DNA from: Bacillota bacterium
GTDB lineage: Bacteria > Bacillota > Sulfobacillia > Sulfobacillales > Sulfobacillaceae
DNA length: 50,666 nucleotides
Direction of reading: 5' to 3'
Assembly: GCA_021784595.1 (NCBI GenBank)
Contig: JAJYHT010000014.1
Coordinates: forward strand, 1-50,666
Shown: positions 1 to 50,666 of the stretch, piece after piece
Layout: each line of letters starts with the position of its first letter
Position numbering within the stretch: the stretch's first letter is position 1
Notes under the pieces: generated by a model
Seen by the model: only the letters and a program-made list of their open reading frames with translations
The model's database searches: none
What the model was told of the DNA's origin: nothing
Made by a program: the position numbers and the translations under genes

Positions 1-31
1 AAACCCGCAAGCCCTTGCTGGATGCGGGTTT
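1..31 (-). terminator. Hairpin 3' of tRNA-Leu
   Basis: Positions 1-9 (AAACCCGCA) and 23-31 (TGCGGGTTT) are perfect inverted repeats with a 13-nt loop. Read on the minus strand the hairpin starts 8 nt after the CCA end of tRNA-Leu and its 3' arm ends in TTT at the window edge, so it may be the tRNA terminator; the rest of any T tract lies outside the window. Confidence 0.5.
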
Positions 32-39
32 CAAAGGTT

Positions 40-128
40 TGGTGCCGGGAACCGGACTTGAACCGGTACGACCATTCCTGGCCGGAGGATTTTAAGTCCT
101 CTGCGTCTGCCTATTCCGCCATCCCGGC
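40..128 (-). tRNA. tRNA-Leu (anticodon TAA)
   Basis: Read on the minus strand this folds as a class II tRNA of 89 nt including an encoded CCA. The 7-bp acceptor GCCGGGA pairs with TCCCGGC, followed by discriminator A and CCA. The anticodon stem GAGGA/TCCTC encloses CTTAAAA, giving anticodon TAA (decodes UUA and UUG). There is a long variable arm, and the T arm carries GGTTCAAGTCC. A73 and the long variable arm agree with leucine identity. It lies downstream of and co-directional with yabR, and ends next to a hairpin at the window edge. Confidence 0.96.
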
Positions 129-139
129 ATATCAAGCAT

Positions 140-562
140 CTAACGAGATGCTCCGCGTCCTCCACGTTTGGATTCAGTATTCCGCTTCAAATCCTGCAAA
201 CGATCCTCGCTGTCGCGCATAAACCGTTGCATCTTATCCTCGAACGAAGCCTGCGGTGCACCACGCCGTTCTCGGTCTCGATCTTTGTCTCGATGATGGT
301 CGCGCGACGAGGGCGTGGTACGTGGTTGCGCCTGCCGGATAGAAAGCGCAATCTTACCCTTATCATCCATCGATAAGACTTTCACTTTGACGTGATCGTT
401 CTCTTTCAGGAACTCCTTAATGTCCTTGACATAGGCGTCCGCTACTTCAGATATGTGCACCAAACCGGTTTTTCCGTTTGGCAACACGATGAAGGCGCCA
501 AAATGCGCAATGCCACTTACTGTTCCCTCTAAAATTTGCCCTACTTCTAAGTCAGACGACAT
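140..562 (-). CDS. yabR: S1-domain RNA-binding protein YabR-like (CvfD/GSP13 family)
   Basis: About 140 residues. An N-terminal S1/OB-fold RNA-binding domain spans roughly the first 75 residues (VGQILEGTVSGIAHFGAFI, GLVHISEVAD, VKVLSMDDKGKIALSIR). It is followed by a charged Arg/Asp/Lys-rich linker (DHHRDKDRDRERR) and a short helical tail (EDKMQRFMRDSEDRLQDLKR). Proteins of this shape bind ribosomal or polysomal RNA and modulate translation in Firmicutes. The frame is open 15 codons further upstream, but the ATG at 562 is preceded by GGGAGGA and starts the conserved part, so it is preferred. It is the usual gene after divIC in the Bacillus order, which is also the position here. The exact molecular role is not known from sequence. 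Confidence 0.9.
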   Translation of the reverse strand: MSSDLEVGQILEGTVSGIAHFGAFIVLPNGKTGLVHISEVADAYVKDIKEFLKENDHVKVKVLSMDDKGKIALSIRQAQPRTTPSSRDHHRDKDRDRERRGAPQASFEDKMQRFMRDSEDRLQDLKRNTESKRGGRGASR

Positions 563-671
563 ATAAAAGGCTGAATCCTCCCATGGGTGATTTAACGGTA
601 GTGCCATTATATGACCGTCATTAAAGAGCTGTCAATGGAAGCTGAATGCTATGGCAAAATTTTCAATAGAC

Positions 672-941
672 TTAGGGGCTGCTGACCGCCGGATCTGGAA
701 TCGGTCGTTGTCCTTGGATCATGCCTTTTAAGGCATTAGGAGTCTCCAACTGACGAACATCAGCCCGTAATTGTCCTTGTTCCTGTTTGGCAAGTGCAAT
801 TTTTTGATTCCATTGCTGTTGATCATGCCACAGAAGAACCATATGCCAGCACGAAATGCCTATCCAAACAGCAAAATAACCAGCCAGAACCACTGCTAGC
901 GTTCGCCGCCACCGAAATCGCAATCGTTTGGCTTGAATCAT
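672..941 (-). CDS. divIC: Septum formation initiator DivIC/FtsB-like
   Basis: 89 residues with the FtsB/DivIC layout: a basic cytoplasmic N terminus (MIQAKRLRFRWRR), one transmembrane helix at about residues 14-37, then an extracellular coiled coil rich in Gln, Leu and Ala (QQQWNQKIALAKQEQGQLRADVRQLE). DivIC pairs with FtsL and DivIB in the divisome to drive septal wall synthesis in growth and sporulation. Its ATG overlaps the TGA of the preceding HTH gene (ATGA), so the two are translationally coupled. Sequence identity in this family is low, so the call rests on topology and on position between yabQ and yabR. Confidence 0.85.
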   Translation of the reverse strand: MIQAKRLRFRWRRTLAVVLAGYFAVWIGISCWHMVLLWHDQQQWNQKIALAKQEQGQLRADVRQLETPNALKGMIQGQRPIPDPAVSSP

Positions 942-1174
942 AGGTCACTGTCCCCTTCATCCGCATCACCAAACACGCCTAAGGGATCACCAGAAATCAC
1001 CAATACTACTTGATAGCCCTTGGTTTTAGCCCGGTTGTACAACGTCGCCACGGTTGCCGACGCCAATCCTAGTCGCTTGGCGATGGTCTCACTGTTAACC
1101 CCGGTTTCTTTCAGTGCCACAACCTGACGTTCGCGAAATGAAAGCTTTTCCAGACCTCTAATTTCGATATTCAT
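938..1174 (-). CDS. Small HTH protein (sigma-70 region 4 / LuxR-like fold)
   Basis: About 78 residues. A helix-turn-helix of the sigma region 4/LuxR type is visible: LSFRERQVVALKETG, then VNSETIAKRLGLASATVATLYNRAKTKGY. It is followed by a short acidic tail (GDADEGDSDL). The ATG at 1174 with GGTGATG upstream is preferred over an upstream ATG that would lack a ribosome-binding site. It overlaps divIC by 4 bases. No such gene is usual between yabQ and divIC in Bacillus, so this may be a lineage-specific regulator of division or sporulation genes. Without other domains it could act as a DNA-binding protein or a sigma-factor-like partner; the target cannot be told. Confidence 0.72.
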   Translation of the reverse strand: MNIEIRGLEKLSFRERQVVALKETGVNSETIAKRLGLASATVATLYNRAKTKGYQVVLVISGDPLGVFGDADEGDSDL

Positions 1175-1185
1175 CGCATCACCAG

Positions 1186-1217
1186 TTATCCACAGGCTGT
1201 GTACAAGATGTGTACAA
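1186..1217. promoter_or_regulatory. DnaA-box match and tandem GTGTACAA repeats upstream of the HTH-divIC pair
   Basis: TTATCCACA at 1186-1194 is an exact match to the DnaA-box consensus and lies 12 nt before the HTH start codon. Right next to it GTGTACAA occurs twice (1199-1206 and 1210-1217), with an 11-bp repeat period, so both copies face the same side of the helix. A TATAAT hexamer (minus strand, 1254-1249) lies further upstream without a clear -35. A regulatory role is inference. Confidence 0.45.
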
Positions 1218-1274
1218 ATCAACTACAAACTTATTACATAGTTTTTACATTATAAGAGATCCCCCCTTACTTGG

Positions 1275-1685
1275 CTACTCATTAGGGGGAGGATTTTTCG
1301 CAGAAATCCATATGCGTATCTTTTTACGCAAAGTCTTTTGTGCTTTACTAAAAGGCAAAGTCAGGAAATATACGCCTCGCGCCTCCCAATGGATAACAAA
1401 CGAAAGCACTTTCAGGACCGGCGGGGCGGCAAGCCATGTCCACAAGCCATAACCCAGCAAGATAGCTAAAATGCTCCATACCCTAAACATTCCCCAATCA
1501 GTCCAAAACAAAACCACCACATATAGCATCCCCAAAACAACAAAGAACATCCAGTCGAGTGCATCTCGAATTCCCGGCAGGACTCGCCATTGACTGCGAA
1601 ACGCCCCGTACGTGGTAGACAGCAACCCAAAACCGATTCCTGAAAGAACCCAAACCGCAATTATCCACAACGCATCGGCAGCCAT
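1275..1685 (-). CDS. yabQ: Spore cortex biosynthesis protein YabQ-like
   Basis: 136 residues, mostly hydrophobic, with about four predicted membrane helices (residues about 5-25, 43-62, 66-82 and 88-105) and a basic C-terminal tail (KAQKTLRKKIRIWISAK). This is the YabQ layout; in Bacillus YabQ is an outer forespore membrane protein needed for cortex formation. The ATG follows TAGGAGGGGAATTAG, a strong ribosome-binding site. It lies 12 bp after yabP, the standard partner gene, which supports the call since YabQ proteins diverge strongly in sequence. Confidence 0.85.
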   Translation of the reverse strand: MAADALWIIAVWVLSGIGFGLLSTTYGAFRSQWRVLPGIRDALDWMFFVVLGMLYVVVLFWTDWGMFRVWSILAILLGYGLWTWLAAPPVLKVLSFVIHWEARGVYFLTLPFSKAQKTLRKKIRIWISAKNPPPNE

Positions 1686-1697
1686 CTAATTCCCCTC

Positions 1698-1991
1698 CTA
1701 CCGCCATATGCGTTTCCACGTGGTTTGAGCATTTTTGGAGGTTTTCTTATGGCTGTAGGCCATCGAGTCGAAATCTCCTTCGGCGCTAAAATGTCCGGCT
1801 TCTAAATCCAATTGATTGATACGCAGGTTGTGTCCACGGATTATTAAGGCACCCATATCAGTGGCCAAGGCTATGGTATCGTCGTCAAAACTATCCACAT
1901 GCTGAACTCCTTCAAGCACCATCTGCCGGCGATCTGTCAACACCATGGTATGTTCCCGTTTTACCGGTTTTTCGCGATATTCCAGCGACAT
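1698..1991 (-). CDS. yabP: Sporulation protein YabP
   Basis: 97 residues. The YabP/YqfC core is visible: LTDRRQMVLEGVQHVDSFD, then DTIALATDMGALIIRGHNLR, then INQLDLEAGHFSAEGDFDSMAYS. YabP is a small beta-rich sporulation protein made in the mother cell and acts with YabQ in spore maturation. The start ATG has AGAGGAG 9 nt upstream. The C terminus is basic (KKTSKNAQTTWKRIWR). It sits between rqcP and yabQ as in Bacillus, so identity is secure from both sequence and order. Confidence 0.93.
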   Translation of the reverse strand: MSLEYREKPVKREHTMVLTDRRQMVLEGVQHVDSFDDDTIALATDMGALIIRGHNLRINQLDLEAGHFSAEGDFDSMAYSHKKTSKNAQTTWKRIWR

Positions 1992-2075
1992 CCCATCCCG
2001 CTCCTCTTGAAAAGTCTCCTCACCGTTATAGAGAAATTTTTCTTTTCAAGGGAAGCTATGCTGGCAATGCCTGGT

Positions 2076-2315
2076 TTAGACCTCCCGATATAGCGTCGGT
2101 GCATCTTTAACAGAAACATTTTCGCGCACATCTTCTACAACAACCTCAATTACGCGCGGACCCCATTGCACCATAATTCGGTCTCCAATGGCCACTTCAT
2201 GGCTGGCTTTAGCCACTTGACCATTAACACGCACTCGTCCCGCGTCGCACACTTCTTTTGCCACAGTGCGGCGCTTTATTAGGCGGCTTACCTTTAGAAA
2301 TTTATCAATGCGCAT
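2076..2315 (-). CDS. rqcP: S4-domain RNA-binding protein RqcP (YabO/Hsp15 family)
   Basis: 79 residues consisting of one S4 RNA-binding domain: MRIDKFLKVSRLIKRRTVAK, then AGRVRVNGQVAKASHEVAIGD, then a C-terminal beta strand. RqcP binds stalled 50S subunits with RqcH and helps add C-terminal alanine tails to incomplete chains. The open frame extends 20 codons upstream, but the ATG at 2315 starts exactly at the family N terminus and has a purine-rich site (GGAAGGCGG) ahead of it. Its position before yabP matches the Bacillus order. Confidence 0.93.
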   Translation of the reverse strand: MRIDKFLKVSRLIKRRTVAKEVCDAGRVRVNGQVAKASHEVAIGDRIMVQWGPRVIEVVVEDVRENVSVKDAPTLYREV

Positions 2316-2481
2316 TATCGTTCCGCCTTCCCGTGATGATTCGAATGGTTGATCCCCGCCGCATCTGGGCGCCACGCCATAGCTCCCCCGGAAAAAAAGC
2401 GTTACAGCACCATCAGATCTAAACCGCCAACCCTGGTGGATTGGGGTATTTACGATTTATTTTGCGGTAGACACCTGCATA

Positions 2482-3381
2482 TTAGGATCTTTCGAGCTTG
2501 GCATCCCCAATAACCGTAGTGAGGGCCCCTAATCCTTCGATGCTGACGACAATTTGATCGCCGGAATGCAACCAATCTCGTTGACCTTCTGGATAGCCTA
2601 AAACAACTCCCTCGGGTGTTCCGGTAAAGATGACATCGCCCGGCATAAGGGTCATAAACCGGGAAATATAGCTGACCAAATAGCTACAGGAAAAAATCAT
2701 GTCGCTTGTATTGGAATGTTGGACCTCCACACCATTTCTTTGGCACACAATCTCCAACTGGTCCGGGTTGGACACCTCATCTCGTGTCACCAGATAGGGA
2801 CCCATCGGTCCAAAGCCATCGGAGGTTTTCCCCAACATCCATTGGCTAGTGCGAAACTGCAGATCACGGGCTGATAAATCATTGCCGTTGCAATATCCTA
2901 AGACATAGTCTAGTGCCCCATCTTCAGGGATATTGAATCCCTGGCGGCCCATCACGATGACGAGCTCCGCCTCATAGTCCATATGCATGGCCCCCAACGG
3001 TGGATTTATCGTGGCGCCCGAACCCACCACGGCATTTTGAAATTTATTAAACAGGATAGGGAACTGAGGAATGTCCATTTGCGATTCGGCTGCGTGGGAG
3101 CGATAGTTTAATCCCACACAGATAATCTTTCCCGGCTGGGATACAGGTGCCAGAAGGCGGTCCGGCTGTTTTGGATCTTCGAATCCCGTTGACTCCGCCC
3201 ATTGTTCCCACTGGCGAAGTTGGTGCATATTGGGGTCTTTCCCTTCAAGCACTCGGTTCATGGTCCAGGGACCGCTTCCGGGTAGAAGCACATTAGCCAC
3301 CTGCGACACGCGCGTTGACTTATGGCCCGATACCCAAAAGAGCTCTTCCTTGTCATCAAACACTCCACTGGCCAGTCGCAT
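2482..3381 (-). CDS. Fumarylacetoacetate hydrolase family protein
   Basis: 299 residues. The C-terminal FAH catalytic domain covers about residues 83-295. It starts with KIICVGLNYRSHAAE and carries the metal ligands in MDYEAELVIVMG (Glu137, Glu139) and NDLSARDLQ (Asp168), plus the catalytic-lysine region WMLGKTSDGFGPMGPYL and the GDVIFTGTPEGV motif. The N-terminal 80 residues form the usual small beta domain. The family cleaves C-C bonds of acylpyruvates, or decarboxylates oxaloacetate, or degrades homoprotocatechuate. The specific substrate cannot be read. Start ATG follows TAGGAGGAATTCGTC. It diverges from the P1 peptidase gene; the pair interrupts the hup-rqcP neighbourhood. Confidence 0.93.
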   Translation of the reverse strand: MRLASGVFDDKEELFWVSGHKSTRVSQVANVLLPGSGPWTMNRVLEGKDPNMHQLRQWEQWAESTGFEDPKQPDRLLAPVSQPGKIICVGLNYRSHAAESQMDIPQFPILFNKFQNAVVGSGATINPPLGAMHMDYEAELVIVMGRQGFNIPEDGALDYVLGYCNGNDLSARDLQFRTSQWMLGKTSDGFGPMGPYLVTRDEVSNPDQLEIVCQRNGVEVQHSNTSDMIFSCSYLVSYISRFMTLMPGDVIFTGTPEGVVLGYPEGQRDWLHSGDQIVVSIEGLGALTTVIGDAKLERS

Positions 3382-3570
3382 GACGAATTCCTCCTACTAT
3401 AGATTCCACACCATTTTAGCAAATCATGCCAATGAGCGGGGCATAGCTGAGGTCCCCAGGTCAGCTATGCCAAACGCGATAGTTAGACTATAGTTTAAGA
3501 AAAAGCGGTTACCCAACATTTTTGAAAATATTCCGGTTGGGCAATACGCACGGAGACCCGCCCTGGGGGT

Positions 3571-4737
3571 GTGGCGATGCGCACTCAGACGAATAAAAAT
3601 TCTCTTTTCATAGGAGGGGTTCTTACGGCACCACGCGCGCGCGATTTAGGCCTGCCATTTGATGGCATACCCGGCCTTCACAATGCCATTACCGATGTAC
3701 CGGGTGTTGAAGTGGGCTATACCACCATCATTGAAGGGGATGGGCCCCTTGAGGTGGGCCGAGGACCCATTCGTACCGGTGTGACCGCCATCTTGCCCAA
3801 AGGTCGGCAAAGCAGCATGAAACCGATTTGGGCCGGGACCTACAGCCTTAATGGCAACGGTGAGATGACGGGCACTCACTGGATCCACGATGGCGGCTAT
3901 TTTACCAGTCCCATTCTGATTACCAACACGCATGCTGTAGGCATGGTTCACCACGCTACAGTGCGATGGATGATAGAACAATACCGCGATCAATTTACTG
4001 ATCACCACTACTGGGCGCTGCCCGTCGTGGCAGAGACGTACGATGGCGTGCTCAACGACATTAATGGTCTGCACGTGAAAGAAAGCCATGTTCGGCATGC
4101 ACTAAACTCTGCCAGCACGGGCCCTCTTGCCGAAGGCAATGTGGGCGGCGGTACCGGGATGATCTGTTACGAATATAAAGGGGGCACGGGAACGTCATCC
4201 CGAGTCGTAACATTGGCTGACACACCTTATCATCTGGGTGTGCTGGTGCAAGCCAATCACGGAACCCGAGACTGGTTGACTGTACTCGGCGTCCCGGTAG
4301 GAAAATTTCTGCGTGATCACCTCATTCATTCTCAAGACCAGGGGTCAATCATTGTTGTTATCGGCACTGATATCCCCATGCTTCCCCATCAGCTAAGGCG
4401 TGTGGCCAAACGGGCCGCCATAGGCATTGGACGCAACGGCACGCCCGGGGGAAATAGTTCTGGCGACATTTTCCTGGCATTCTCGGTGGCCAACGAAATG
4501 GACATGCCGCGCATCTCAGAAAATTTTTTAAGTATGACCTTTGCTAATGATGACGTCTTTGACCCAATTTACGACGCGGTTTGCCAAGCCGTCGAAGAAG
4601 CTGTAATAAATGCCATGGTGGCCGCCCAATCGATGAACACCGTCAAACCCTATGGAATGACCATAGCGGCCATCAACCATGACCAGCTAGTCGCAGTAAT
4701 GCGCCAACACCACCGCTTAGCGACACCCAACAGATAG
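3571..4737 (+). CDS. P1-family peptidase (DmpA-like L-aminopeptidase/D-esterase)
   Basis: 388 residues starting with GTG (an ATG two codons later is also possible; a purine-rich CTGGGGGT precedes). The DmpA fold is clear: GLPFDGIPGLHNAITDVPGVEVG near the N terminus, EGNVGGGTGMICYEYKGGTGTSSR in the middle, QANHG (Asn229), and the self-cleavage site GSIIVVIGTDIP with Gly258-Ser259, where Ser259 would become the N-terminal nucleophile of the beta chain. GGNSSGDIFLAFS (about 293-305) supplies the second catalytic serine region. Such enzymes release N-terminal amino acids from small peptides or cleave beta- or D-amino acid derivatives. Length matches the family. It stands alone on the plus strand among minus-strand genes. 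Confidence 0.93.
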   Translation: MAMRTQTNKNSLFIGGVLTAPRARDLGLPFDGIPGLHNAITDVPGVEVGYTTIIEGDGPLEVGRGPIRTGVTAILPKGRQSSMKPIWAGTYSLNGNGEMTGTHWIHDGGYFTSPILITNTHAVGMVHHATVRWMIEQYRDQFTDHHYWALPVVAETYDGVLNDINGLHVKESHVRHALNSASTGPLAEGNVGGGTGMICYEYKGGTGTSSRVVTLADTPYHLGVLVQANHGTRDWLTVLGVPVGKFLRDHLIHSQDQGSIIVVIGTDIPMLPHQLRRVAKRAAIGIGRNGTPGGNSSGDIFLAFSVANEMDMPRISENFLSMTFANDDVFDPIYDAVCQAVEEAVINAMVAAQSMNTVKPYGMTIAAINHDQLVAVMRQHHRLATPNR

Positions 4738-4740
4738 ACG

Positions 4741-4786
4741 GCAACAAGAAAACCAGGCCGTCACCGACCTGGTCTCGCCGTGTTGC
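4741..4786. terminator. Bidirectional terminator between the P1 peptidase and hup
   Basis: ACCAGG (4752-4757) pairs with CCTGGT (4768-4773), and an outer arm GCAACA (4741-4746) pairs with TGTTGC (4781-4786). Read on the minus strand (end of hup) the inner stem is followed by TTTTCTT, a rho-independent tail; the plus strand lacks a comparable T run. It lies between convergent genes. Confidence 0.75.
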
Positions 4787-4796
4787 TTAAAGCCCG

Positions 4797-5072
4797 TTAT
4801 TTCCCGACGGATTCCTTTAACGCCTTACCCGCCTTGAATGCAGGCACTTTGCTACCAGAAATCTCGAGGGTTGCGCCGGTGCGGGGATTCCGACCAACGC
4901 GCGCCGCACGCTGACGCACCTCAAAAGTGCCGAAGCCAACGAGGGAGACCCGGTCACCTTGAGTCAATGCAGCTTCAATCGACTCCACCACCGCATTTAC
5001 TGCTTTCTCCGCATCTTTCTTGGTCATGCCCGCACGCTCCGCGACTTCCGTTACTAATTCCGCCTTGTTCAA
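4797..5072 (-). CDS. hup: DNA-binding protein HU
   Basis: 91 residues with the full HU signature: [20 protein letters not shown] at the start, [18 protein letters not shown] with the DNA-intercalating RNP arm, and [14 protein letters not shown] at the end. HU is the main nucleoid protein and bends DNA as a dimer. Two TTG codons stand in tandem; the second (5072) lies 6 nt after AGGAGGG and gives the family start MNKAEL, so it is chosen. In Bacillus hup is elsewhere, but HU between mazG and rqcP is common in clostridial lineages. Confidence 0.97.
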
Positions 5073-5173
5073 CAATATCCCTCCTGCTTAAGTATCGTTT
5101 ACCAAAACCTAGCTTCGTTCCCACTATTCGCCAATAACTCGCGAAATCCTTTTTTTATCTAGAATTTCCCCAA

Positions 5174-6022
5174 TTAGACTTCGCCAGACGGCAGGTTAAG
5201 GGATAGGAGCCGTCTCCATAATGCCCATTCAGCATCCAGATGGTGCTGTCGACCGACTTCGGCGATTGCCCAGGCTGCATCGGCAAGGATATCTTCCAGT
5301 GTTCCCGCGTCATTGGCAATATATACCTGCATAAAATCCAATACCGCTTGAAATACGGGAGTTTTAGGGATCATCCCTGTCTTCCCCAGACGCTTAGCCA
5401 TTACCAGGCTGGGATACACCCATGACGCTTGGGAATCAGGGTGCACTTCCTCGGCCTTCAGATTTTCCCATTGATCCTTAACCGCTTCGGCATTGGCCAC
5501 ACGAACCTGGCCAAACACATGAGGATGGCGTCGCACCAGCTTGTCCACTTCAAGCGTTGCCACATGCTGCAACTGTGTGTCTGAAAGCAACGCACTATGA
5601 AACACCACTTGAAGCAATACATCGCCCAACTCCGCTTGAAAAGCATCCATGTCATGCGCCACCAATGCTTCTGCCGCTTCGTAGCTTTCATCCAACAAGT
5701 AGCGCAATAACGATTGCGAGGTTTGTTGCCGATCCCAAGGACAGCCTTCATCCCCTAGGAGTCGTTCCATCACATGAATTAGAGGACCCACGTTATCCGG
5801 GGAGCCAGGCAATTCCACCTGCGCATCCAGTCCCAGGGTCATGGTGGCCAAATCGCTCCATTGAATGTCTAGCGCTGGCCCTTCTATACTGGGCCACCAT
5901 CGGATCGGAGAATCCAATGGAAACAATGCGCCAAAAGCGGCCCAAATATCTGACCCCGATGCGGGCCCTTTAACCACAAATCCTCGAGATTCGTGATTTG
6001 CATCCCATACCCATTGCCCCAT
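5174..6022 (-). CDS. mazG: MazG-type nucleoside triphosphate pyrophosphohydrolase
   Basis: 282 residues. The MazG catalytic domain starts near residue 80: GPLIHVMERLLGDEGCPWD (94-97 CPWD), then the metal-binding pattern DESYEAAEAL (Glu112, Glu115) and ELGDVLLQVVFH (Glu131, Asp134). A shorter second MazG-like half follows (LVMAKRLGKTG, EDILADAAWAIAEVGRQHHLDAEWAL). It hydrolyses NTPs or dNTPs to NMP and PPi for nucleotide pool cleaning. Bacillus YabN carries a tetrapyrrole-methylase domain ahead of MazG; here only about 75 N-terminal residues remain, without a methylase motif. Start ATG follows GGAGGTGAAACCCTT. Confidence 0.9.
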   Translation of the reverse strand: MGQWVWDANHESRGFVVKGPASGSDIWAAFGALFPLDSPIRWWPSIEGPALDIQWSDLATMTLGLDAQVELPGSPDNVGPLIHVMERLLGDEGCPWDRQQTSQSLLRYLLDESYEAAEALVAHDMDAFQAELGDVLLQVVFHSALLSDTQLQHVATLEVDKLVRRHPHVFGQVRVANAEAVKDQWENLKAEEVHPDSQASWVYPSLVMAKRLGKTGMIPKTPVFQAVLDFMQVYIANDAGTLEDILADAAWAIAEVGRQHHLDAEWALWRRLLSLNLPSGEV

Positions 6023-6080
6023 AAGGGTTTCACCTCCGACTGATTGCAGTATACCAAAAGCCTAGTGCCTGGCAAAAGTT

Positions 6081-7610
6081 TCAACGATCATTCCACAAGG
6101 CCTGAAGAGAGGAAAGCTCGCCTGCCCCCAGCATCAAGACTCCATACACCAATACCCCAAGCAAAATGGCCGCGGAAGTGACCCAGATTTCGGGCATGCC
6201 GCCCCCAATGCGGATCCATGTTTGAATGCCCATCACCATAAGCACGGTTCCTGCCAATGGCCACCATGCCCCGGAAACTAAGCCTCCGTGATTAGGCACA
6301 ATCTTGGTCCAATCGTGCCAATTCATATAGGCTGTCAATATTCCAGCCGCAACGGTCCCGATCGCCGCTCCACGGATTCCCAATCCCGGGATGACCGTTA
6401 ACCACCAAGTCAGGCCAAATTTGACGACTGCTCCCAGTATGAGGTTCTTGACAGGTATCCAGCCATGCCCCGCCGCCTGTAAGGATGATCCCAAAATTTG
6501 TTGAATGGCCAACACGGTGGCGCCCACTGCCAACACTTCTAGCGCGCCGCTAGCGCCCGACCCACCGTACAGCAGATGCGTCAAAGGCCGGGCCAGCACA
6601 ATAAGACCACCGCTCATCGGTAGTCCAATCAACCACACTAGGTGCATGGCTACTGCCACTCGACGGCCTGCTTCCTCACGCTGGCCACGAGCAATCGAAC
6701 GGGCTACAGCCGGTACCAACGATACCGCCAGAGCCGCTCCCACAACCATGGTGAGATTGACCAAAGGCATGGCCTCTCCGCTTAAACGGCCAAATTGCGC
6801 CGTAGCTTGCTCCATGGTGAGTCCGGTGGCCGTGAGCCGCAAGGGCACAAACATCGAGTCTGCCAACAACATCAGGGGAAACAAGAGACCTGACAAGGAC
6901 ATCGGTAGGGCCACGAGAAACAATCTTCCCAAGTCCTTGACCGGGATAGGGCGAGGCAGCCGAAATCGCGGCTGATGATGGACTCGCCGCCATATCAGAT
7001 AGGTTACCCCTATCCCGGCACCCACTGGAGCGCCCAATGTAGCCCCGGCTGCCGCAGAGACCACACCTTGGGGCAATAGCACCAAGGCCATAGGAAACAT
7101 TACCGCAACCCGTACCACTTGTTCCAAAATTTGGCTCATCGCAGTAGGGATCATTTCTTGGTGACCTTGAAAATATCCTCGAAAACTCGCCTCTAAAGCC
7201 ACAAATCCCAAGGCTGGAGCCAGGGCTCGGATAGACAGTGTGGCCGCCGGCTCAGAAAACAAGCCGCGCGCTATGAGCGGGGCCGATATTTCCATCAAAA
7301 TCGCTAAACAGATCCCCACCGTGCCCAAAACAACTTGAGCCCAGGCACCTAGTGCCTCAGCTCCGGCCGCATCACCCTGGCTAATCTTTTCCGCGGTTTG
7401 CTTGGATAGTGCCGTCGGGATTCCATTGATTGAGATAGCTAACAATACCGCATAAAGGGGATAGGCCATCTGAAACAAGCCTACCCCATAATCCCCAAGC
7501 ACACGGGGCAGGAAAATGCGATACACAGCGCCAATCAGTTTGGAAATGAATGACCCAATCGACAACCAAAAGGCGCCCTGCCAGACGGTGCCACGACGAT
7601 TCTTTTCCAT
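6081..7610 (-). CDS. SpoVB/YabM-like lipid flippase (MVF/polysaccharide biosynthesis family)
   Basis: 509 residues with about 14 hydrophobic segments, starting MEKNRRGTVWQGAFWLSIGSFISK and LIGAVYRIFLPRVLG, the typical opening of the SpoVB/YabM/YkvU group of MVF exporters. These proteins flip lipid-linked sugars or peptidoglycan precursors across the membrane, in SpoVB for spore cortex synthesis. The frame is open a further 53 codons upstream into hemL, but the ATG at 7610 has AAGGAGAGG 6 nt ahead and starts the conserved part. In Bacillus yabM stands between spoVT and yabN(mazG); here the mazG side is kept and the spoVT side is about 18 kb away. Confidence 0.9.
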   Translation of the reverse strand: MEKNRRGTVWQGAFWLSIGSFISKLIGAVYRIFLPRVLGDYGVGLFQMAYPLYAVLLAISINGIPTALSKQTAEKISQGDAAGAEALGAWAQVVLGTVGICLAILMEISAPLIARGLFSEPAATLSIRALAPALGFVALEASFRGYFQGHQEMIPTAMSQILEQVVRVAVMFPMALVLLPQGVVSAAAGATLGAPVGAGIGVTYLIWRRVHHQPRFRLPRPIPVKDLGRLFLVALPMSLSGLLFPLMLLADSMFVPLRLTATGLTMEQATAQFGRLSGEAMPLVNLTMVVGAALAVSLVPAVARSIARGQREEAGRRVAVAMHLVWLIGLPMSGGLIVLARPLTHLLYGGSGASGALEVLAVGATVLAIQQILGSSLQAAGHGWIPVKNLILGAVVKFGLTWWLTVIPGLGIRGAAIGTVAAGILTAYMNWHDWTKIVPNHGGLVSGAWWPLAGTVLMVMGIQTWIRIGGGMPEIWVTSAAILLGVLVYGVLMLGAGELSSLQALWNDR

Positions 7611-7661
7611 TCGGCCTCTCCTTATGTTGGCGCACTCTGCTCTTGCAACATATGGAGCCTG

Positions 7662-7691
7662 GCCATAAAAAAGACCTCGGGCTACGGCCTT
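7662..7691 (-). terminator. Weak terminator at the hemL stop
   Basis: On the minus strand AAGGCC and GGTCTT can pair (one G-U) across the hemL stop codon, followed by a run of six T. The stem is short, so partial read-through into the spoVB-like gene is likely. Confidence 0.4.
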
Positions 7692-8968
7692 AGACGACTG
7701 AAGCTCTTTTGCACCGCATCTAAGGTCTGATCGATTTCCATTTCTTGATGAGCCGCTGACACAAACCATGCTTCAAAACGGCTAGGCGCCAAATAGATGC
7801 CTTGTTCCAGCATCAATTGGTGAAAACGTCCAAATAGGTCTTTGGAAGCACGGTTAGCGCTATCGTAATCTGTAACCTGTTCAGAGCCGAAGAACACCGT
7901 AAAACCGGACCCCACCCGGTTGATCGTAATCGGAATTTCGTGTCGGTTTGCAGACTCCGTAATGCCGATTTCCAAATTTTGTGCTAACTGCTCCATTCGC
8001 GCATAGGGATTTTCCTTGCGCAAAACTTCCAGAGTCTTCAACCCGGCGGCTGAGGACAGGGGGTTTCCCGCCCAAGTGCCTGCCTGAAACATTCCGCCTA
8101 ATGGCGCCACATATTGCATAATGTCACGGCGTCCGCCATATGCGCCAGCAGGTATCCCGCCTCCGATGATCTTTCCCAAGGCATAGAGGTCAGGAACCAC
8201 GCCTAAAAGACTGGCCGCCGCCCCATAGTGAAACCGAAATGCAGTAATCACCTCGTCGAAAATCAGTACGGCGCCCGCCTGATGAGTCAATTCACGCATC
8301 TCTTTTAAATAGCCCGGAGCTGGCGGCACGATGCCCATATTGCCGACTACGGGCTCGGTCAATACACAGGCCACGTTGTCGCCCCATCGGTGAAGGGCTT
8401 CTTTCAGTCGAGCCACGTTGTTGAATGGCAAGCTGATGACATCCTGGGTTACGCCAGAGGGCACTCCCAAACTATCGGCAGTTCCCACGGTGGAAGCCCC
8501 CGAACCCGCTTTCACCAATACCCCATCACTATGGCCATGATAGGTTCCTTCAAACTTTATCACCAATGATCGGCCAGTAAACGCACGAGCAAGCCGAATG
8601 GCAGACATCACCGCTTCCGTGCCGGTGGTAGTGAGACGGACCATGTCCAGTCCTTCAATAGCCTCTACCAAAACTTCTGCTAGACGAATTTCATTCGGCA
8701 CCGGAGTTCCAAGAATTGTCGCCTCAGCACTCGCTTCCTGAATCGCTTTAGTCACCTCGGGATGAGCATGGCCTAAAATGACCGGGCCAAAGGCCGCTAA
8801 ATAATCAATATAGCGGCGTCCCTCTACATCAATCATATAGGCGCCTTCACCTCGAGCCATAACAATGGGGGGATCACCACCCACACTGCGAAAGGAACGA
8901 GCCGGTGAGTTAACCCCGCCCGCAATCACTGCCTTTGCCCGATCAAACCAAGTCGATGTCAATTGCAA
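7682..8968 (-). CDS. hemL: Glutamate-1-semialdehyde 2,1-aminomutase
   Basis: 428 residues, full length for HemL, which converts glutamate-1-semialdehyde to 5-aminolevulinate with PLP/PMP in the C5 pathway to tetrapyrroles. Visible marks: GGVNSPARSF at the N terminus, TTGTEAVMSAIRLARAFTGR, GTYHGHSDGVLV, VLIFDEVITAFR with Asp238 for the PLP pyridine nitrogen, and YALGKIIGGG with Lys266 as the Schiff-base lysine. Initiation is at one of two nearby TTG codons (8968 or 8962); the second has better spacing to AGGGGG. No other heme genes lie nearby, so it is an isolated copy next to the accessory region. Confidence 0.95.
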   Translation of the reverse strand: MQLTSTWFDRAKAVIAGGVNSPARSFRSVGGDPPIVMARGEGAYMIDVEGRRYIDYLAAFGPVILGHAHPEVTKAIQEASAEATILGTPVPNEIRLAEVLVEAIEGLDMVRLTTTGTEAVMSAIRLARAFTGRSLVIKFEGTYHGHSDGVLVKAGSGASTVGTADSLGVPSGVTQDVISLPFNNVARLKEALHRWGDNVACVLTEPVVGNMGIVPPAPGYLKEMRELTHQAGAVLIFDEVITAFRFHYGAAASLLGVVPDLYALGKIIGGGIPAGAYGGRRDIMQYVAPLGGMFQAGTWAGNPLSSAAGLKTLEVLRKENPYARMEQLAQNLEIGITESANRHEIPITINRVGSGFTVFFGSEQVTDYDSANRASKDLFGRFHQLMLEQGIYLAPSRFEAWFVSAAHQEMEIDQTLDAVQKSFSRLRP

Positions 8969-9830
8969 AACCCCCTACAATGATATGTACTATTTCATCA
9001 TAACCACTTCTGTTGCCTTTGCCCCTCAACATATTATCAGCTCTCCGGAATTTGAGCAGTTAACGAAACGAAAAGTCCTATAGATCGAGGTAGAGCGATC
9101 GACAGACGCCACCTCATACGTCATGGGGATGTATAAGGTCCAAGTGAACAGCGCGGGGGTCACCTACAGGTTGATTTAATTGTGTATCGGCTTTTGTGAG
9201 TGATCAGCTCGGTTTTATGGTTGCTGTCATCAGAGGAGATTTGGAATTGTGTTGGATGGGTATGGCCGTTTGATTATTTTGCTGCGCTAGGGTATCCATT
9301 AGGAGTAGCAATGTAAACGTAAGGGGAGTGATTTTGGCCGCTACCAATCCCATGAGAGGTGTGTAAGTTGGCGATCCGACCAAAGAATGGAATAGAATTA
9401 TTGACTGCGAAGTCCTTATCATGTACGCACCAAAGCGGTTGTCCCACACTTGGAACAACAGGGTTATTTGGACGCTGCAGGAGTTAAACGATGATTGACC
9501 TTCATCTCGAACAACCCGGAATTTCACATGGATCAAGCACGCCAAGGCGCTAAGTATGGCTGGACTAGTATTGCAGACAGCTTGAAAAGCTTTTGGAACA
9601 TTGAGCGAATCTGATCAGGAGTATATTATGATCTCGGGAGCGAGGGAAAACCCTCTCAAGATTGTATCGTTGCGCATTCCAAAGCGGAAGACGGACCACA
9701 ATCTGAACCAGTGCATCTGGTTCCGACAGACCGCTCTAAAAACAAATAGAGGCCGTCAGAAAGCCGTGGCAGCAAGAAATGCGGATTCCTGTTGTTAGTA
9801 GAAAATACCGAGATAAAAGGAGCCGTGGAA
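8969..9830. other. Gene-poor segment at the accessory-region edge
   Basis: About 860 bases without a gene I can support. Only short frames are present. One plus-strand stretch around 9087-9180 reads through about 30 codons and a 65-codon frame lies at 9601-9798, but neither shows a recognisable motif or a good ribosome-binding site. They look like decayed coding DNA. No transposase motif or clear terminal repeat was seen. Confidence 0.4.
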
Positions 9831-10295
9831 ATGCCCTATGTGGTTGACTTTAAAAAAGTGTCTACGGTTGGTCTAGAGGCTTCACCTGTAGTACAAGCGC
9901 TTGCTGGGTTGCGTGCTAGTGAAGCCCGTTACTTTATGAACAAATATAATCATGAATTTACGGTTGTGCCAGCTCGCGAAAGCCAGGAGACCATTGATTA
10001 TGTAAACCGAATTTTGAAAGAAGAACGTGATCTTGAGTTTGCAGCCAAATCTTTAGAAACGTCGCGGTTTCAAGTGGAAAATATCAAATTTGCCTACGTT
10101 TTTTATGACAATGGTCTTGAGGTCAACGTCATGTATACCGTTGACGACCCTAAGAAGCGGGCCGTTGGTTTTAAGCTCTCTGAAGGGATGCAGGTACCTA
10201 AGGAATTAGAAGGAAAGTTTAAGTTTGCTAGGCAGAAGTCTATACTAGCGGGAATCATTCGGGGATCATTTTTTGTAATTAAAGGAGAATATTAA
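9831..10295 (+). CDS. Hypothetical protein, unrecognised family
   Basis: 154 residues starting MPYVVDFKKVSTVGLEASPV, with AAAAGGAG 8-9 nt ahead of the ATG at 9831. This start is preferred to an earlier one 13 codons upstream. The protein is soluble with no signal or membrane segment. It alternates charged and hydrophobic residues in a helix-rich middle (ETIDYVNRILKEERDLEFAAK), then a beta-rich stretch (FAYVFYDNGLEVNVMYTVDD) and a basic end (FARQKSILAGIIRGSFFVIKG). I do not recognise the family. The good start signal and sensible composition support a real gene, isolated among decayed DNA. Confidence 0.65.
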   Translation: MPYVVDFKKVSTVGLEASPVVQALAGLRASEARYFMNKYNHEFTVVPARESQETIDYVNRILKEERDLEFAAKSLETSRFQVENIKFAYVFYDNGLEVNVMYTVDDPKKRAVGFKLSEGMQVPKELEGKFKFARQKSILAGIIRGSFFVIKGEY

Positions 10296-10371
10296 AATAA
10301 ATGGGTATCCGGAATTTATAATTGATCACAGAACTTTCACCTCGCTGTCAGAGTGGCACATTTTAGGTTGA

Positions 10372-10557
10372 TCGGGGCAATGGTCGTGGTTAAGATTTTT
10401 GGCAAAAGAGGTGGGCCCAAGTCCACGTCTTAGTGTACTAACGCCCCCGAATCTTCTTGATTCGTACCATGAAGTAAATAGGTCCATAGAACTGATCCGG
10501 GAAGGACAGTTCTTGGTACAAGGCGGAAAGTGTGAGGTATCAATGCATGGGCCCTAA
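10372..10557 (+). pseudogene. Open reading remnant, no clear start
   Basis: 61 codons are open after a TGA at 10369 and read ...LAKEVGPSPRLSVLTPPNL, then LDSYHEVNRSIELIREGQF, then LVQGGKCEVSMHGP before TAA. The composition looks protein-like but there is no ATG and no ribosome-binding site; a GTG inside could start about 48 residues. It converges on the MazF-like gene and overlaps its 3' end. It may be the tail of a lost gene. Family unknown. Confidence 0.25.
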
Positions 10558-10899
10558 TTGGCACACGACAGCCAACTGCTCCTTGACGCTGTTCCAGTCA
10601 TCCCGGGTGAGCCGTCCAAGCTCTCGCAAAATCAGCGATTCGTGCACGGTGACCAGCTTGCCGGTTCGAAGCCATGACGGCTTGAGCAACCCGGCCTCCG
10701 ACCAATGATGCAACGCCATGTCCCCCGGTCCGTCATGCACTTGACTCGTGACCGCTGCTAGCACGATGTCGTGCGTGGCCTCCTGGTAGGACCGGCGGCT
10801 CACGACCACGGGCGGCCGTTTCTTAGAGGAGTCGAGGGAGGTAAAGGGAAATAATATAAGCACCACCGAACCCGAATCATAGACGGTCATAATCGGCAT
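10540..10899 (-). CDS. MazF/PemK-like type II toxin
   Basis: 119 residues. The PemK/MazF barrel is readable: GSVVLILFPFTSLDSSKKRPPVVVS (promoter-proximal beta strands with the conserved K-RP-VV step), then DIVLAAVTSQVHDGPGD, and LLKPSWLRTGKLVTVHESLI. Such toxins are endoribonucleases that cut mRNA at short motifs; the K-R-P segment and the T-S element belong to the RNA-binding active site. The gene overlaps the antitoxin gene by 23 bases, a classic TA arrangement. The start may be the ATG at 10899 or at 10890. Sequence is more like the PemK-like family than canonical MazF. Confidence 0.85.
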   Translation of the reverse strand: MPIMTVYDSGSVVLILFPFTSLDSSKKRPPVVVSRRSYQEATHDIVLAAVTSQVHDGPGDMALHHWSEAGLLKPSWLRTGKLVTVHESLILRELGRLTRDDWNSVKEQLAVVCQLGPMH

Positions 10900-11068
10900 C
10901 GCTTTCGTTATCCCAGAAGCTAAAAGCCGCCTCGGCCAGTTTCAGTCGGGCCCAATCGTCGGGCTCCATCCGAAGAACCTCACGCAGCCGCGTGAGCAGA
11001 CGTGCCTTGTCGCTCTCGGACAACGCGACGATTTCTTCGATGATGCGTTCGAGGCTGGCGGACATCAT
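10877..11068 (-). CDS. Antitoxin partner of the MazF-like toxin
   Basis: 63 residues: MMSASLERIIEEIVALSESD, then KARLLTRLREVLRMEPDD, with an acidic, aromatic tail (FSFWDNESDADYDRL). The N-terminal part forms an amphipathic helix pair of the kind seen in small TA antitoxins, and the acidic C terminus could wrap the toxin. Two ATG codons stand in tandem after AAAGGTGTGAG. It precedes and overlaps the toxin gene, which is the main evidence for its role. Confidence 0.75.
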   Translation of the reverse strand: MMSASLERIIEEIVALSESDKARLLTRLREVLRMEPDDWARLKLAEAAFSFWDNESDADYDRL

Positions 11069-11565
11069 CTCACACCTTTCCTGATGACTCTAACCACTAT
11101 TATAGATCACAGGAACCCTGCCCAGCCATGACTATGACCGGGAGCGATCACTCTCCCCGACGATGGCGTAACCGTCTCCCGGGGGGAGCGCATCAAAAGG
11201 AACGACCGCCCCGAAAGAGCCAACGAGCCTTCCCGGTCGATGGGTTACTGCACGAAGTAGCGTTGATAGGCTTGATGCCGTGTCTCGCCGCTTCCTGTTC
11301 GACAAGTGAGCCCTTTACTCGCCCCGTCACCCGGACCGGCGGGTCTCCCGTGACGACCGATGTGCTCCTCGCACTAGGTTCTACCGGGACATTTGCCCCC
11401 AAGAGCGCATGATTGCACTCGTCGAGCATTTGGAACGAGGCTAATCTTACGCGGGAGTTAGACGACGTCCCCATACGCCATGGCGGCGCAGTGAGTAATA
11501 GGCAGCAAACCCGAGAGCGGGAGGACCCAAATCTCGCGGGTGCGAGCCTGAAGGTCTGGCCGCGG
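11069..11565. other. Intergenic stretch between two TA modules
   Basis: About 500 bases. Long open frames exist on both strands here (a consequence of high GC), but their translations show no motif and they conflict with each other. I see no gene I can support, apart from possible remains of the region downstream of the DUF5615-like gene. Confidence 0.35.
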
Positions 11566-11814
11566 TCAATCGGGATTGGGAGTGGTGCGAACCCGGATTC
11601 GATTGTTGCTGACAATCCGAAGAGCGCCCGGTCTCGGGGGAGATTCGGCGGCAGCCAATAGCCAGCGGCGTACAGCGACCAGGACAGCGTCCAACAGCTC
11701 CGGATCGTTGATGCCTGAAATGGCCTCACTATAGACCGTTTCGGCATCGTAGCCGCTGTCCCGCAAAATCTCAGCCACGACGACCGGCATGTTTTCGTCC
11801 AGTTTGAACCGCAT
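11566..11814 (-). pseudogene. DUF5615-like PIN-fold toxin, C-terminal part lost
   Basis: 82 codons. The N-terminal half matches the DUF5615/PIN-like toxin opening: MRFKLDENMPVVVAEILRDS, GYDAETVYSEAISGINDPEL. The family should continue with a strand ending in an acidic active-site motif (an xLDLDF-type segment) and PPG. Here that part reads RRWLLAAAESPPRPGAL, so the active-site acidic residues are missing, and the end (NNRIRVRTTPNPD) is not family-like. A deletion plus altered frame is the simplest explanation. It directly follows its DUF433 antitoxin gene. Probably an inactive toxin. Confidence 0.65.
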
Positions 11815-12054
11815 CTAGTGCCCCTCGAGAGGCGGCAATGGTCGTGTGAGGTCTCGCGCCAACCATACGCCGTACGCGATGGCCGCATGCACATCGTCAG
11901 CGGTGAGCGCCGGATATTGGGATAGAATCCAATCTACCGGGTGTCCTTCGCTTAGGGCATCCAACACAATCGATACCAGAATCCGGGTGCCTTTGATGCA
12001 ATCCGCCCCGTGACACACCAACGGGTCGACTTGAATCCGGTCCAAATAGTCCAC
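11815..12054 (-). CDS. DUF433 antitoxin
   Basis: About 79 residues. The DUF433 helix-turn-helix core is clear: DRIQVDPLVCHGADCIKGTR, ILVSIVLDALSEGHPVDWIL, SQYPALTADDVHAAIAYGV. DUF433 proteins commonly pair with DUF5615 toxins. Two GTG codons stand in tandem after AAGGGGG; the second (12054) has 7-nt spacing and begins the family N terminus (VDYLDRI), so it is preferred to an ATG further upstream. The stop codon abuts the start of the truncated toxin gene. Confidence 0.85.
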   Translation of the reverse strand: MDYLDRIQVDPLVCHGADCIKGTRILVSIVLDALSEGHPVDWILSQYPALTADDVHAAIAYGVWLARDLTRPLPPLEGH

Positions 12055-12208
12055 CACGTGTCCCCCTTCCCAAGCCGTTTCATGCTTAGTATACAAATTG
12101 CACGAGTAGAGGTCATCTCACGGCTTCCCGAGCCGGTCTGGCATGGATTGTCTTAAGGCACACTCGCCCCCGAATGCCCCGTGGGTCAGGGCATGATTGC
12201 TTCGAATG

Positions 12209-12616
12209 CTAGATTTCTTGGACAGGCCGATACTTCTCCATATATTCGCGGAGCAGCATCCACCGGTCCCCTTCCAAGGCGTATACTTCGGTCACTAGGG
12301 CGTGCATGATCACATCGCCACCCAAAGAAAAGTCGATGCGCGATGACACCACACACTCACTCTCGCCCCGTAATCCCCATTCCCAGTCCGTGTACGCCCA
12401 CTGCGGGACTTTTTTCATTTCTTGTCGATAGTAGTGGTCCGCGGATGCGTTACCATCACGAATCTCTTGCGCGTTGTAAATCTCGTGGGTTCCCGCATTG
12501 CCTAGACAAAACACTCCCAAGTAGCGTTCTGAGATACCGGCATTGACTGTCTCTACGTCGCCGCGGTTCATTGCTTCCCGGTGCTGCCGTATCGCTGCTT
12601 GCGCCATCATTAACAT
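12209..12616 (-). CDS. NTF2/SnoaL-like protein (DUF4440 type)
   Basis: 135 residues: an N-terminal helix AQAAIRQHREAMNRGDVETV (typical of SnoaL-like folds), then strands with WEWGLRGESECVVSSRIDF and a final ...LVTEVYALEGDRWMLLREYMEKY. NTF2-fold proteins may be small enzymes or ligand binders; no catalytic set is clear, so function is open. Three in-frame ATG codons occur at the start after AAAAGGAT; the third or fourth codon (about 12610) has better spacing. It lies alone between the TA pair and a GNAT gene on the other strand. Confidence 0.7.
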   Translation of the reverse strand: MLMMAQAAIRQHREAMNRGDVETVNAGISERYLGVFCLGNAGTHEIYNAQEIRDGNASADHYYRQEMKKVPQWAYTDWEWGLRGESECVVSSRIDFSLGGDVIMHALVTEVYALEGDRWMLLREYMEKYRPVQEI

Positions 12617-12790
12617 TCATCCTTTTCTTTGGAAAATGTCGCATGTGATGCCATCCTAGAATACTTCGGTGTTCCTGGCACCTACCCATTCGGTTCTAAC
12701 ATTAATATAACAGAAGATTCGGCTAGGTCGCTAAACGGCACGTTACTCCCCCTAAGGATTGCTCTCATCGAATTCGTGACGTCAGCCCAA

Positions 12791-12864
12791 ATCAATCACA
12801 CAATCCGATTTCGCCTTCGCATGACGAAGGTACTTTAGAATGAGTGATCAATCACAAAATCCGA
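12791..12864. repeat. Pair of 18-bp direct repeats around a hairpin
   Basis: ATCAATCACACAATCCGA (12791-12808) and ATCAATCACAAAATCCGA (12847-12864) match at 17 of 18 bases. Between them CCTTCG (12814-12819) and CGAAGG (12825-12830) form a hairpin. The rest of 12617-13058 holds no gene. Function unknown; a binding-site pair or the scar of a lost element are both possible. Confidence 0.6.
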
Positions 12865-12994
12865 GAGCGCAATTGGAGATGCCCCGCCATTTTGAGACCG
12901 CTCACTCTGTTTTACCAGTGAGTCGGTCACCGTGATTGGCCGATCGACTGTCGTAGCAGTATGAGCGTTCATCTTGGGCTTCATTGCTCAGTGA

Positions 12995-13021
12995 TTGACT
13001 TTCCAATCCAGGATCTATAGT
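12995..13021 (+). promoter_or_regulatory. Possible sigma-A promoter of the GNAT gene
   Basis: TTGACT (12995-13000) and TATAGT (13016-13021) are separated by 15 bases, a little short, and lie 38 bases before the GNAT start codon. Confidence 0.4.
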
Positions 13022-13058
13022 ACACATGTTAGAATGCATTATGACCAGGAGGTGCAGT

Positions 13059-13469
13059 GTGAAGATTTCTTGTGCCACAGAGGCAGATGAGGAATACCTG
13101 CGCACCCAAGACCACCATCTTTTAGGGAGCTTACTCTCTACAAAAATAAGCCAACGCGAGATTTACGTACTGCGAAACCCCGAAGGGGTCAACATTGGAT
13201 GGCTGAGGTATGGATATTTTTGGGACAACACACCCTTTATGAATCTAATTTGGCTTGACGAACCGTATCGCGGTCGGGGCATTGGAAAGCAAGCGGTTCT
13301 CTTCTGGGAAACCGAAATGCAACAGAAAGGCTTTGACTTGGTCATGACATCAACATTGTCGAATGAAGAGGCGCAGCATTTCTATCGAAAGTTAGGGTAT
13401 CGGGATGCGGGATGCCTATTGCTGCCCAACCAGCCGTTGGAGATCCTGCTCACGAAAGTATTAGCATAG
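13059..13469 (+). CDS. GNAT-family N-acetyltransferase
   Basis: About 136 residues. The acetyl-CoA binding motif A is seen in FMNLIWLDEPYRGRGIGKQAV (R-G-x-G-I-G), followed by EEAQHFYRKLGYRDAGCLLL, the usual C-terminal beta-bulge region of the fold. GTG at 13059 lies 6 nt after AGGAGG, so it is preferred to an upstream ATG that would place the ribosome-binding site inside the gene. Substrate unknown. It is a plus-strand single gene in the accessory region. Confidence 0.88.
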   Translation: MKISCATEADEEYLRTQDHHLLGSLLSTKISQREIYVLRNPEGVNIGWLRYGYFWDNTPFMNLIWLDEPYRGRGIGKQAVLFWETEMQQKGFDLVMTSTLSNEEAQHFYRKLGYRDAGCLLLPNQPLEILLTKVLA

Positions 13470-13505
13470 GTGTCGTGCCTCAGTAAAACGAGCGCACACT
13501 AGTGC

Positions 13506-13682
13506 TTAACGTCTCAAATTATCTACTCTCGGGAGCAAGAGTCCCGTAAGAATTCCGGTTAGGAGCTCGGGTGTAGATTGGCGACGACCACGAGCCAGGT
13601 ACACCGAAGCGGTGGCGTCGGCAATGAGAATACCATTGTGGTCGTGGATGGCGTGCACTGTCTGATTGCGCGAGTCCGTCAT
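13506..13682 (-). CDS. Small hypothetical protein or gene remnant
   Basis: 58 codons from ATG: MTDSRNQTVHAIHDHNG, ILIADATASVYLARGRRQST, PELLTGILTGLLLPRVDNLRR. The composition (regular hydrophobic pattern, no stops, no low-complexity run) looks like real protein. No Shine-Dalgarno precedes the ATG, so it may be leaderless or a fragment of a larger lost gene. Family not recognised. It lies opposite the plus-strand genes on either side. Confidence 0.4.
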   Translation of the reverse strand: MTDSRNQTVHAIHDHNGILIADATASVYLARGRRQSTPELLTGILTGLLLPRVDNLRR

Positions 13683-13821
13683 TGAACAAGGTTACGCAAT
13701 ACCTATGGTATTATTGCCCCATAAGCAATACAAGGGGACTGGCGCCACCCTCGTCGTATTGATACATTTCCTAGAGTGGGGCATTTCTGAGATAGACCAA
13801 TTCTTGCAAGGGAGCGATAAC

Positions 13822-14367
13822 ATGGAAAACAGTAGTCTTCATAGCGACCACAAGGCGCACGTAGCTGCCACCTACCGCGAATATTCGGATGCAGAGGACG
13901 CAATCCGCAAGCTGCTTGACCGGAAAATACCGATTGAAAACATTTCCCTGGTCGGGAAAAATTTTTCTATTCATGAAAAACCTCTTGGTTACACCACCAT
14001 TGCCGGGGTGGCCAAACAAGGGAGCAAGTTTGGTGCCATTTGGGGCGGCATAATTGGCCTTCTGGTGGGATTTACCGTATTCTTCATGCCAGTAACCGGT
14101 CCCTTGCTCCTATTTGGTCCGATAGCCTATGCTCTGACTACGGCAGTAGAAGGCGCAGTCTTTGGCGGTTTGGCAGGTGTGCTGGTGGGCTTTGGGCTCA
14201 AGCATGACAAGGCGCTACAATTTGAAAAATCGATTGAAAAGGGAGATTTTCTGGTTGTGGTCAGCGGCGACGATGAGCTGATGAGCCAAGCTTACTTGGT
14301 ACTTCAGACCACCAACACCAGCGAACTCGAACGTTTTCAACCCGACTCCGATCAAACTGCGTCATAA
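13822..14367 (+). CDS. General stress protein 17M-like membrane protein
   Basis: 181 residues starting MENSSLHSDHKAHVAATYRE. The N terminus resembles the YflT/GSP17M stress-protein domain (ATYREYSDAEDAIRKLLDRKIPIENISLVGKN, shown here as the pattern Y-x5-A-x2-AI-x-LL). A glycine-rich double hydrophobic segment follows (about 75-130: IWGGIIGLLVGFTVFF, GAVFGGLAGVLVGFGLKHD), then a soluble end (KGDFLVVVSGDDELMSQAY). The ATG at 13822 has AAGGGAG 7 nt upstream and is preferred over an open extension of 52 codons. Such proteins are induced by stress; the mechanism is unknown. A hairpin (14383-14389/14400-14406) follows without a T run. Confidence 0.8.
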   Translation: MENSSLHSDHKAHVAATYREYSDAEDAIRKLLDRKIPIENISLVGKNFSIHEKPLGYTTIAGVAKQGSKFGAIWGGIIGLLVGFTVFFMPVTGPLLLFGPIAYALTTAVEGAVFGGLAGVLVGFGLKHDKALQFEKSIEKGDFLVVVSGDDELMSQAYLVLQTTNTSELERFQPDSDQTAS

Positions 14368-14941
14368 AAACGTCGCCGCTCGCCACACATCCTTCGATTT
14401 GTGTGGCCCACGAGACCTTAGTACTCGGCCTGCGTGGGAGCAGCACGCGCTGTAAGACTTTGTGCCGAAAGGACATCGACACGATAAGGTACGTAAAGAT
14501 CGCACATTATCATCCCGCGTTCGATATGACCCGGCAATAGACCAACCTCTGCTGCTCGGGTGGCGCGAGGAACCAGGAAGGGGGTGACAAATTTAGTCTG
14601 CAAGGATCAGAATTGCGAATTGGACCGCAGGCAACTAAGGTTTTTGCTTATTGATCATCACAAGGTGACTGCGCTTGCACCGGACATAACCACTATACTT
14701 TAGCGGCGACTGGCTTAGGGGGAGGTGGGAATGTGGCTGAAGGTGGTAAGGTGATCATTAAGGGAAAAATCATTACTCCTAACATGTCTGTGGCAAGAGG
14801 CCAGCAATTCATATAGACTCTGCTCCCAGACTAGGCCATTGATGTGCTCATCCCCCACACGTCCTCTGCATTAGTAGCCAACATTTAAAAATTGGGCGTT
14901 GGCCAAAGCCTGGTAAACTTGCCCGCCCATACCCCGCAAAA
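14368..14941. other. Gene-free stretch
   Basis: About 570 bases. After the hairpin CCACACA/TGTGTGG at 14383-14406 I see only short frames. A minus-strand 61-codon frame at 14418-14603 looks weakly protein-like (CDLYVPYRVDVLSAQSL) but has no recognisable family. Probably decayed DNA. Confidence 0.35.
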
Positions 14942-15520
14942 CTAATCTTGTGCGGCCTCAGCCTCACATTCGGCCATTGAATCAGAGAACCGAAAAATGT
15001 GGGTTTCCCCGAGTTTACTATGGTTTTTGGCCATTTGCACTGGAGCCATGTAGTCTATGGCACTTGCCACCAACACACGTTCCATGGCTGTCTCATCACA
15101 ACGAAATAATTTGCTGCAGTGGATGCAATCCAAAAAATATTTAGTGGGAACCTTATCACGTGCGATGATAGAAAAACCGCAACGAGCAAAGAACTCAGTC
15201 TGAGTCGTAAAGCTAATCACTTTGTGGTAACCTGCGGTCTCCGCGATATTTATCGCGTATTGCACCAGAGACTGCCCAATTCCCTGTCCCTGATATCCTT
15301 TAGCTACCGTGAGCGTCCGTACTTCTGCTACGCGCTCCTCTAGTCGATGAAGAGCCACCACGCCAGCAAGCTGATTATCCGTCACCGCTACCACCAGCGA
15401 CGGCAGTGAACGATAAAGAGACTCCATGGTACGCGGCAACAGTGTGCCATCTTTGACATAGTCTTGTATTAATGCGTGAATGATGGGTACGTCAGTTTGT
15501 GTCGCTAGACGGAAAAGCAC
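14942..15520 (-). CDS. Short ArgA-type N-acetyltransferase (GNAT)
   Basis: 192 residues. A GNAT domain at the start (MLFRLATQTDVPIIHALIQ) with motif A VRTLTVAKGYQGQGIGQSLV, then FFARCGFSIIARDKVPTKYF, then a Cys motif DCIHCSKLFRCDETAM. This last region is typical of the stand-alone GNAT N-acetylglutamate synthases (short ArgA), which acetylate glutamate as the first step of arginine synthesis. The Cys set (Cys-x2-Cys-x5-Cys) is common in that group. Start GTG follows AAGGAGGCATTATA. No arg genes lie nearby, so the pathway role is inferred from sequence only. Confidence 0.82.
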   Translation of the reverse strand: MLFRLATQTDVPIIHALIQDYVKDGTLLPRTMESLYRSLPSLVVAVTDNQLAGVVALHRLEERVAEVRTLTVAKGYQGQGIGQSLVQYAINIAETAGYHKVISFTTQTEFFARCGFSIIARDKVPTKYFLDCIHCSKLFRCDETAMERVLVASAIDYMAPVQMAKNHSKLGETHIFRFSDSMAECEAEAAQD

Positions 15521-15692
15521 TATAATGCCTCCTTATAAATCGTATAAATACTAATCCACCAAGCATACTTATGCAATCCGTTGAAGGGTTATTTCGAAAA
15601 TTTTATCTCAGAGTTTACCCTGCTACGATCCCTCCTGTTGAATAACTGATGCCATATCCCGCGCACCGCAAATCGCCCCGAGCGGGATCCAT

Positions 15693-15794
15693 CCGACCAA
15701 ACCCCATGAATACCATCCATATAGACCGACCGATGATCCCTAACCTCTCGCCGCGGGACCATAGAGGGCGTGTCATCACATGGGGTTTAGTCGG
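15693..15794. repeat. Long imperfect inverted repeat, candidate structured RNA
   Basis: The 16-base arms 15693-15708 (CCGACCAAACCCCATG) and 15779-15794 (CATGGGGTTTAGTCGG) pair with a single mismatch. Inside, GATGA with TCATC and CCTCT with AGAGG form two further nested stems around a loop containing CGCCGCGGGACC. The rest of the 15521-16252 gap shows only short conflicting frames. Strand and function are unknown. Confidence 0.55.
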
Positions 15795-16252
15795 TTATGA
15801 AAGTTGGGGCCAGCCGACCTTGATTACAGTCTTTCAATACGGGTGCTCTGTTAGAATACGGGCTTAGTCCCTACGATGCATAAATCGTAACCTCGCAATG
15901 AATTTAATCGTGAGGAGATTGGCCCTGCAGTTGCGCAACATCCAGCAACCCGCCCATGGCCCAATGATGCGCGTATGGGAAGAGAAGTTTCTTGCCCCAA
16001 CTCTTTTTTCAGCAACGAGTTGGACCATCGAGAGCGAGAACTGGCCATGGGCGTTTTTGGTTGAAATTTCTTTCCTAGACTTCCTGAAGGTAAGTGTACG
16101 GTACAAAAACTCTTGCATCCTCCGCGGCCCATGTCATCATGGAGCCATCAGGGCATCTCGTTAAGCAAGCAATATTGGGGGCCGTGGACCGCCCCCGTGG
16201 TTGCGCGCGTATGACTTTTAAAATCGTAGACCGCCTTCGATTCGAAAACACG

Positions 16253-17050
16253 TCATTCTGGTTCAGATTGGCTTTGTTGCGATATGGGGGCCAGGGCATC
16301 GGACACGCTCGGTGCTATCCCCCTCAGCATATCGGTCAGCTCTGTCGGCAAAAACAACAGCGTATTCTGGTTAGACTTTACCGCCTCCAACAAAACGTTT
16401 AAGCCACGCAACCGAAACGCCACCGTGGAGCCTTCATAAACGCGCGCCGCTTTCACATATTCCTCGGCGGCCACCACTTCTGCCTCTCCATAGATTCTAC
16501 GGGCTTCTTTTTCTGCTTGCGCTTGCGCCTTGCGACTCAAGGTCTCTTGAAGAGAATCAGGTATTTTCAAATCTCGAACCTCAACATTTTGCACTTCAAT
16601 ACCCCACGATTTGGCTCGGGCACCAATTTGCGCCGCTATTTCCTCATCAAGCCGACGCTGTCCTGACAACAAAAGCTCCAGGTCGCTGCGGCTGACTACG
16701 TCGCGCAATGCGGCTTGACAGGCCAAATCGATAGTCGCTCTATAGTCTTTGACGGCAATTGCCGCACTCCGCACGTCGGAAACCTTCCAAAACAACACCG
16801 CCATCAGGGTCACTGGAACTTTGTCTTTGGACAGCGTGCCGTCAGTGCTGAATTCCGTAATGGCAATCCGTTTATCGATAATAACCCCGCGTTGAATGCC
16901 AGCCCACACAATGTTCAGACCGGGTCCTGTTTGCCGCACCAACTTTCCAAAAGTGAAAACCAGCATCTCTTCCCATTGCTTAACCACTTTTACTGATGAG
17001 GCCAGGTAAATCACAATCACCACTACCACAATTAACAATGCGAGATTCAT
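16253..17050 (-). CDS. SPFH/Band 7 protein (stomatin/slipin-like)
   Basis: 265 residues. One N-terminal membrane helix (MNLALLIVVVVIVIYLASS), then the SPFH/Band 7 domain: VVKQWEEMLVFTFGKLVRQT, GPGLNIVWAGIQRG, DKVPVTLMAVLFWKV, with AIAVKDYRATIDLACQAALRDVV and a coiled-coil region rich in Ala/Glu (SRKAQAQAEKEARRIYGEAEVVAAEEYVK). Slipins form membrane-associated multimers and are linked to protease control or membrane organisation. Usually an NfeD partner gene is adjacent; none is here. Start ATG follows GAGGGGGCG. Confidence 0.93.
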   Translation of the reverse strand: MNLALLIVVVVIVIYLASSVKVVKQWEEMLVFTFGKLVRQTGPGLNIVWAGIQRGVIIDKRIAITEFSTDGTLSKDKVPVTLMAVLFWKVSDVRSAAIAVKDYRATIDLACQAALRDVVSRSDLELLLSGQRRLDEEIAAQIGARAKSWGIEVQNVEVRDLKIPDSLQETLSRKAQAQAEKEARRIYGEAEVVAAEEYVKAARVYEGSTVAFRLRGLNVLLEAVKSNQNTLLFLPTELTDMLRGIAPSVSDALAPISQQSQSEPE

Positions 17051-17215
17051 AATCGATGACGCCCCCTCTTATCCCGCGGATTCAATAATGGGACATTGGC
17101 CGCAACACGGCGGCCTCGGCATCCATCTGATAGATCTGGGTGTAAATTCAGTATACTCTCTTTTCCGACTGGTTTGATGGAAACCAAATAGAATGCCCCA
17201 GAGCCGGCGTGCCAG

Positions 17216-17923
17216 CTATGTTTGAATGGCTTGCGGCATGCTTTCCCAGTGGGAGGGACAGCCATCGAATGGCTTTAACACCGCGCGTACCAGAGACTGC
17301 AGTGCTTCGTACTGTAAGTCTCTAGTCACACCGGGTTGAAAAACCTGGCGCACCATCGTGGCTAGACTAGGGTCCCAGGCGCTTAAATCGTCCAGCAAGT
17401 ACTTGGGTTTGGGCAACCAATGGCGATGCCACTTATAGTGACCGGTCATGGCGGTTTGCACCACTTGACTGGCAAGCCACGATACCGTGTTGGGATCATC
17501 GGCCATACGATCGGCCACATCTTTTAACAAATCACATACGGCGTAACGCCAAAACTCCATGGAACCCGGCTCCACGAGAGGAGGGCCTTGATTCCAGGTT
17601 AGACGCGCCTGGTCCGCCAATGACTGAACGAGGCCATCCCGGTCGTCAACCACAACGCCTCTGGCAAACATGGCAATGGTTGCCGGATGATCGGTCCATG
17701 ACAACTCCAACCTTATCTGTTCCGGTGGATTGATAAAAACCTCAACCTCAGAACCGTCGAGTGTCAGCAACCGTCTTTGTCGCCATCCCTCGTCATGAAT
17801 CACAAAAAAATCCCAGTCACTATGCGCATAGACCCGGCCATACACTCGTGAACCCGTCCAAAGAATGCCCATCAGATGCGACCCAAATTCTTCACGCATC
17901 ATGCGTACGACCCGCTCAACCAC
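17216..17923 (-). CDS. Nucleotidyltransferase-fold protein
   Basis: 235 residues. The N terminus carries the minimal nucleotidyltransferase motif GSRVYGRVYAHSDWDFFVI (G-S-x9-D-x-D) and a third acidic residue in EVEVFINPPE. The C-terminal part is helical (WRYAVCDLLKDVADRMADD, ASQVVQTAMTGHYKWHRHW), as in KNTase-like proteins. Substrate unknown; antibiotic or RNA/protein nucleotidylation are possible. The GTG start follows a good ribosome-binding site (AGAGGAG) only at a distance, with a five-codon frame (ATG to TGA, Met-Asn-Ser-Arg-Gly) in between that overlaps the start, so translation may be coupled. Confidence 0.82.
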   Translation of the reverse strand: MVERVVRMMREEFGSHLMGILWTGSRVYGRVYAHSDWDFFVIHDEGWRQRRLLTLDGSEVEVFINPPEQIRLELSWTDHPATIAMFARGVVVDDRDGLVQSLADQARLTWNQGPPLVEPGSMEFWRYAVCDLLKDVADRMADDPNTVSWLASQVVQTAMTGHYKWHRHWLPKPKYLLDDLSAWDPSLATMVRQVFQPGVTRDLQYEALQSLVRAVLKPFDGCPSHWESMPQAIQT

Positions 17924-17987
17924 GAGAATTCATCCGGTTCTCCTCTCTAGCCATTCGCTGTCCGGTTTTCGATCTCTGCATACCCAT

Positions 17988-18016
17988 TTGACATCCCATT
18001 AAATCCACCCTACGGT
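17988..18016 (+). promoter_or_regulatory. Sigma-A-type promoter of the selC-like tRNA
   Basis: A perfect -35 TTGACA at 17988-17993 is followed after 17 bases by TACGGT (18011-18016; three of six match TATAAT). The tRNA 5' end lies 10 bases after the -10, where transcription would begin, so the promoter appears dedicated to this RNA. Confidence 0.65.
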
Positions 18017-18025
18017 AGAAAAGAT

Positions 18026-18121
18026 GACGGTCAACGGGTACTGGAGTACCCCCTCGGCTGCAAACCGTGTGACACACGGCATGGCCGTGTGGCTGGGTTC
18101 GATTCCCAGGGGCCGTCTCCA
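18026..18121 (+). tRNA. selC-shaped tRNA with Cys anticodon GCA
   Basis: 96 nt including an encoded CCA (18119-18121). Acceptor 18026-18032 pairs with 18111-18117 (7 bp, one G-U); A33/G110 lie opposite as a mismatched eighth pair, so the branch is 8/5-like or 7/5 plus a bulge. The D arm has 6 bp (GGGTAC/GTACCC, 18036-18051) and a 4-nt loop TGGA, as in bacterial tRNA-Sec and unlike normal tRNAs. The anticodon loop CTGCAAA (18058-18064) gives GCA; its stem has one U-U mismatch. The variable arm is 8 bp with a 3-nt loop (18073-18091). The T arm is CTGGG-TTCGATT-CCCAG. The discriminator is U73 (18118). U73 plus GCA are cysteine identity elements, while G73 and UCA would be expected for Sec. It is therefore best read as a minor tRNA-Cys with tRNA-Sec architecture; whether it is charged by CysRS or used by SelB is unknown. 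Confidence 0.85.
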
Positions 18122-18155
18122 ACGTTACCCATACCCTATCGCACGATACCTGCGA

Positions 18156-18968
18156 TTATGATACTCCTGAGAAGCCAATCACCTCTAGGCCCTTTTCCCG
18201 CAGCAGATCCACAAAGGGCTGTATCCCCACCAAATCGCCGGGAAGGTGGCCGACTACCACAACGTTGCCTTCTGCCTCCTTCCGCAGTCTGAGTTTCGCG
18301 TCAGTCGCCAAATGGATATAAACCACGGTCCCAATGCCTTGTCGGAAGTATTCTTTGGCAATCTCATAACCCCCGTTGGTTCCGGCGCCGTGAACCACCA
18401 TCACCCGACCGGCGGGTGCACTTGCGGTTCCGACCGCGACGACCGGGTGAATGGGTGCCGAGCGAATTTCATCTAAGGTCATCAGAGCACCGATGACATC
18501 AGCCACCGGTTGCTCTGGACGAATGAGGGAGACCGCCTGCGCCATGCGTTGCCTGCCGTATTCATCCAAGGGATTATGGATATTTAAAAAGGGCATCTCT
18601 AATAGGCGGGCCACTGACACCACGTGGTCATAATTAGCAGACTGAAAGCGGTCCCGCCATCTTTCAGTCATAGGTTCAATGGCTCTTCGCGCTCGGTCTT
18701 CAGGTATTCCCTGGGACGTCATCAGATCAACATGCCGCTCAAAAATTTTGGGGAAATTCACCAGAGCATCTGCGGGATGGTGGGCAATTACCGCATCCAC
18801 GCCCAGCTTTTGTCCCAATAATAGATCGGATGCGTGGACATCAATGCCGAACAGGACCTTTTTAATGTTCTGTCCCGGGATATAAATTGCACTGTCCGCA
18901 GGCATAGTGCTTTGACCCGCTAGCGCTACGGCCCAGTCCATAAGATCTTGCGTGCTGACTGTATTCAC
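18156..18968 (-). CDS. NIF3-like metal-binding protein
   Basis: About 270 residues. The NIF3/YqfO fold is visible: KKVLFGIDVHASDLLLGQKLGVDAVIAHHP gives a His pair (AHHP) for the di-metal site, MPFLNIHNPLDEY follows in the middle, and the end reads GTVVYIHLATDAKLRL with VVVVGHLPGDLVGIQPF supplying further His/Asp ligands. NIF3 proteins bind two metals at the inner face of a toroidal hexamer; their substrate is not settled. GTG at 18968 has AGGAG 8 nt ahead; an ATG six codons earlier directly abuts the upstream stop. It closes the ABC operon, so a role in processing the imported compound is possible. A small hairpin (18138-18143/18151-18156) lies at the stop. Confidence 0.85.
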   Translation of the reverse strand: MNTVSTQDLMDWAVALAGQSTMPADSAIYIPGQNIKKVLFGIDVHASDLLLGQKLGVDAVIAHHPADALVNFPKIFERHVDLMTSQGIPEDRARRAIEPMTERWRDRFQSANYDHVVSVARLLEMPFLNIHNPLDEYGRQRMAQAVSLIRPEQPVADVIGALMTLDEIRSAPIHPVVAVGTASAPAGRVMVVHGAGTNGGYEIAKEYFRQGIGTVVYIHLATDAKLRLRKEAEGNVVVVGHLPGDLVGIQPFVDLLREKGLEVIGFSGVS

Positions 18969-18986
18969 TTCTCCATCTCCTGCCAT

Positions 18987-19868
18987 CTATTGATTAGGGT
19001 CAAACACGTCGCGTATTCCATCTCCTAAAATATTAAATCCCATCACCACCAAAAAAATTGCCGCTCCGGGAAATAGGGAAATCCATGGCGCCATCGTCAG
19101 ATACTCGGATCCGCTCTGTAGCATCGAACCCCAATTGGGTGCTGGTGGCGGGGGTCCTAACCCCAAGAACGACAAGCTAGCCACACTAAGAATTGCACCC
19201 CCGATATTGAGCGTGCCAATCACGATAATCGGCGTTGCAATGTTCACGAGAATATGGCGGAACATGATTCGAAGGGGAGAGGCCCCCAAGCAACGCGCGG
19301 CCTCCACATACTCCCGGCCTTTTGCCTCTAACACTTGCCCTCGGGTCAGCCTCGCGAATTGCGGTATCGTCACCACACCTATGGCAATAATGGCATGGCT
19401 CAGCGAAGGCCCCAAAACCCACGCCATCGCCAGTGCCAAAACCAAGCCAGGAAATGCTAGACCCGCATCCACCACTCGCATGATTACCTCATCCACAACG
19501 CCGCCAAAATACCCAGAAACAAGCCCTAACGGGACCCCTACGCCCATTCCCAGCGAAACAATCAGAACCCCGGACAACAGCGCTCCACGAGAGCCATAGA
19601 TAATCCGAGACAAGATGTCGCGTCCTAAGTCGTCGGTCCCTAGCCAGTGGGCTGCTGAGGGCGCGTGAAAAGCCGAAGAAAAGTTGGCTGCATCAGGTCC
19701 GTAGGGAGCAATCCACGGCGCAAACACCGCGCATATCAAAAACATTAGGATTATCCCCAGACCTACCACCGCCAATCGATTGCGCCAAAATCGACGCCAT
19801 CCCCGCCGTTGATTGCCCCGTGAAGTTGTTTGAGTATCTAGCTGTAGGCTTTCTAGTGGCAGTTGCAT
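18987..19868 (-). CDS. Peptide-type ABC transporter permease (DppC/OppC-like)
   Basis: 293 residues. An N-terminal cytoplasmic stretch RGWRRFWRNRLAVVGLGIIL with the OppC-type opening, six membrane helices, and LGTDDLGRDILSRIIYGSRGALLSG, the typical DppC/OppC loop after helix 1. The EAA motif that docks the ATPase is seen in EYVEAARCLGASPLRIMFRHIL. The end is GDGIRDVFDPNQ, the usual last residues (D-P). It acts as the second membrane subunit of a dipeptide/oligopeptide/nickel-type importer. Start ATG follows GGGGAGGG; the gene lies 14 bp after the DppB-like gene. No ATPase gene is in this operon. Confidence 0.95.
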   Translation of the reverse strand: MQLPLESLQLDTQTTSRGNQRRGWRRFWRNRLAVVGLGIILMFLICAVFAPWIAPYGPDAANFSSAFHAPSAAHWLGTDDLGRDILSRIIYGSRGALLSGVLIVSLGMGVGVPLGLVSGYFGGVVDEVIMRVVDAGLAFPGLVLALAMAWVLGPSLSHAIIAIGVVTIPQFARLTRGQVLEAKGREYVEAARCLGASPLRIMFRHILVNIATPIIVIGTLNIGGAILSVASLSFLGLGPPPPAPNWGSMLQSGSEYLTMAPWISLFPGAAIFLVVMGFNILGDGIRDVFDPNQ

Positions 19869-19882
19869 TCAAGCCCTCCCCG

Positions 19883-20830
19883 TCACGAGTAGCGAATTCG
19901 CGGGTCGACCCACGCATAGATCAAGTCCACCGCCAAGTTGGCCAGCAACACCACTAAAGCCATAAACAGCACTGAGCCTTGCAGTACAGGATAATCGCGA
20001 TCAAAAATTGCGTTGACAACCAATTGTCCCATGCCAGGAAGCGAAAAGATGGATTCTGTAATCACGACGCCGCCCAGCAAACCGCCTACCTGCAACCCTA
20101 TTACGGTCACAACAGGAATCAATGCATTGCGTAGACTATGGTGCATTACCACAATCCATTCTCGGGCGCCTTTAGCTCGAGCAACTTGAATATATAAAAG
20201 GTGCATTACTTCGAGAAGCTCGCCCCGCAAAACCCGAGAAGTGACCGCTGCCAAAGGCATGGCCAAGACAATGGTAGGGAGCACCAAATGCATCAGGTTG
20301 CTCCCTACTCCTTGATTTAATGGGGTCCATCCCAAAGAAGGCAGCCACCGGAAGGACACCGCGAAAATATAGACCAAAACCAGCGCCAACCAAAAGTTGG
20401 GTATCGCTGCCCCTACCAAGGCAAGCAATCGAGACACCCCGTCAATCCAAGTGTTGGGCCGATAGGCTGCCAAGATTCCGGTTGGCAAGGCAATCAGCAA
20501 GGATACCACAACGGCCAAGACCGCTAATTCCAAGGTCACCGGAATCCTAGTCAGAATGAGCGATGTTACCGACTGTCCGTCTAGCAAGGAACTGCCTAAA
20601 TTGCCTTTCAGCACATTAACCACGTAACTGCCGAATTGAACAACCAGAGGATGATCAAGTCCCATTTTTTGATCCAGCAGTCTAACGGCCAAAGGCGTCG
20701 CTTGTTCGCCTAAAATGGTGTAGGCCGGATTGCCCGGCGCGATGTGGATCAGGGCAAAAGTCACGACGAGCACAATCATGGCGACCGGAATCAGATTTAA
20801 GATACGTCGAATCACAAAGGGGCCCATCAT
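19883..20830 (-). CDS. Peptide-type ABC transporter permease (DppB/OppB-like)
   Basis: 315 residues beginning MMGPFVIRRILNLIPVAMIV, the typical DppB start, with LIHIAPGNPA in the first loop and six membrane helices. The EAA loop is QVARAKGAREWIVVMHHSLRN, then GGVVITESIFSLPGMGQLVVNAI and the end DLIYAWVDPRIRYS, all family marks. It pairs with the DppC-like subunit to form the channel. Start ATG (two in tandem) follows AAGGAGATC. The 15-bp gap to the binding-protein gene supports one transcript. Confidence 0.96.
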   Translation of the reverse strand: MMGPFVIRRILNLIPVAMIVLVVTFALIHIAPGNPAYTILGEQATPLAVRLLDQKMGLDHPLVVQFGSYVVNVLKGNLGSSLLDGQSVTSLILTRIPVTLELAVLAVVVSLLIALPTGILAAYRPNTWIDGVSRLLALVGAAIPNFWLALVLVYIFAVSFRWLPSLGWTPLNQGVGSNLMHLVLPTIVLAMPLAAVTSRVLRGELLEVMHLLYIQVARAKGAREWIVVMHHSLRNALIPVVTVIGLQVGGLLGGVVITESIFSLPGMGQLVVNAIFDRDYPVLQGSVLFMALVVLLANLAVDLIYAWVDPRIRYS

Positions 20831-20845
20831 GATCTCCTTAGCTAC

Positions 20846-22402
20846 CTATTGACCTTCCCATACCGTAGCAAATCGCATCAGTCCATCAGGATAAACCGAA
20901 AATCCATGGACTGTCGGCGACCAGGCTTGAATCACTGGAGGATACACTAAAAAGACATAGGGTGCTTGATGCAACACGATGGAAGCGGCCTGATCGTACA
21001 ACGCCTTTCGCTGCGATTGCGCAGTGGCTTCACGGGCTTGCAGGAGCAAACTGTCAACCTGCTGGTTGGAGTACTTGGGATCATTGAAGCTCCCGCCCGT
21101 GGTGTCAAATGCGTAGCTGTTCTGGTCTGGATCGGGACGACCGCTCCAACCTAAAAGATCAGCCTGATAATTTCCACCAATCGCGTCCGTCAACAACGTA
21201 GTAAAGTCGACTGGTTCGATATGCATGGTGATTCCTACCTTAGCCAGTTCACTCTGGATGGCCTCCATTTCCTGAGTGGTGACAGGGTTGTTATCTCCCA
21301 GCAGAGTAAAGGTAAAGCCATTTGGATTGCCGGCTTGGGCAAGTTGAGCCTTGGCCAATTGGTGCGAATAGGGGACCTTTAGGCTTGCGTCATAAGCCCA
21401 TGATGCGGGCGAGAACTGACTATATGCCGGTGTGGCATAGCCGAAAAACAGGAGCTGGTTCAATGCCTGCCGATTGATGGCATAATTTACGGCTTCCCGA
21501 TTATGAATATTGTTAAAAGGCGCCGCAGTGGTGTTGAGTTCCATGTCATCGTAGCCCAATCCCGATTTCTGGGCATACACCAACGATGAGTTCGATTTTA
21601 GTTGGCTCATCTCTTGATACGGCACACTATCTATAATATTCTCCTGCCCAGTGACAAGCGCGTTATACTCCTGAAGCGGATTCACAATTGGGGTGTAGAC
21701 AATTTTGCTGAGATACGGCAACCCTTTTTGCCAATAGTGGGGATTGCGCTCTAAGATCATGTGATCATTTTTGATCCATTGAACAAATTGAAAGGGACCT
21801 GTGCCTACTGGGTGCAAGCCATAGGCACTTCCCCATTTTTGCATCGCAGTCGGTGAAGAAATCATCCCAGTCCGCCCGGTCAACATGGACAGAAACGCTG
21901 CAAACGGGGCTTTTAACGTCACGACGACTTCGTAGTTGTTCGGCGCCGACAGGTTTTGCACCAAAGCCAAGTTGCTTCGCCGCGGCGAGGCGTTGGCGGG
22001 ATTCATCTCCCATTGCCAGTTGTACAGCACCGCTTGAGCATTAAATGGCGTCCCATCTTGGAACTGTACGCCGTGCCGCAGGTACAGGGTATATGTCTTT
22101 CCGCCGTTCGTAATCGTCCAGTGGGTTGCCAAATTGGGTTCTACCGTAAGAGACGGAGACAATTTCAACAGCGGATCAAAAATGTTGATAAATGCTTGGC
22201 GATCAATTAGGGCAGACGACATGGCCGGACTCAGTGTAACAAAATCTGAATCAATACCTACGTTGAGCGTGCCCCCGGCTTGAGGCCCCGCACTACTTTT
22301 GGTCGGAGGTGATGATGTCGTCGATGGACTCGAACCGCACCCCGCCACCCCAGCGGCCAAAGCTAAAGAGGCAACCACAGCCATCCCAGTTTTCCTTAAC
22401 AT
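20846..22402 (-). CDS. Peptide-type ABC transporter substrate-binding lipoprotein
   Basis: 518 residues. A lipoprotein signal: MLRKTGMAVVASLALAAGVAGC with lipobox GVAGC, then a Ser/Thr/Pro linker. The SBP_bac_5 domain starts with GGTLNVGIDSDFVTLSP and contains ATHWTITNGGKTYTLYLRHGV, FQDGTPFNAQAVLYNW and PVGTGPFQFVQW, hallmarks of DppA/OppA/NikA-type binding proteins. It would sit on the outer membrane face and deliver peptides or similar ligands to the DppBC-like channel. Ligand unknown. Start ATG follows GAGGAGGATAAT. It is the first structural gene after gntR. Confidence 0.95.
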   Translation of the reverse strand: MLRKTGMAVVASLALAAGVAGCGSSPSTTSSPPTKSSAGPQAGGTLNVGIDSDFVTLSPAMSSALIDRQAFINIFDPLLKLSPSLTVEPNLATHWTITNGGKTYTLYLRHGVQFQDGTPFNAQAVLYNWQWEMNPANASPRRSNLALVQNLSAPNNYEVVVTLKAPFAAFLSMLTGRTGMISSPTAMQKWGSAYGLHPVGTGPFQFVQWIKNDHMILERNPHYWQKGLPYLSKIVYTPIVNPLQEYNALVTGQENIIDSVPYQEMSQLKSNSSLVYAQKSGLGYDDMELNTTAAPFNNIHNREAVNYAINRQALNQLLFFGYATPAYSQFSPASWAYDASLKVPYSHQLAKAQLAQAGNPNGFTFTLLGDNNPVTTQEMEAIQSELAKVGITMHIEPVDFTTLLTDAIGGNYQADLLGWSGRPDPDQNSYAFDTTGGSFNDPKYSNQQVDSLLLQAREATAQSQRKALYDQAASIVLHQAPYVFLVYPPVIQAWSPTVHGFSVYPDGLMRFATVWEGQ

Positions 22403-22420
22403 ATTATCCTCCTCGTCGTA

Positions 22421-23116
22421 TCAAGGCGGGCTGGATTCATGATCCATACCCTGGATTCGTTTAATGAGTCCTTCTCTCGTGCGTCGGACATGTTCGCGCG
22501 CATACTGTTCGGCCAGCTCTGGGTTGCGCTCTAATATCGCTTGGTAAATTTTGCGGTGCTCTGGAACGGATGTTGCGACACGGGTTTTAGTTACCCAATT
22601 AAGCGACACCATTCGCGTGCGAAATCCCTCCAATCCTTTTAAACACTGTGTCAAATAGCTGTTTTGAGCCATCTCCGTCATCGTGTCATGAAAAGAAGAA
22701 TGCGCCCTATCAAAAACATCTGGATCGACAACTTCCATTTCCATGACCCCAAGACTTTGTGACAGTTGTTCCAGCAATGTCCTGTTTGGCTCCATGGAAG
22801 CCAGTCGTGCGGCCAATCCTTCCAACGTTTCACGCAAAATATATGCCTGTTCAACATTGACCATAGAAAGCCGGGCAACAATCAGTCCTCTATGGCCATC
22901 AACCATTACCAATCCTTCGGCACTTAAACTTTTTAACGCCTCTCGTACTGGAGTACGCGACACCTCCAGTTTTTCTGCCAAAATTCGTTCGACCAACCGC
23001 GATCCGGGAGGAAGATCTCCATCCAAAATCGCCTGCTTTAGCCGTCGGTACACCTCTTGAGCAGTCGACGCAATAATGATTGGCTCTAAAGAATGGTGCA
23101 GCGCACTTTCTTCCAA
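22421..23116 (-). CDS. GntR-family (FadR/FCD) transcriptional regulator
   Basis: 231 residues. Winged helix of the GntR family: EVYRRLKQAILDGDLPPGSR, LVERILAEKLEVSRTPVREA, LKSLSAEGLV. The C-terminal FCD all-helical ligand-binding domain carries Arg/His/Asp/Glu metal-binding positions, e.g. AHSSFHDTMTEMA and SVPEHRKIYQAIL. TTG start follows GGAGGGACTTCA. It leads the ABC operon and would act as its ligand-responsive regulator, probably binding the palindrome at 23193-23202. Confidence 0.93.
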   Translation of the reverse strand: MEESALHHSLEPIIIASTAQEVYRRLKQAILDGDLPPGSRLVERILAEKLEVSRTPVREALKSLSAEGLVMVDGHRGLIVARLSMVNVEQAYILRETLEGLAARLASMEPNRTLLEQLSQSLGVMEMEVVDPDVFDRAHSSFHDTMTEMAQNSYLTQCLKGLEGFRTRMVSLNWVTKTRVATSVPEHRKIYQAILERNPELAEQYAREHVRRTREGLIKRIQGMDHESSPP

Positions 23117-23192
23117 TGAAGTCCCTCCAATCCCTTATTAATATTCGCTCTCTTTTTTTAATTTCCTGCATAATTAATAGAAAATTTTCAAT

Positions 23193-23202
23193 CGGTATAC
23201 CG
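23193..23202. promoter_or_regulatory. Candidate GntR operator CGGTATACCG
   Basis: A perfect 10-bp palindrome that fits the GT-N-AC core of FadR-type operators (yGTxxACr). It lies 77 bases upstream of the gntR start, where autoregulation would be expected. Confidence 0.5.
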
Positions 23203-23415
23203 TCGACCAACAACACCCAAAAAGTAAAGAGTATTCGTATCTGGATTGCCTTGCGGGGTTTTTCCCTAATCGGGCAAACAGCCGCATCACCTCAACCGAT
23301 AGGATTGGCTGGCGGGAGAAATTCATTTACAACTTACATTGTCGGCACAAGGGTGCCTAAAGATAGAAGGAGAAACCTTTGACTGGCACTTATGGGGGTT
23401 AGTGTGAAACCCGGC

Positions 23416-23527
23416 GGGCATCTCCAAGCTCCAAACTGGAGGGCGGATGCCCCCTGGACTCATGCGATAACACCCAGGGCCCCTGCTGGAGGCACCCGGT
23501 GCGAACTATGGATACGATCCCCAATAG
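23416..23527. ncRNA. Highly structured intergenic segment, unknown RNA candidate
   Basis: In the 23117-23571 gap several stems can be read: GGGCATC (23416-23422)/GATGCCC (23446-23452) enclosing CTCCA/TGGAG (23429-23441); CCTGG (23453-23457)/CCAGG (23474-23478); GCAC/GTGC (23492-23502); and CTAT-GGAT (23506-23513) with ATCC...ATAG (23517-23527). I could not match it to a riboswitch, RNase P, SRP or 6S RNA by eye. A poor promoter (TTGACT at 23379, TAGTGT at 23400) lies on the plus side, so strand is uncertain. Confidence 0.4.
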
Positions 23528-23571
23528 CGGAGCTGGGCGGTCTGCCAGGTCCTGCAGCGCCCCGCAATCAG

Positions 23572-24030
23572 TTACGATTTCACCTGCAACGTTACAGCCC
23601 GACCTGAGGGTTCGCTAACTTTCTTCACCGCCGTACCAGTAGCCACCACTTCCATCACGTCTTCCGAACGATGAATAATTTCCACGCCAACATTGACCAC
23701 GGCATCGGCATGGAGCGCGTCGGCTTCGGCCTTCATGCGCTGTAAGGATAGCTCGCGGGCCGTATACATTAATTGTGTCAGTTGGCTGAGTTCACCGCGC
23801 TGCAACCCCTTAAACGCAGTCGCAATGCCGCCGCTAATTCCCATGCTCATCACGCTGTTTCCCAATACAAACCCTAGAGGTTGATAGCCACTGTCAGTAA
23901 TGAGCCAAAAATCCATCGCTGACAAATTGCTGGTTGCGGCGCCAGCAGTATGCTGCTGTAATCCATTCAGTTCCTTTACCACGTCGTCCATGGAAGTTAA
24001 CGGGTTGTTGCCACCAAAACCAAATGCCAT
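23572..24030 (-). CDS. YbjQ/UPF0145-type domain protein
   Basis: 152 residues starting MAFGFGGNNPLTSMDDVVKEL, with AAGGAG before the ATG at 24030. The DUF74/YbjQ-like part covers the second half: QLMYTARELSLQRMKAEADALHADAVVNVGVE, then IIHRSEDVMEVVATGTAVK. YbjQ folds into pentamer-like rings with heavy-metal-binding features in some members, but no clear metal set is seen here. The extra N-terminal 60 residues (SAMDFWLITDSGYQPLGFVLG) match the usual opening strand of the family. Function unknown. It is a single gene next to the decayed MarR gene. Confidence 0.72.
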   Translation of the reverse strand: MAFGFGGNNPLTSMDDVVKELNGLQQHTAGAATSNLSAMDFWLITDSGYQPLGFVLGNSVMSMGISGGIATAFKGLQRGELSQLTQLMYTARELSLQRMKAEADALHADAVVNVGVEIIHRSEDVMEVVATGTAVKKVSEPSGRAVTLQVKS

Positions 24031-24222
24031 TGTTTTTGTCTCCTTATAAAAATTTTTTTCGCTCAGCATGATATTTTCCAAAAATAGATTTCCTATCACC
24101 AACATAGGAGAATTTGTCCACCCTCACCTTAACAAATAGCTCGCTTAATAGCTAGACTGCACCACAGTCCAAAACACTTCTTTACGATCCCGATCTCCGA
24201 CAGGCATTTCGTCGCCGTCTGA

Positions 24223-24577
24223 CTTCGCATCTTGGACCATCCGGTGCTTTGTCTCCTAGATTGCCAAGGTGTGACCCAAGTCACTTTAGCAGCCTTTGCA
24301 AAAGCGGAGGTCATGTTGACATTCGAAAGTATTGAGAACTCTGGTTGCGAAGGAGTTTATGGAACGAAAGCCACATCCTAGTGACTCCCGCGCGAAGGTC
24401 CTAACCATCACTACGACTGGGCCGGACATTCTAGAACGAGCCATGCGGCTTGTCGAACGGGTGGACCAAGAATTCTTTTCCCGTTTGAGCCCAGACTCCA
24501 CAAAAGCCGCTGCGATATTTCACGCTGATCCCGGATTAAATACTGCACAGACTGGGTTTTGCAATTTTCGGTCATAG
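24223..24577 (+). pseudogene. MarR-family regulator, frameshifted and N-terminally truncated
   Basis: Two frames together spell a MarR protein. The first (from about 24223) reads LRILDHPVLCLLDCQGVTQVTL, then AAFAKAEVMLT. A shift near 24320 moves to the second, SKVLRTLVAKEFMERKPHPSDS, then RAKVLTITTTGPDILERAM and DQEFFSRLSPD. The helix-turn-helix and the DxR wing (HPSDSR) are both present but in different frames, a stop lies upstream, and the N-terminal dimer helix is missing. Inactive as read. It sits just ahead of the TauE permease, which it may once have regulated. Confidence 0.75.
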
Positions 24578-24676
24578 TCAGGCTGTGATTGTCCTGGCCG
24601 TTGCAAAGGTTTTACTTGACGCGTGGGCATTATATGGGTAAGACTGTTAAAAACCTCTGTCTGAGGAGTGCAACAC

Positions 24677-25540
24677 GTGTTGACTACTACCACTTCCCGA
24701 TATCTGAAGCCTATGACGGTCATCTCGGTGCTTGGCCTCAGCGTCACGGGCATTGTTGTAGGACTAGCATTAGCGGACTTTGTTCCTAATGCGGCATCGT
24801 GGACTCCCTGGGCCGAATTCTTTGTCATCGGCTCTTTGGTAGGCCTGGTGGCATCATGGTTGGGCCTTGGAGGATCCATCATGTTGGTTCCTGCGCTCTT
24901 AGCTCTTCCTGGCGGGATGCTGTCTTCACATCAAATCTCCACGGCAGCGGCCCTTCAATCCACGGTGGTCGCGTTTATCGGTTATCTTTCCTACCGTCGC
25001 CAAGGATTAGTGGTCCCCAAACTCTGGTGGTCGCTAGGCGCCGCTGGCGCGGCCGGCGCGGCCGTAGGAGCGGTCCTATCCACTTATTGGTATCCTTCCG
25101 CCATTGACTTTGCATTTGCCGTTGTGAGCATTTTAGCCGCCGTCAGCTTGTTCGTTCCCAGAAAATCATCCACTCCCCAGCCGTTTCGCAAGGAACTTTT
25201 TGCGGTGACGTTTTTGGTAGGAATTTTCGGGGGCATTACCGGTATGCCAGGCGCCTTCATTTTAACTCCGGTGGTGCTGATGATGACTGGGATGTCACTT
25301 CGTCAATGCCTCGGAACCGTTCTAGGCGCCGTGTTTGTGATGGCACTGGTCTCCTCCAGCATCAAAGTCGCTACACATGAAGTGGCCTGGATTCCCACCA
25401 TAGTGTTGCTCGCCGGAGCCATCCCGCTGTCGTGGATAGGCCCGCGGCTGGCGGCGGAAACCCCAACCCGGTGGCTGAAAGCAGGCCTATTTGTGGCTAT
25501 TTTGGGAGCTACCGCTGTTACTGTGGCACATGTCATTTAA
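24677..25540 (+). CDS. TauE/SafE-family sulfite exporter-like permease
   Basis: About 287 residues with eight or so hydrophobic segments in two similar halves (GSLVGLVASWLGLGGSIMLVPALLAL in the first, VGIFGGITGMPGAFILTPVVL in the second), each with the G-G/G-P-type half-motif of TauE/SafE proteins. The family exports sulfite, sulfoacetate or other organosulfur or carboxylate anions. In a sulfur-oxidising organism sulfite export would make sense, but this is inference. GTG at 24677 lies 8 nt after GAGGAG; an earlier in-frame GTG sits too close to the site. Confidence 0.88.
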   Translation: MLTTTTSRYLKPMTVISVLGLSVTGIVVGLALADFVPNAASWTPWAEFFVIGSLVGLVASWLGLGGSIMLVPALLALPGGMLSSHQISTAAALQSTVVAFIGYLSYRRQGLVVPKLWWSLGAAGAAGAAVGAVLSTYWYPSAIDFAFAVVSILAAVSLFVPRKSSTPQPFRKELFAVTFLVGIFGGITGMPGAFILTPVVLMMTGMSLRQCLGTVLGAVFVMALVSSSIKVATHEVAWIPTIVLLAGAIPLSWIGPRLAAETPTRWLKAGLFVAILGATAVTVAHVI

Positions 25541-25590
25541 CTGTCCTATAATGCTTGTCAAATCCTGGGCAACTCCTATACTTAGGACAG
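25541..25590 (+). promoter_or_regulatory. Promoter inside an inverted repeat
   Basis: TTGTCA (25555-25560) and TATACT (25577-25582) with a 16-base spacer form a sigma-A-like promoter 43 bases before the GTG at 25625. It lies within an 8-bp inverted repeat CTGTCCTA (25541-25548)/TAGGACAG (25583-25590), whose arms flank -35 and -10 as an operator would. Confidence 0.5.
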
Positions 25591-25624
25591 AATTGCTACG
25601 ACGTCCTGATGGAGCGACTATACA

Positions 25625-26197
25625 GTGAACAGACGATGGTCATTTGGGATATGGGGGGGCACGGCGTTGCTGGGCATCGCCTTACTTGTCGTCGGCGCCC
25701 ATATTTGGCAACAACATCAAGCGATGAATCAACGGGTGTCCGCCGTTGCGGTCACAGTCCTACGACAAGAGGCCTTCATTGGCAGTCGGTCTAGTGATTC
25801 ACAAATCCCCTCCCAATTAACACACCAATTGGTACCGGGAAGTCAGGCTGCCTTATGGACGGATTGGGTTTGGTCTCAATCGCATCCTAAAACGCCACTG
25901 CGCTATGCAATCAAGTCAGTTCGCTTTTTAGCCTCAGGAATTACCGCATCGGTCAATTCACCCACATCGGCTACGGTGTCATTAGCCTTTACGGTCACCC
26001 GCTCCCTCGCACCCAAAGGACAGAGCCAAGTGACGGGGGCCGCTACGGTATACTTATCACGATCAGGCCAAAGTTGGCAGGTTTACGGACTAACTTATAA
26101 TTATAGTCCCCGCGCCAGCATAACTTCTCCTTCCAGTGCCTATCAATGGGACTTGTGGCATTTGAACCCAACCGCCCGATTGCCGCAAGGAACCTAA
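25625..26197 (+). CDS. Membrane-anchored hypothetical protein
   Basis: 190 residues with GTG start (weak ribosome-binding site GAGCG). One N-terminal membrane helix (WSFGIWGGTALLGIALLVVGAHIW), then an extracytoplasmic Ser/Thr-rich domain without a recognised motif (TATVSLAFTVTRSLAPKGQS, TGAATVYLSRSGQSWQVYGL). The late strand pattern V-Y-L-x-R-x-G-x-W-x-V resembles NTF2-like or conjugal-transfer-type outer domains, but not enough to name. It converges on spoVT and shares its terminator hairpin. Confidence 0.7.
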   Translation: MNRRWSFGIWGGTALLGIALLVVGAHIWQQHQAMNQRVSAVAVTVLRQEAFIGSRSSDSQIPSQLTHQLVPGSQAALWTDWVWSQSHPKTPLRYAIKSVRFLASGITASVNSPTSATVSLAFTVTRSLAPKGQSQVTGAATVYLSRSGQSWQVYGLTYNYSPRASITSPSSAYQWDLWHLNPTARLPQGT

Positions 26198-26205
26198 AAA
26201 GAAAA

Positions 26206-26240
26206 CCGCAATGGCCACAGGTTTAGGGCAGACATTGCGG
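26206..26240 (-). terminator. Terminator of spoVT
   Basis: CCGCAATG (26206-26213) pairs with CATTGCGG (26233-26240), an 8-bp stem. On the minus strand it is followed by TTTTCTTTTT, a classic rho-independent tail. It may also slow convergent plus-strand transcripts. Confidence 0.85.
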
Positions 26241-26276
26241 ACTTCCTCACGGGTCATGCCGATGGTGATGCCAGAT

Positions 26277-26831
26277 CTATTGCTCCATTTGTTTCGCTAG
26301 GAAGCCCGCCGCCGTTTCGGCCAACTTCACTTCCATTTCTCCCATCTTGACATCGGGTTCGCGACTGCAGATGATAATCGCACCAATGGGGTCCCCTTCG
26401 GAGATAATGGGGGCTATCACTTCTGCCACAAACTTATCTTCGTCGTCGTCGCCTATGACGCTTCCCTTCGGCCTATGATCGCCCCGGTTGTAAAATAGCG
26501 TCTTACGCTCTTCCATCGACTTTTCCACCAGTGTCCCCAGCGACTTGTTGAGGAACTCCTTTTTGGGGGCCCCGGCCACTGCGATGACCGCGTCGCGGTC
26601 GGCGATAAGCGCGATATGGCCCACGGCCTCATTGAGCGAGTCCGCATACTCTTTAGCAAAATCACCCAGCTCGCCGATAGGTGAATATTTCTTGAGAATC
26701 ACCTCGCCGTCGCGGTCGACGAAAATCTCCAACGGATCGCCCTCCCGAATGCGTAAGGTTCTCCGTATTTCTTTGGGAATTACCACGCGCCCCAGGTCAT
26801 CAATCCGGCGCACAATCCCGGTTGCCTTCAC
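26277..26831 (-). CDS. spoVT: Stage V sporulation protein T
   Basis: 184 residues. N-terminal AbrB-type swapped-hairpin DNA-binding domain MKATGIVRRIDDLGRVVIPK with EIRRTLRIREGDPLEIFVDR; C-terminal GAF domain, about 57-180 (VGHIALIADRDAVIAVAGAP, EVIAPIISEGDPIGAIIICS). SpoVT is a forespore regulator that adjusts sigma-G-dependent genes. Start GTG follows AAAGGAGG. Length equals the family. In Bacillus spoVT is followed by yabM; here the two are separated by the accessory region. Confidence 0.98.
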   Translation of the reverse strand: MKATGIVRRIDDLGRVVIPKEIRRTLRIREGDPLEIFVDRDGEVILKKYSPIGELGDFAKEYADSLNEAVGHIALIADRDAVIAVAGAPKKEFLNKSLGTLVEKSMEERKTLFYNRGDHRPKGSVIGDDDEDKFVAEVIAPIISEGDPIGAIIICSREPDVKMGEMEVKLAETAAGFLAKQMEQ

Positions 26832-26864
26832 TGAAGACCCTCCTTTCGCTGAGCTCTTCAGAGG

Positions 26865-26895
26865 TAGTATATCGACCTTGCTACCTCCTTATGCA
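26865..26895 (-). promoter_or_regulatory. Sigma-G-like promoter of spoVT
   Basis: On the minus strand TGCATA (26895-26890) matches the sigma-G -35 (TGMATA) and TATACTA (26871-26865) is one base from the -10 CATACTA, with an 18-base spacer. It lies 34 bases before the spoVT start. Bacillus spoVT is known to use sigma-G. Confidence 0.6.
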
Positions 26896-26926
26896 TTTTT
26901 TCCCGTTTCTGCCGAATGGTACTAGA

Positions 26927-27880
26927 TTAACCGTTTTGGTACAGTTTAACGTGCGCTTGTCGTTCCAAGCCCGATGCCCAACGCTGAAAAGCAACGGATT
27001 TGGCATTTTGAATCAACTGGGCTTCAATTTCTGGTCGCACCTGGCTGTACGGAATTGCCGTGCCTGGCTTTGCGGCCTGAACTTCGATGATAGAGTAGCC
27101 TAAATGTGTCGCGACTATACCATATTGCCCTGTACCCAAGCGGTTAATCATCGAGATTATCGGCAACGGCAAATTGGTTGACACGCCTAGTTTGATCCAT
27201 CCCATGGATCCTCCGAGTTTGGCGGTGGCAGAATCTTTAGAGTCTCGACGGGCTAATGAAGAAAAGTCAGCCCCTTTTTTGAGTTGGGCCTCGAGGGAAA
27301 TAGCTTGCGGTTTGGTGGATACCACAATTTGACGGGCTAGTTTGGAGGCTGGACTGACAAAAAGTCCTTGGTTGGCAGCATAAAAAGTCTGGGCTGCACT
27401 CGGCGCCAATGTCCCATTGTGGGCGGTTACCTGATTGAATGCAGCTTGCAACACCATTTGGTCCGCCACGAAGCGGCGAAAATCTTCTGCCGTCAACTGT
27501 TGAGCATTCAAAGCTCGACTCAGTGCTGTTGGGCCCCCCAACATGGGGGCTACTTTATGTTGTAAAAACTCAGCGGCTTGTTGCGATGCCGTCTGAAAAG
27601 AGATGACATGATGGCCCAGTGTCCATCGCTCAACAACCGTTTGTTGCACCAATTCCGACAGCTGCGCTCTCTCGGCAGTCTTGGTGGTGGGCAATCGAAC
27701 CCCTTCCAGGATATTGGTAGCGCCTACCGCCACGTGCCAGTCATGTTCCGTTATTGCCGTCTGGTCCACCGTGGCTAAGGTAGGCGACGGAGCGCTCGCG
27801 GTTGTCCCACACCCAGCGAGTACTAGGCCCATGAACAAGAACAGCGTCCCACTTCTCTTATCCGCTTTGTTCCTTGGCAC
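26927..27880 (-). CDS. PrsA/PpiC-like foldase lipoprotein
   Basis: 317 residues. A short lipoprotein signal with lipobox VLAGC near residue 24, then a SurA/PrsA-like helical N domain (ATVDQTAITEHDWHVAV; ELVQQTVVERWTLGHHVIS) and a PpiC-type parvulin domain at about 190-280 (KLARQIVVSTKPQAISLEA; LGGSMGWIKLG; LGYSIIEVQA). It likely helps fold exported proteins outside the membrane. It lies downstream of mfd and overlaps it by 23 bases, so it is in the mfd transcript. In other Firmicutes prsA-like genes next to mfd-spoVT are frequent. Confidence 0.92.
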   Translation of the reverse strand: MPRNKADKRSGTLFLFMGLVLAGCGTTASAPSPTLATVDQTAITEHDWHVAVGATNILEGVRLPTTKTAERAQLSELVQQTVVERWTLGHHVISFQTASQQAAEFLQHKVAPMLGGPTALSRALNAQQLTAEDFRRFVADQMVLQAAFNQVTAHNGTLAPSAAQTFYAANQGLFVSPASKLARQIVVSTKPQAISLEAQLKKGADFSSLARRDSKDSATAKLGGSMGWIKLGVSTNLPLPIISMINRLGTGQYGIVATHLGYSIIEVQAAKPGTAIPYSQVRPEIEAQLIQNAKSVAFQRWASGLERQAHVKLYQNG

Positions 27881-30800
27881 TCTGTGTAGCCTCCCCCATG
27901 ATGGTCAATCCTTCCAGCATCAGGCTCAAGGCTTGATCGATACTGGCTCGGGGAGGAAGTTTGATGCTGAGTTCAGGGGCCTTGCCAACTCCGGGCACCA
28001 GACGTCCGGGGAATCTTTGGGCTAAGCTGCTTATGGCCTTGGATCCCACGGGCGAATCGCCCGCACTCCTAAACAACACGCGATCTCTCTTATGGATCAC
28101 CGCAGTTAAGCGTAGTTCTTTGGCCATTACGCGAACTTTGGTCAAGTTGGCCAACGCGGATACTGCGGGCGGCATAGGTCCAAAGCGATCACCCATTTCA
28201 TCAATGAGCTCCTCCACCTCGGTTAAGCTTTTGGCAGATACCATGCGTTTATACAATGAAATTTTGTGCCGCGGATCGGCAATATAGCCATCCGGCAGAT
28301 AAGCGTCAATCTCCAGCTCAATGCTGGGTTCAATCGAGACCTCCGTCATCTCTCCCTTTAGTTCCCGAATCGCCTGGCCTAACATCTCTGTGTACAGATC
28401 AAATCCTACCGAAGCGATAAATCCGTGTTGTTCAGAACCCAATAGATTGCCGGCGCCGCGAATTTCCAGATCCCGCAGAGCCAGTTGATAGCCAGCTCCT
28501 AATTCCGTAAATTCGCGTATGGCGTCAAGCCGCTTTTCGGCAGCCATGGTTAGCGTCTTGTCGCGTCGAAATGTGAAGTACGCGTAGGCTAGACGCGAGG
28601 AACGGCCGACCCGCCCCCGCAATTGATATAACTGCGCCAACCCCAAGTGATCCGCGTCCTCCACAATAATGGTATTGGCATTGGGAATGTCCAGTCCCGA
28701 TTCGATAATGCTGGTGGCCACCAGCACATCATATTCCTGGTCGATAAAGCGTGCCATCACATCTTCAATCCGCTGCTCCTCCATCTGGCCATGCACCACA
28801 GCCACCCGCAAGTCCGGAAAAACCTTCAAGAGCCGCATCACGGCGGCGTCCATGGCCATAATGCGATTTTGCACGTAAAAGACCTGCCCTCCTCGATCAA
28901 TTTCCCGCCGAATGGCTTCACGCACCAGATCTTCGTCGAATTCGGCTACTACGGTCTCAACCGGGAGTCGATCTTCAGGAGGCGTTTCAATCAGACTCAT
29001 GTCGCGGATGCCCACCATGGCCATATGCAATGTTCTAGGAATTGGCGTGGCCGATAGGGTTAAAACATCTACGCTTTCTTTCAAGCTTTTTATGCGCTCT
29101 TTATGAGCCACGCCAAATCGATGTTCCTCGTCAATGATCAAGAGGCCCAAGTCAGAAAACTTGACATCCTTGCCCAACAGACGGTGAGTACCAATCAACA
29201 AATCTACTTTCCCGTGTTTCGTATCTTCTAAGATAGCCTTTTGCTGTTTGGCGGTACGAAAGCGGGACAAGGCTTCCACCGCAACTGGATAGCCAGCCAG
29301 ACGGCCCTTGGCGGTTTGATAGTGCTGTTCCGCCAACAGGGTGGTAGGCACTAGAAAAGCCACTTGCTTTCCCGCCATAATTGCCTTAAAAGCAGCCCGC
29401 AAGGCTACTTCGGTCTTGCCGTATCCTACATCGCCGCACAACAATCGATCCATGGGCCGTCCGCGTTCCATATCCCACTTGATCTCGCGTACTGACCGCA
29501 ATTGGTCTAAAGTTTCCACGTAACCGAAGGATGCTTCAAATTCCGCCTGCCAAGGGGTGTCCGGACCAAATACGTAGCCCGGCCGAGCTTCGCGGAGAGC
29601 ATACAGTTTGATTAATTCCTCCGCCATTTCCCTGACTGAGGCTTTCACTTTCTCTTTAACCCGGGACCACTCGGCCCCTCCCATCTTGGAGAGCCGAGGC
29701 GCCTGTCCCTCAATGCCTACATACTTTTGCACCAGTCCTAACTGGTCCACGGGGACGTACAGGGTATCGTCACCAGCATATTGCACCTGCAGGTAATCTT
29801 TATGCTGCGATTGAATTTCCAGGGTCCGGATCCCGACGTAACGGCCAACTCCGTGGGTGATGTGCACCACAAAATCCCCCGGCCGCAAATCTTGTACTCG
29901 AACGCCAGCTCGGGTTATCGTCCTGCGAGTCGATTGCGGACGAATTTCCCTCCCGGTGAGCTCGGTCTCGCCTAACAAGGCCAGGCTTAACTCTGGCACT
30001 ACAAACCCGTGGCCAATTTGGCCGACCAAGACGCTAATTTCTCCTGGTGCGCCAATTCCCCACCGTACTGGCAATCCCTGTTCCAACAACTGTTGCTGCA
30101 TAACATGGGCCGCATCGGAATCGCGCAGCACCACCCCTACCCGCAATCGGCTTTTAGCCAAGCGGGTCAATTCGGTTTTCAACAATTCCATTTGGCCATG
30201 GATGCGAGGCGCGGGCCGCCCTGTCAACTGCAGGCTCACTAGCGCGGTTTTGCGTTTGTGCGGCAAGAGGGACAAACTAACATCCGCATATCCTTTCAAC
30301 CGGGCAAAAAAAGCATCCTGCGACAAGGTCGTTTCCAATTCAACCGGGATCAAATCACCCCGTTCCAATCGGTGCTCCTTCTCGACCAAATCCTCTTTGT
30401 CGCTTCCTAACAGCGCTTGGGCAATGCGCGGCCAATCATCGTACACAATCAGCGGGGACTTGACAAACGTTTCCGTTAAGGGCACCAAGGTCCCAAACGC
30501 GGCAGCAAATCGGTCTATGCCGGGAAATGCCCGGTCTTCTGATAAATCATGCAGATAGTGGCCGAAACGTTCTCTGGCTTTGACCGCCTGGTCCAATTGC
30601 CCGACCGACTCTAAATTGTGAATCATTTGGGCTGACTCGTCGGCAATTCGTGTCATAGCCCGTTGCCGCTGATCTTTGGTCCAAATCATCTCGCGTGCTT
30701 TGGGAATCACTGCTTGTTGGCGCATTTCCAAGGTTCTTTGCGTGATCGGATCGAAAGTGCGCAAGGTGTCAACTTCGTCACCATACCATTCTATGCGCAC

Positions 30801-31367
30801 CGGTTCATCTCCCGGGGGCCAAACGTCGACAATGCCACCTCGCACCGCATATTGTCCTTCGCCGTCCACTTCGCTAACGCGGGTGTAGCCGGATTGCTCC
30901 AACCCGGTTAAGACATCCTGTATAGAAAGAGTTTGACCGACCGCCACCTCTAAATTCCAGGCCCGGTGGCGCAACAACAATTGGCGGGCCGATGCAACCG
31001 GCACCACCAAAACAACGTTGGCTTTTTGTTGCGCAGCCGATAGTGCGACAGTCCTCCGATGGCTCCACTCCGGGCTCTCAGCCGTCACCTCACCAAGTAT
31101 TAAAGGTCGCGGAGGCAACAGATAGACCGCATGATTGGGCAGATATTGGCTAATTTCCGCTTCAACCCGACGCGCTTCTTGAAAACCTGCCGTAACCACC
31201 ATCACAGGCCGAGCGATCTCGGCTGTCATGGCTGCCGTTAGATAGGCGGGCATAGCGCCCGATAAGCCGTACACTTCTGCCGACTGCCCCTTACGAAGGG
31301 CGTCGATCAATTTGCCATACGGTTCATGACTGCGTAAAAGTCCAATGAGCTCGCTGAGATGACCCAC
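27858..31367 (-). CDS. mfd: Transcription-repair coupling factor
   Basis: 1169 residues, full length. UvrB-homology region at the N terminus ([40 protein letters not shown]), an RNA-polymerase-interaction domain in the middle ([20 protein letters not shown]), then the RecG-like helicase with Walker [12 protein letters not shown] at about 645, DEEH at about 745 and the [18 protein letters not shown] motif, and the TRCF C-terminal domain. Mfd removes RNA polymerase stalled at lesions and recruits UvrA. It stands between fin and the PrsA-like gene, as in the Bacillus order. Confidence 0.98.
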
Positions 31368-31446
31368 CCGGCCCCCACCCCTCGAAAAATGACAGACGAA
31401 AATGAGGGCCCGTCCGAAGATCGGCCCGTAAAGCTCTCTTTAGTCC

Positions 31447-31653
31447 CTAGTTATACCACAGATCGTCCATCCACGGTACCGGCAGACAATGATCGCACAA
31501 GACTTTTACCAAAGCCGTGCCATCGGACCCGATTTCTAAAATTTCTTCTTGCTCATCTGCTGACAAACTGTGCAATCCGAGCCTTTTATCGGTCCAATCT
31601 CCGCCAAACTCTCCAATTCGTCTCCGACAATGTCGGCACACATAACGCACCAC
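31447..31653 (-). CDS. fin: Anti-sigma-F factor Fin (YabK)
   Basis: 68 residues. Two Cys pairs (CRHC and CDHC) form a zinc ribbon around DKRLGLHSLSADEQEEILEI and GSDGTALVKVLCDHC, which is the Fin/DUF2757 pattern. Fin binds sigma-F in the forespore and helps switch to sigma-G. Two GTG codons in tandem follow GAGGGAG. Position between pth and mfd equals yabK in Bacillus, supporting the call beyond the short sequence. Confidence 0.9.
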   Translation of the reverse strand: MVRYVCRHCRRRIGEFGGDWTDKRLGLHSLSADEQEEILEIGSDGTALVKVLCDHCLPVPWMDDLWYN

Positions 31654-31724
31654 AAATGCTCCCTCATTTCCCAGAGTCTTTGTGGTCTAGTGTGCCCAAG
31701 CCTCTTTGGCCCCAATCCCGTCCC

Positions 31725-32264
31725 CTAGCGATTAAACTGGCTCATCGCCCGTTCCATCCCCATGTCGAGCGCAGCTGTCACGGCATCTGCGCCACGTTCC
31801 AAGGTTTCGGTTAAGATTGGCCATTCGTCGCCCGTGAACCGTCTCAGAACCCAGTCAATGACACCCACGTCCCCAGGCGGTCGGTCAATGCCGATTTTGA
31901 GTCGAGAAAAATTTTCCGTGCCGATTTCTTGAATGATCGACTTTAGGCCGTTGTGGCCGCCGCTAGAACCACTCGTCCTCAGGCGGATGCGACCCAACGG
32001 CAGGTCCATGTCATCAGCCACCACCAAAATCTGGCTCGAGCTCCACCGATGCCATCGCATCATGGGGCGCACCACATGCCCACTCAGATTCATATAGGTC
32101 AAGGGTTTAAGAAACCAGCAACCGTTGTGCGACGCCACTAAACCATATCGGCTTTTGGCAAAGTGAAATCCCCTCCGTTTGGCCAGGAGATCTAACACCA
32201 TGAAGCCCACGTTGTGACGGGTCTTGGCATAGTCCAACCCTGGATTGCCAAGACCCACTACCAA
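31725..32264 (-). CDS. pth: Peptidyl-tRNA hydrolase
   Basis: 179 residues. Family marks: VVGLGNPGLDYAKTRHNVGF at the start with catalytic His (NVGF region), LTYMNLSGHVV, LVVADDMDLPLGRIRLRTSG, SSGGHNGLKSII. Pth frees tRNA from peptidyl-tRNA. TTG at 32264 with AGGAG 6 nt ahead is the correct start: it yields the family N terminus, while the longer frame overlaps prs by more than 40 bases. Known as spoVC in Bacillus. It follows prs by 16 bases. Confidence 0.95.
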   Translation of the reverse strand: MVVGLGNPGLDYAKTRHNVGFMVLDLLAKRRGFHFAKSRYGLVASHNGCWFLKPLTYMNLSGHVVRPMMRWHRWSSSQILVVADDMDLPLGRIRLRTSGSSGGHNGLKSIIQEIGTENFSRLKIGIDRPPGDVGVIDWVLRRFTGDEWPILTETLERGADAVTAALDMGMERAMSQFNR

Positions 32265-32280
32265 TTGAATCTCCTGACCG

Positions 32281-33225
32281 TCACTCAAAGAGCTTGGAAA
32301 CCGACAAGTCCTCATGCACACGCATAATCGCTTCGGCCATTAAACCAGCTACTGAATTCACTTGGATGCGGGCCAAAGGCTGCTGCAAGAGAATGGTATC
32401 GGTAACCAACACCTCCTTAATAACCGAATCATTTAACATCTGCGTCGAATTGCCCGAAAACACTGGATGAGTACAAGCAGCGTATACCGCTTGCGCACCC
32501 AGATCCATAATGGCCGCAGCGGCCTTGACAATGGTACCCCCGGTATCAATCATATCGTCCACAATCACCACGGTCTTATCGCGCACTTTGCCGATTACGT
32601 TGACCACTTCCGAAACATTGGGCGCGGGTCGCCGTTTATCAATGAATCCCAAGGGGGCTCCCAAATCCTTGGCCATTTTTCTAGCCCTATAGACGCCACC
32701 CGCATCTGGAGAAAATATCATCAGATTGTCCAGTTTTTTGCCGGATATGGCTTCGGACAAAATGCGGCTCCCTTGCAGATTGTCAACCGGAATATCAAAA
32801 AATCCCTGTATTTGCGGCGCGTGCAAGTCCATGGTCAAGACCCGGCGTGCACCCGCCACCGTAATCAAGTTGGCCACCAACTTGGCGGATATGGGCTCGC
32901 GTCCCTGTTCCTTGCGGTCTTGTCTCGCATATCCATAAAACGGCACCACGGCAGTCACCCGCCGGGCCGAGGCGCGCCGCGCCGCGTCAATGAGCAAGAG
33001 CAACTCCATTAAATTGTCGTTTACCGGCCCCGAGGTAGGCTGAATAATATAGACATCGGCGCCACGGACATTTTCTAAAAGACGCACCCGAATCTCGCCA
33101 TTGGAAAACCTGCCGACATCGGCCTGTCCCAGCATAATGCCCAAATACGCGGCAATTTTTTCGGCCAAGGGCCGATTCGCGTTGCCTGTAAAGATTTTTA
33201 GTTCGCCTTCCCGTTCGAACCCCAT
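32281..33225 (-). CDS. prs: Ribose-phosphate pyrophosphokinase
   Basis: 314 residues, class I PRPP synthase. ELKIFTGNANRPLAEKIAAY opens the protein; GRFSNGEIRVRLLENVRGAD and VVPFYGYARQDRKEQGREPI carry ATP and ribose-5-phosphate contacts; DLHAPQIQGFFDIPVDNL is the flexible/catalytic region and VVIVDDMIDTGGTI the PRPP loop. It makes PRPP for nucleotides, His and Trp. The ATG at 33225 follows a GGAAGGGG site and begins the family sequence; the frame is open further into glmU. It lies just after glmU. Confidence 0.98.
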   Translation of the reverse strand: MGFEREGELKIFTGNANRPLAEKIAAYLGIMLGQADVGRFSNGEIRVRLLENVRGADVYIIQPTSGPVNDNLMELLLLIDAARRASARRVTAVVPFYGYARQDRKEQGREPISAKLVANLITVAGARRVLTMDLHAPQIQGFFDIPVDNLQGSRILSEAISGKKLDNLMIFSPDAGGVYRARKMAKDLGAPLGFIDKRRPAPNVSEVVNVIGKVRDKTVVIVDDMIDTGGTIVKAAAAIMDLGAQAVYAACTHPVFSGNSTQMLNDSVIKEVLVTDTILLQQPLARIQVNSVAGLMAEAIMRVHEDLSVSKLFE

Positions 33226-33260
33226 GAGCCCGTATGTACCCCTTCCTGTCGTTGCCTCGC

Positions 33261-34646
33261 CTACGAACGCGTCGTGTCGACGTGGCGCTGTTTGCGTTCT
33301 TTGGCCCACCCTACCTTAACTTCCTGGCGCGAACGTGCAATTGCCAGTCCACCCGGAGGTACATTCTGCGTTACTGTGGACCCGGCAGCCACATATGCCC
33401 CTGCCCCAATTTCCACCGGAGCCACTAAATTGGCGTTGCATCCCACAAACGCTTCGTCCCCAATAAAGGTCGGATGTTTTGCTTGTCCGTCATAATTGAC
33501 GATCACCGTACCCGCCCCAATATTGACCCGGCCGCCGATGGTCGCATCGCCTAGATATGAATGGTGGCCTGCCTTGGTTCCAATACCTACTCGCGTATTC
33601 TTTAGTTCGACGAAATTGCCAATCTTTACATTGTGATCCAAATAGGTTCCCGCACGAAGATGACTGAAAGGACCCACACGGCAGCGACTCGCCAGTGCAC
33701 TTTGTTCGACCACGGAACGCTCTACAGCAACGCCGTCCCCCAGTCGACTCGATACAATCGTGGTCATCGGACCAATATGGCATTCACGGCCAATTTTAGT
33801 CTTGCCTCGCAGAAAAGTCATAGGATACAAAATGGTATCCTGCCCAATTTCCACATCGGCGTCAACATAGGTGGAACCGGGATCCACAATCGTCACTCCT
33901 TGATCAAATAAACGGTCCAAGGTCATTTGGCGCAAGACCGCCTCCGCTTTAGCCAATTCTCTACGCGTGTTAATGCCCATGACCAGAGACGCCTGAGGAA
34001 ACAACAACGCTTGTACGCTTCTGTTTTCCGCTATTAGCAATGGGACGGCCTCCGGGAGATACCGCTCTTCATCGTGCCATGGCAATTGTTGGAGGATTTC
34101 TCGCAAATGATCTGTCCGCCAAATGCCTATCCCGGTGTTTATTTCTTGCACAGCCTTCGTCCGCGCATCCGCCTGGCTTTCTTCCACAATCGCTTCCACT
34201 TGGCCATTGCTGCTGCGCACCACGCGTCCGTAACCGGTAGGGTCCTCCATATATGTGGTGACAATGGTGGCGGCTGCCTCATGCTCTCGATGATAGGCCA
34301 CCAATTGTCGGATCAAGTCGGCCGGGATCAAAGGACAATCTCCTACCAGGACTACCAGATCATGCACGGAACTCGGCAACGCATCCAATGTCTTCAGCAC
34401 GGCATCGCCAGTTCCGTGCATTTCCGACTGTATCACAAAATCGGCCTTGCCTTCCAACGCTTCTTCGACACGTTCAGCTTGATATCCTACGACCACTAAA
34501 GGACGGCCCAATCCGGCCTGCACTACTGCCCGTGCCACATGTTCCACCAGGGGCACTCCGCCTAACTCATGCAGGGCTTTGGCCAGCCCGGAATGCATAC
34601 GGGTACCGCGCCCAGCTGCCAAAATAACCGGCATCGTGTCTTCCAT
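33261..34646 (-). CDS. glmU: Bifunctional GlmU (GlcN-1-P acetyltransferase/GlcNAc-1-P uridyltransferase)
   Basis: 461 residues. The N-terminal uridyltransferase has ILAAGRGTRMHSGLAKALH and GTGDAVLKTL, with VLVGDCPLI; the C-terminal left-handed beta-helix acetyltransferase has hexapeptide repeats (GTYLDHNVKIGNFVELKNTR, GTKAGHHSYLGDATIGG, NIGAGTVIVNYDG). It makes UDP-GlcNAc for the cell wall. It follows spoVG after a terminator, so it probably has its own promoter. Order spoVG-glmU-prs equals Bacillus. Confidence 0.98.
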   Translation of the reverse strand: MEDTMPVILAAGRGTRMHSGLAKALHELGGVPLVEHVARAVVQAGLGRPLVVVGYQAERVEEALEGKADFVIQSEMHGTGDAVLKTLDALPSSVHDLVVLVGDCPLIPADLIRQLVAYHREHEAAATIVTTYMEDPTGYGRVVRSSNGQVEAIVEESQADARTKAVQEINTGIGIWRTDHLREILQQLPWHDEERYLPEAVPLLIAENRSVQALLFPQASLVMGINTRRELAKAEAVLRQMTLDRLFDQGVTIVDPGSTYVDADVEIGQDTILYPMTFLRGKTKIGRECHIGPMTTIVSSRLGDGVAVERSVVEQSALASRCRVGPFSHLRAGTYLDHNVKIGNFVELKNTRVGIGTKAGHHSYLGDATIGGRVNIGAGTVIVNYDGQAKHPTFIGDEAFVGCNANLVAPVEIGAGAYVAAGSTVTQNVPPGGLAIARSRQEVKVGWAKERKQRHVDTTRS

Positions 34647-34728
34647 TCAAATTCCCCCCGATTGCCCCATCCGATGTACTCGAACTCAATGGTTAGCATA
34701 CCAAACTTTATGCTCGCCCTACAAACGC

Positions 34729-34760
34729 AAAAAGGAGCCGCCCTAGCAAAGGGCAGCCCC
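34729..34760 (-). terminator. Terminator after spoVG
   Basis: On the minus strand GGGGCTGCCC (34760-34751) pairs with GGGCGGCTCC (34743-34734), 10 bp with two G-U pairs and a 7-nt loop, followed by TTTTT (34733-34729). Confidence 0.85.
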
Positions 34761-34784
34761 CTTATAATGCTCACCCCACCGGTG

Positions 34785-35039
34785 TCAAGCCTCCCCTTGA
34801 AAGACCTCCAGTACGGCTTTTTGAATGCGTTCCCTCGCCTTTTGCGTAATCGGATGTGCCACATCTCGAAATTCACCATCCGGAGTTTTTCGGCTAGGCA
34901 TGGCCACGAATAATCCTTTAAGTCCCTCGACAACCTTGACGTCATGAATCACAAACTCGCCATCGAGTGTGACCGAAGCCACAGCCTTCATTTTGCCGTC
35001 GGTGGTCATCCGACGCAGTCGTACGTCTGTAATTTCCAC
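34785..35039 (-). CDS. spoVG: Septation/sporulation RNA-binding regulator SpoVG
   Basis: 84 residues: [59 protein letters not shown], then [13 protein letters not shown]. This is the complete SpoVG, a small nucleic-acid-binding protein that affects septation and many post-exponential genes. GTG at 35039 has AGGAGG 7 nt ahead; the ATG 17 codons upstream lacks a site. The N and C ends match the family. Confidence 0.97.
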
Positions 35040-35093
35040 GGTGAATCCTCCTTGCAGCCTAGTTACAGTCGACCCAATACTGGGTGCCATAAC

Positions 35094-35121
35094 ATTCGCT
35101 GCAACAACGGCAGACTCCTCT
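35094..35121 (-). promoter_or_regulatory. Sigma-H-like promoter of spoVG
   Basis: On the minus strand AGAGGAGTC (35121-35113, compare RNAGGAWWW) and AGCGAAT (35100-35094, compare RNNGAAT) are 12 bases apart and 55 bases before the GTG. spoVG is a classic sigma-H gene in Bacillus, so the match is meaningful though not perfect. Confidence 0.55.
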
Positions 35122-35166
35122 TAATTGTCGAAATTTTTGGTACGAATGACAGGTTTCGACTTTATT

Positions 35167-36384
35167 TCATTGCTGTACCACCACAACATATCCATCGTTG
35201 CGCAAAGTATCCAAAATTTCTTCGATGTGTTGTTGATTGCGTGTTTCCACGACCACCTCAATGGACACTTCGGCTGGCGAGATGCGCGGGTTCCATCGTT
35301 CATGCTCAACCCGAATGACATTTGCTTGCAACAGTGCGATGTGTGCTAAAAGCCGAGACAATTGACCAGGACGATCGCCCACCACTGTTTTAATATGGAG
35401 TTGCCGGCCTTCTTCGACCAATCCTTTTTCAATGATCCGGTTCAGTAAAGTTACGTCAATGTTGCCGCCGCTTACTACGGTGCCAATAGTTCCTAAAGAT
35501 ACGGGTACCGCACCGGACAGCAAGGCGGCCAATCCTACCGCCCCCGCCCCTTCAACCACCAGTTTTGAGCGTTCTAAAAATATCAAAATGGCGCGCGAGA
35601 TATCATGCTCGGTCACAGTCACCAGCTCGTCCACGTACTGCTGTATCAGAGAAAAAGTGAGGTCCCCCGGACGCTTAACAGCAATGCCGTCAGCGATAGT
35701 TCGCACAGACAGCGCGGGCTGAATTTCTCCTGCTTGCCGCGACATCACCATGGCGGCCGCGCCTTGTGCCTGCACCCCAATAATTTTTACCCCGGGATGG
35801 CGTTCTTTAACCGCCAGCGCGATCCCAGCAATCAGGCCGCCTCCCCCGACGGGAACTAAAATGGCATCTACGTTGGGCCTCTCGTCGAGGATTTCCAGTC
35901 CCACGGTGCCTTGACCGGCCACAATATCTGGATCGTCGAACGCCGGAATCATGACACGTCCCGTTTCCTGGGCGGTTTCCAAAGCCTTGCGATAGGCATC
36001 GTCAAAGGTGTCTCCAAACAGCCGAACCTCGGCCCCATATCCCCGCGTCGCTTCAATTTTTGTCATTGATGCTCCCAAGGGCATAAAGATCAGTGCCGTC
36101 GTACCAACCAGCCCCGCCGCTAAAGCCACTCCTTGGGCGTGGTTGCCTGCGGATGCGGCCACCACCCCCCGACGCAATTCATCAGCGGTCAGACGGCGCA
36201 ATCGATTATAGGCGCCACGCAACTTGAATGAACCCGCGCGTTGAAGATTTTCCAACTTGAAAAACACGCGGCCTCCGAGCAGGTCATTAATATATCCGGA
36301 TTCCTGCAGTGGAGTGGTGAAAGTGACTCCCTGCAATGCTTGTTGAGCCCGGCGCACGTCCTCTAAACTAACGGATTCCCCCAT
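35167..36384 (-). CDS. ilvA: Threonine dehydratase with C-terminal ACT domain
   Basis: 405 residues. PLP fold-type II enzyme: KLENLQRAGSFKLRGAYNRL has the Schiff-base lysine (SFKLRGA), ASAGNHAQGVALAA and VPVGGGGLIAGIALA bind PLP phosphate. A single C-terminal ACT domain (about 330-405: KTVVGDRPGQLSRLLAHIAL; SIEVVVETRNQQHIEEIL) may sense an amino acid. It deaminates threonine to 2-oxobutyrate via a reactive enamine. Length and one ACT domain fit the shorter IlvA/TdcB-like class. It overlaps purR by 17 bases and occupies the place held by yabJ (ridA) in Bacillus. Confidence 0.95.
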   Translation of the reverse strand: MGESVSLEDVRRAQQALQGVTFTTPLQESGYINDLLGGRVFFKLENLQRAGSFKLRGAYNRLRRLTADELRRGVVAASAGNHAQGVALAAGLVGTTALIFMPLGASMTKIEATRGYGAEVRLFGDTFDDAYRKALETAQETGRVMIPAFDDPDIVAGQGTVGLEILDERPNVDAILVPVGGGGLIAGIALAVKERHPGVKIIGVQAQGAAAMVMSRQAGEIQPALSVRTIADGIAVKRPGDLTFSLIQQYVDELVTVTEHDISRAILIFLERSKLVVEGAGAVGLAALLSGAVPVSLGTIGTVVSGGNIDVTLLNRIIEKGLVEEGRQLHIKTVVGDRPGQLSRLLAHIALLQANVIRVEHERWNPRISPAEVSIEVVVETRNQQHIEEILDTLRNDGYVVVVQQ

Positions 36385-37222
36385 CGTGTTCTATTCCTTC
36401 CTTTGGTACAGATGTTCTTTGGCATAACTCCCACGCCCATGTGCTAGGTTTGACCGATTGCGGGTCCGCTTCATCCCAATTCAAACAACTAGAATATTGC
36501 TCGACCAACTTCTGTTCTGGCGCCACCGTCGCGACCAGAACCCCAACCCCTTGAATAGTCGCGTCAAAATCTGCCAAAAGATCTTGGGCCGCGCGGGCGG
36601 TGCCTCCTGCTTTCATGAAGTCATCGACAAAAAGCACCCTCCCGCCACGGACTGGCGCTCGGCGCGACAATGACATCGATTGAATGCGCCGTGAGGAGCC
36701 GGACAAATAGTTAATCGAGAGCGCAGATCCTTCTGAGAGGCGGTTGTCTCGGCGCAACAAGACCACTTCAACGCCCAAAAAGCGCGCGCAGGCGAGCGCC
36801 AACGGAATCCCCTTGGTTTCCACTGTCGCCACAAATTGAATGTCGGCATGGATAAAGCGTTCGGCTAGCAGCTGACCCATGGGGTCAATCCACCGTGGAT
36901 TAAAAAGCAGATCCGTCATGTAAAGAAATCCATCGGACATCATCCGCACCGGATCCGACAAGGCTTGGCTCCACTGCCGCAACGAGTGTTGGGTACGATT
37001 GCGATCGGGAACATAGCGGATACCTCCCTGCACCCCCACTTGGGATTCCACACGTCCAAGGTTATGATGCTCGAGGGTATCTTTGACCAACACCAAGTCC
37101 TCACTGAGGGTCGACTTCGCCACGCCCAACTGTTGGCTCAACTCGGTGAGGCTGACCTGGTCTAAAGGATGATTGGCTAGATATTGGGTTAGCACAATGA
37201 GGCGCCGGTAGCGTCCACTCAC
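36368..37222 (-). CDS. purR: Purine operon repressor PurR (Bacillus type)
   Basis: 284 residues. N-terminal winged helix (RRLIVLTQYLANHPLDQVSL, TELSQQLGVAKSTLSEDLVL) and a C-terminal PRPP-binding phosphoribosyltransferase-like domain with VLFVDDFMKAGGTARAAQDL, the PRPP loop. It binds PurBoxes and is released by PRPP, linking purine synthesis to supply. GTG at 37222 follows AGGAGG at 11 nt and starts the family sequence; an upstream extension into the next gap lacks a site. Neighbour prs makes its effector. Confidence 0.95.
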   Translation of the reverse strand: MSGRYRRLIVLTQYLANHPLDQVSLTELSQQLGVAKSTLSEDLVLVKDTLEHHNLGRVESQVGVQGGIRYVPDRNRTQHSLRQWSQALSDPVRMMSDGFLYMTDLLFNPRWIDPMGQLLAERFIHADIQFVATVETKGIPLALACARFLGVEVVLLRRDNRLSEGSALSINYLSGSSRRIQSMSLSRRAPVRGGRVLFVDDFMKAGGTARAAQDLLADFDATIQGVGVLVATVAPEQKLVEQYSSCLNWDEADPQSVKPSTWAWELCQRTSVPKEGIEHDGGIR

Positions 37223-37280
37223 AATCTCGGTCACCTCCTGGTGGCAATGGCACGTCTGGTATGGCAAAGTTCAATGAATC

Positions 37281-38015
37281 TCACGTTTGCAAGAGCTGTT
37301 CCACTAAAACCAGATCTTGTGGCTTATCCACATCCACCCCAACCTCAGGATGGGCAAAAACTAACGCGCGGCCAGTGACATTCAACAACTTGGCCACCCG
37401 TTGCTCAGCATCGCGAATCGTGAGCAGCCCTAGCGCAAATCGCACCAAAGTCCTAATGCCAATATCCCGGGCCAGTCGTACTGGAGACTTTCGATGTCCG
37501 AGCAGGACTTTGACTTGGTCTTGAATTTCTAAAAGTTTGGAGGGGTTAATCAAAAATATGTTGCCCCCGGTAAATGACCCGTCGCGAAGCCGCACATAAG
37601 TCCGCTTGGTGGTGGGATATGCGCTTTGGGTGAGTTCCTTTTCAATAATGGGGTATACGACATCGACATTTTGAGGAGCTTGGGCCAAAAATTCCTCCAG
37701 CACGGATGTGGTAATGAGTGGGATATCCGCGGTCACCACCAGAACGGGTGCATTGCTGGCATTGAGCGTACGTATCCCCGACAAGAGATTGCTGATGAGG
37801 TCTTCCCCTACCGGAGCCAAAATGGTGCCCTCGCGCTGAATCGGTTCTGGTCCTACCAGCACAATTTTCTCAATACCATTAAGCCCTTTGACAGCGTCGA
37901 CTACGTAATCCACCATGGGTCGGCCTGCCACAGAAATTTCTGCCTCATAGATGGATGGGGACACCTCTTTTAAGGGTCCCTGGTTCATCTGCCCTGCCAA
38001 TACGATGGCGTGCAC
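37281..38015 (-). CDS. MobA-like NTP transferase
   Basis: 244 residues with GTG start. A Rossmann-like NTP-transferase fold: AIVLAGQMNQGPLKEVSPSI at the start, VLVVTADIPLITTSVLEEFL with the metal-binding Asp, and GVDVDKPQDLVLVEQLL at the end, as in MobA/IspD/CofC-like enzymes. The usual GGxSxRMG loop of MobA is altered (LAGQMNQGPLKE), so the nucleotide and acceptor are unclear. It lies between ispE and purR, a place often taken by such a protein in clostridia. Confidence 0.85.
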   Translation of the reverse strand: MHAIVLAGQMNQGPLKEVSPSIYEAEISVAGRPMVDYVVDAVKGLNGIEKIVLVGPEPIQREGTILAPVGEDLISNLLSGIRTLNASNAPVLVVTADIPLITTSVLEEFLAQAPQNVDVVYPIIEKELTQSAYPTTKRTYVRLRDGSFTGGNIFLINPSKLLEIQDQVKVLLGHRKSPVRLARDIGIRTLVRFALGLLTIRDAEQRVAKLLNVTGRALVFAHPEVGVDVDKPQDLVLVEQLLQT

Positions 38016-38097
38016 AGCGCTCGTTTCTCCCTCTAAACAAAGTTGTTACGACCTGGAACTTCCTTAATAATTCCACCGGCTCCAGTAAAATGGTTAT

Positions 38098-38952
38098 CTA
38101 TTCACCCGTCAATCGGGTAGCCACTACCCACGGGACATGGCAATTCAACAACTTATCCTGGTACCACTCTAACTGATCGGGATCGAGCCCTATACTATAA
38201 TAGGTCCCACCGCTTCCTGAAAGATAGCACCCAAACGGCGACATCCAACGAGTCAAGGCATCTTTGAAATCCTTCAAAGCGGGAGCTACCCGCCATGCCG
38301 CTGGTTCCAGCACATTGCAAAAATGGTCCGGCATTTGACGGCGTTGCCATAGCCGCTCCAACTCATCAATCGCACAATCCCCCTGATTATCCATTATATC
38401 GTAAGCTTGGTAAACCATTTTAGTCGAGACCTCGAACCCCGGGTTCATCAACAACAACCCTAGCCCTGGCCATTGTGCAAGCGGTGTCAGTTGCTCACCA
38501 AAGCCTCTGGCTCTGGCCGCTCCTTGACACAAGAAGAACGGTACGTCCATACCCAACTCAGCCACACTGGCGTTGCCTGCAAATCCCAAAGATTGAGCCC
38601 AACGCAATACCGCAGCGGCGTCTGAACTTCCTCCACCTAGTCCAGCCCCGGTCGGGATTCTTTTGTTGAGCGTCACACTTACTGGGGGCAGCTCGGCGCC
38701 CTGATCCAGAAGCCAGTGGTAGGCCCGCGTCACCAAGTTGTCATCGGTGGCCAACTGGGGATAGTGGGGGACTGTCAGTTGGTAGCGATGGTGATCACGT
38801 ATCACGAGCGAATCTGCCCACTCCACGGTGTGCATGATGGTATCAATGGGATGGTAGCCATTGGCGGCTGGCGACCCCACCCATAATCCCAGGTTTACTT
38901 TTGCCTGAGCGAAAAGTTCCACCGAATGAACCATTCTGTTGTCTTTAATCAT
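38098..38952 (-). CDS. ispE: 4-diphosphocytidyl-2-C-methyl-D-erythritol kinase
   Basis: 284 residues, GHMP kinase. FAQAKVNLGLWVG at the N terminus, the ATP loop PTGAGLGGGSSDAAAVL, and GCYLSGSGGTYYSIG as motif 3. IspE phosphorylates CDP-ME in the MEP isoprenoid pathway. Two in-frame ATG codons (38952 and 38934) are possible. It follows cphA by 25 bases in the same direction. Position between veg and purR equals Bacillus. Confidence 0.96.
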   Translation of the reverse strand: MIKDNRMVHSVELFAQAKVNLGLWVGSPAANGYHPIDTIMHTVEWADSLVIRDHHRYQLTVPHYPQLATDDNLVTRAYHWLLDQGAELPPVSVTLNKRIPTGAGLGGGSSDAAAVLRWAQSLGFAGNASVAELGMDVPFFLCQGAARARGFGEQLTPLAQWPGLGLLLMNPGFEVSTKMVYQAYDIMDNQGDCAIDELERLWQRRQMPDHFCNVLEPAAWRVAPALKDFKDALTRWMSPFGCYLSGSGGTYYSIGLDPDQLEWYQDKLLNCHVPWVVATRLTGE

Positions 38953-38977
38953 GCTTCTTAGTATAGCAAAGACGCTG

Positions 38978-41617
38978 TCAGGCGCGATCCCGCAATCCGC
39001 TGATCAATTCTTGCCGCAAGGCTATGCCAGCCGCTACCGCTTCTTTTACCACATTGTATCGTTCATACAACACAACCACCAAAGACTTAGCAGGCGCCTC
39101 CAATATAGCCTGACGCACCGCTTGCCCTTCGTCCAGCACCACTTGGATTTGGCTCGCACTCAATCCTAGGGCCAACAATTCATCGTAGATTAGTGCGGCT
39201 ACTTCGTTGGGCTGACGCCCCCTCAAGTCTCGGTCTTCTCGAATGATGAACTGGCGGCAGAATTGCGCGGCTGCCCTCACTGCACTTTTCAGGTCCTGAT
39301 CCCGTCTATCGCCAGGCAGTCCTAAGACACAGACCACGTCTTTAGCCTTGAGTTTGTGAATGAAGTCTCCGAGCGCAGCAATCGCTGGTGCATTGTGACC
39401 ATAGTCGAGCAGAATGCGAATATCAGCGGCACTCGACAACTCAAGACGTCCGCGGTTAACCCCTTCGCCTCCCGCGGGAAAGGTCATGAGACCATGGCTG
39501 ACCTGTCTGGGCGAAAGTCCCATGGCCAGAGCGGCCGCCGCGGCCGCTGCAGCATTGGCGATATTCATACTGGCCACGCCTCCCAGTGTGGCGGGCAACA
39601 CCCGTATTCCCAATAACCGGGTTTGTTTTCCAGCCGAAACACAGACGAGGTTCCCTCTTTTGACGTATACGGCGTCTCCCCCCTGGGCCACATGCTGAGA
39701 GATAGCCGTCCCTGCTTCCTGTCCCGAAAACAACACTACGCGCCCTTTTGACCGTTCCGCCATAGACAAAACCAAAGGATCGTCCGCATTCAATACAACA
39801 GCACCAGTGTGACCAACCACGTCGACGATCAGAGCCTTTAGATGAACCAGGTCTTGCAGCGTGTCAATACCGTCTTGACCCAAATGGTCTCTTCCAATGT
39901 TGGTGACTACGGCTACATCGCACGCATCAAATCCCAAACCGCCTCGCGCCATGCCGCCTCGCGCCGTCTCCAGTATCGCCACTTCCACGGTGGGGTCGCT
40001 CAGCACCATGCGCGCTGACCATGGCCCCGTTAAATCGCCCTGCTGAATCAATTGCGAATCAATAAGTATCCCACCGGTGGTCGCCATGCCAACCCGCTTG
40101 CCGCTGTCACTCCAAATATGCGCCAGCATGCGGGTAACCGTGGTTTTGCCATTAGTGCCTGTAATAGCCGCCAAAGGAATACGCCCTGAACTCTCTCTAA
40201 AAAGAGAAGATATGATCTTTTCGGCTACAGGCTGCGACGCTCCTTGACTAGGATAAAGATGCATGCGCAGCCCCGGCGCCGCATTGATTTCGATTACCGC
40301 TCCCCCAGATTGAGCCAATGATTGCTCTAAGTTTGATGTGACCACGTCGATGCCTGCGATGTCTAGGCCTACCGCTTGCGCAGCCCGCGCGGCGTCCAAA
40401 CGAAGCGCTTGGCCCACCTGACTGGTCACGTCCGATGCGCTGGCTCCCGTTGACATGTTGGCGGTTTGCCGAATCCATACACGTGTTCCCTTCGGCACCA
40501 CCCGTTGCGGATGATAGCCTTGTTGCGCTAATGTCAAAAGAGCCACCGCATCTATAAGAACATAGGACATGGGAAAATCGTGGTCTGGTCCTCGGCGTGG
40601 GTCTTGGTTAAGGTCCTTTACCAGTTCCTCAACGGTGCGGATGCCATCCCCGACCACAAATGGCGGCTGCCGAAGAGCAGCCGCCACCACGTCGCCGTCG
40701 ATCACCAATATGCGATATGCAATGCCCAGCACTTCTTGCTCGACCAACACCTCTCCGTGTCCATGCAGGGCCGCCGCATGAAATGCATGAGCCACTTCGG
40801 CCTCAGTCATCAAATGCATGCTGACTCCATCCCCATGATGTCCACCTAAGGGCTTGACCACCACGGGATAGCCTATGCGCTCTGCATAAGATATGGCGGC
40901 CAGTTCCGAAGTTGCCGTTACTCCATCCGGAACCGGGATGCCTGCCGAGCGCAACACGGTCTTGGTCCAGGTTTTATCTTGGCAAATGTCTGCCGCCAGG
41001 ACGGAGGTGCGGTCGCTCATCGTGCCTAAAATGCGATGTTGGGCCACACCCTGGCCAAGCCTTACATAACTTTTTCCGTCAAGCCTCTCTGCGGGAATTC
41101 CCCGCTCGCGGGCAGCCCGCACAATAGCTGCCGTGCTCGGCCCGAGCTGTGCAGCCGCTACCTGCCTTCGAGTCTCTCCTACATGCTCCGCCACACAAAC
41201 GTCACCCTGATCCCACAAAGTGGTCACGATGCTGATGGCATGAGTCAGTGCGGCTAAACCACCCGCCTCCGTCCCAGTTTCGACGACCACCATCACCCGG
41301 TAGGGAGATCCTTGTTCACGCGTCTTGCCATAGCTACCGCGTTCACCAGCCAGATAAAGCAGTTCTAAGCAAACATGTTCTGTCACGTGTCCCAAATAGG
41401 TACCTTGGTACAGACGTTCGCAAAACCCACCGGGTTTTCCCAACGAACAATAGTGGCGTTCGATGCCAGGCAAAGCTTCAGTTAACCGTTGTCCAAACCA
41501 AGGCTGTTCTGCTGTTGAATGATTGCCCCACGCTTTGAGATCCAAAATGACTTCCAGTGCACTCGCTAATGTATGACGATTAGGCCCAGAGAAAAAACGA
41601 TGTGATAAAATCTCCAC
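38978..41617 (-). CDS. cphA: Cyanophycin synthetase
   Basis: 879 residues in the standard three-part layout: an N-terminal domain (MEILSHRFFSGPNRHTLASA; TEHVCLELLYLAG), an ATP-grasp domain of about 210-470 (YPVVVKPLGGHHGDGVSMHL; AGIDVVTSNLEQSLAQSGGA; VIEINAAPGLRMHLYPSQG) that adds Asp, and a Mur-ligase-like domain with GTNGKTTVTRML (about 488-499) that adds Arg. It makes the multi-L-arginyl-poly-L-aspartate store. GTG start follows AAGGAGG. It is followed by ispE and preceded by cphB, so synthesis and degradation genes are adjacent. Confidence 0.97.
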   Translation of the reverse strand: MEILSHRFFSGPNRHTLASALEVILDLKAWGNHSTAEQPWFGQRLTEALPGIERHYCSLGKPGGFCERLYQGTYLGHVTEHVCLELLYLAGERGSYGKTREQGSPYRVMVVVETGTEAGGLAALTHAISIVTTLWDQGDVCVAEHVGETRRQVAAAQLGPSTAAIVRAARERGIPAERLDGKSYVRLGQGVAQHRILGTMSDRTSVLAADICQDKTWTKTVLRSAGIPVPDGVTATSELAAISYAERIGYPVVVKPLGGHHGDGVSMHLMTEAEVAHAFHAAALHGHGEVLVEQEVLGIAYRILVIDGDVVAAALRQPPFVVGDGIRTVEELVKDLNQDPRRGPDHDFPMSYVLIDAVALLTLAQQGYHPQRVVPKGTRVWIRQTANMSTGASASDVTSQVGQALRLDAARAAQAVGLDIAGIDVVTSNLEQSLAQSGGAVIEINAAPGLRMHLYPSQGASQPVAEKIISSLFRESSGRIPLAAITGTNGKTTVTRMLAHIWSDSGKRVGMATTGGILIDSQLIQQGDLTGPWSARMVLSDPTVEVAILETARGGMARGGLGFDACDVAVVTNIGRDHLGQDGIDTLQDLVHLKALIVDVVGHTGAVVLNADDPLVLSMAERSKGRVVLFSGQEAGTAISQHVAQGGDAVYVKRGNLVCVSAGKQTRLLGIRVLPATLGGVASMNIANAAAAAAAALAMGLSPRQVSHGLMTFPAGGEGVNRGRLELSSAADIRILLDYGHNAPAIAALGDFIHKLKAKDVVCVLGLPGDRRDQDLKSAVRAAAQFCRQFIIREDRDLRGRQPNEVAALIYDELLALGLSASQIQVVLDEGQAVRQAILEAPAKSLVVVLYERYNVVKEAVAAGIALRQELISGLRDRA

Positions 41618-41650
41618 ACGCCAAATCCTCCTTAATAGAAGGTATGCCCT

Positions 41651-42475
41651 CTAAGAGGGGTTTGCAAAAGGTTCCCGGGTTACCAAATCAAGTCCGTAAC
41701 CACGTGACAGCACATGCAAAATCATGTGACTCAACGTTAATGGCTCCTCGGGCCGAGCTTCGGACACGTTATTCAGACCGCAAAGTCTGCCATCGATGAT
41801 GAGCACGGTGCCGTCACCCGAAACCGTGAGCTGGTGACTGGCTGGACGCACAACTACGGCGGTATTTTCATCTATGCCCACTCCTAGTGCTTCGGGATTC
41901 TGGGCGACCGCCGCCAACAGACGGCCAATCCGCCCCCGCTGACTAAAGTGCTGATCGATCACCGCATCCGACCACAGTCCCATGCCGGGAGACATGTTGA
42001 CCGTGTTGCGGGCCGGAGTCTCTTCGGCCGATCCTGCCATGATCATGGTTCGAGACATCATGGAAGCACCCGCTGAAGTGCCAGCCACGACGATCCCACC
42101 CTTCCACGCGTCCAGCAATGCTTGATGAAACAGAGTCCCACCTAGCACGCTGGTGATCCGCAATTGATCGCCTCCGGTAAAAAAGACGCCAGCGACCTTC
42201 TTGAGAGCTTGTCGGGCGTGCGGCAAACTGGCCTCGCCGCGGGTTTCGATGCAGACGGGCACAACTTCCAAACCAAATTGCGAAAATGCGTGATGGTAAG
42301 TTTCAAAACTAAGCGTCCCTTGGCGGGAGGCAGTGGTCACCACCGCCAGAGGTGCATTAGGCAAGTATTCGCGGGCTAAGTCGGTAATCCGTTGGAGAAT
42401 TTCTGGATGCCCAAATTTATCTTCGTGTCCGCCGATAATGACCAAAGGGCCGATGATGGTCTCCCCCTCAACCAA
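41651..42475 (-). CDS. cphB: Cyanophycinase
   Basis: 274 residues, peptidase S51 family. GPLVIIGGHEDKFGHPEILQ at the start, FFTGGDQLRITSVLGGTLFH in the middle, and the nucleophile elbow VVAGTSAGASMMSRTMI with the catalytic serine; NMSPGMGLWSDAVIDQHFSQRGRIGRLLAAV provides the other active-site part with His. It cuts cyanophycin to beta-Asp-Arg dipeptides. A TTG start with GGGGAAC upstream is used as read; a later start is possible. It lies between the veg terminators and cphA. Confidence 0.96.
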   Translation of the reverse strand: MVEGETIIGPLVIIGGHEDKFGHPEILQRITDLAREYLPNAPLAVVTTASRQGTLSFETYHHAFSQFGLEVVPVCIETRGEASLPHARQALKKVAGVFFTGGDQLRITSVLGGTLFHQALLDAWKGGIVVAGTSAGASMMSRTMIMAGSAEETPARNTVNMSPGMGLWSDAVIDQHFSQRGRIGRLLAAVAQNPEALGVGIDENTAVVVRPASHQLTVSGDGTVLIIDGRLCGLNNVSEARPEEPLTLSHMILHVLSRGYGLDLVTREPFANPS

Positions 42476-42539
42476 AGTTCCCCGGGTTTATGCTTCCCGA
42501 CCGAACCTAGTCTGGCTCAACTGAGGGGATTTATACAAT

Positions 42540-42593
42540 AAAGGAGCCGATGGCTCGGCTCCTTTAAATGAAAAAAGCCTCGAACTTCGAGGC
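42540..42593 (-). terminator. Tandem terminators after veg
   Basis: On the minus strand GCCTCGA-AGT-TCGAGGC (42593-42577) is followed by TTTTTT. Then AAAGGAGCCGA/TCGGCTCCTTT (42565-42540), an 11-bp perfect stem with 4-nt loop, follows. Two consecutive hairpins should end the veg transcript strongly before cphB. Confidence 0.9.
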
Positions 42594-42604
42594 GTAAATC
42601 TTAG

Positions 42605-42865
42605 TTAACTGGATAATTCGGGAAGGATGAGCTCGACGGTTTCCGTCAACACATCCGTGTAAGAGTAAGAGATTCGACGTTCGGTACGTTCATCCACGTG
42701 CCCTTCTTCAATCTTGACTACAAAAATGTGGGGATAGGTCTTTTCAAGAATTCCCTCTTTTTCGTCAATCTTTTTTCGTCCCTTATTCGCCTTTACACGA
42801 ATTTTTTCACCAACGTGGGAATCAAGTTCTTTTTTAATGTCTTCTAAGACACTTTTAGCCGCCAC
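42605..42865 (-). CDS. veg: Veg protein
   Basis: 86 residues: LEDIKKELDSHVGEKIRVKAN, KGRKKIDEKEGILEKTYPH, IFVVKIEEGHVDERTERRIS, YSYTDVLTETVEL. This matches the full Veg family, a small highly expressed protein tied to biofilm and sporulation timing in Bacillus. GTG start follows GGAAGGAAG. A strong promoter and two terminators frame it as a single-gene transcript. Confidence 0.97.
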   Translation of the reverse strand: MAAKSVLEDIKKELDSHVGEKIRVKANKGRKKIDEKEGILEKTYPHIFVVKIEEGHVDERTERRISYSYTDVLTETVELILPELSS

Positions 42866-42907
42866 GCGTGCTCACTTCCTTCCTCACTAATGAAGGGCAA
42901 CACGCAA

Positions 42908-42936
42908 ATTTTAACATGAAGGACCATAACTGTCAA
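42908..42936 (-). promoter_or_regulatory. Strong sigma-A promoter of veg
   Basis: On the minus strand TTGACA (42936-42931), a 17-base spacer and TAAAAT (42913-42908) with a TG extension of the -10 (TGTTAAAAT). It is near-consensus and 43 bases before the veg start, as for the very strong Bacillus veg promoter. Confidence 0.85.
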
Positions 42937-43037
42937 GGAAGCAATCATTTTACCAATACTGGTCATCATCGGTCAAGAGCGATCTGGCGACACAGCAATA
43001 TATTTTTTCTCATTTCCTCGTTCCCACCATGTTCTGT

Positions 43038-43916
43038 CTATTCCCGACGGGGATGAGCCCACTGCAAAAACAAAAATCTTTCATAAGGTGTAGGCGAGAC
43101 AATAGGCCGGTTTTCGTTCAGCGCCACTCGCCACTTACTCATGACATCTTGCAGCTCCGGGGAATATTGTTCCTGATATCTCTGTAACTTATCGAGCATT
43201 TTATGCGCTCCGCCAAGGTTTGCACGAGCCTCGTGGATAAAAAATGCAGCCAGCCAAATTGCCGCTTGTTGTCGGCTTTGGTGCTCGTGCCGCCACAGAG
43301 TTTCCAACACTTCATGAGCTAAAAAGTATTGCTGGTGCGCTAAAGCACGTTCGAAATCCGCCCACGCCGGTGTAGCCGGGTCGCGGCCAGGAATCTGTAT
43401 ATGTTCACGCACAAACCGGTGGTTCCCATCGACCTCGACAATGATCACATCGGTAAATTTCGCTAAAATAGGATCAAACGTACCAATGGTATCCTTTGCC
43501 ACCTTGATCTGGGATTGCGTCAAACCATCAGCCAGAGTCACATGCGGTACAAAAAACAACGGCTGGTAATGGATCCAGGTCCGATCCAGCACTCCCTCTA
43601 AGACATCAAACAATGCGCGGTGAAATGCCCGTAGTCGAGATGTCGGATGCGGCGCTAAGAACAACACCCCGGCATCCTCTTTAAATGTGTCCACCGTATA
43701 AAACCATACAGGCGGCAAATTCCCAAATTGATATCCTGCAAGCAATTCGATGATTTGTTCGGGTGCGAGGGTTTGCGCTACCAGAAGAGATAAATGCGGC
43801 AGCTCAGGGTCGCCCGCGCGACTAGGACGCAGCCCTTTGTCATCCAGGCGGTCGCACAGTGCCTTCACCCGGGCCGTGGCTGCGGGATCCAACAACAGTT
43901 CCAATGCATATGGCAT
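43038..43916 (-). CDS. Fusion: LigT/2H phosphoesterase-like domain plus DUF309
   Basis: 292 residues. The N-terminal half (about 1-165) is a 2H phosphoesterase-like fold with the paired motifs PHLSLLV and PHVTLAD (H-x-S/T each), as in 2'-5' RNA ligase/cyclic phosphodiesterases. The C-terminal half (about 190-290) is DUF309: FERALAHQQYFLAHEVLETLWRHEH, AAIWLAAFFIHEARANLGGA, HKMLDKLQRYQEQYS. Both parts normally occur as separate proteins, with DUF309 often alone in Firmicutes. RNA 2',3'-cyclic phosphate or 2'-5' bond processing is likely for the first half; DUF309 has no known activity. The ATG at 43916 follows AAAGGGG. Confidence 0.85.
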   Translation of the reverse strand: MPYALELLLDPAATARVKALCDRLDDKGLRPSRAGDPELPHLSLLVAQTLAPEQIIELLAGYQFGNLPPVWFYTVDTFKEDAGVLFLAPHPTSRLRAFHRALFDVLEGVLDRTWIHYQPLFFVPHVTLADGLTQSQIKVAKDTIGTFDPILAKFTDVIIVEVDGNHRFVREHIQIPGRDPATPAWADFERALAHQQYFLAHEVLETLWRHEHQSRQQAAIWLAAFFIHEARANLGGAHKMLDKLQRYQEQYSPELQDVMSKWRVALNENRPIVSPTPYERFLFLQWAHPRRE

Positions 43917-44234
43917 ACGTCCACCCCTTTCCTCCAAAAAATCACGACGGCCCGTCTTATCAAAATTACGACCATCTAGCGGGCAACACGCTGGGACGCA
44001 CCTTTCGTTCTCAGTATACAGGCCAGCGAGTTGCCCAGCACTTGCTGGCCCAAAGGGACCATGATTATAGGATCCTTTGGAACCGAATTGGCGGGACTAA
44101 CGAGCCGTGACACAGTCTGCACTCGGATCCACAATATAAAGACATAGACCAGCTGAGGTCTGAAAGATGAAATTTCTGCCTTGCCGTTGTCGGACAAACT
44201 AAGCTTTGGGGTGTTTTTTGGGGAGGTTTTTTCG
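43917..44234. other. Gene-free stretch between divergent genes
   Basis: About 320 bases with no gene I can support and no clear consensus promoter; small frames only. Confidence 0.4.
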
Positions 44235-44534
44235 GTGCTTAGTCAAATTGTCCCCGTTTGGGGCATAGTAGGTATCGTAGCTGGTGCGCCTCTGATGGCT
44301 ATAGTGGCTTTTGGACTGGGACGAAAGGCTAGTATCCGAGCCCTTAATCATCCAATTCGACAACGCGTCGTCAGGTTTCCTGGCCGCCATTCAAGATGGT
44401 TCCGACGCATCGGGAAAGCTCAAATGTTTAGTGTCAAGGCTCGGCGGCATCACGCCCATGGCCATAGTTCGCGGCCCAAAAGGGGTACCCCAGTCATCAT
44501 GCTGTCGGGGCATGATTCTCATACTGGGCCATAA
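44235..44534 (+). CDS. Small membrane protein, uncertain
   Basis: 99 codons from GTG (44235) with GGGAGG 8 nt ahead. One hydrophobic helix at the N terminus (IVPVWGIVGIVAGAPLMAIV), then a very basic tail (RFPGRHSRWFRRIGKAQMF). The overlapping frame (44311-44604) also looks protein-like (LIIQFDNASSGFLAAIQDGSD), so a frameshift may have joined or broken an older gene. No family recognised. Confidence 0.4.
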   Translation: MLSQIVPVWGIVGIVAGAPLMAIVAFGLGRKASIRALNHPIRQRVVRFPGRHSRWFRRIGKAQMFSVKARRHHAHGHSSRPKRGTPVIMLSGHDSHTGP

Positions 44535-44657
44535 AGAAACCGACAATGATTTTTTTGAAGAATCAGCCCAACTCGGAGGATCCTCTCATCGCAGTAGCGA
44601 ATGACTATCTATTAACCACCAAGTGGATAGATCTAAAAACACTGAGAGGATGTCACT

Positions 44658-46418
44658 ATGCCCAACCACGTTCATATTGAGATCGATGTGCCGGTTGCCA
44701 TGCGGGATGGGACCCTATTGCGCGCCAATGTTTACCAACCGGCAGAAGGCCAAGATTTTCCGGTGCTGCTGACTCGCCTGCCCTATGGCAAAGATTTCCC
44801 ACTAGGTACAGCCTTTTTGGATCCCGTGCGCGCCGCCCAAGCTGGTTACATCGTGGTAATTCAAGACGTACGAGGACGCTACCGGTCTGACGGACCATGG
44901 GATCCGTTTGTCTTTGAATTTGACGATGGTTACGATACCGTCGAATGGTGTGCTAATCTGCCTCGCAGCAATGGAAAAGTCGGCATGTACGGAGGATCCT
45001 ACTTTGGGATGACACAGTGGCAGGCCGCCGTGGGCGGGCCACCGCATTTGGCATCCTTATTCCCTGCCATTACCTGGGGCAACCACCTCAATGGCACACA
45101 TCGTCGGGGCGGCGCCTTCGAATGGGGACTGTGGGCCTATTGGATACTGAACACCCTAGCGCTTGATACCGTCGCACGACAATGGCGCTCCGATCCAGCA
45201 CACTTGCAGCGCATCTTGCTGGAGACCGTACAGCAAATCGATGCCTTGGCCGAATCAGGGTACAACACCCTGCCGTTAAATCAATTACCCGGCATTGAGA
45301 CAATCGCGCCATATTTTCATCGGATGATGGCCGAACCCCTGGATTCTCCCGTGTGGAACCGATTAAACATTACTGGCAGATTTGATCGGATTACCATCCC
45401 CTCGTATCTCTTGGGCGGTTGGTATGACATATTTCTGGGTGAAACCCTCAACAATTACCAATTGCTGAAGAAAAACCGCATACCTGGCTCTCCCCGGCTC
45501 ATCATTGGCCCGTGGGCCCATGGGTTGTTTTCCAACGTCATTGGTGAGCGAGACTTTGGTTTAGCCACCTCCGCCCAGTTCATCAACTATCGTGAAGACT
45601 TGACCGGTCTGCAGCTAAGATGGTTCGATGCCACCTTAAAGAGCATTGCCAATGGACTGTGGCAGGAACCGCCGGTTCAGGTGTTTGTGATGGGAGAAAA
45701 CCGATGGCGCTACTTTACTGACTGGCCTGTTCCTTCAGCTCTGCCGTTTGACCTGTATTTAGACAGTGCGGGCCACGCCAACACTCGGCACGGCGACGGA
45801 ATGCTGACGCCTGCATTGCCGTGCCAGTGCATCCCTGACCGGTATATATACGACCCGCAAAACCCGGTTCCCACTGAAGGCGGAGCGTTATTGATGCCCG
45901 GTCTCTATCCGCAAGGTCCCAAAGACCAATCGGCAATCGAAGAGCGCCCGGATGTCCTTTGCTACTCCACAATGCCCCTAGCCAACGATGTGATTGTGAT
46001 TGGGCCCGTCACCCTCACCTTATATATCGCCAGCACGGCGCCAGACACCGATTTCGTCGCTCGTTTAGTCGACGTTTTTCCAGATGGCCGCGCCTACAAT
46101 CTAACGGACGGTATCACCCGAGCCAGCTACCGTGGCGCCGATTGGACCAATCCTTCGGCAATCCGCCCCAGTCTCCTCGATCCTAACCAGGTCTATGCCC
46201 TCACCATTGATTTGTGGGCCACCGCCAACACGTTCAGGGCGGGGCACCGCATACGGTTGGATGTGACCAGTAGCAGCTTTCCACGCTGGGACCGCAACTT
46301 AAATACAGGGGAAAGCGGTCTAGACAGTGCGCATATGGCCAGTGCTCAGGAGACCATCTTTCACGATCTCGACCGTCCGAGCGTCCTGCATTTAATGACC
46401 ATCCCGGCCCATGCCTAA
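44658..46418 (+). CDS. CocE/NonD-type acyl hydrolase (peptidase S15 family)
   Basis: 586 residues. Alpha/beta hydrolase of the X-Pro dipeptidyl-peptidase/cocaine esterase group: VAMRDGTLLRANVYQP, GYIVVIQDVRGRYRSDGPWD, nucleophile MYGGSYFGMTQW, acid in LLGGWYDIFLGETLNNYQ, and His in IIGPWAHGLFSNV. The C-terminal jelly-roll domain follows (VTLTLYIASTAPDTDFVARL; GHRIRLDVTSSSFPRWDRN). It hydrolyses esters, amides or proline-linked dipeptides; the substrate is unknown. Start ATG follows AGAGGAT. No signal peptide is seen, so it acts in the cytoplasm. Confidence 0.94.
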   Translation: MPNHVHIEIDVPVAMRDGTLLRANVYQPAEGQDFPVLLTRLPYGKDFPLGTAFLDPVRAAQAGYIVVIQDVRGRYRSDGPWDPFVFEFDDGYDTVEWCANLPRSNGKVGMYGGSYFGMTQWQAAVGGPPHLASLFPAITWGNHLNGTHRRGGAFEWGLWAYWILNTLALDTVARQWRSDPAHLQRILLETVQQIDALAESGYNTLPLNQLPGIETIAPYFHRMMAEPLDSPVWNRLNITGRFDRITIPSYLLGGWYDIFLGETLNNYQLLKKNRIPGSPRLIIGPWAHGLFSNVIGERDFGLATSAQFINYREDLTGLQLRWFDATLKSIANGLWQEPPVQVFVMGENRWRYFTDWPVPSALPFDLYLDSAGHANTRHGDGMLTPALPCQCIPDRYIYDPQNPVPTEGGALLMPGLYPQGPKDQSAIEERPDVLCYSTMPLANDVIVIGPVTLTLYIASTAPDTDFVARLVDVFPDGRAYNLTDGITRASYRGADWTNPSAIRPSLLDPNQVYALTIDLWATANTFRAGHRIRLDVTSSSFPRWDRNLNTGESGLDSAHMASAQETIFHDLDRPSVLHLMTIPAHA

Positions 46419-46513
46419 GAAGACACATGATGCGGATTTGCCCAGTTATACTGGCCCGATGGAATCAACAGATGGCCTCTGACGCGATTCCCTCCGGCCC
46501 CAGCACACACATT

Positions 46514-48571
46514 TTACGGGCGAGACACGCCGATAATAATCGCGATGATTAACATGACCCATACATAGGTCACGTACTGGGTCACACGCCCCGATTGAAT
46601 ACGGCGCAGGTAACCGGCAATCCAGCGAAAAATGGCCAATATCGGCTGATATAGCTGTTGCTCCACGCGATAGACTACCGTATGGCGGTAAAAGCGTGCC
46701 CCTTTCGTGTCTATTCGCGACCGCTTGAGCCCGTAAAAAGATCCAAATGCCAATCTTATGGGGTGTACAAACCCTTCTGATGAAAAACTCGTTGCATCTC
46801 GATAGGGCACTAATCCTCCCGTCCAAGGTGCAGTCCGGCGGATCTTTTGCCCTCTTCGCATCCACTGCCGAATCAGCCACAGCAGGCCCACCAGCAAAAT
46901 TCCCATGCCCAACAGAACATAAGGATCCCCGACCGAGAATCCTTGGGGGAAAAAGACTGTCCCCTGAGCTCCGGGGGCTGGCACCAAATTGACGCCAATC
47001 GGCACTAAGGGAGGCGCAGAGGCCGGGTTGACAAAGGTGTTGGCCAATACTCCCCGAGGAGTGGCTAACAGACCCTCGAGATTGCGGTTAAGCCATGGCA
47101 GAACCCATGGCACCCCGGGGCCACTGAGGACAGCCAACACCAAAGGTAAAGCCAGTCCCCATCGAAACGCAGCGGGAGATTCGGTGACTGCCAATGATTC
47201 CGTTTGGTGCAAAGGACCCAAAAAAATGAAGGCGAACCACCGCAGGTAGGTAGTCAACCCCAACGCAATGGCGACCGCTAAAAACGTTCCGGCAATCACC
47301 AGCCCCAGGTGTCCCATATGACTTTGCATCGAGTTAGGGAGAGGCTTTAAAATCGCTTCGAGTATCAACCACTCGCCCACAAACCCACCAAACGGAGGAA
47401 TGGCTGCCAAGGTGACGATGCCTCCCAACGCCCACGACCCTGTCCAAGGCGCCCTGCGCATCAACCCACCCAACCGATCCAATGTGTGGCCCCATTTCCC
47501 CGTATAGTCGGTAGACGTAAACAGAACAAATTTTGCGCCCGCATGCATCACCAACAGCAGGACGGCTCCATCCAAGGCCATGGTCGCTGCCACGTTGTGG
47601 GGACTGAGAACACTTTGTATATGCCAGACACCCAAGCCAGCGAACACCAAACCCATGATTTCCAATGTGGAATAGGCCAGTATGCGTTTAACATGACGTG
47701 AAATGACACCATATAGGGCTCCCGTCAATGCGCCTAGCACACCCAGCACCAGCAGCACGATACCCCAACTGAGGCCTGGATGGGTCATCTCGTCCATGGC
47801 TAGAATTCCGCTGATGGCCAGGGCTGTCAAGAGACCCGAATATAGGCCCGCCACTGCGCCAGGAGCCTCCGGCTCGGCCATCGGAATCCAGATCATGACT
47901 GGAAAGAGGCCGGCCTTGACACCAAACGCAATAAGGGTCAGCACCATAATTCCACTGACAACCCATGCACTTAAATGTCTAGCCGATGAGTGAAGTGATC
48001 CAAACCCATCTTGCAGTTGAAGTCCTGCGTGGGGCATAAGCCAGGCCAGGGCCAACAAGAGAAACATTCCGCCAAGTTCAGAAAGCGCTAACAACGCCCA
48101 GCCCGCATTCCACACCGGACGAGCCCGCCTGGCCGCGACCAAGCCCAGATAGCTAATAGTGGAAATGAGCTCCCAAGTGACCAACAGCATCAATCCACTG
48201 CCGCTCCACAAATAAATGCCGACCGCTGCTTCTAACGGCAACAAAGTATAAAGAATTGCGCGGCGCGCTACATGCGAACGGACGGCCAAGTTGGCCGAAA
48301 AAAACAATAAACCGGCCACCGGGGACCACAACACTGCCAGCGGCAACGGACTCAAGCGCAAGGTAGGCCAAGGAGCCACTAGCGTAATATGGCCGGTAGA
48401 CGGCGAGGCTAAGCTTTGGGTCATGACCAACAGCGCGACTGCACCCAGCCCAAACCACCAGGGCAGCCACTTGTCCGCTCGACCCTTTTGCGAATAATCC
48501 AGAGCAAAGGCCACCAGTAACCCCACCACCGTAAAGCCAATCCATCCCAAGACCCACAGTTCCGGTATCAC
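46514..48571 (-). CDS. NuoL/HyfB-like membrane proton-pump subunit
   Basis: 685 residues, about 15 membrane helices. Proton_antipo_M region: LVTWELISTISYLGLVAARR, IAFGVKAGLFPVMIWIPMAEPEAPGAVAGLYSG (with the key Lys and Glu/His pattern), MHAGAKFVLF with a further Lys. It resembles HyfB/HycC/NuoL-type antiporter subunits of complex I and group 4 hydrogenases. GTG at 48571 overlaps the TGA of the NuoB-like gene by 4 bases, with AGGAGG before it. The C-terminal tail after residue 560 is long and basic (WMRRGQKIRRTAPW), with two or three further helices. Confidence 0.92.
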   Translation of the reverse strand: MIPELWVLGWIGFTVVGLLVAFALDYSQKGRADKWLPWWFGLGAVALLVMTQSLASPSTGHITLVAPWPTLRLSPLPLAVLWSPVAGLLFFSANLAVRSHVARRAILYTLLPLEAAVGIYLWSGSGLMLLVTWELISTISYLGLVAARRARPVWNAGWALLALSELGGMFLLLALAWLMPHAGLQLQDGFGSLHSSARHLSAWVVSGIMVLTLIAFGVKAGLFPVMIWIPMAEPEAPGAVAGLYSGLLTALAISGILAMDEMTHPGLSWGIVLLVLGVLGALTGALYGVISRHVKRILAYSTLEIMGLVFAGLGVWHIQSVLSPHNVAATMALDGAVLLLVMHAGAKFVLFTSTDYTGKWGHTLDRLGGLMRRAPWTGSWALGGIVTLAAIPPFGGFVGEWLILEAILKPLPNSMQSHMGHLGLVIAGTFLAVAIALGLTTYLRWFAFIFLGPLHQTESLAVTESPAAFRWGLALPLVLAVLSGPGVPWVLPWLNRNLEGLLATPRGVLANTFVNPASAPPLVPIGVNLVPAPGAQGTVFFPQGFSVGDPYVLLGMGILLVGLLWLIRQWMRRGQKIRRTAPWTGGLVPYRDATSFSSEGFVHPIRLAFGSFYGLKRSRIDTKGARFYRHTVVYRVEQQLYQPILAIFRWIAGYLRRIQSGRVTQYVTYVWVMLIIAIIIGVSRP

Positions 48572-49134
48572 GGCATCGCCTCCTGTTGTGCATCTTGTGG
48601 ATCCTTGCCATCCACCGCCCACAATAATCCGCGCAAAATATCACCCGGACTAGGAGGACATCCATCGATAGATAGCGTGACCGGCACCAATCCGTTGAGA
48701 GACCCTAGAACCCCGGGCGCAGTGTGAAAGACGCCGCCGGAAATGGCACAAACCCCCATCGCCACCACTCTCTTCGGTTCCGTCATTTGCTCATAAACTC
48801 TCTGTATGACCGGTGCCATCGCACGGGTAACCACACCCGTCACCACCAAAATATCGGCGTGTTTAGGCGAAGGCGTAAAACTAAAGCCATAGCGCGTCAA
48901 ATCGTAGTCCGGTGCCGACAGTAAACTCAATTCTGATTCGCAGCCATTGCAGGAACCTGAATCCACTTGGCGAATGGCCATCGCTCGCCGAATCAACTGG
49001 TTGGAATCCCCTTCCGGATGGATGCCCAATCCTCCTTGACTGAGCATCTGCTGGACTACGGAATCCCGTTCGGTGGGAAACCCGGTGGTATGGGGACGCC
49101 GCACGATGTTGCGAAACCAGTGCCAATAGTACAT
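48568..49134 (-). CDS. NuoB/HyfI-like [4Fe-4S] small subunit
   Basis: 188 residues. Fe-S motif SGSCNGCESELSLLSAPDYD, then VVTGVVTRAMAPVIQRVYEQ, VAMGVCAISGGVFHTAPG and LSIDGCPPSPGDILRGLL give four Cys (CNGC, VC, GC) for the cluster nearest the large subunit, as in HycG/HyfI/EchC. It passes electrons between the large subunit and the rest of the complex. The ATG at 49134 follows GGAGGAATGCGCC; upstream frame extends to 49194 and overlaps the large-subunit gene. Confidence 0.93.
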   Translation of the reverse strand: MYYWHWFRNIVRRPHTTGFPTERDSVVQQMLSQGGLGIHPEGDSNQLIRRAMAIRQVDSGSCNGCESELSLLSAPDYDLTRYGFSFTPSPKHADILVVTGVVTRAMAPVIQRVYEQMTEPKRVVAMGVCAISGGVFHTAPGVLGSLNGLVPVTLSIDGCPPSPGDILRGLLWAVDGKDPQDAQQEAMP

Positions 49135-49181
49135 GGCGCATTCCTCCAAAAATTTTTTATCAAAACCGGTGCTCGAGCTTT

Positions 49182-50624
49182 CTAGCCATCCCAACCTGCA
49201 ACCGACAAATTGAAACTCGCATCAATAATGGGAAAGTCTTGTAAGATGTTTTTATTGGCCATAGCAGGCGGCACCACATACCAGTTTCGGCTTGACGGCG
49301 TCGCAATTGCCACATCGTCAACAGTCAAACTGGCGGCATTGACCACCACCGCGTATGCCAAAAGGCCGCGGGGCGCTTCCACCAAGCCCACCCCTTCAAC
49401 GATCTCCCTGCCATCATGAGGAGATTGTTGAACCAACGGTTCTGGCATCCAGTGGTGCGCAGAGGAAGGCCATCCCCCAAGAAACCGGCGCAGTATGCCT
49501 AGGCTTTGTTTGAGTTCCTCCGCTTTGACATGGAATCTGGAATAAGAATCGGCCGACGTCGATGAAGGAATTACCAAATCGGTTTGTAGATAGCGCAAAT
49601 AAGGACGAGACAAGCGCACATCCCAGGCTCGCCCTGCTCCGCGTCCCACGGGACCCACTGGACGAACAAAATCAATGGTCGGTTGGGGAATCTGCCCCGC
49701 CCCATGCAGCCGGTCTAAAAACGATGTCGTACCGTTTAATCCCTCTTGTATGCGAACCACTTCATCCAAAATTTCCACGACCTGGTGCCCAGCCCCCGCA
49801 AGATCGGGGGAAGTGGTTGAACCGTGCATTTGAACACCGCCTGGCACGATTACCCCGCGCAGATAACGGTGGCCAAACAACGCGTAATTCAGCCGTAATA
49901 TGGTTTCTTTATGGTGCAGATATTCCATCTGTGGTACTGAAAGCCCCGTGGATACGGCCAAAGCAGCCAAATCCCCCAAGTGACTATACGCGCGTTCCAA
50001 TTCCGCCAATATCATGCGGATCATGGCGACTTCCGCTGGAACCCGAATACCCAGGGCATTTTCCACCGCCATGCTATATGCCAGCGCATGCGCCACCGTA
50101 GAGGTTCCCGTCATCCGTTCAACAATTAGGAGTGCTTGGGATATCGGTCGATAACTAGCCAATTGTCGAATATGACGCTGTTTTAGTCCATTTTCCAAGT
50201 CTAAGCGAATTATTTCATCGCCCATCACGTGGAGTCGATATAATAATGCTTCTGCGATGTCCGCGTGCACGGGTCCTAGGGGATAAGTAAATACTCCTTT
50301 CCCTTTGACACGTTTGGTGCTATAAGATGTGGCACTCCATTGCGATTCCAAGAACCCCTCGGCCAGCATCTGTTCTGCGGCAAGGGTCTCGCCCATCCCC
50401 AAATCCGAGGGTCGCGGCACGTTTAAGAGGTCGCCCGACCAACGCAATTCTTTGATTGCCCCAGTCGTTTGGGACAACAAAAAGGCGCTGAGCCGTCCAC
50501 CATAAGCGTTGAGCAAAAACAAGTCATGGTCTTTGTGCAAATGCATTAAATCATTTGCCCATAAATCTCTATCGTTATATGTCTTTACCCTATGCTGCGT
50601 ATCGATTTCCAGCATCGTCGCCAT
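49182..50624 (-). CDS. Ehr-type large subunit (HyfG/NuoCD-like), NiFe cysteines absent
   Basis: 480 residues. An N-terminal NuoC-like stretch (about 1-100) and a NuoD/HycE-like large-subunit domain: YPLGPVHADIAEALLYRLHV, ERMTGTSTVAHALAYSMAVE, and QMHGSTTSPDLAGAGHQV later. In NiFe hydrogenases the second stretch reads ER-x-C-G-x-C; here Thr172 and Ser175 stand instead. At the C terminus the DPCxxC motif is replaced by ASFNLSVAGWD (Ser and Gly). All four Ni ligands are therefore missing, so the protein cannot hold a NiFe site and is not a hydrogenase. It fits the energy-converting hydrogenase-related (Ehr) class, whose reaction is unknown. Start ATG follows AAAGG; the upstream gene ends just before. 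Confidence 0.92.
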   Translation of the reverse strand: MATMLEIDTQHRVKTYNDRDLWANDLMHLHKDHDLFLLNAYGGRLSAFLLSQTTGAIKELRWSGDLLNVPRPSDLGMGETLAAEQMLAEGFLESQWSATSYSTKRVKGKGVFTYPLGPVHADIAEALLYRLHVMGDEIIRLDLENGLKQRHIRQLASYRPISQALLIVERMTGTSTVAHALAYSMAVENALGIRVPAEVAMIRMILAELERAYSHLGDLAALAVSTGLSVPQMEYLHHKETILRLNYALFGHRYLRGVIVPGGVQMHGSTTSPDLAGAGHQVVEILDEVVRIQEGLNGTTSFLDRLHGAGQIPQPTIDFVRPVGPVGRGAGRAWDVRLSRPYLRYLQTDLVIPSSTSADSYSRFHVKAEELKQSLGILRRFLGGWPSSAHHWMPEPLVQQSPHDGREIVEGVGLVEAPRGLLAYAVVVNAASLTVDDVAIATPSSRNWYVVPPAMANKNILQDFPIIDASFNLSVAGWDG

Positions 50625-50666
50625 GGTTATCAGACCTTTCTTTTAATCTCTACCCCCTGAGATCGG
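50625..50666 (-). other. Probable end of an upstream co-directional gene
   Basis: On the minus strand one frame (Arg-Ser-Gln-Gly-Val-Glu-Ile-Lys-Arg-Lys-Val, TGA at 50632-50630) ends 5 bases before the large-subunit ATG and looks like a protein C terminus. A membrane subunit of the same complex would be expected here, but 42 bases cannot prove it. Confidence 0.3.

Follow-up and report, generated by a model that had tools for sequence, protein, structure and literature searches.

The window, i.e. the whole analysed stretch of 50,666 nucleotides from a Bacillota bacterium, carries at 18026–18121 of the forward strand a tRNA-Cys gene shaped like tRNA-Sec, as determined with Rfam, ARAGORN, folding and homologues; all features given below lie on the same strand. 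The tRNA is 96 nt long, the encoded CCA included. The reported Rfam match was the tRNA-Sec model RF01852 with 51.7 bits (gathering score 47), not the general tRNA model, in agreement with the tRNA-Sec architecture proposed in the first-pass annotation, while ARAGORN called the same interval tRNA-Cys(gca). The minimum-energy fold was a cloverleaf of −44.5 kcal/mol, and 4 of 200 shuffled sequences folded equally well. The fold comprises a 6-bp D stem with a 4-nt UGGA loop (18036–18051), an 8-bp variable arm with a triloop (18073–18091) and, at 18093–18117, a 5-bp T arm without a bulge together with the 3' strand of the acceptor, in which 7 bp are formed and A8·G65 remains unpaired. The cloverleaf drawn by the first-pass annotation, with its 8/5-like branch, is thus the minimum-energy one. 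The anticodon stem contains a U·U mismatch in the window's genus. The anticodon GCA (18060–18062) and the discriminator U73 (18118), which had been named as cysteine determinants, were both found in the sequence and were invariant in the homologue alignment.

The gene is referred to below as tRNA-ReC, the name for the selC*-type tRNA-Cys. A search model was built from ten family members and applied to 34 genomes of the Sulfobacillaceae family, where it separated tRNA-ReC (≥73 bits) from tRNA-Sec (≤58 bits). Fifteen of the 34 genomes carried tRNA-ReC, and the same-order genome G124 possesses it as well. The relative G020 and Sulfobacillus thermotolerans Kr1 (CP019454.1) have a tRNA-ReC identical in sequence to each other. 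In the ten homologues, 95% of the cells were paired and 5 pairs were changed on both sides; the pairing exceeded that of the shuffled control and of slid structures. All the cells of the D stem were paired, two of its pairs with both sides changed. These pair counts exclude a MAFFT alignment of 20 rows that also contained Nitrospirae members, in which the acceptor was misaligned. The compensatory changes indicate that the structure is not due to chance. In S. thermotolerans and its kin, which have a shorter D stem, A8-U65 is paired and the branch is a true 8/5 one. In the copy of genome G023 (L302:4644-4739) the anticodon loop (CTGCAA) is shortened and defective. Outside the family, a genome-wide pattern scan revealed at least about 35 more genomes with such a tRNA; among the matches listed, the hosts were Nitrospirae, Desulfobacterota, Peptococcaceae-like Firmicutes, Actinobacteria, Chloroflexota and a Planctomycete. 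The conservation search called for by the first-pass annotation was therefore positive both within the family and in other lineages.

Upstream of the gene, the −35 element TTGACA (17988–17993) is perfect, as had been stated, but the putative −10 element TACGGT (18011–18016), located 17 nt further on, is weak with 3 of 6 matches, and a promoter scan returned no qualifying site. The nucleotidyltransferase and NIF3 genes, which had been mentioned as the context of the tRNA, were dropped as partners because these neighbours are conserved only in close relatives; the adjacency looks incidental. An M-box magnesium riboswitch (L077:5333-5505) and a guanidine-I riboswitch (L082:8566-8659) lie near the tRNA-ReC genes of two relatives and are probably unrelated to them.

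The search for selA, selB, selD and a normal tRNA-Cys(GCA), suggested by the first-pass annotation, found all of them in the window's genome. A tRNA-Sec(UCA) is encoded on contig C7 of the same genome, so the earlier proposal of a reverted tRNA-Sec is unsupported. The selD gene has an in-frame TGA at the active-site position, and a formate-dehydrogenase-like molybdopterin oxidoreductase has a TGA at the catalytic site, in the motif SCNRT-U-HAPSV. The stem downstream of the fdhA UGA was not significantly stable (z −1.4), therefore no SECIS is claimed there. Each of the 30 selD genes found in the family (L256, L265-L293) contains one in-frame TGA, which makes SelD a selenoprotein throughout; the Sec/Cys status of SelD, considered as a separator of genomes with and without tRNA-ReC, was accordingly rejected. 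Sec-containing formate dehydrogenases have been reported in all Sulfobacillus genomes (PMC4378227) and a Sec peroxiredoxin in S. thermotolerans (PMC7409299). The selA gene of the window's genome (L254) has an in-frame TAA at C33:65213, a codon that reads CAA or CAG in several relatives; either selA carries a nonsense mutation or the assembly is wrong at this place. If the nonsense codon is real, the strain would be unable to make Sec, leaving the tRNA as the sole decoder of its UGA codons. Concerning tRNA-Sec itself, the gene of the window's genome (L001:1501-2500) is followed by an excisionase-like gene, and a second tRNA-Sec fragment, from the 3' end, is present in G023 (L091), therefore tRNA-Sec looks like an integration site. 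A second, divergent UCA tRNA-Sec was observed in G029 (L049:1501-1595), a genome listed with 6% contamination.

The link between tRNA-ReC and SelB was determined in 35 ReC-bearing genomes outside the family (34 outside genomes and G124). A SelB match was obtained in all 35, in 34 of them above the curated cut-off, whereas the same search in control genomes gave matches above the cut-off in 2 of 14. The selB gene is directly downstream of the tRNA or close to it at several loci of Nitrospirae and Desulfobacterota; selB beside or near the tRNA was recorded in L112, L116, L150 and L101 (Nitrospirae) and in L145, L134, L161, L102, L097 and L109. In the Coriobacteriaceae MAG L132 (749-5831) the order is selD, selA, selB and a Sec-like tRNA with GCA and U73, which occupies the place usually held by selC. 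Within Sulfobacillaceae, a single SelB was found per genome, and selB was not next to tRNA-ReC. The family table of tRNA-ReC against SelB (14/14 versus 12/15 genomes, p = 0.22) was not significant and describes co-occurrence only; that against tRNA-Sec was not significant either (p = 0.08).

The rare class of selC* tRNA-Cys (Mukai 2017; Vargas-Rodriguez 2018) has been reviewed (PMC7609411, PMC11415595), and the pointer of the first-pass annotation to selC-like tRNA-Cys species matches it. The statement that the role is unknown was an understatement, as the class is reported to be charged by CysRS and delivered by SelB, with Sec UGA codons read as Cys, as published for D. nigrificans (PMC11415595). 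With a probability of roughly 75%, the gene at 18026–18121 is such a selC*-type tRNA-Cys, charged by CysRS and carried by SelB, that inserts Cys at SECIS-marked UGA codons; for this organism, we infer the charging, SelB binding, UGA decoding and regulatory direction. The reading is based on the sequence, the fold, the covariation, the co-occurrence with SelB, the adjacency to selB and LysR genes elsewhere and the shared LysR-type boxes described below. GCA and U73 would direct charging by CysRS, and the long acceptor/T branch would favour carriage by SelB rather than EF-Tu, as a result of which Cys would be inserted at SECIS-marked UGA codons. The presumed targets here are selD and the formate-dehydrogenase-like gene, with Cys in place of Sec. 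Under a shortage of Sec-tRNA, Cys versions of the selenoproteins, SelD among them, would be produced, and a Cys-SelD could allow selenophosphate synthesis to restart after selenium starvation. A Cys form of SelD is found in E. coli.

Three other explanations were weighed. GCA, U73 and the ARAGORN call would fit an ordinary second tRNA-Cys that is carried by EF-Tu and reads UGC/UGU codons, but the genome already has a normal tRNA-Cys, conservation across genera includes the Sec-like long variable arm, the 6-bp D stem and the 8/5-like branch, and SelB accompanies the gene in 35 of 35 outside genomes; this explanation is unlikely. A slightly lower probability was given to a tRNA that has a Cys anticodon but inserts Sec, with SerRS attaching serine and SelA performing the conversion. 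Its precedent is the tRNA-Sec(GCA) of Aeromonas salmonicida, reported to be SerRS-charged and SelA-converted (PMC11415595), and SerRS could grip the long variable arm and SelA read the 6-bp D stem. However, U73 is invariant where the tRNA-Sec of the family has G73, a UCA tRNA-Sec coexists, and the S. thermotolerans group, with its shorter D stem, has not retained the presumed SelA-binding part.

The least probable of the three, and a quite improbable one, is that the RNA is a relic, decaying or without a role in translation, or that it acts in regulation. The U·U mismatch of the anticodon stem, the A8·G65 mismatch, the weak −10, the operator lost in the window's genus and the defective G023 copy are in its favour, whereas conservation of the anticodon, the discriminator, CCA and, these defects aside, the stems with their compensatory changes speaks against it.

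As for the expression of tRNA-ReC, a paired LysR-type box, ATRC-N7-GYAT, with the copies 31-32 nt apart, is located at about −58 and −27 of the tRNA. It was found upstream of the tRNA without mismatches in G029, G021, G026 and G028 and with one mismatch in G025 and G124; in G002 the box is displaced to −70/−38 and has two mismatches. Boxes with at most one mismatch occurred in Markov-shuffled upstream regions at a rate of 0.0003, and the upstream regions of tRNA-Sec had 5-8 mismatches to the box. The 1.79 Mb of fetched DNA contained 8 distinct paired sites with at most one mismatch, 6 of which are upstream of tRNA-ReC (L078, L080, L082, L083, L090, L306) and 2 beside selD (L288:2483-2528, L279:1408-1454), both in the interval that separates selD from a divergent LysR gene. 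Homologous LysR genes either diverge from selD or lie close to it in G001, G002, G005, G011, G012 and G021-G029, and similar boxes were observed in several of the selD/LysR intergenic regions. The best NCBIfam match of the selD-divergent LysRs was NF040786, the selenium-metabolism LysR; the three Sulfobacillus-family LysRs scanned scored 165-189 bits, below the cut-off of 250. The tRNA has a LysR above this cut-off (288-326 bits) upstream or next to it in L158, L103, L163, L115, L109, L148, L131 and L166; the lineages with an NF040786 LysR near the tRNA were Nitrospirae, Desulfobacterales and one Firmicute.

In the window itself, a degenerate LysR-type box is present at 17967–17981, where the half-site TGCAT alone is kept. 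In the genera of the window and of S. thermotolerans, which have the tRNA and lack the box, no such LysR was found in the selD loci examined. The absence of the operator and of the selD-linked regulator in the window's own genus counts against the proposed reading, as do the T stem without the published A51a bulge and the non-significant SelB table of the family. In the window's genome, a LysR gene located 8 kb away from selB was considered as the regulator and rejected: it scored 216 bits with CbbR and 209 bits with NF040786, both below the cut-off, and due to this ambiguity no regulator is claimed for the window's copy.

The expression of tRNA-ReC in sister genera and in other phyla is probably controlled by a LysR associated with selenium, and the boxes together with the NF040786 neighbours suggest a selenium-controlled switching between Sec and Cys. 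Regulation is a lead rather than a proof, because the motif was found post hoc and several genomes come from the same genus. The full scheme, in which a selenium-sensing LysR switches tRNA-ReC on or off and the choice of Sec or Cys at every Sec UGA codon, that of SelD included, follows the selenium supply, is tentative, with a chance somewhat below even. If true, it would represent a regulated codon of dual meaning that depends on how much of a trace element is supplied, with a backup tRNA serving in place of gene duplicates. Should a selenium-linked LysR tied to selD control the tRNA, the reason for a second, Cys-charged SelB carrier becomes testable. In the window's strain, the selA nonsense codon, if real, would remove the Sec side of the switch.

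An archaeal parallel of such switching would be the control of Cys isoenzymes by HrsM in Methanococcus; HrsM is reported to repress Cys-containing isoenzymes in the presence of selenium, and in the parts of that source consulted (LysR_Se/HrsM, Lin 2015; PMC5322559) no tie to a tRNA gene was found. The selD-divergent LysRs of the sister genera resemble LysR_Se/HrsM in having NF040786 as their best match, and the LysRs near the tRNA in the outside loci are above its cut-off, whereas the three Sulfobacillus-family LysRs are below it. In comparison with tRNA-Sec (selC), the tRNA shares the RF01852 match, the 6-bp D stem, the long variable arm and the extended acceptor, and the tRNA-Sec of the window's genome has a purine mismatch, G8·A65, comparable to A8·G65. 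In contrast, GCA and U73 replace UCA and G73, and about 55 of 96 positions are identical to the genome's own tRNA-Sec. The published selC* tRNAs, with U73 and GCA or UCA as the anticodon, have an 8/4 branch with a bulged A51a, whereas a 5-bp T stem without the bulge and an acceptor of 7 bp plus mismatch or of 8 bp (8/5) were determined here; the published type of branch (8/4, bulged T stem) does occur in Desulfacinum L102. Further differences are that selB is not adjacent here and that a LysR-type box is present in sister genera. The tRNA-Sec-like body with its variable, D and acceptor arms, GCA, U73, the coexistence with tRNA-Sec and SelB, and hosts that include Firmicutes are common to the published selC*/tRNA-ReC and the gene described here.
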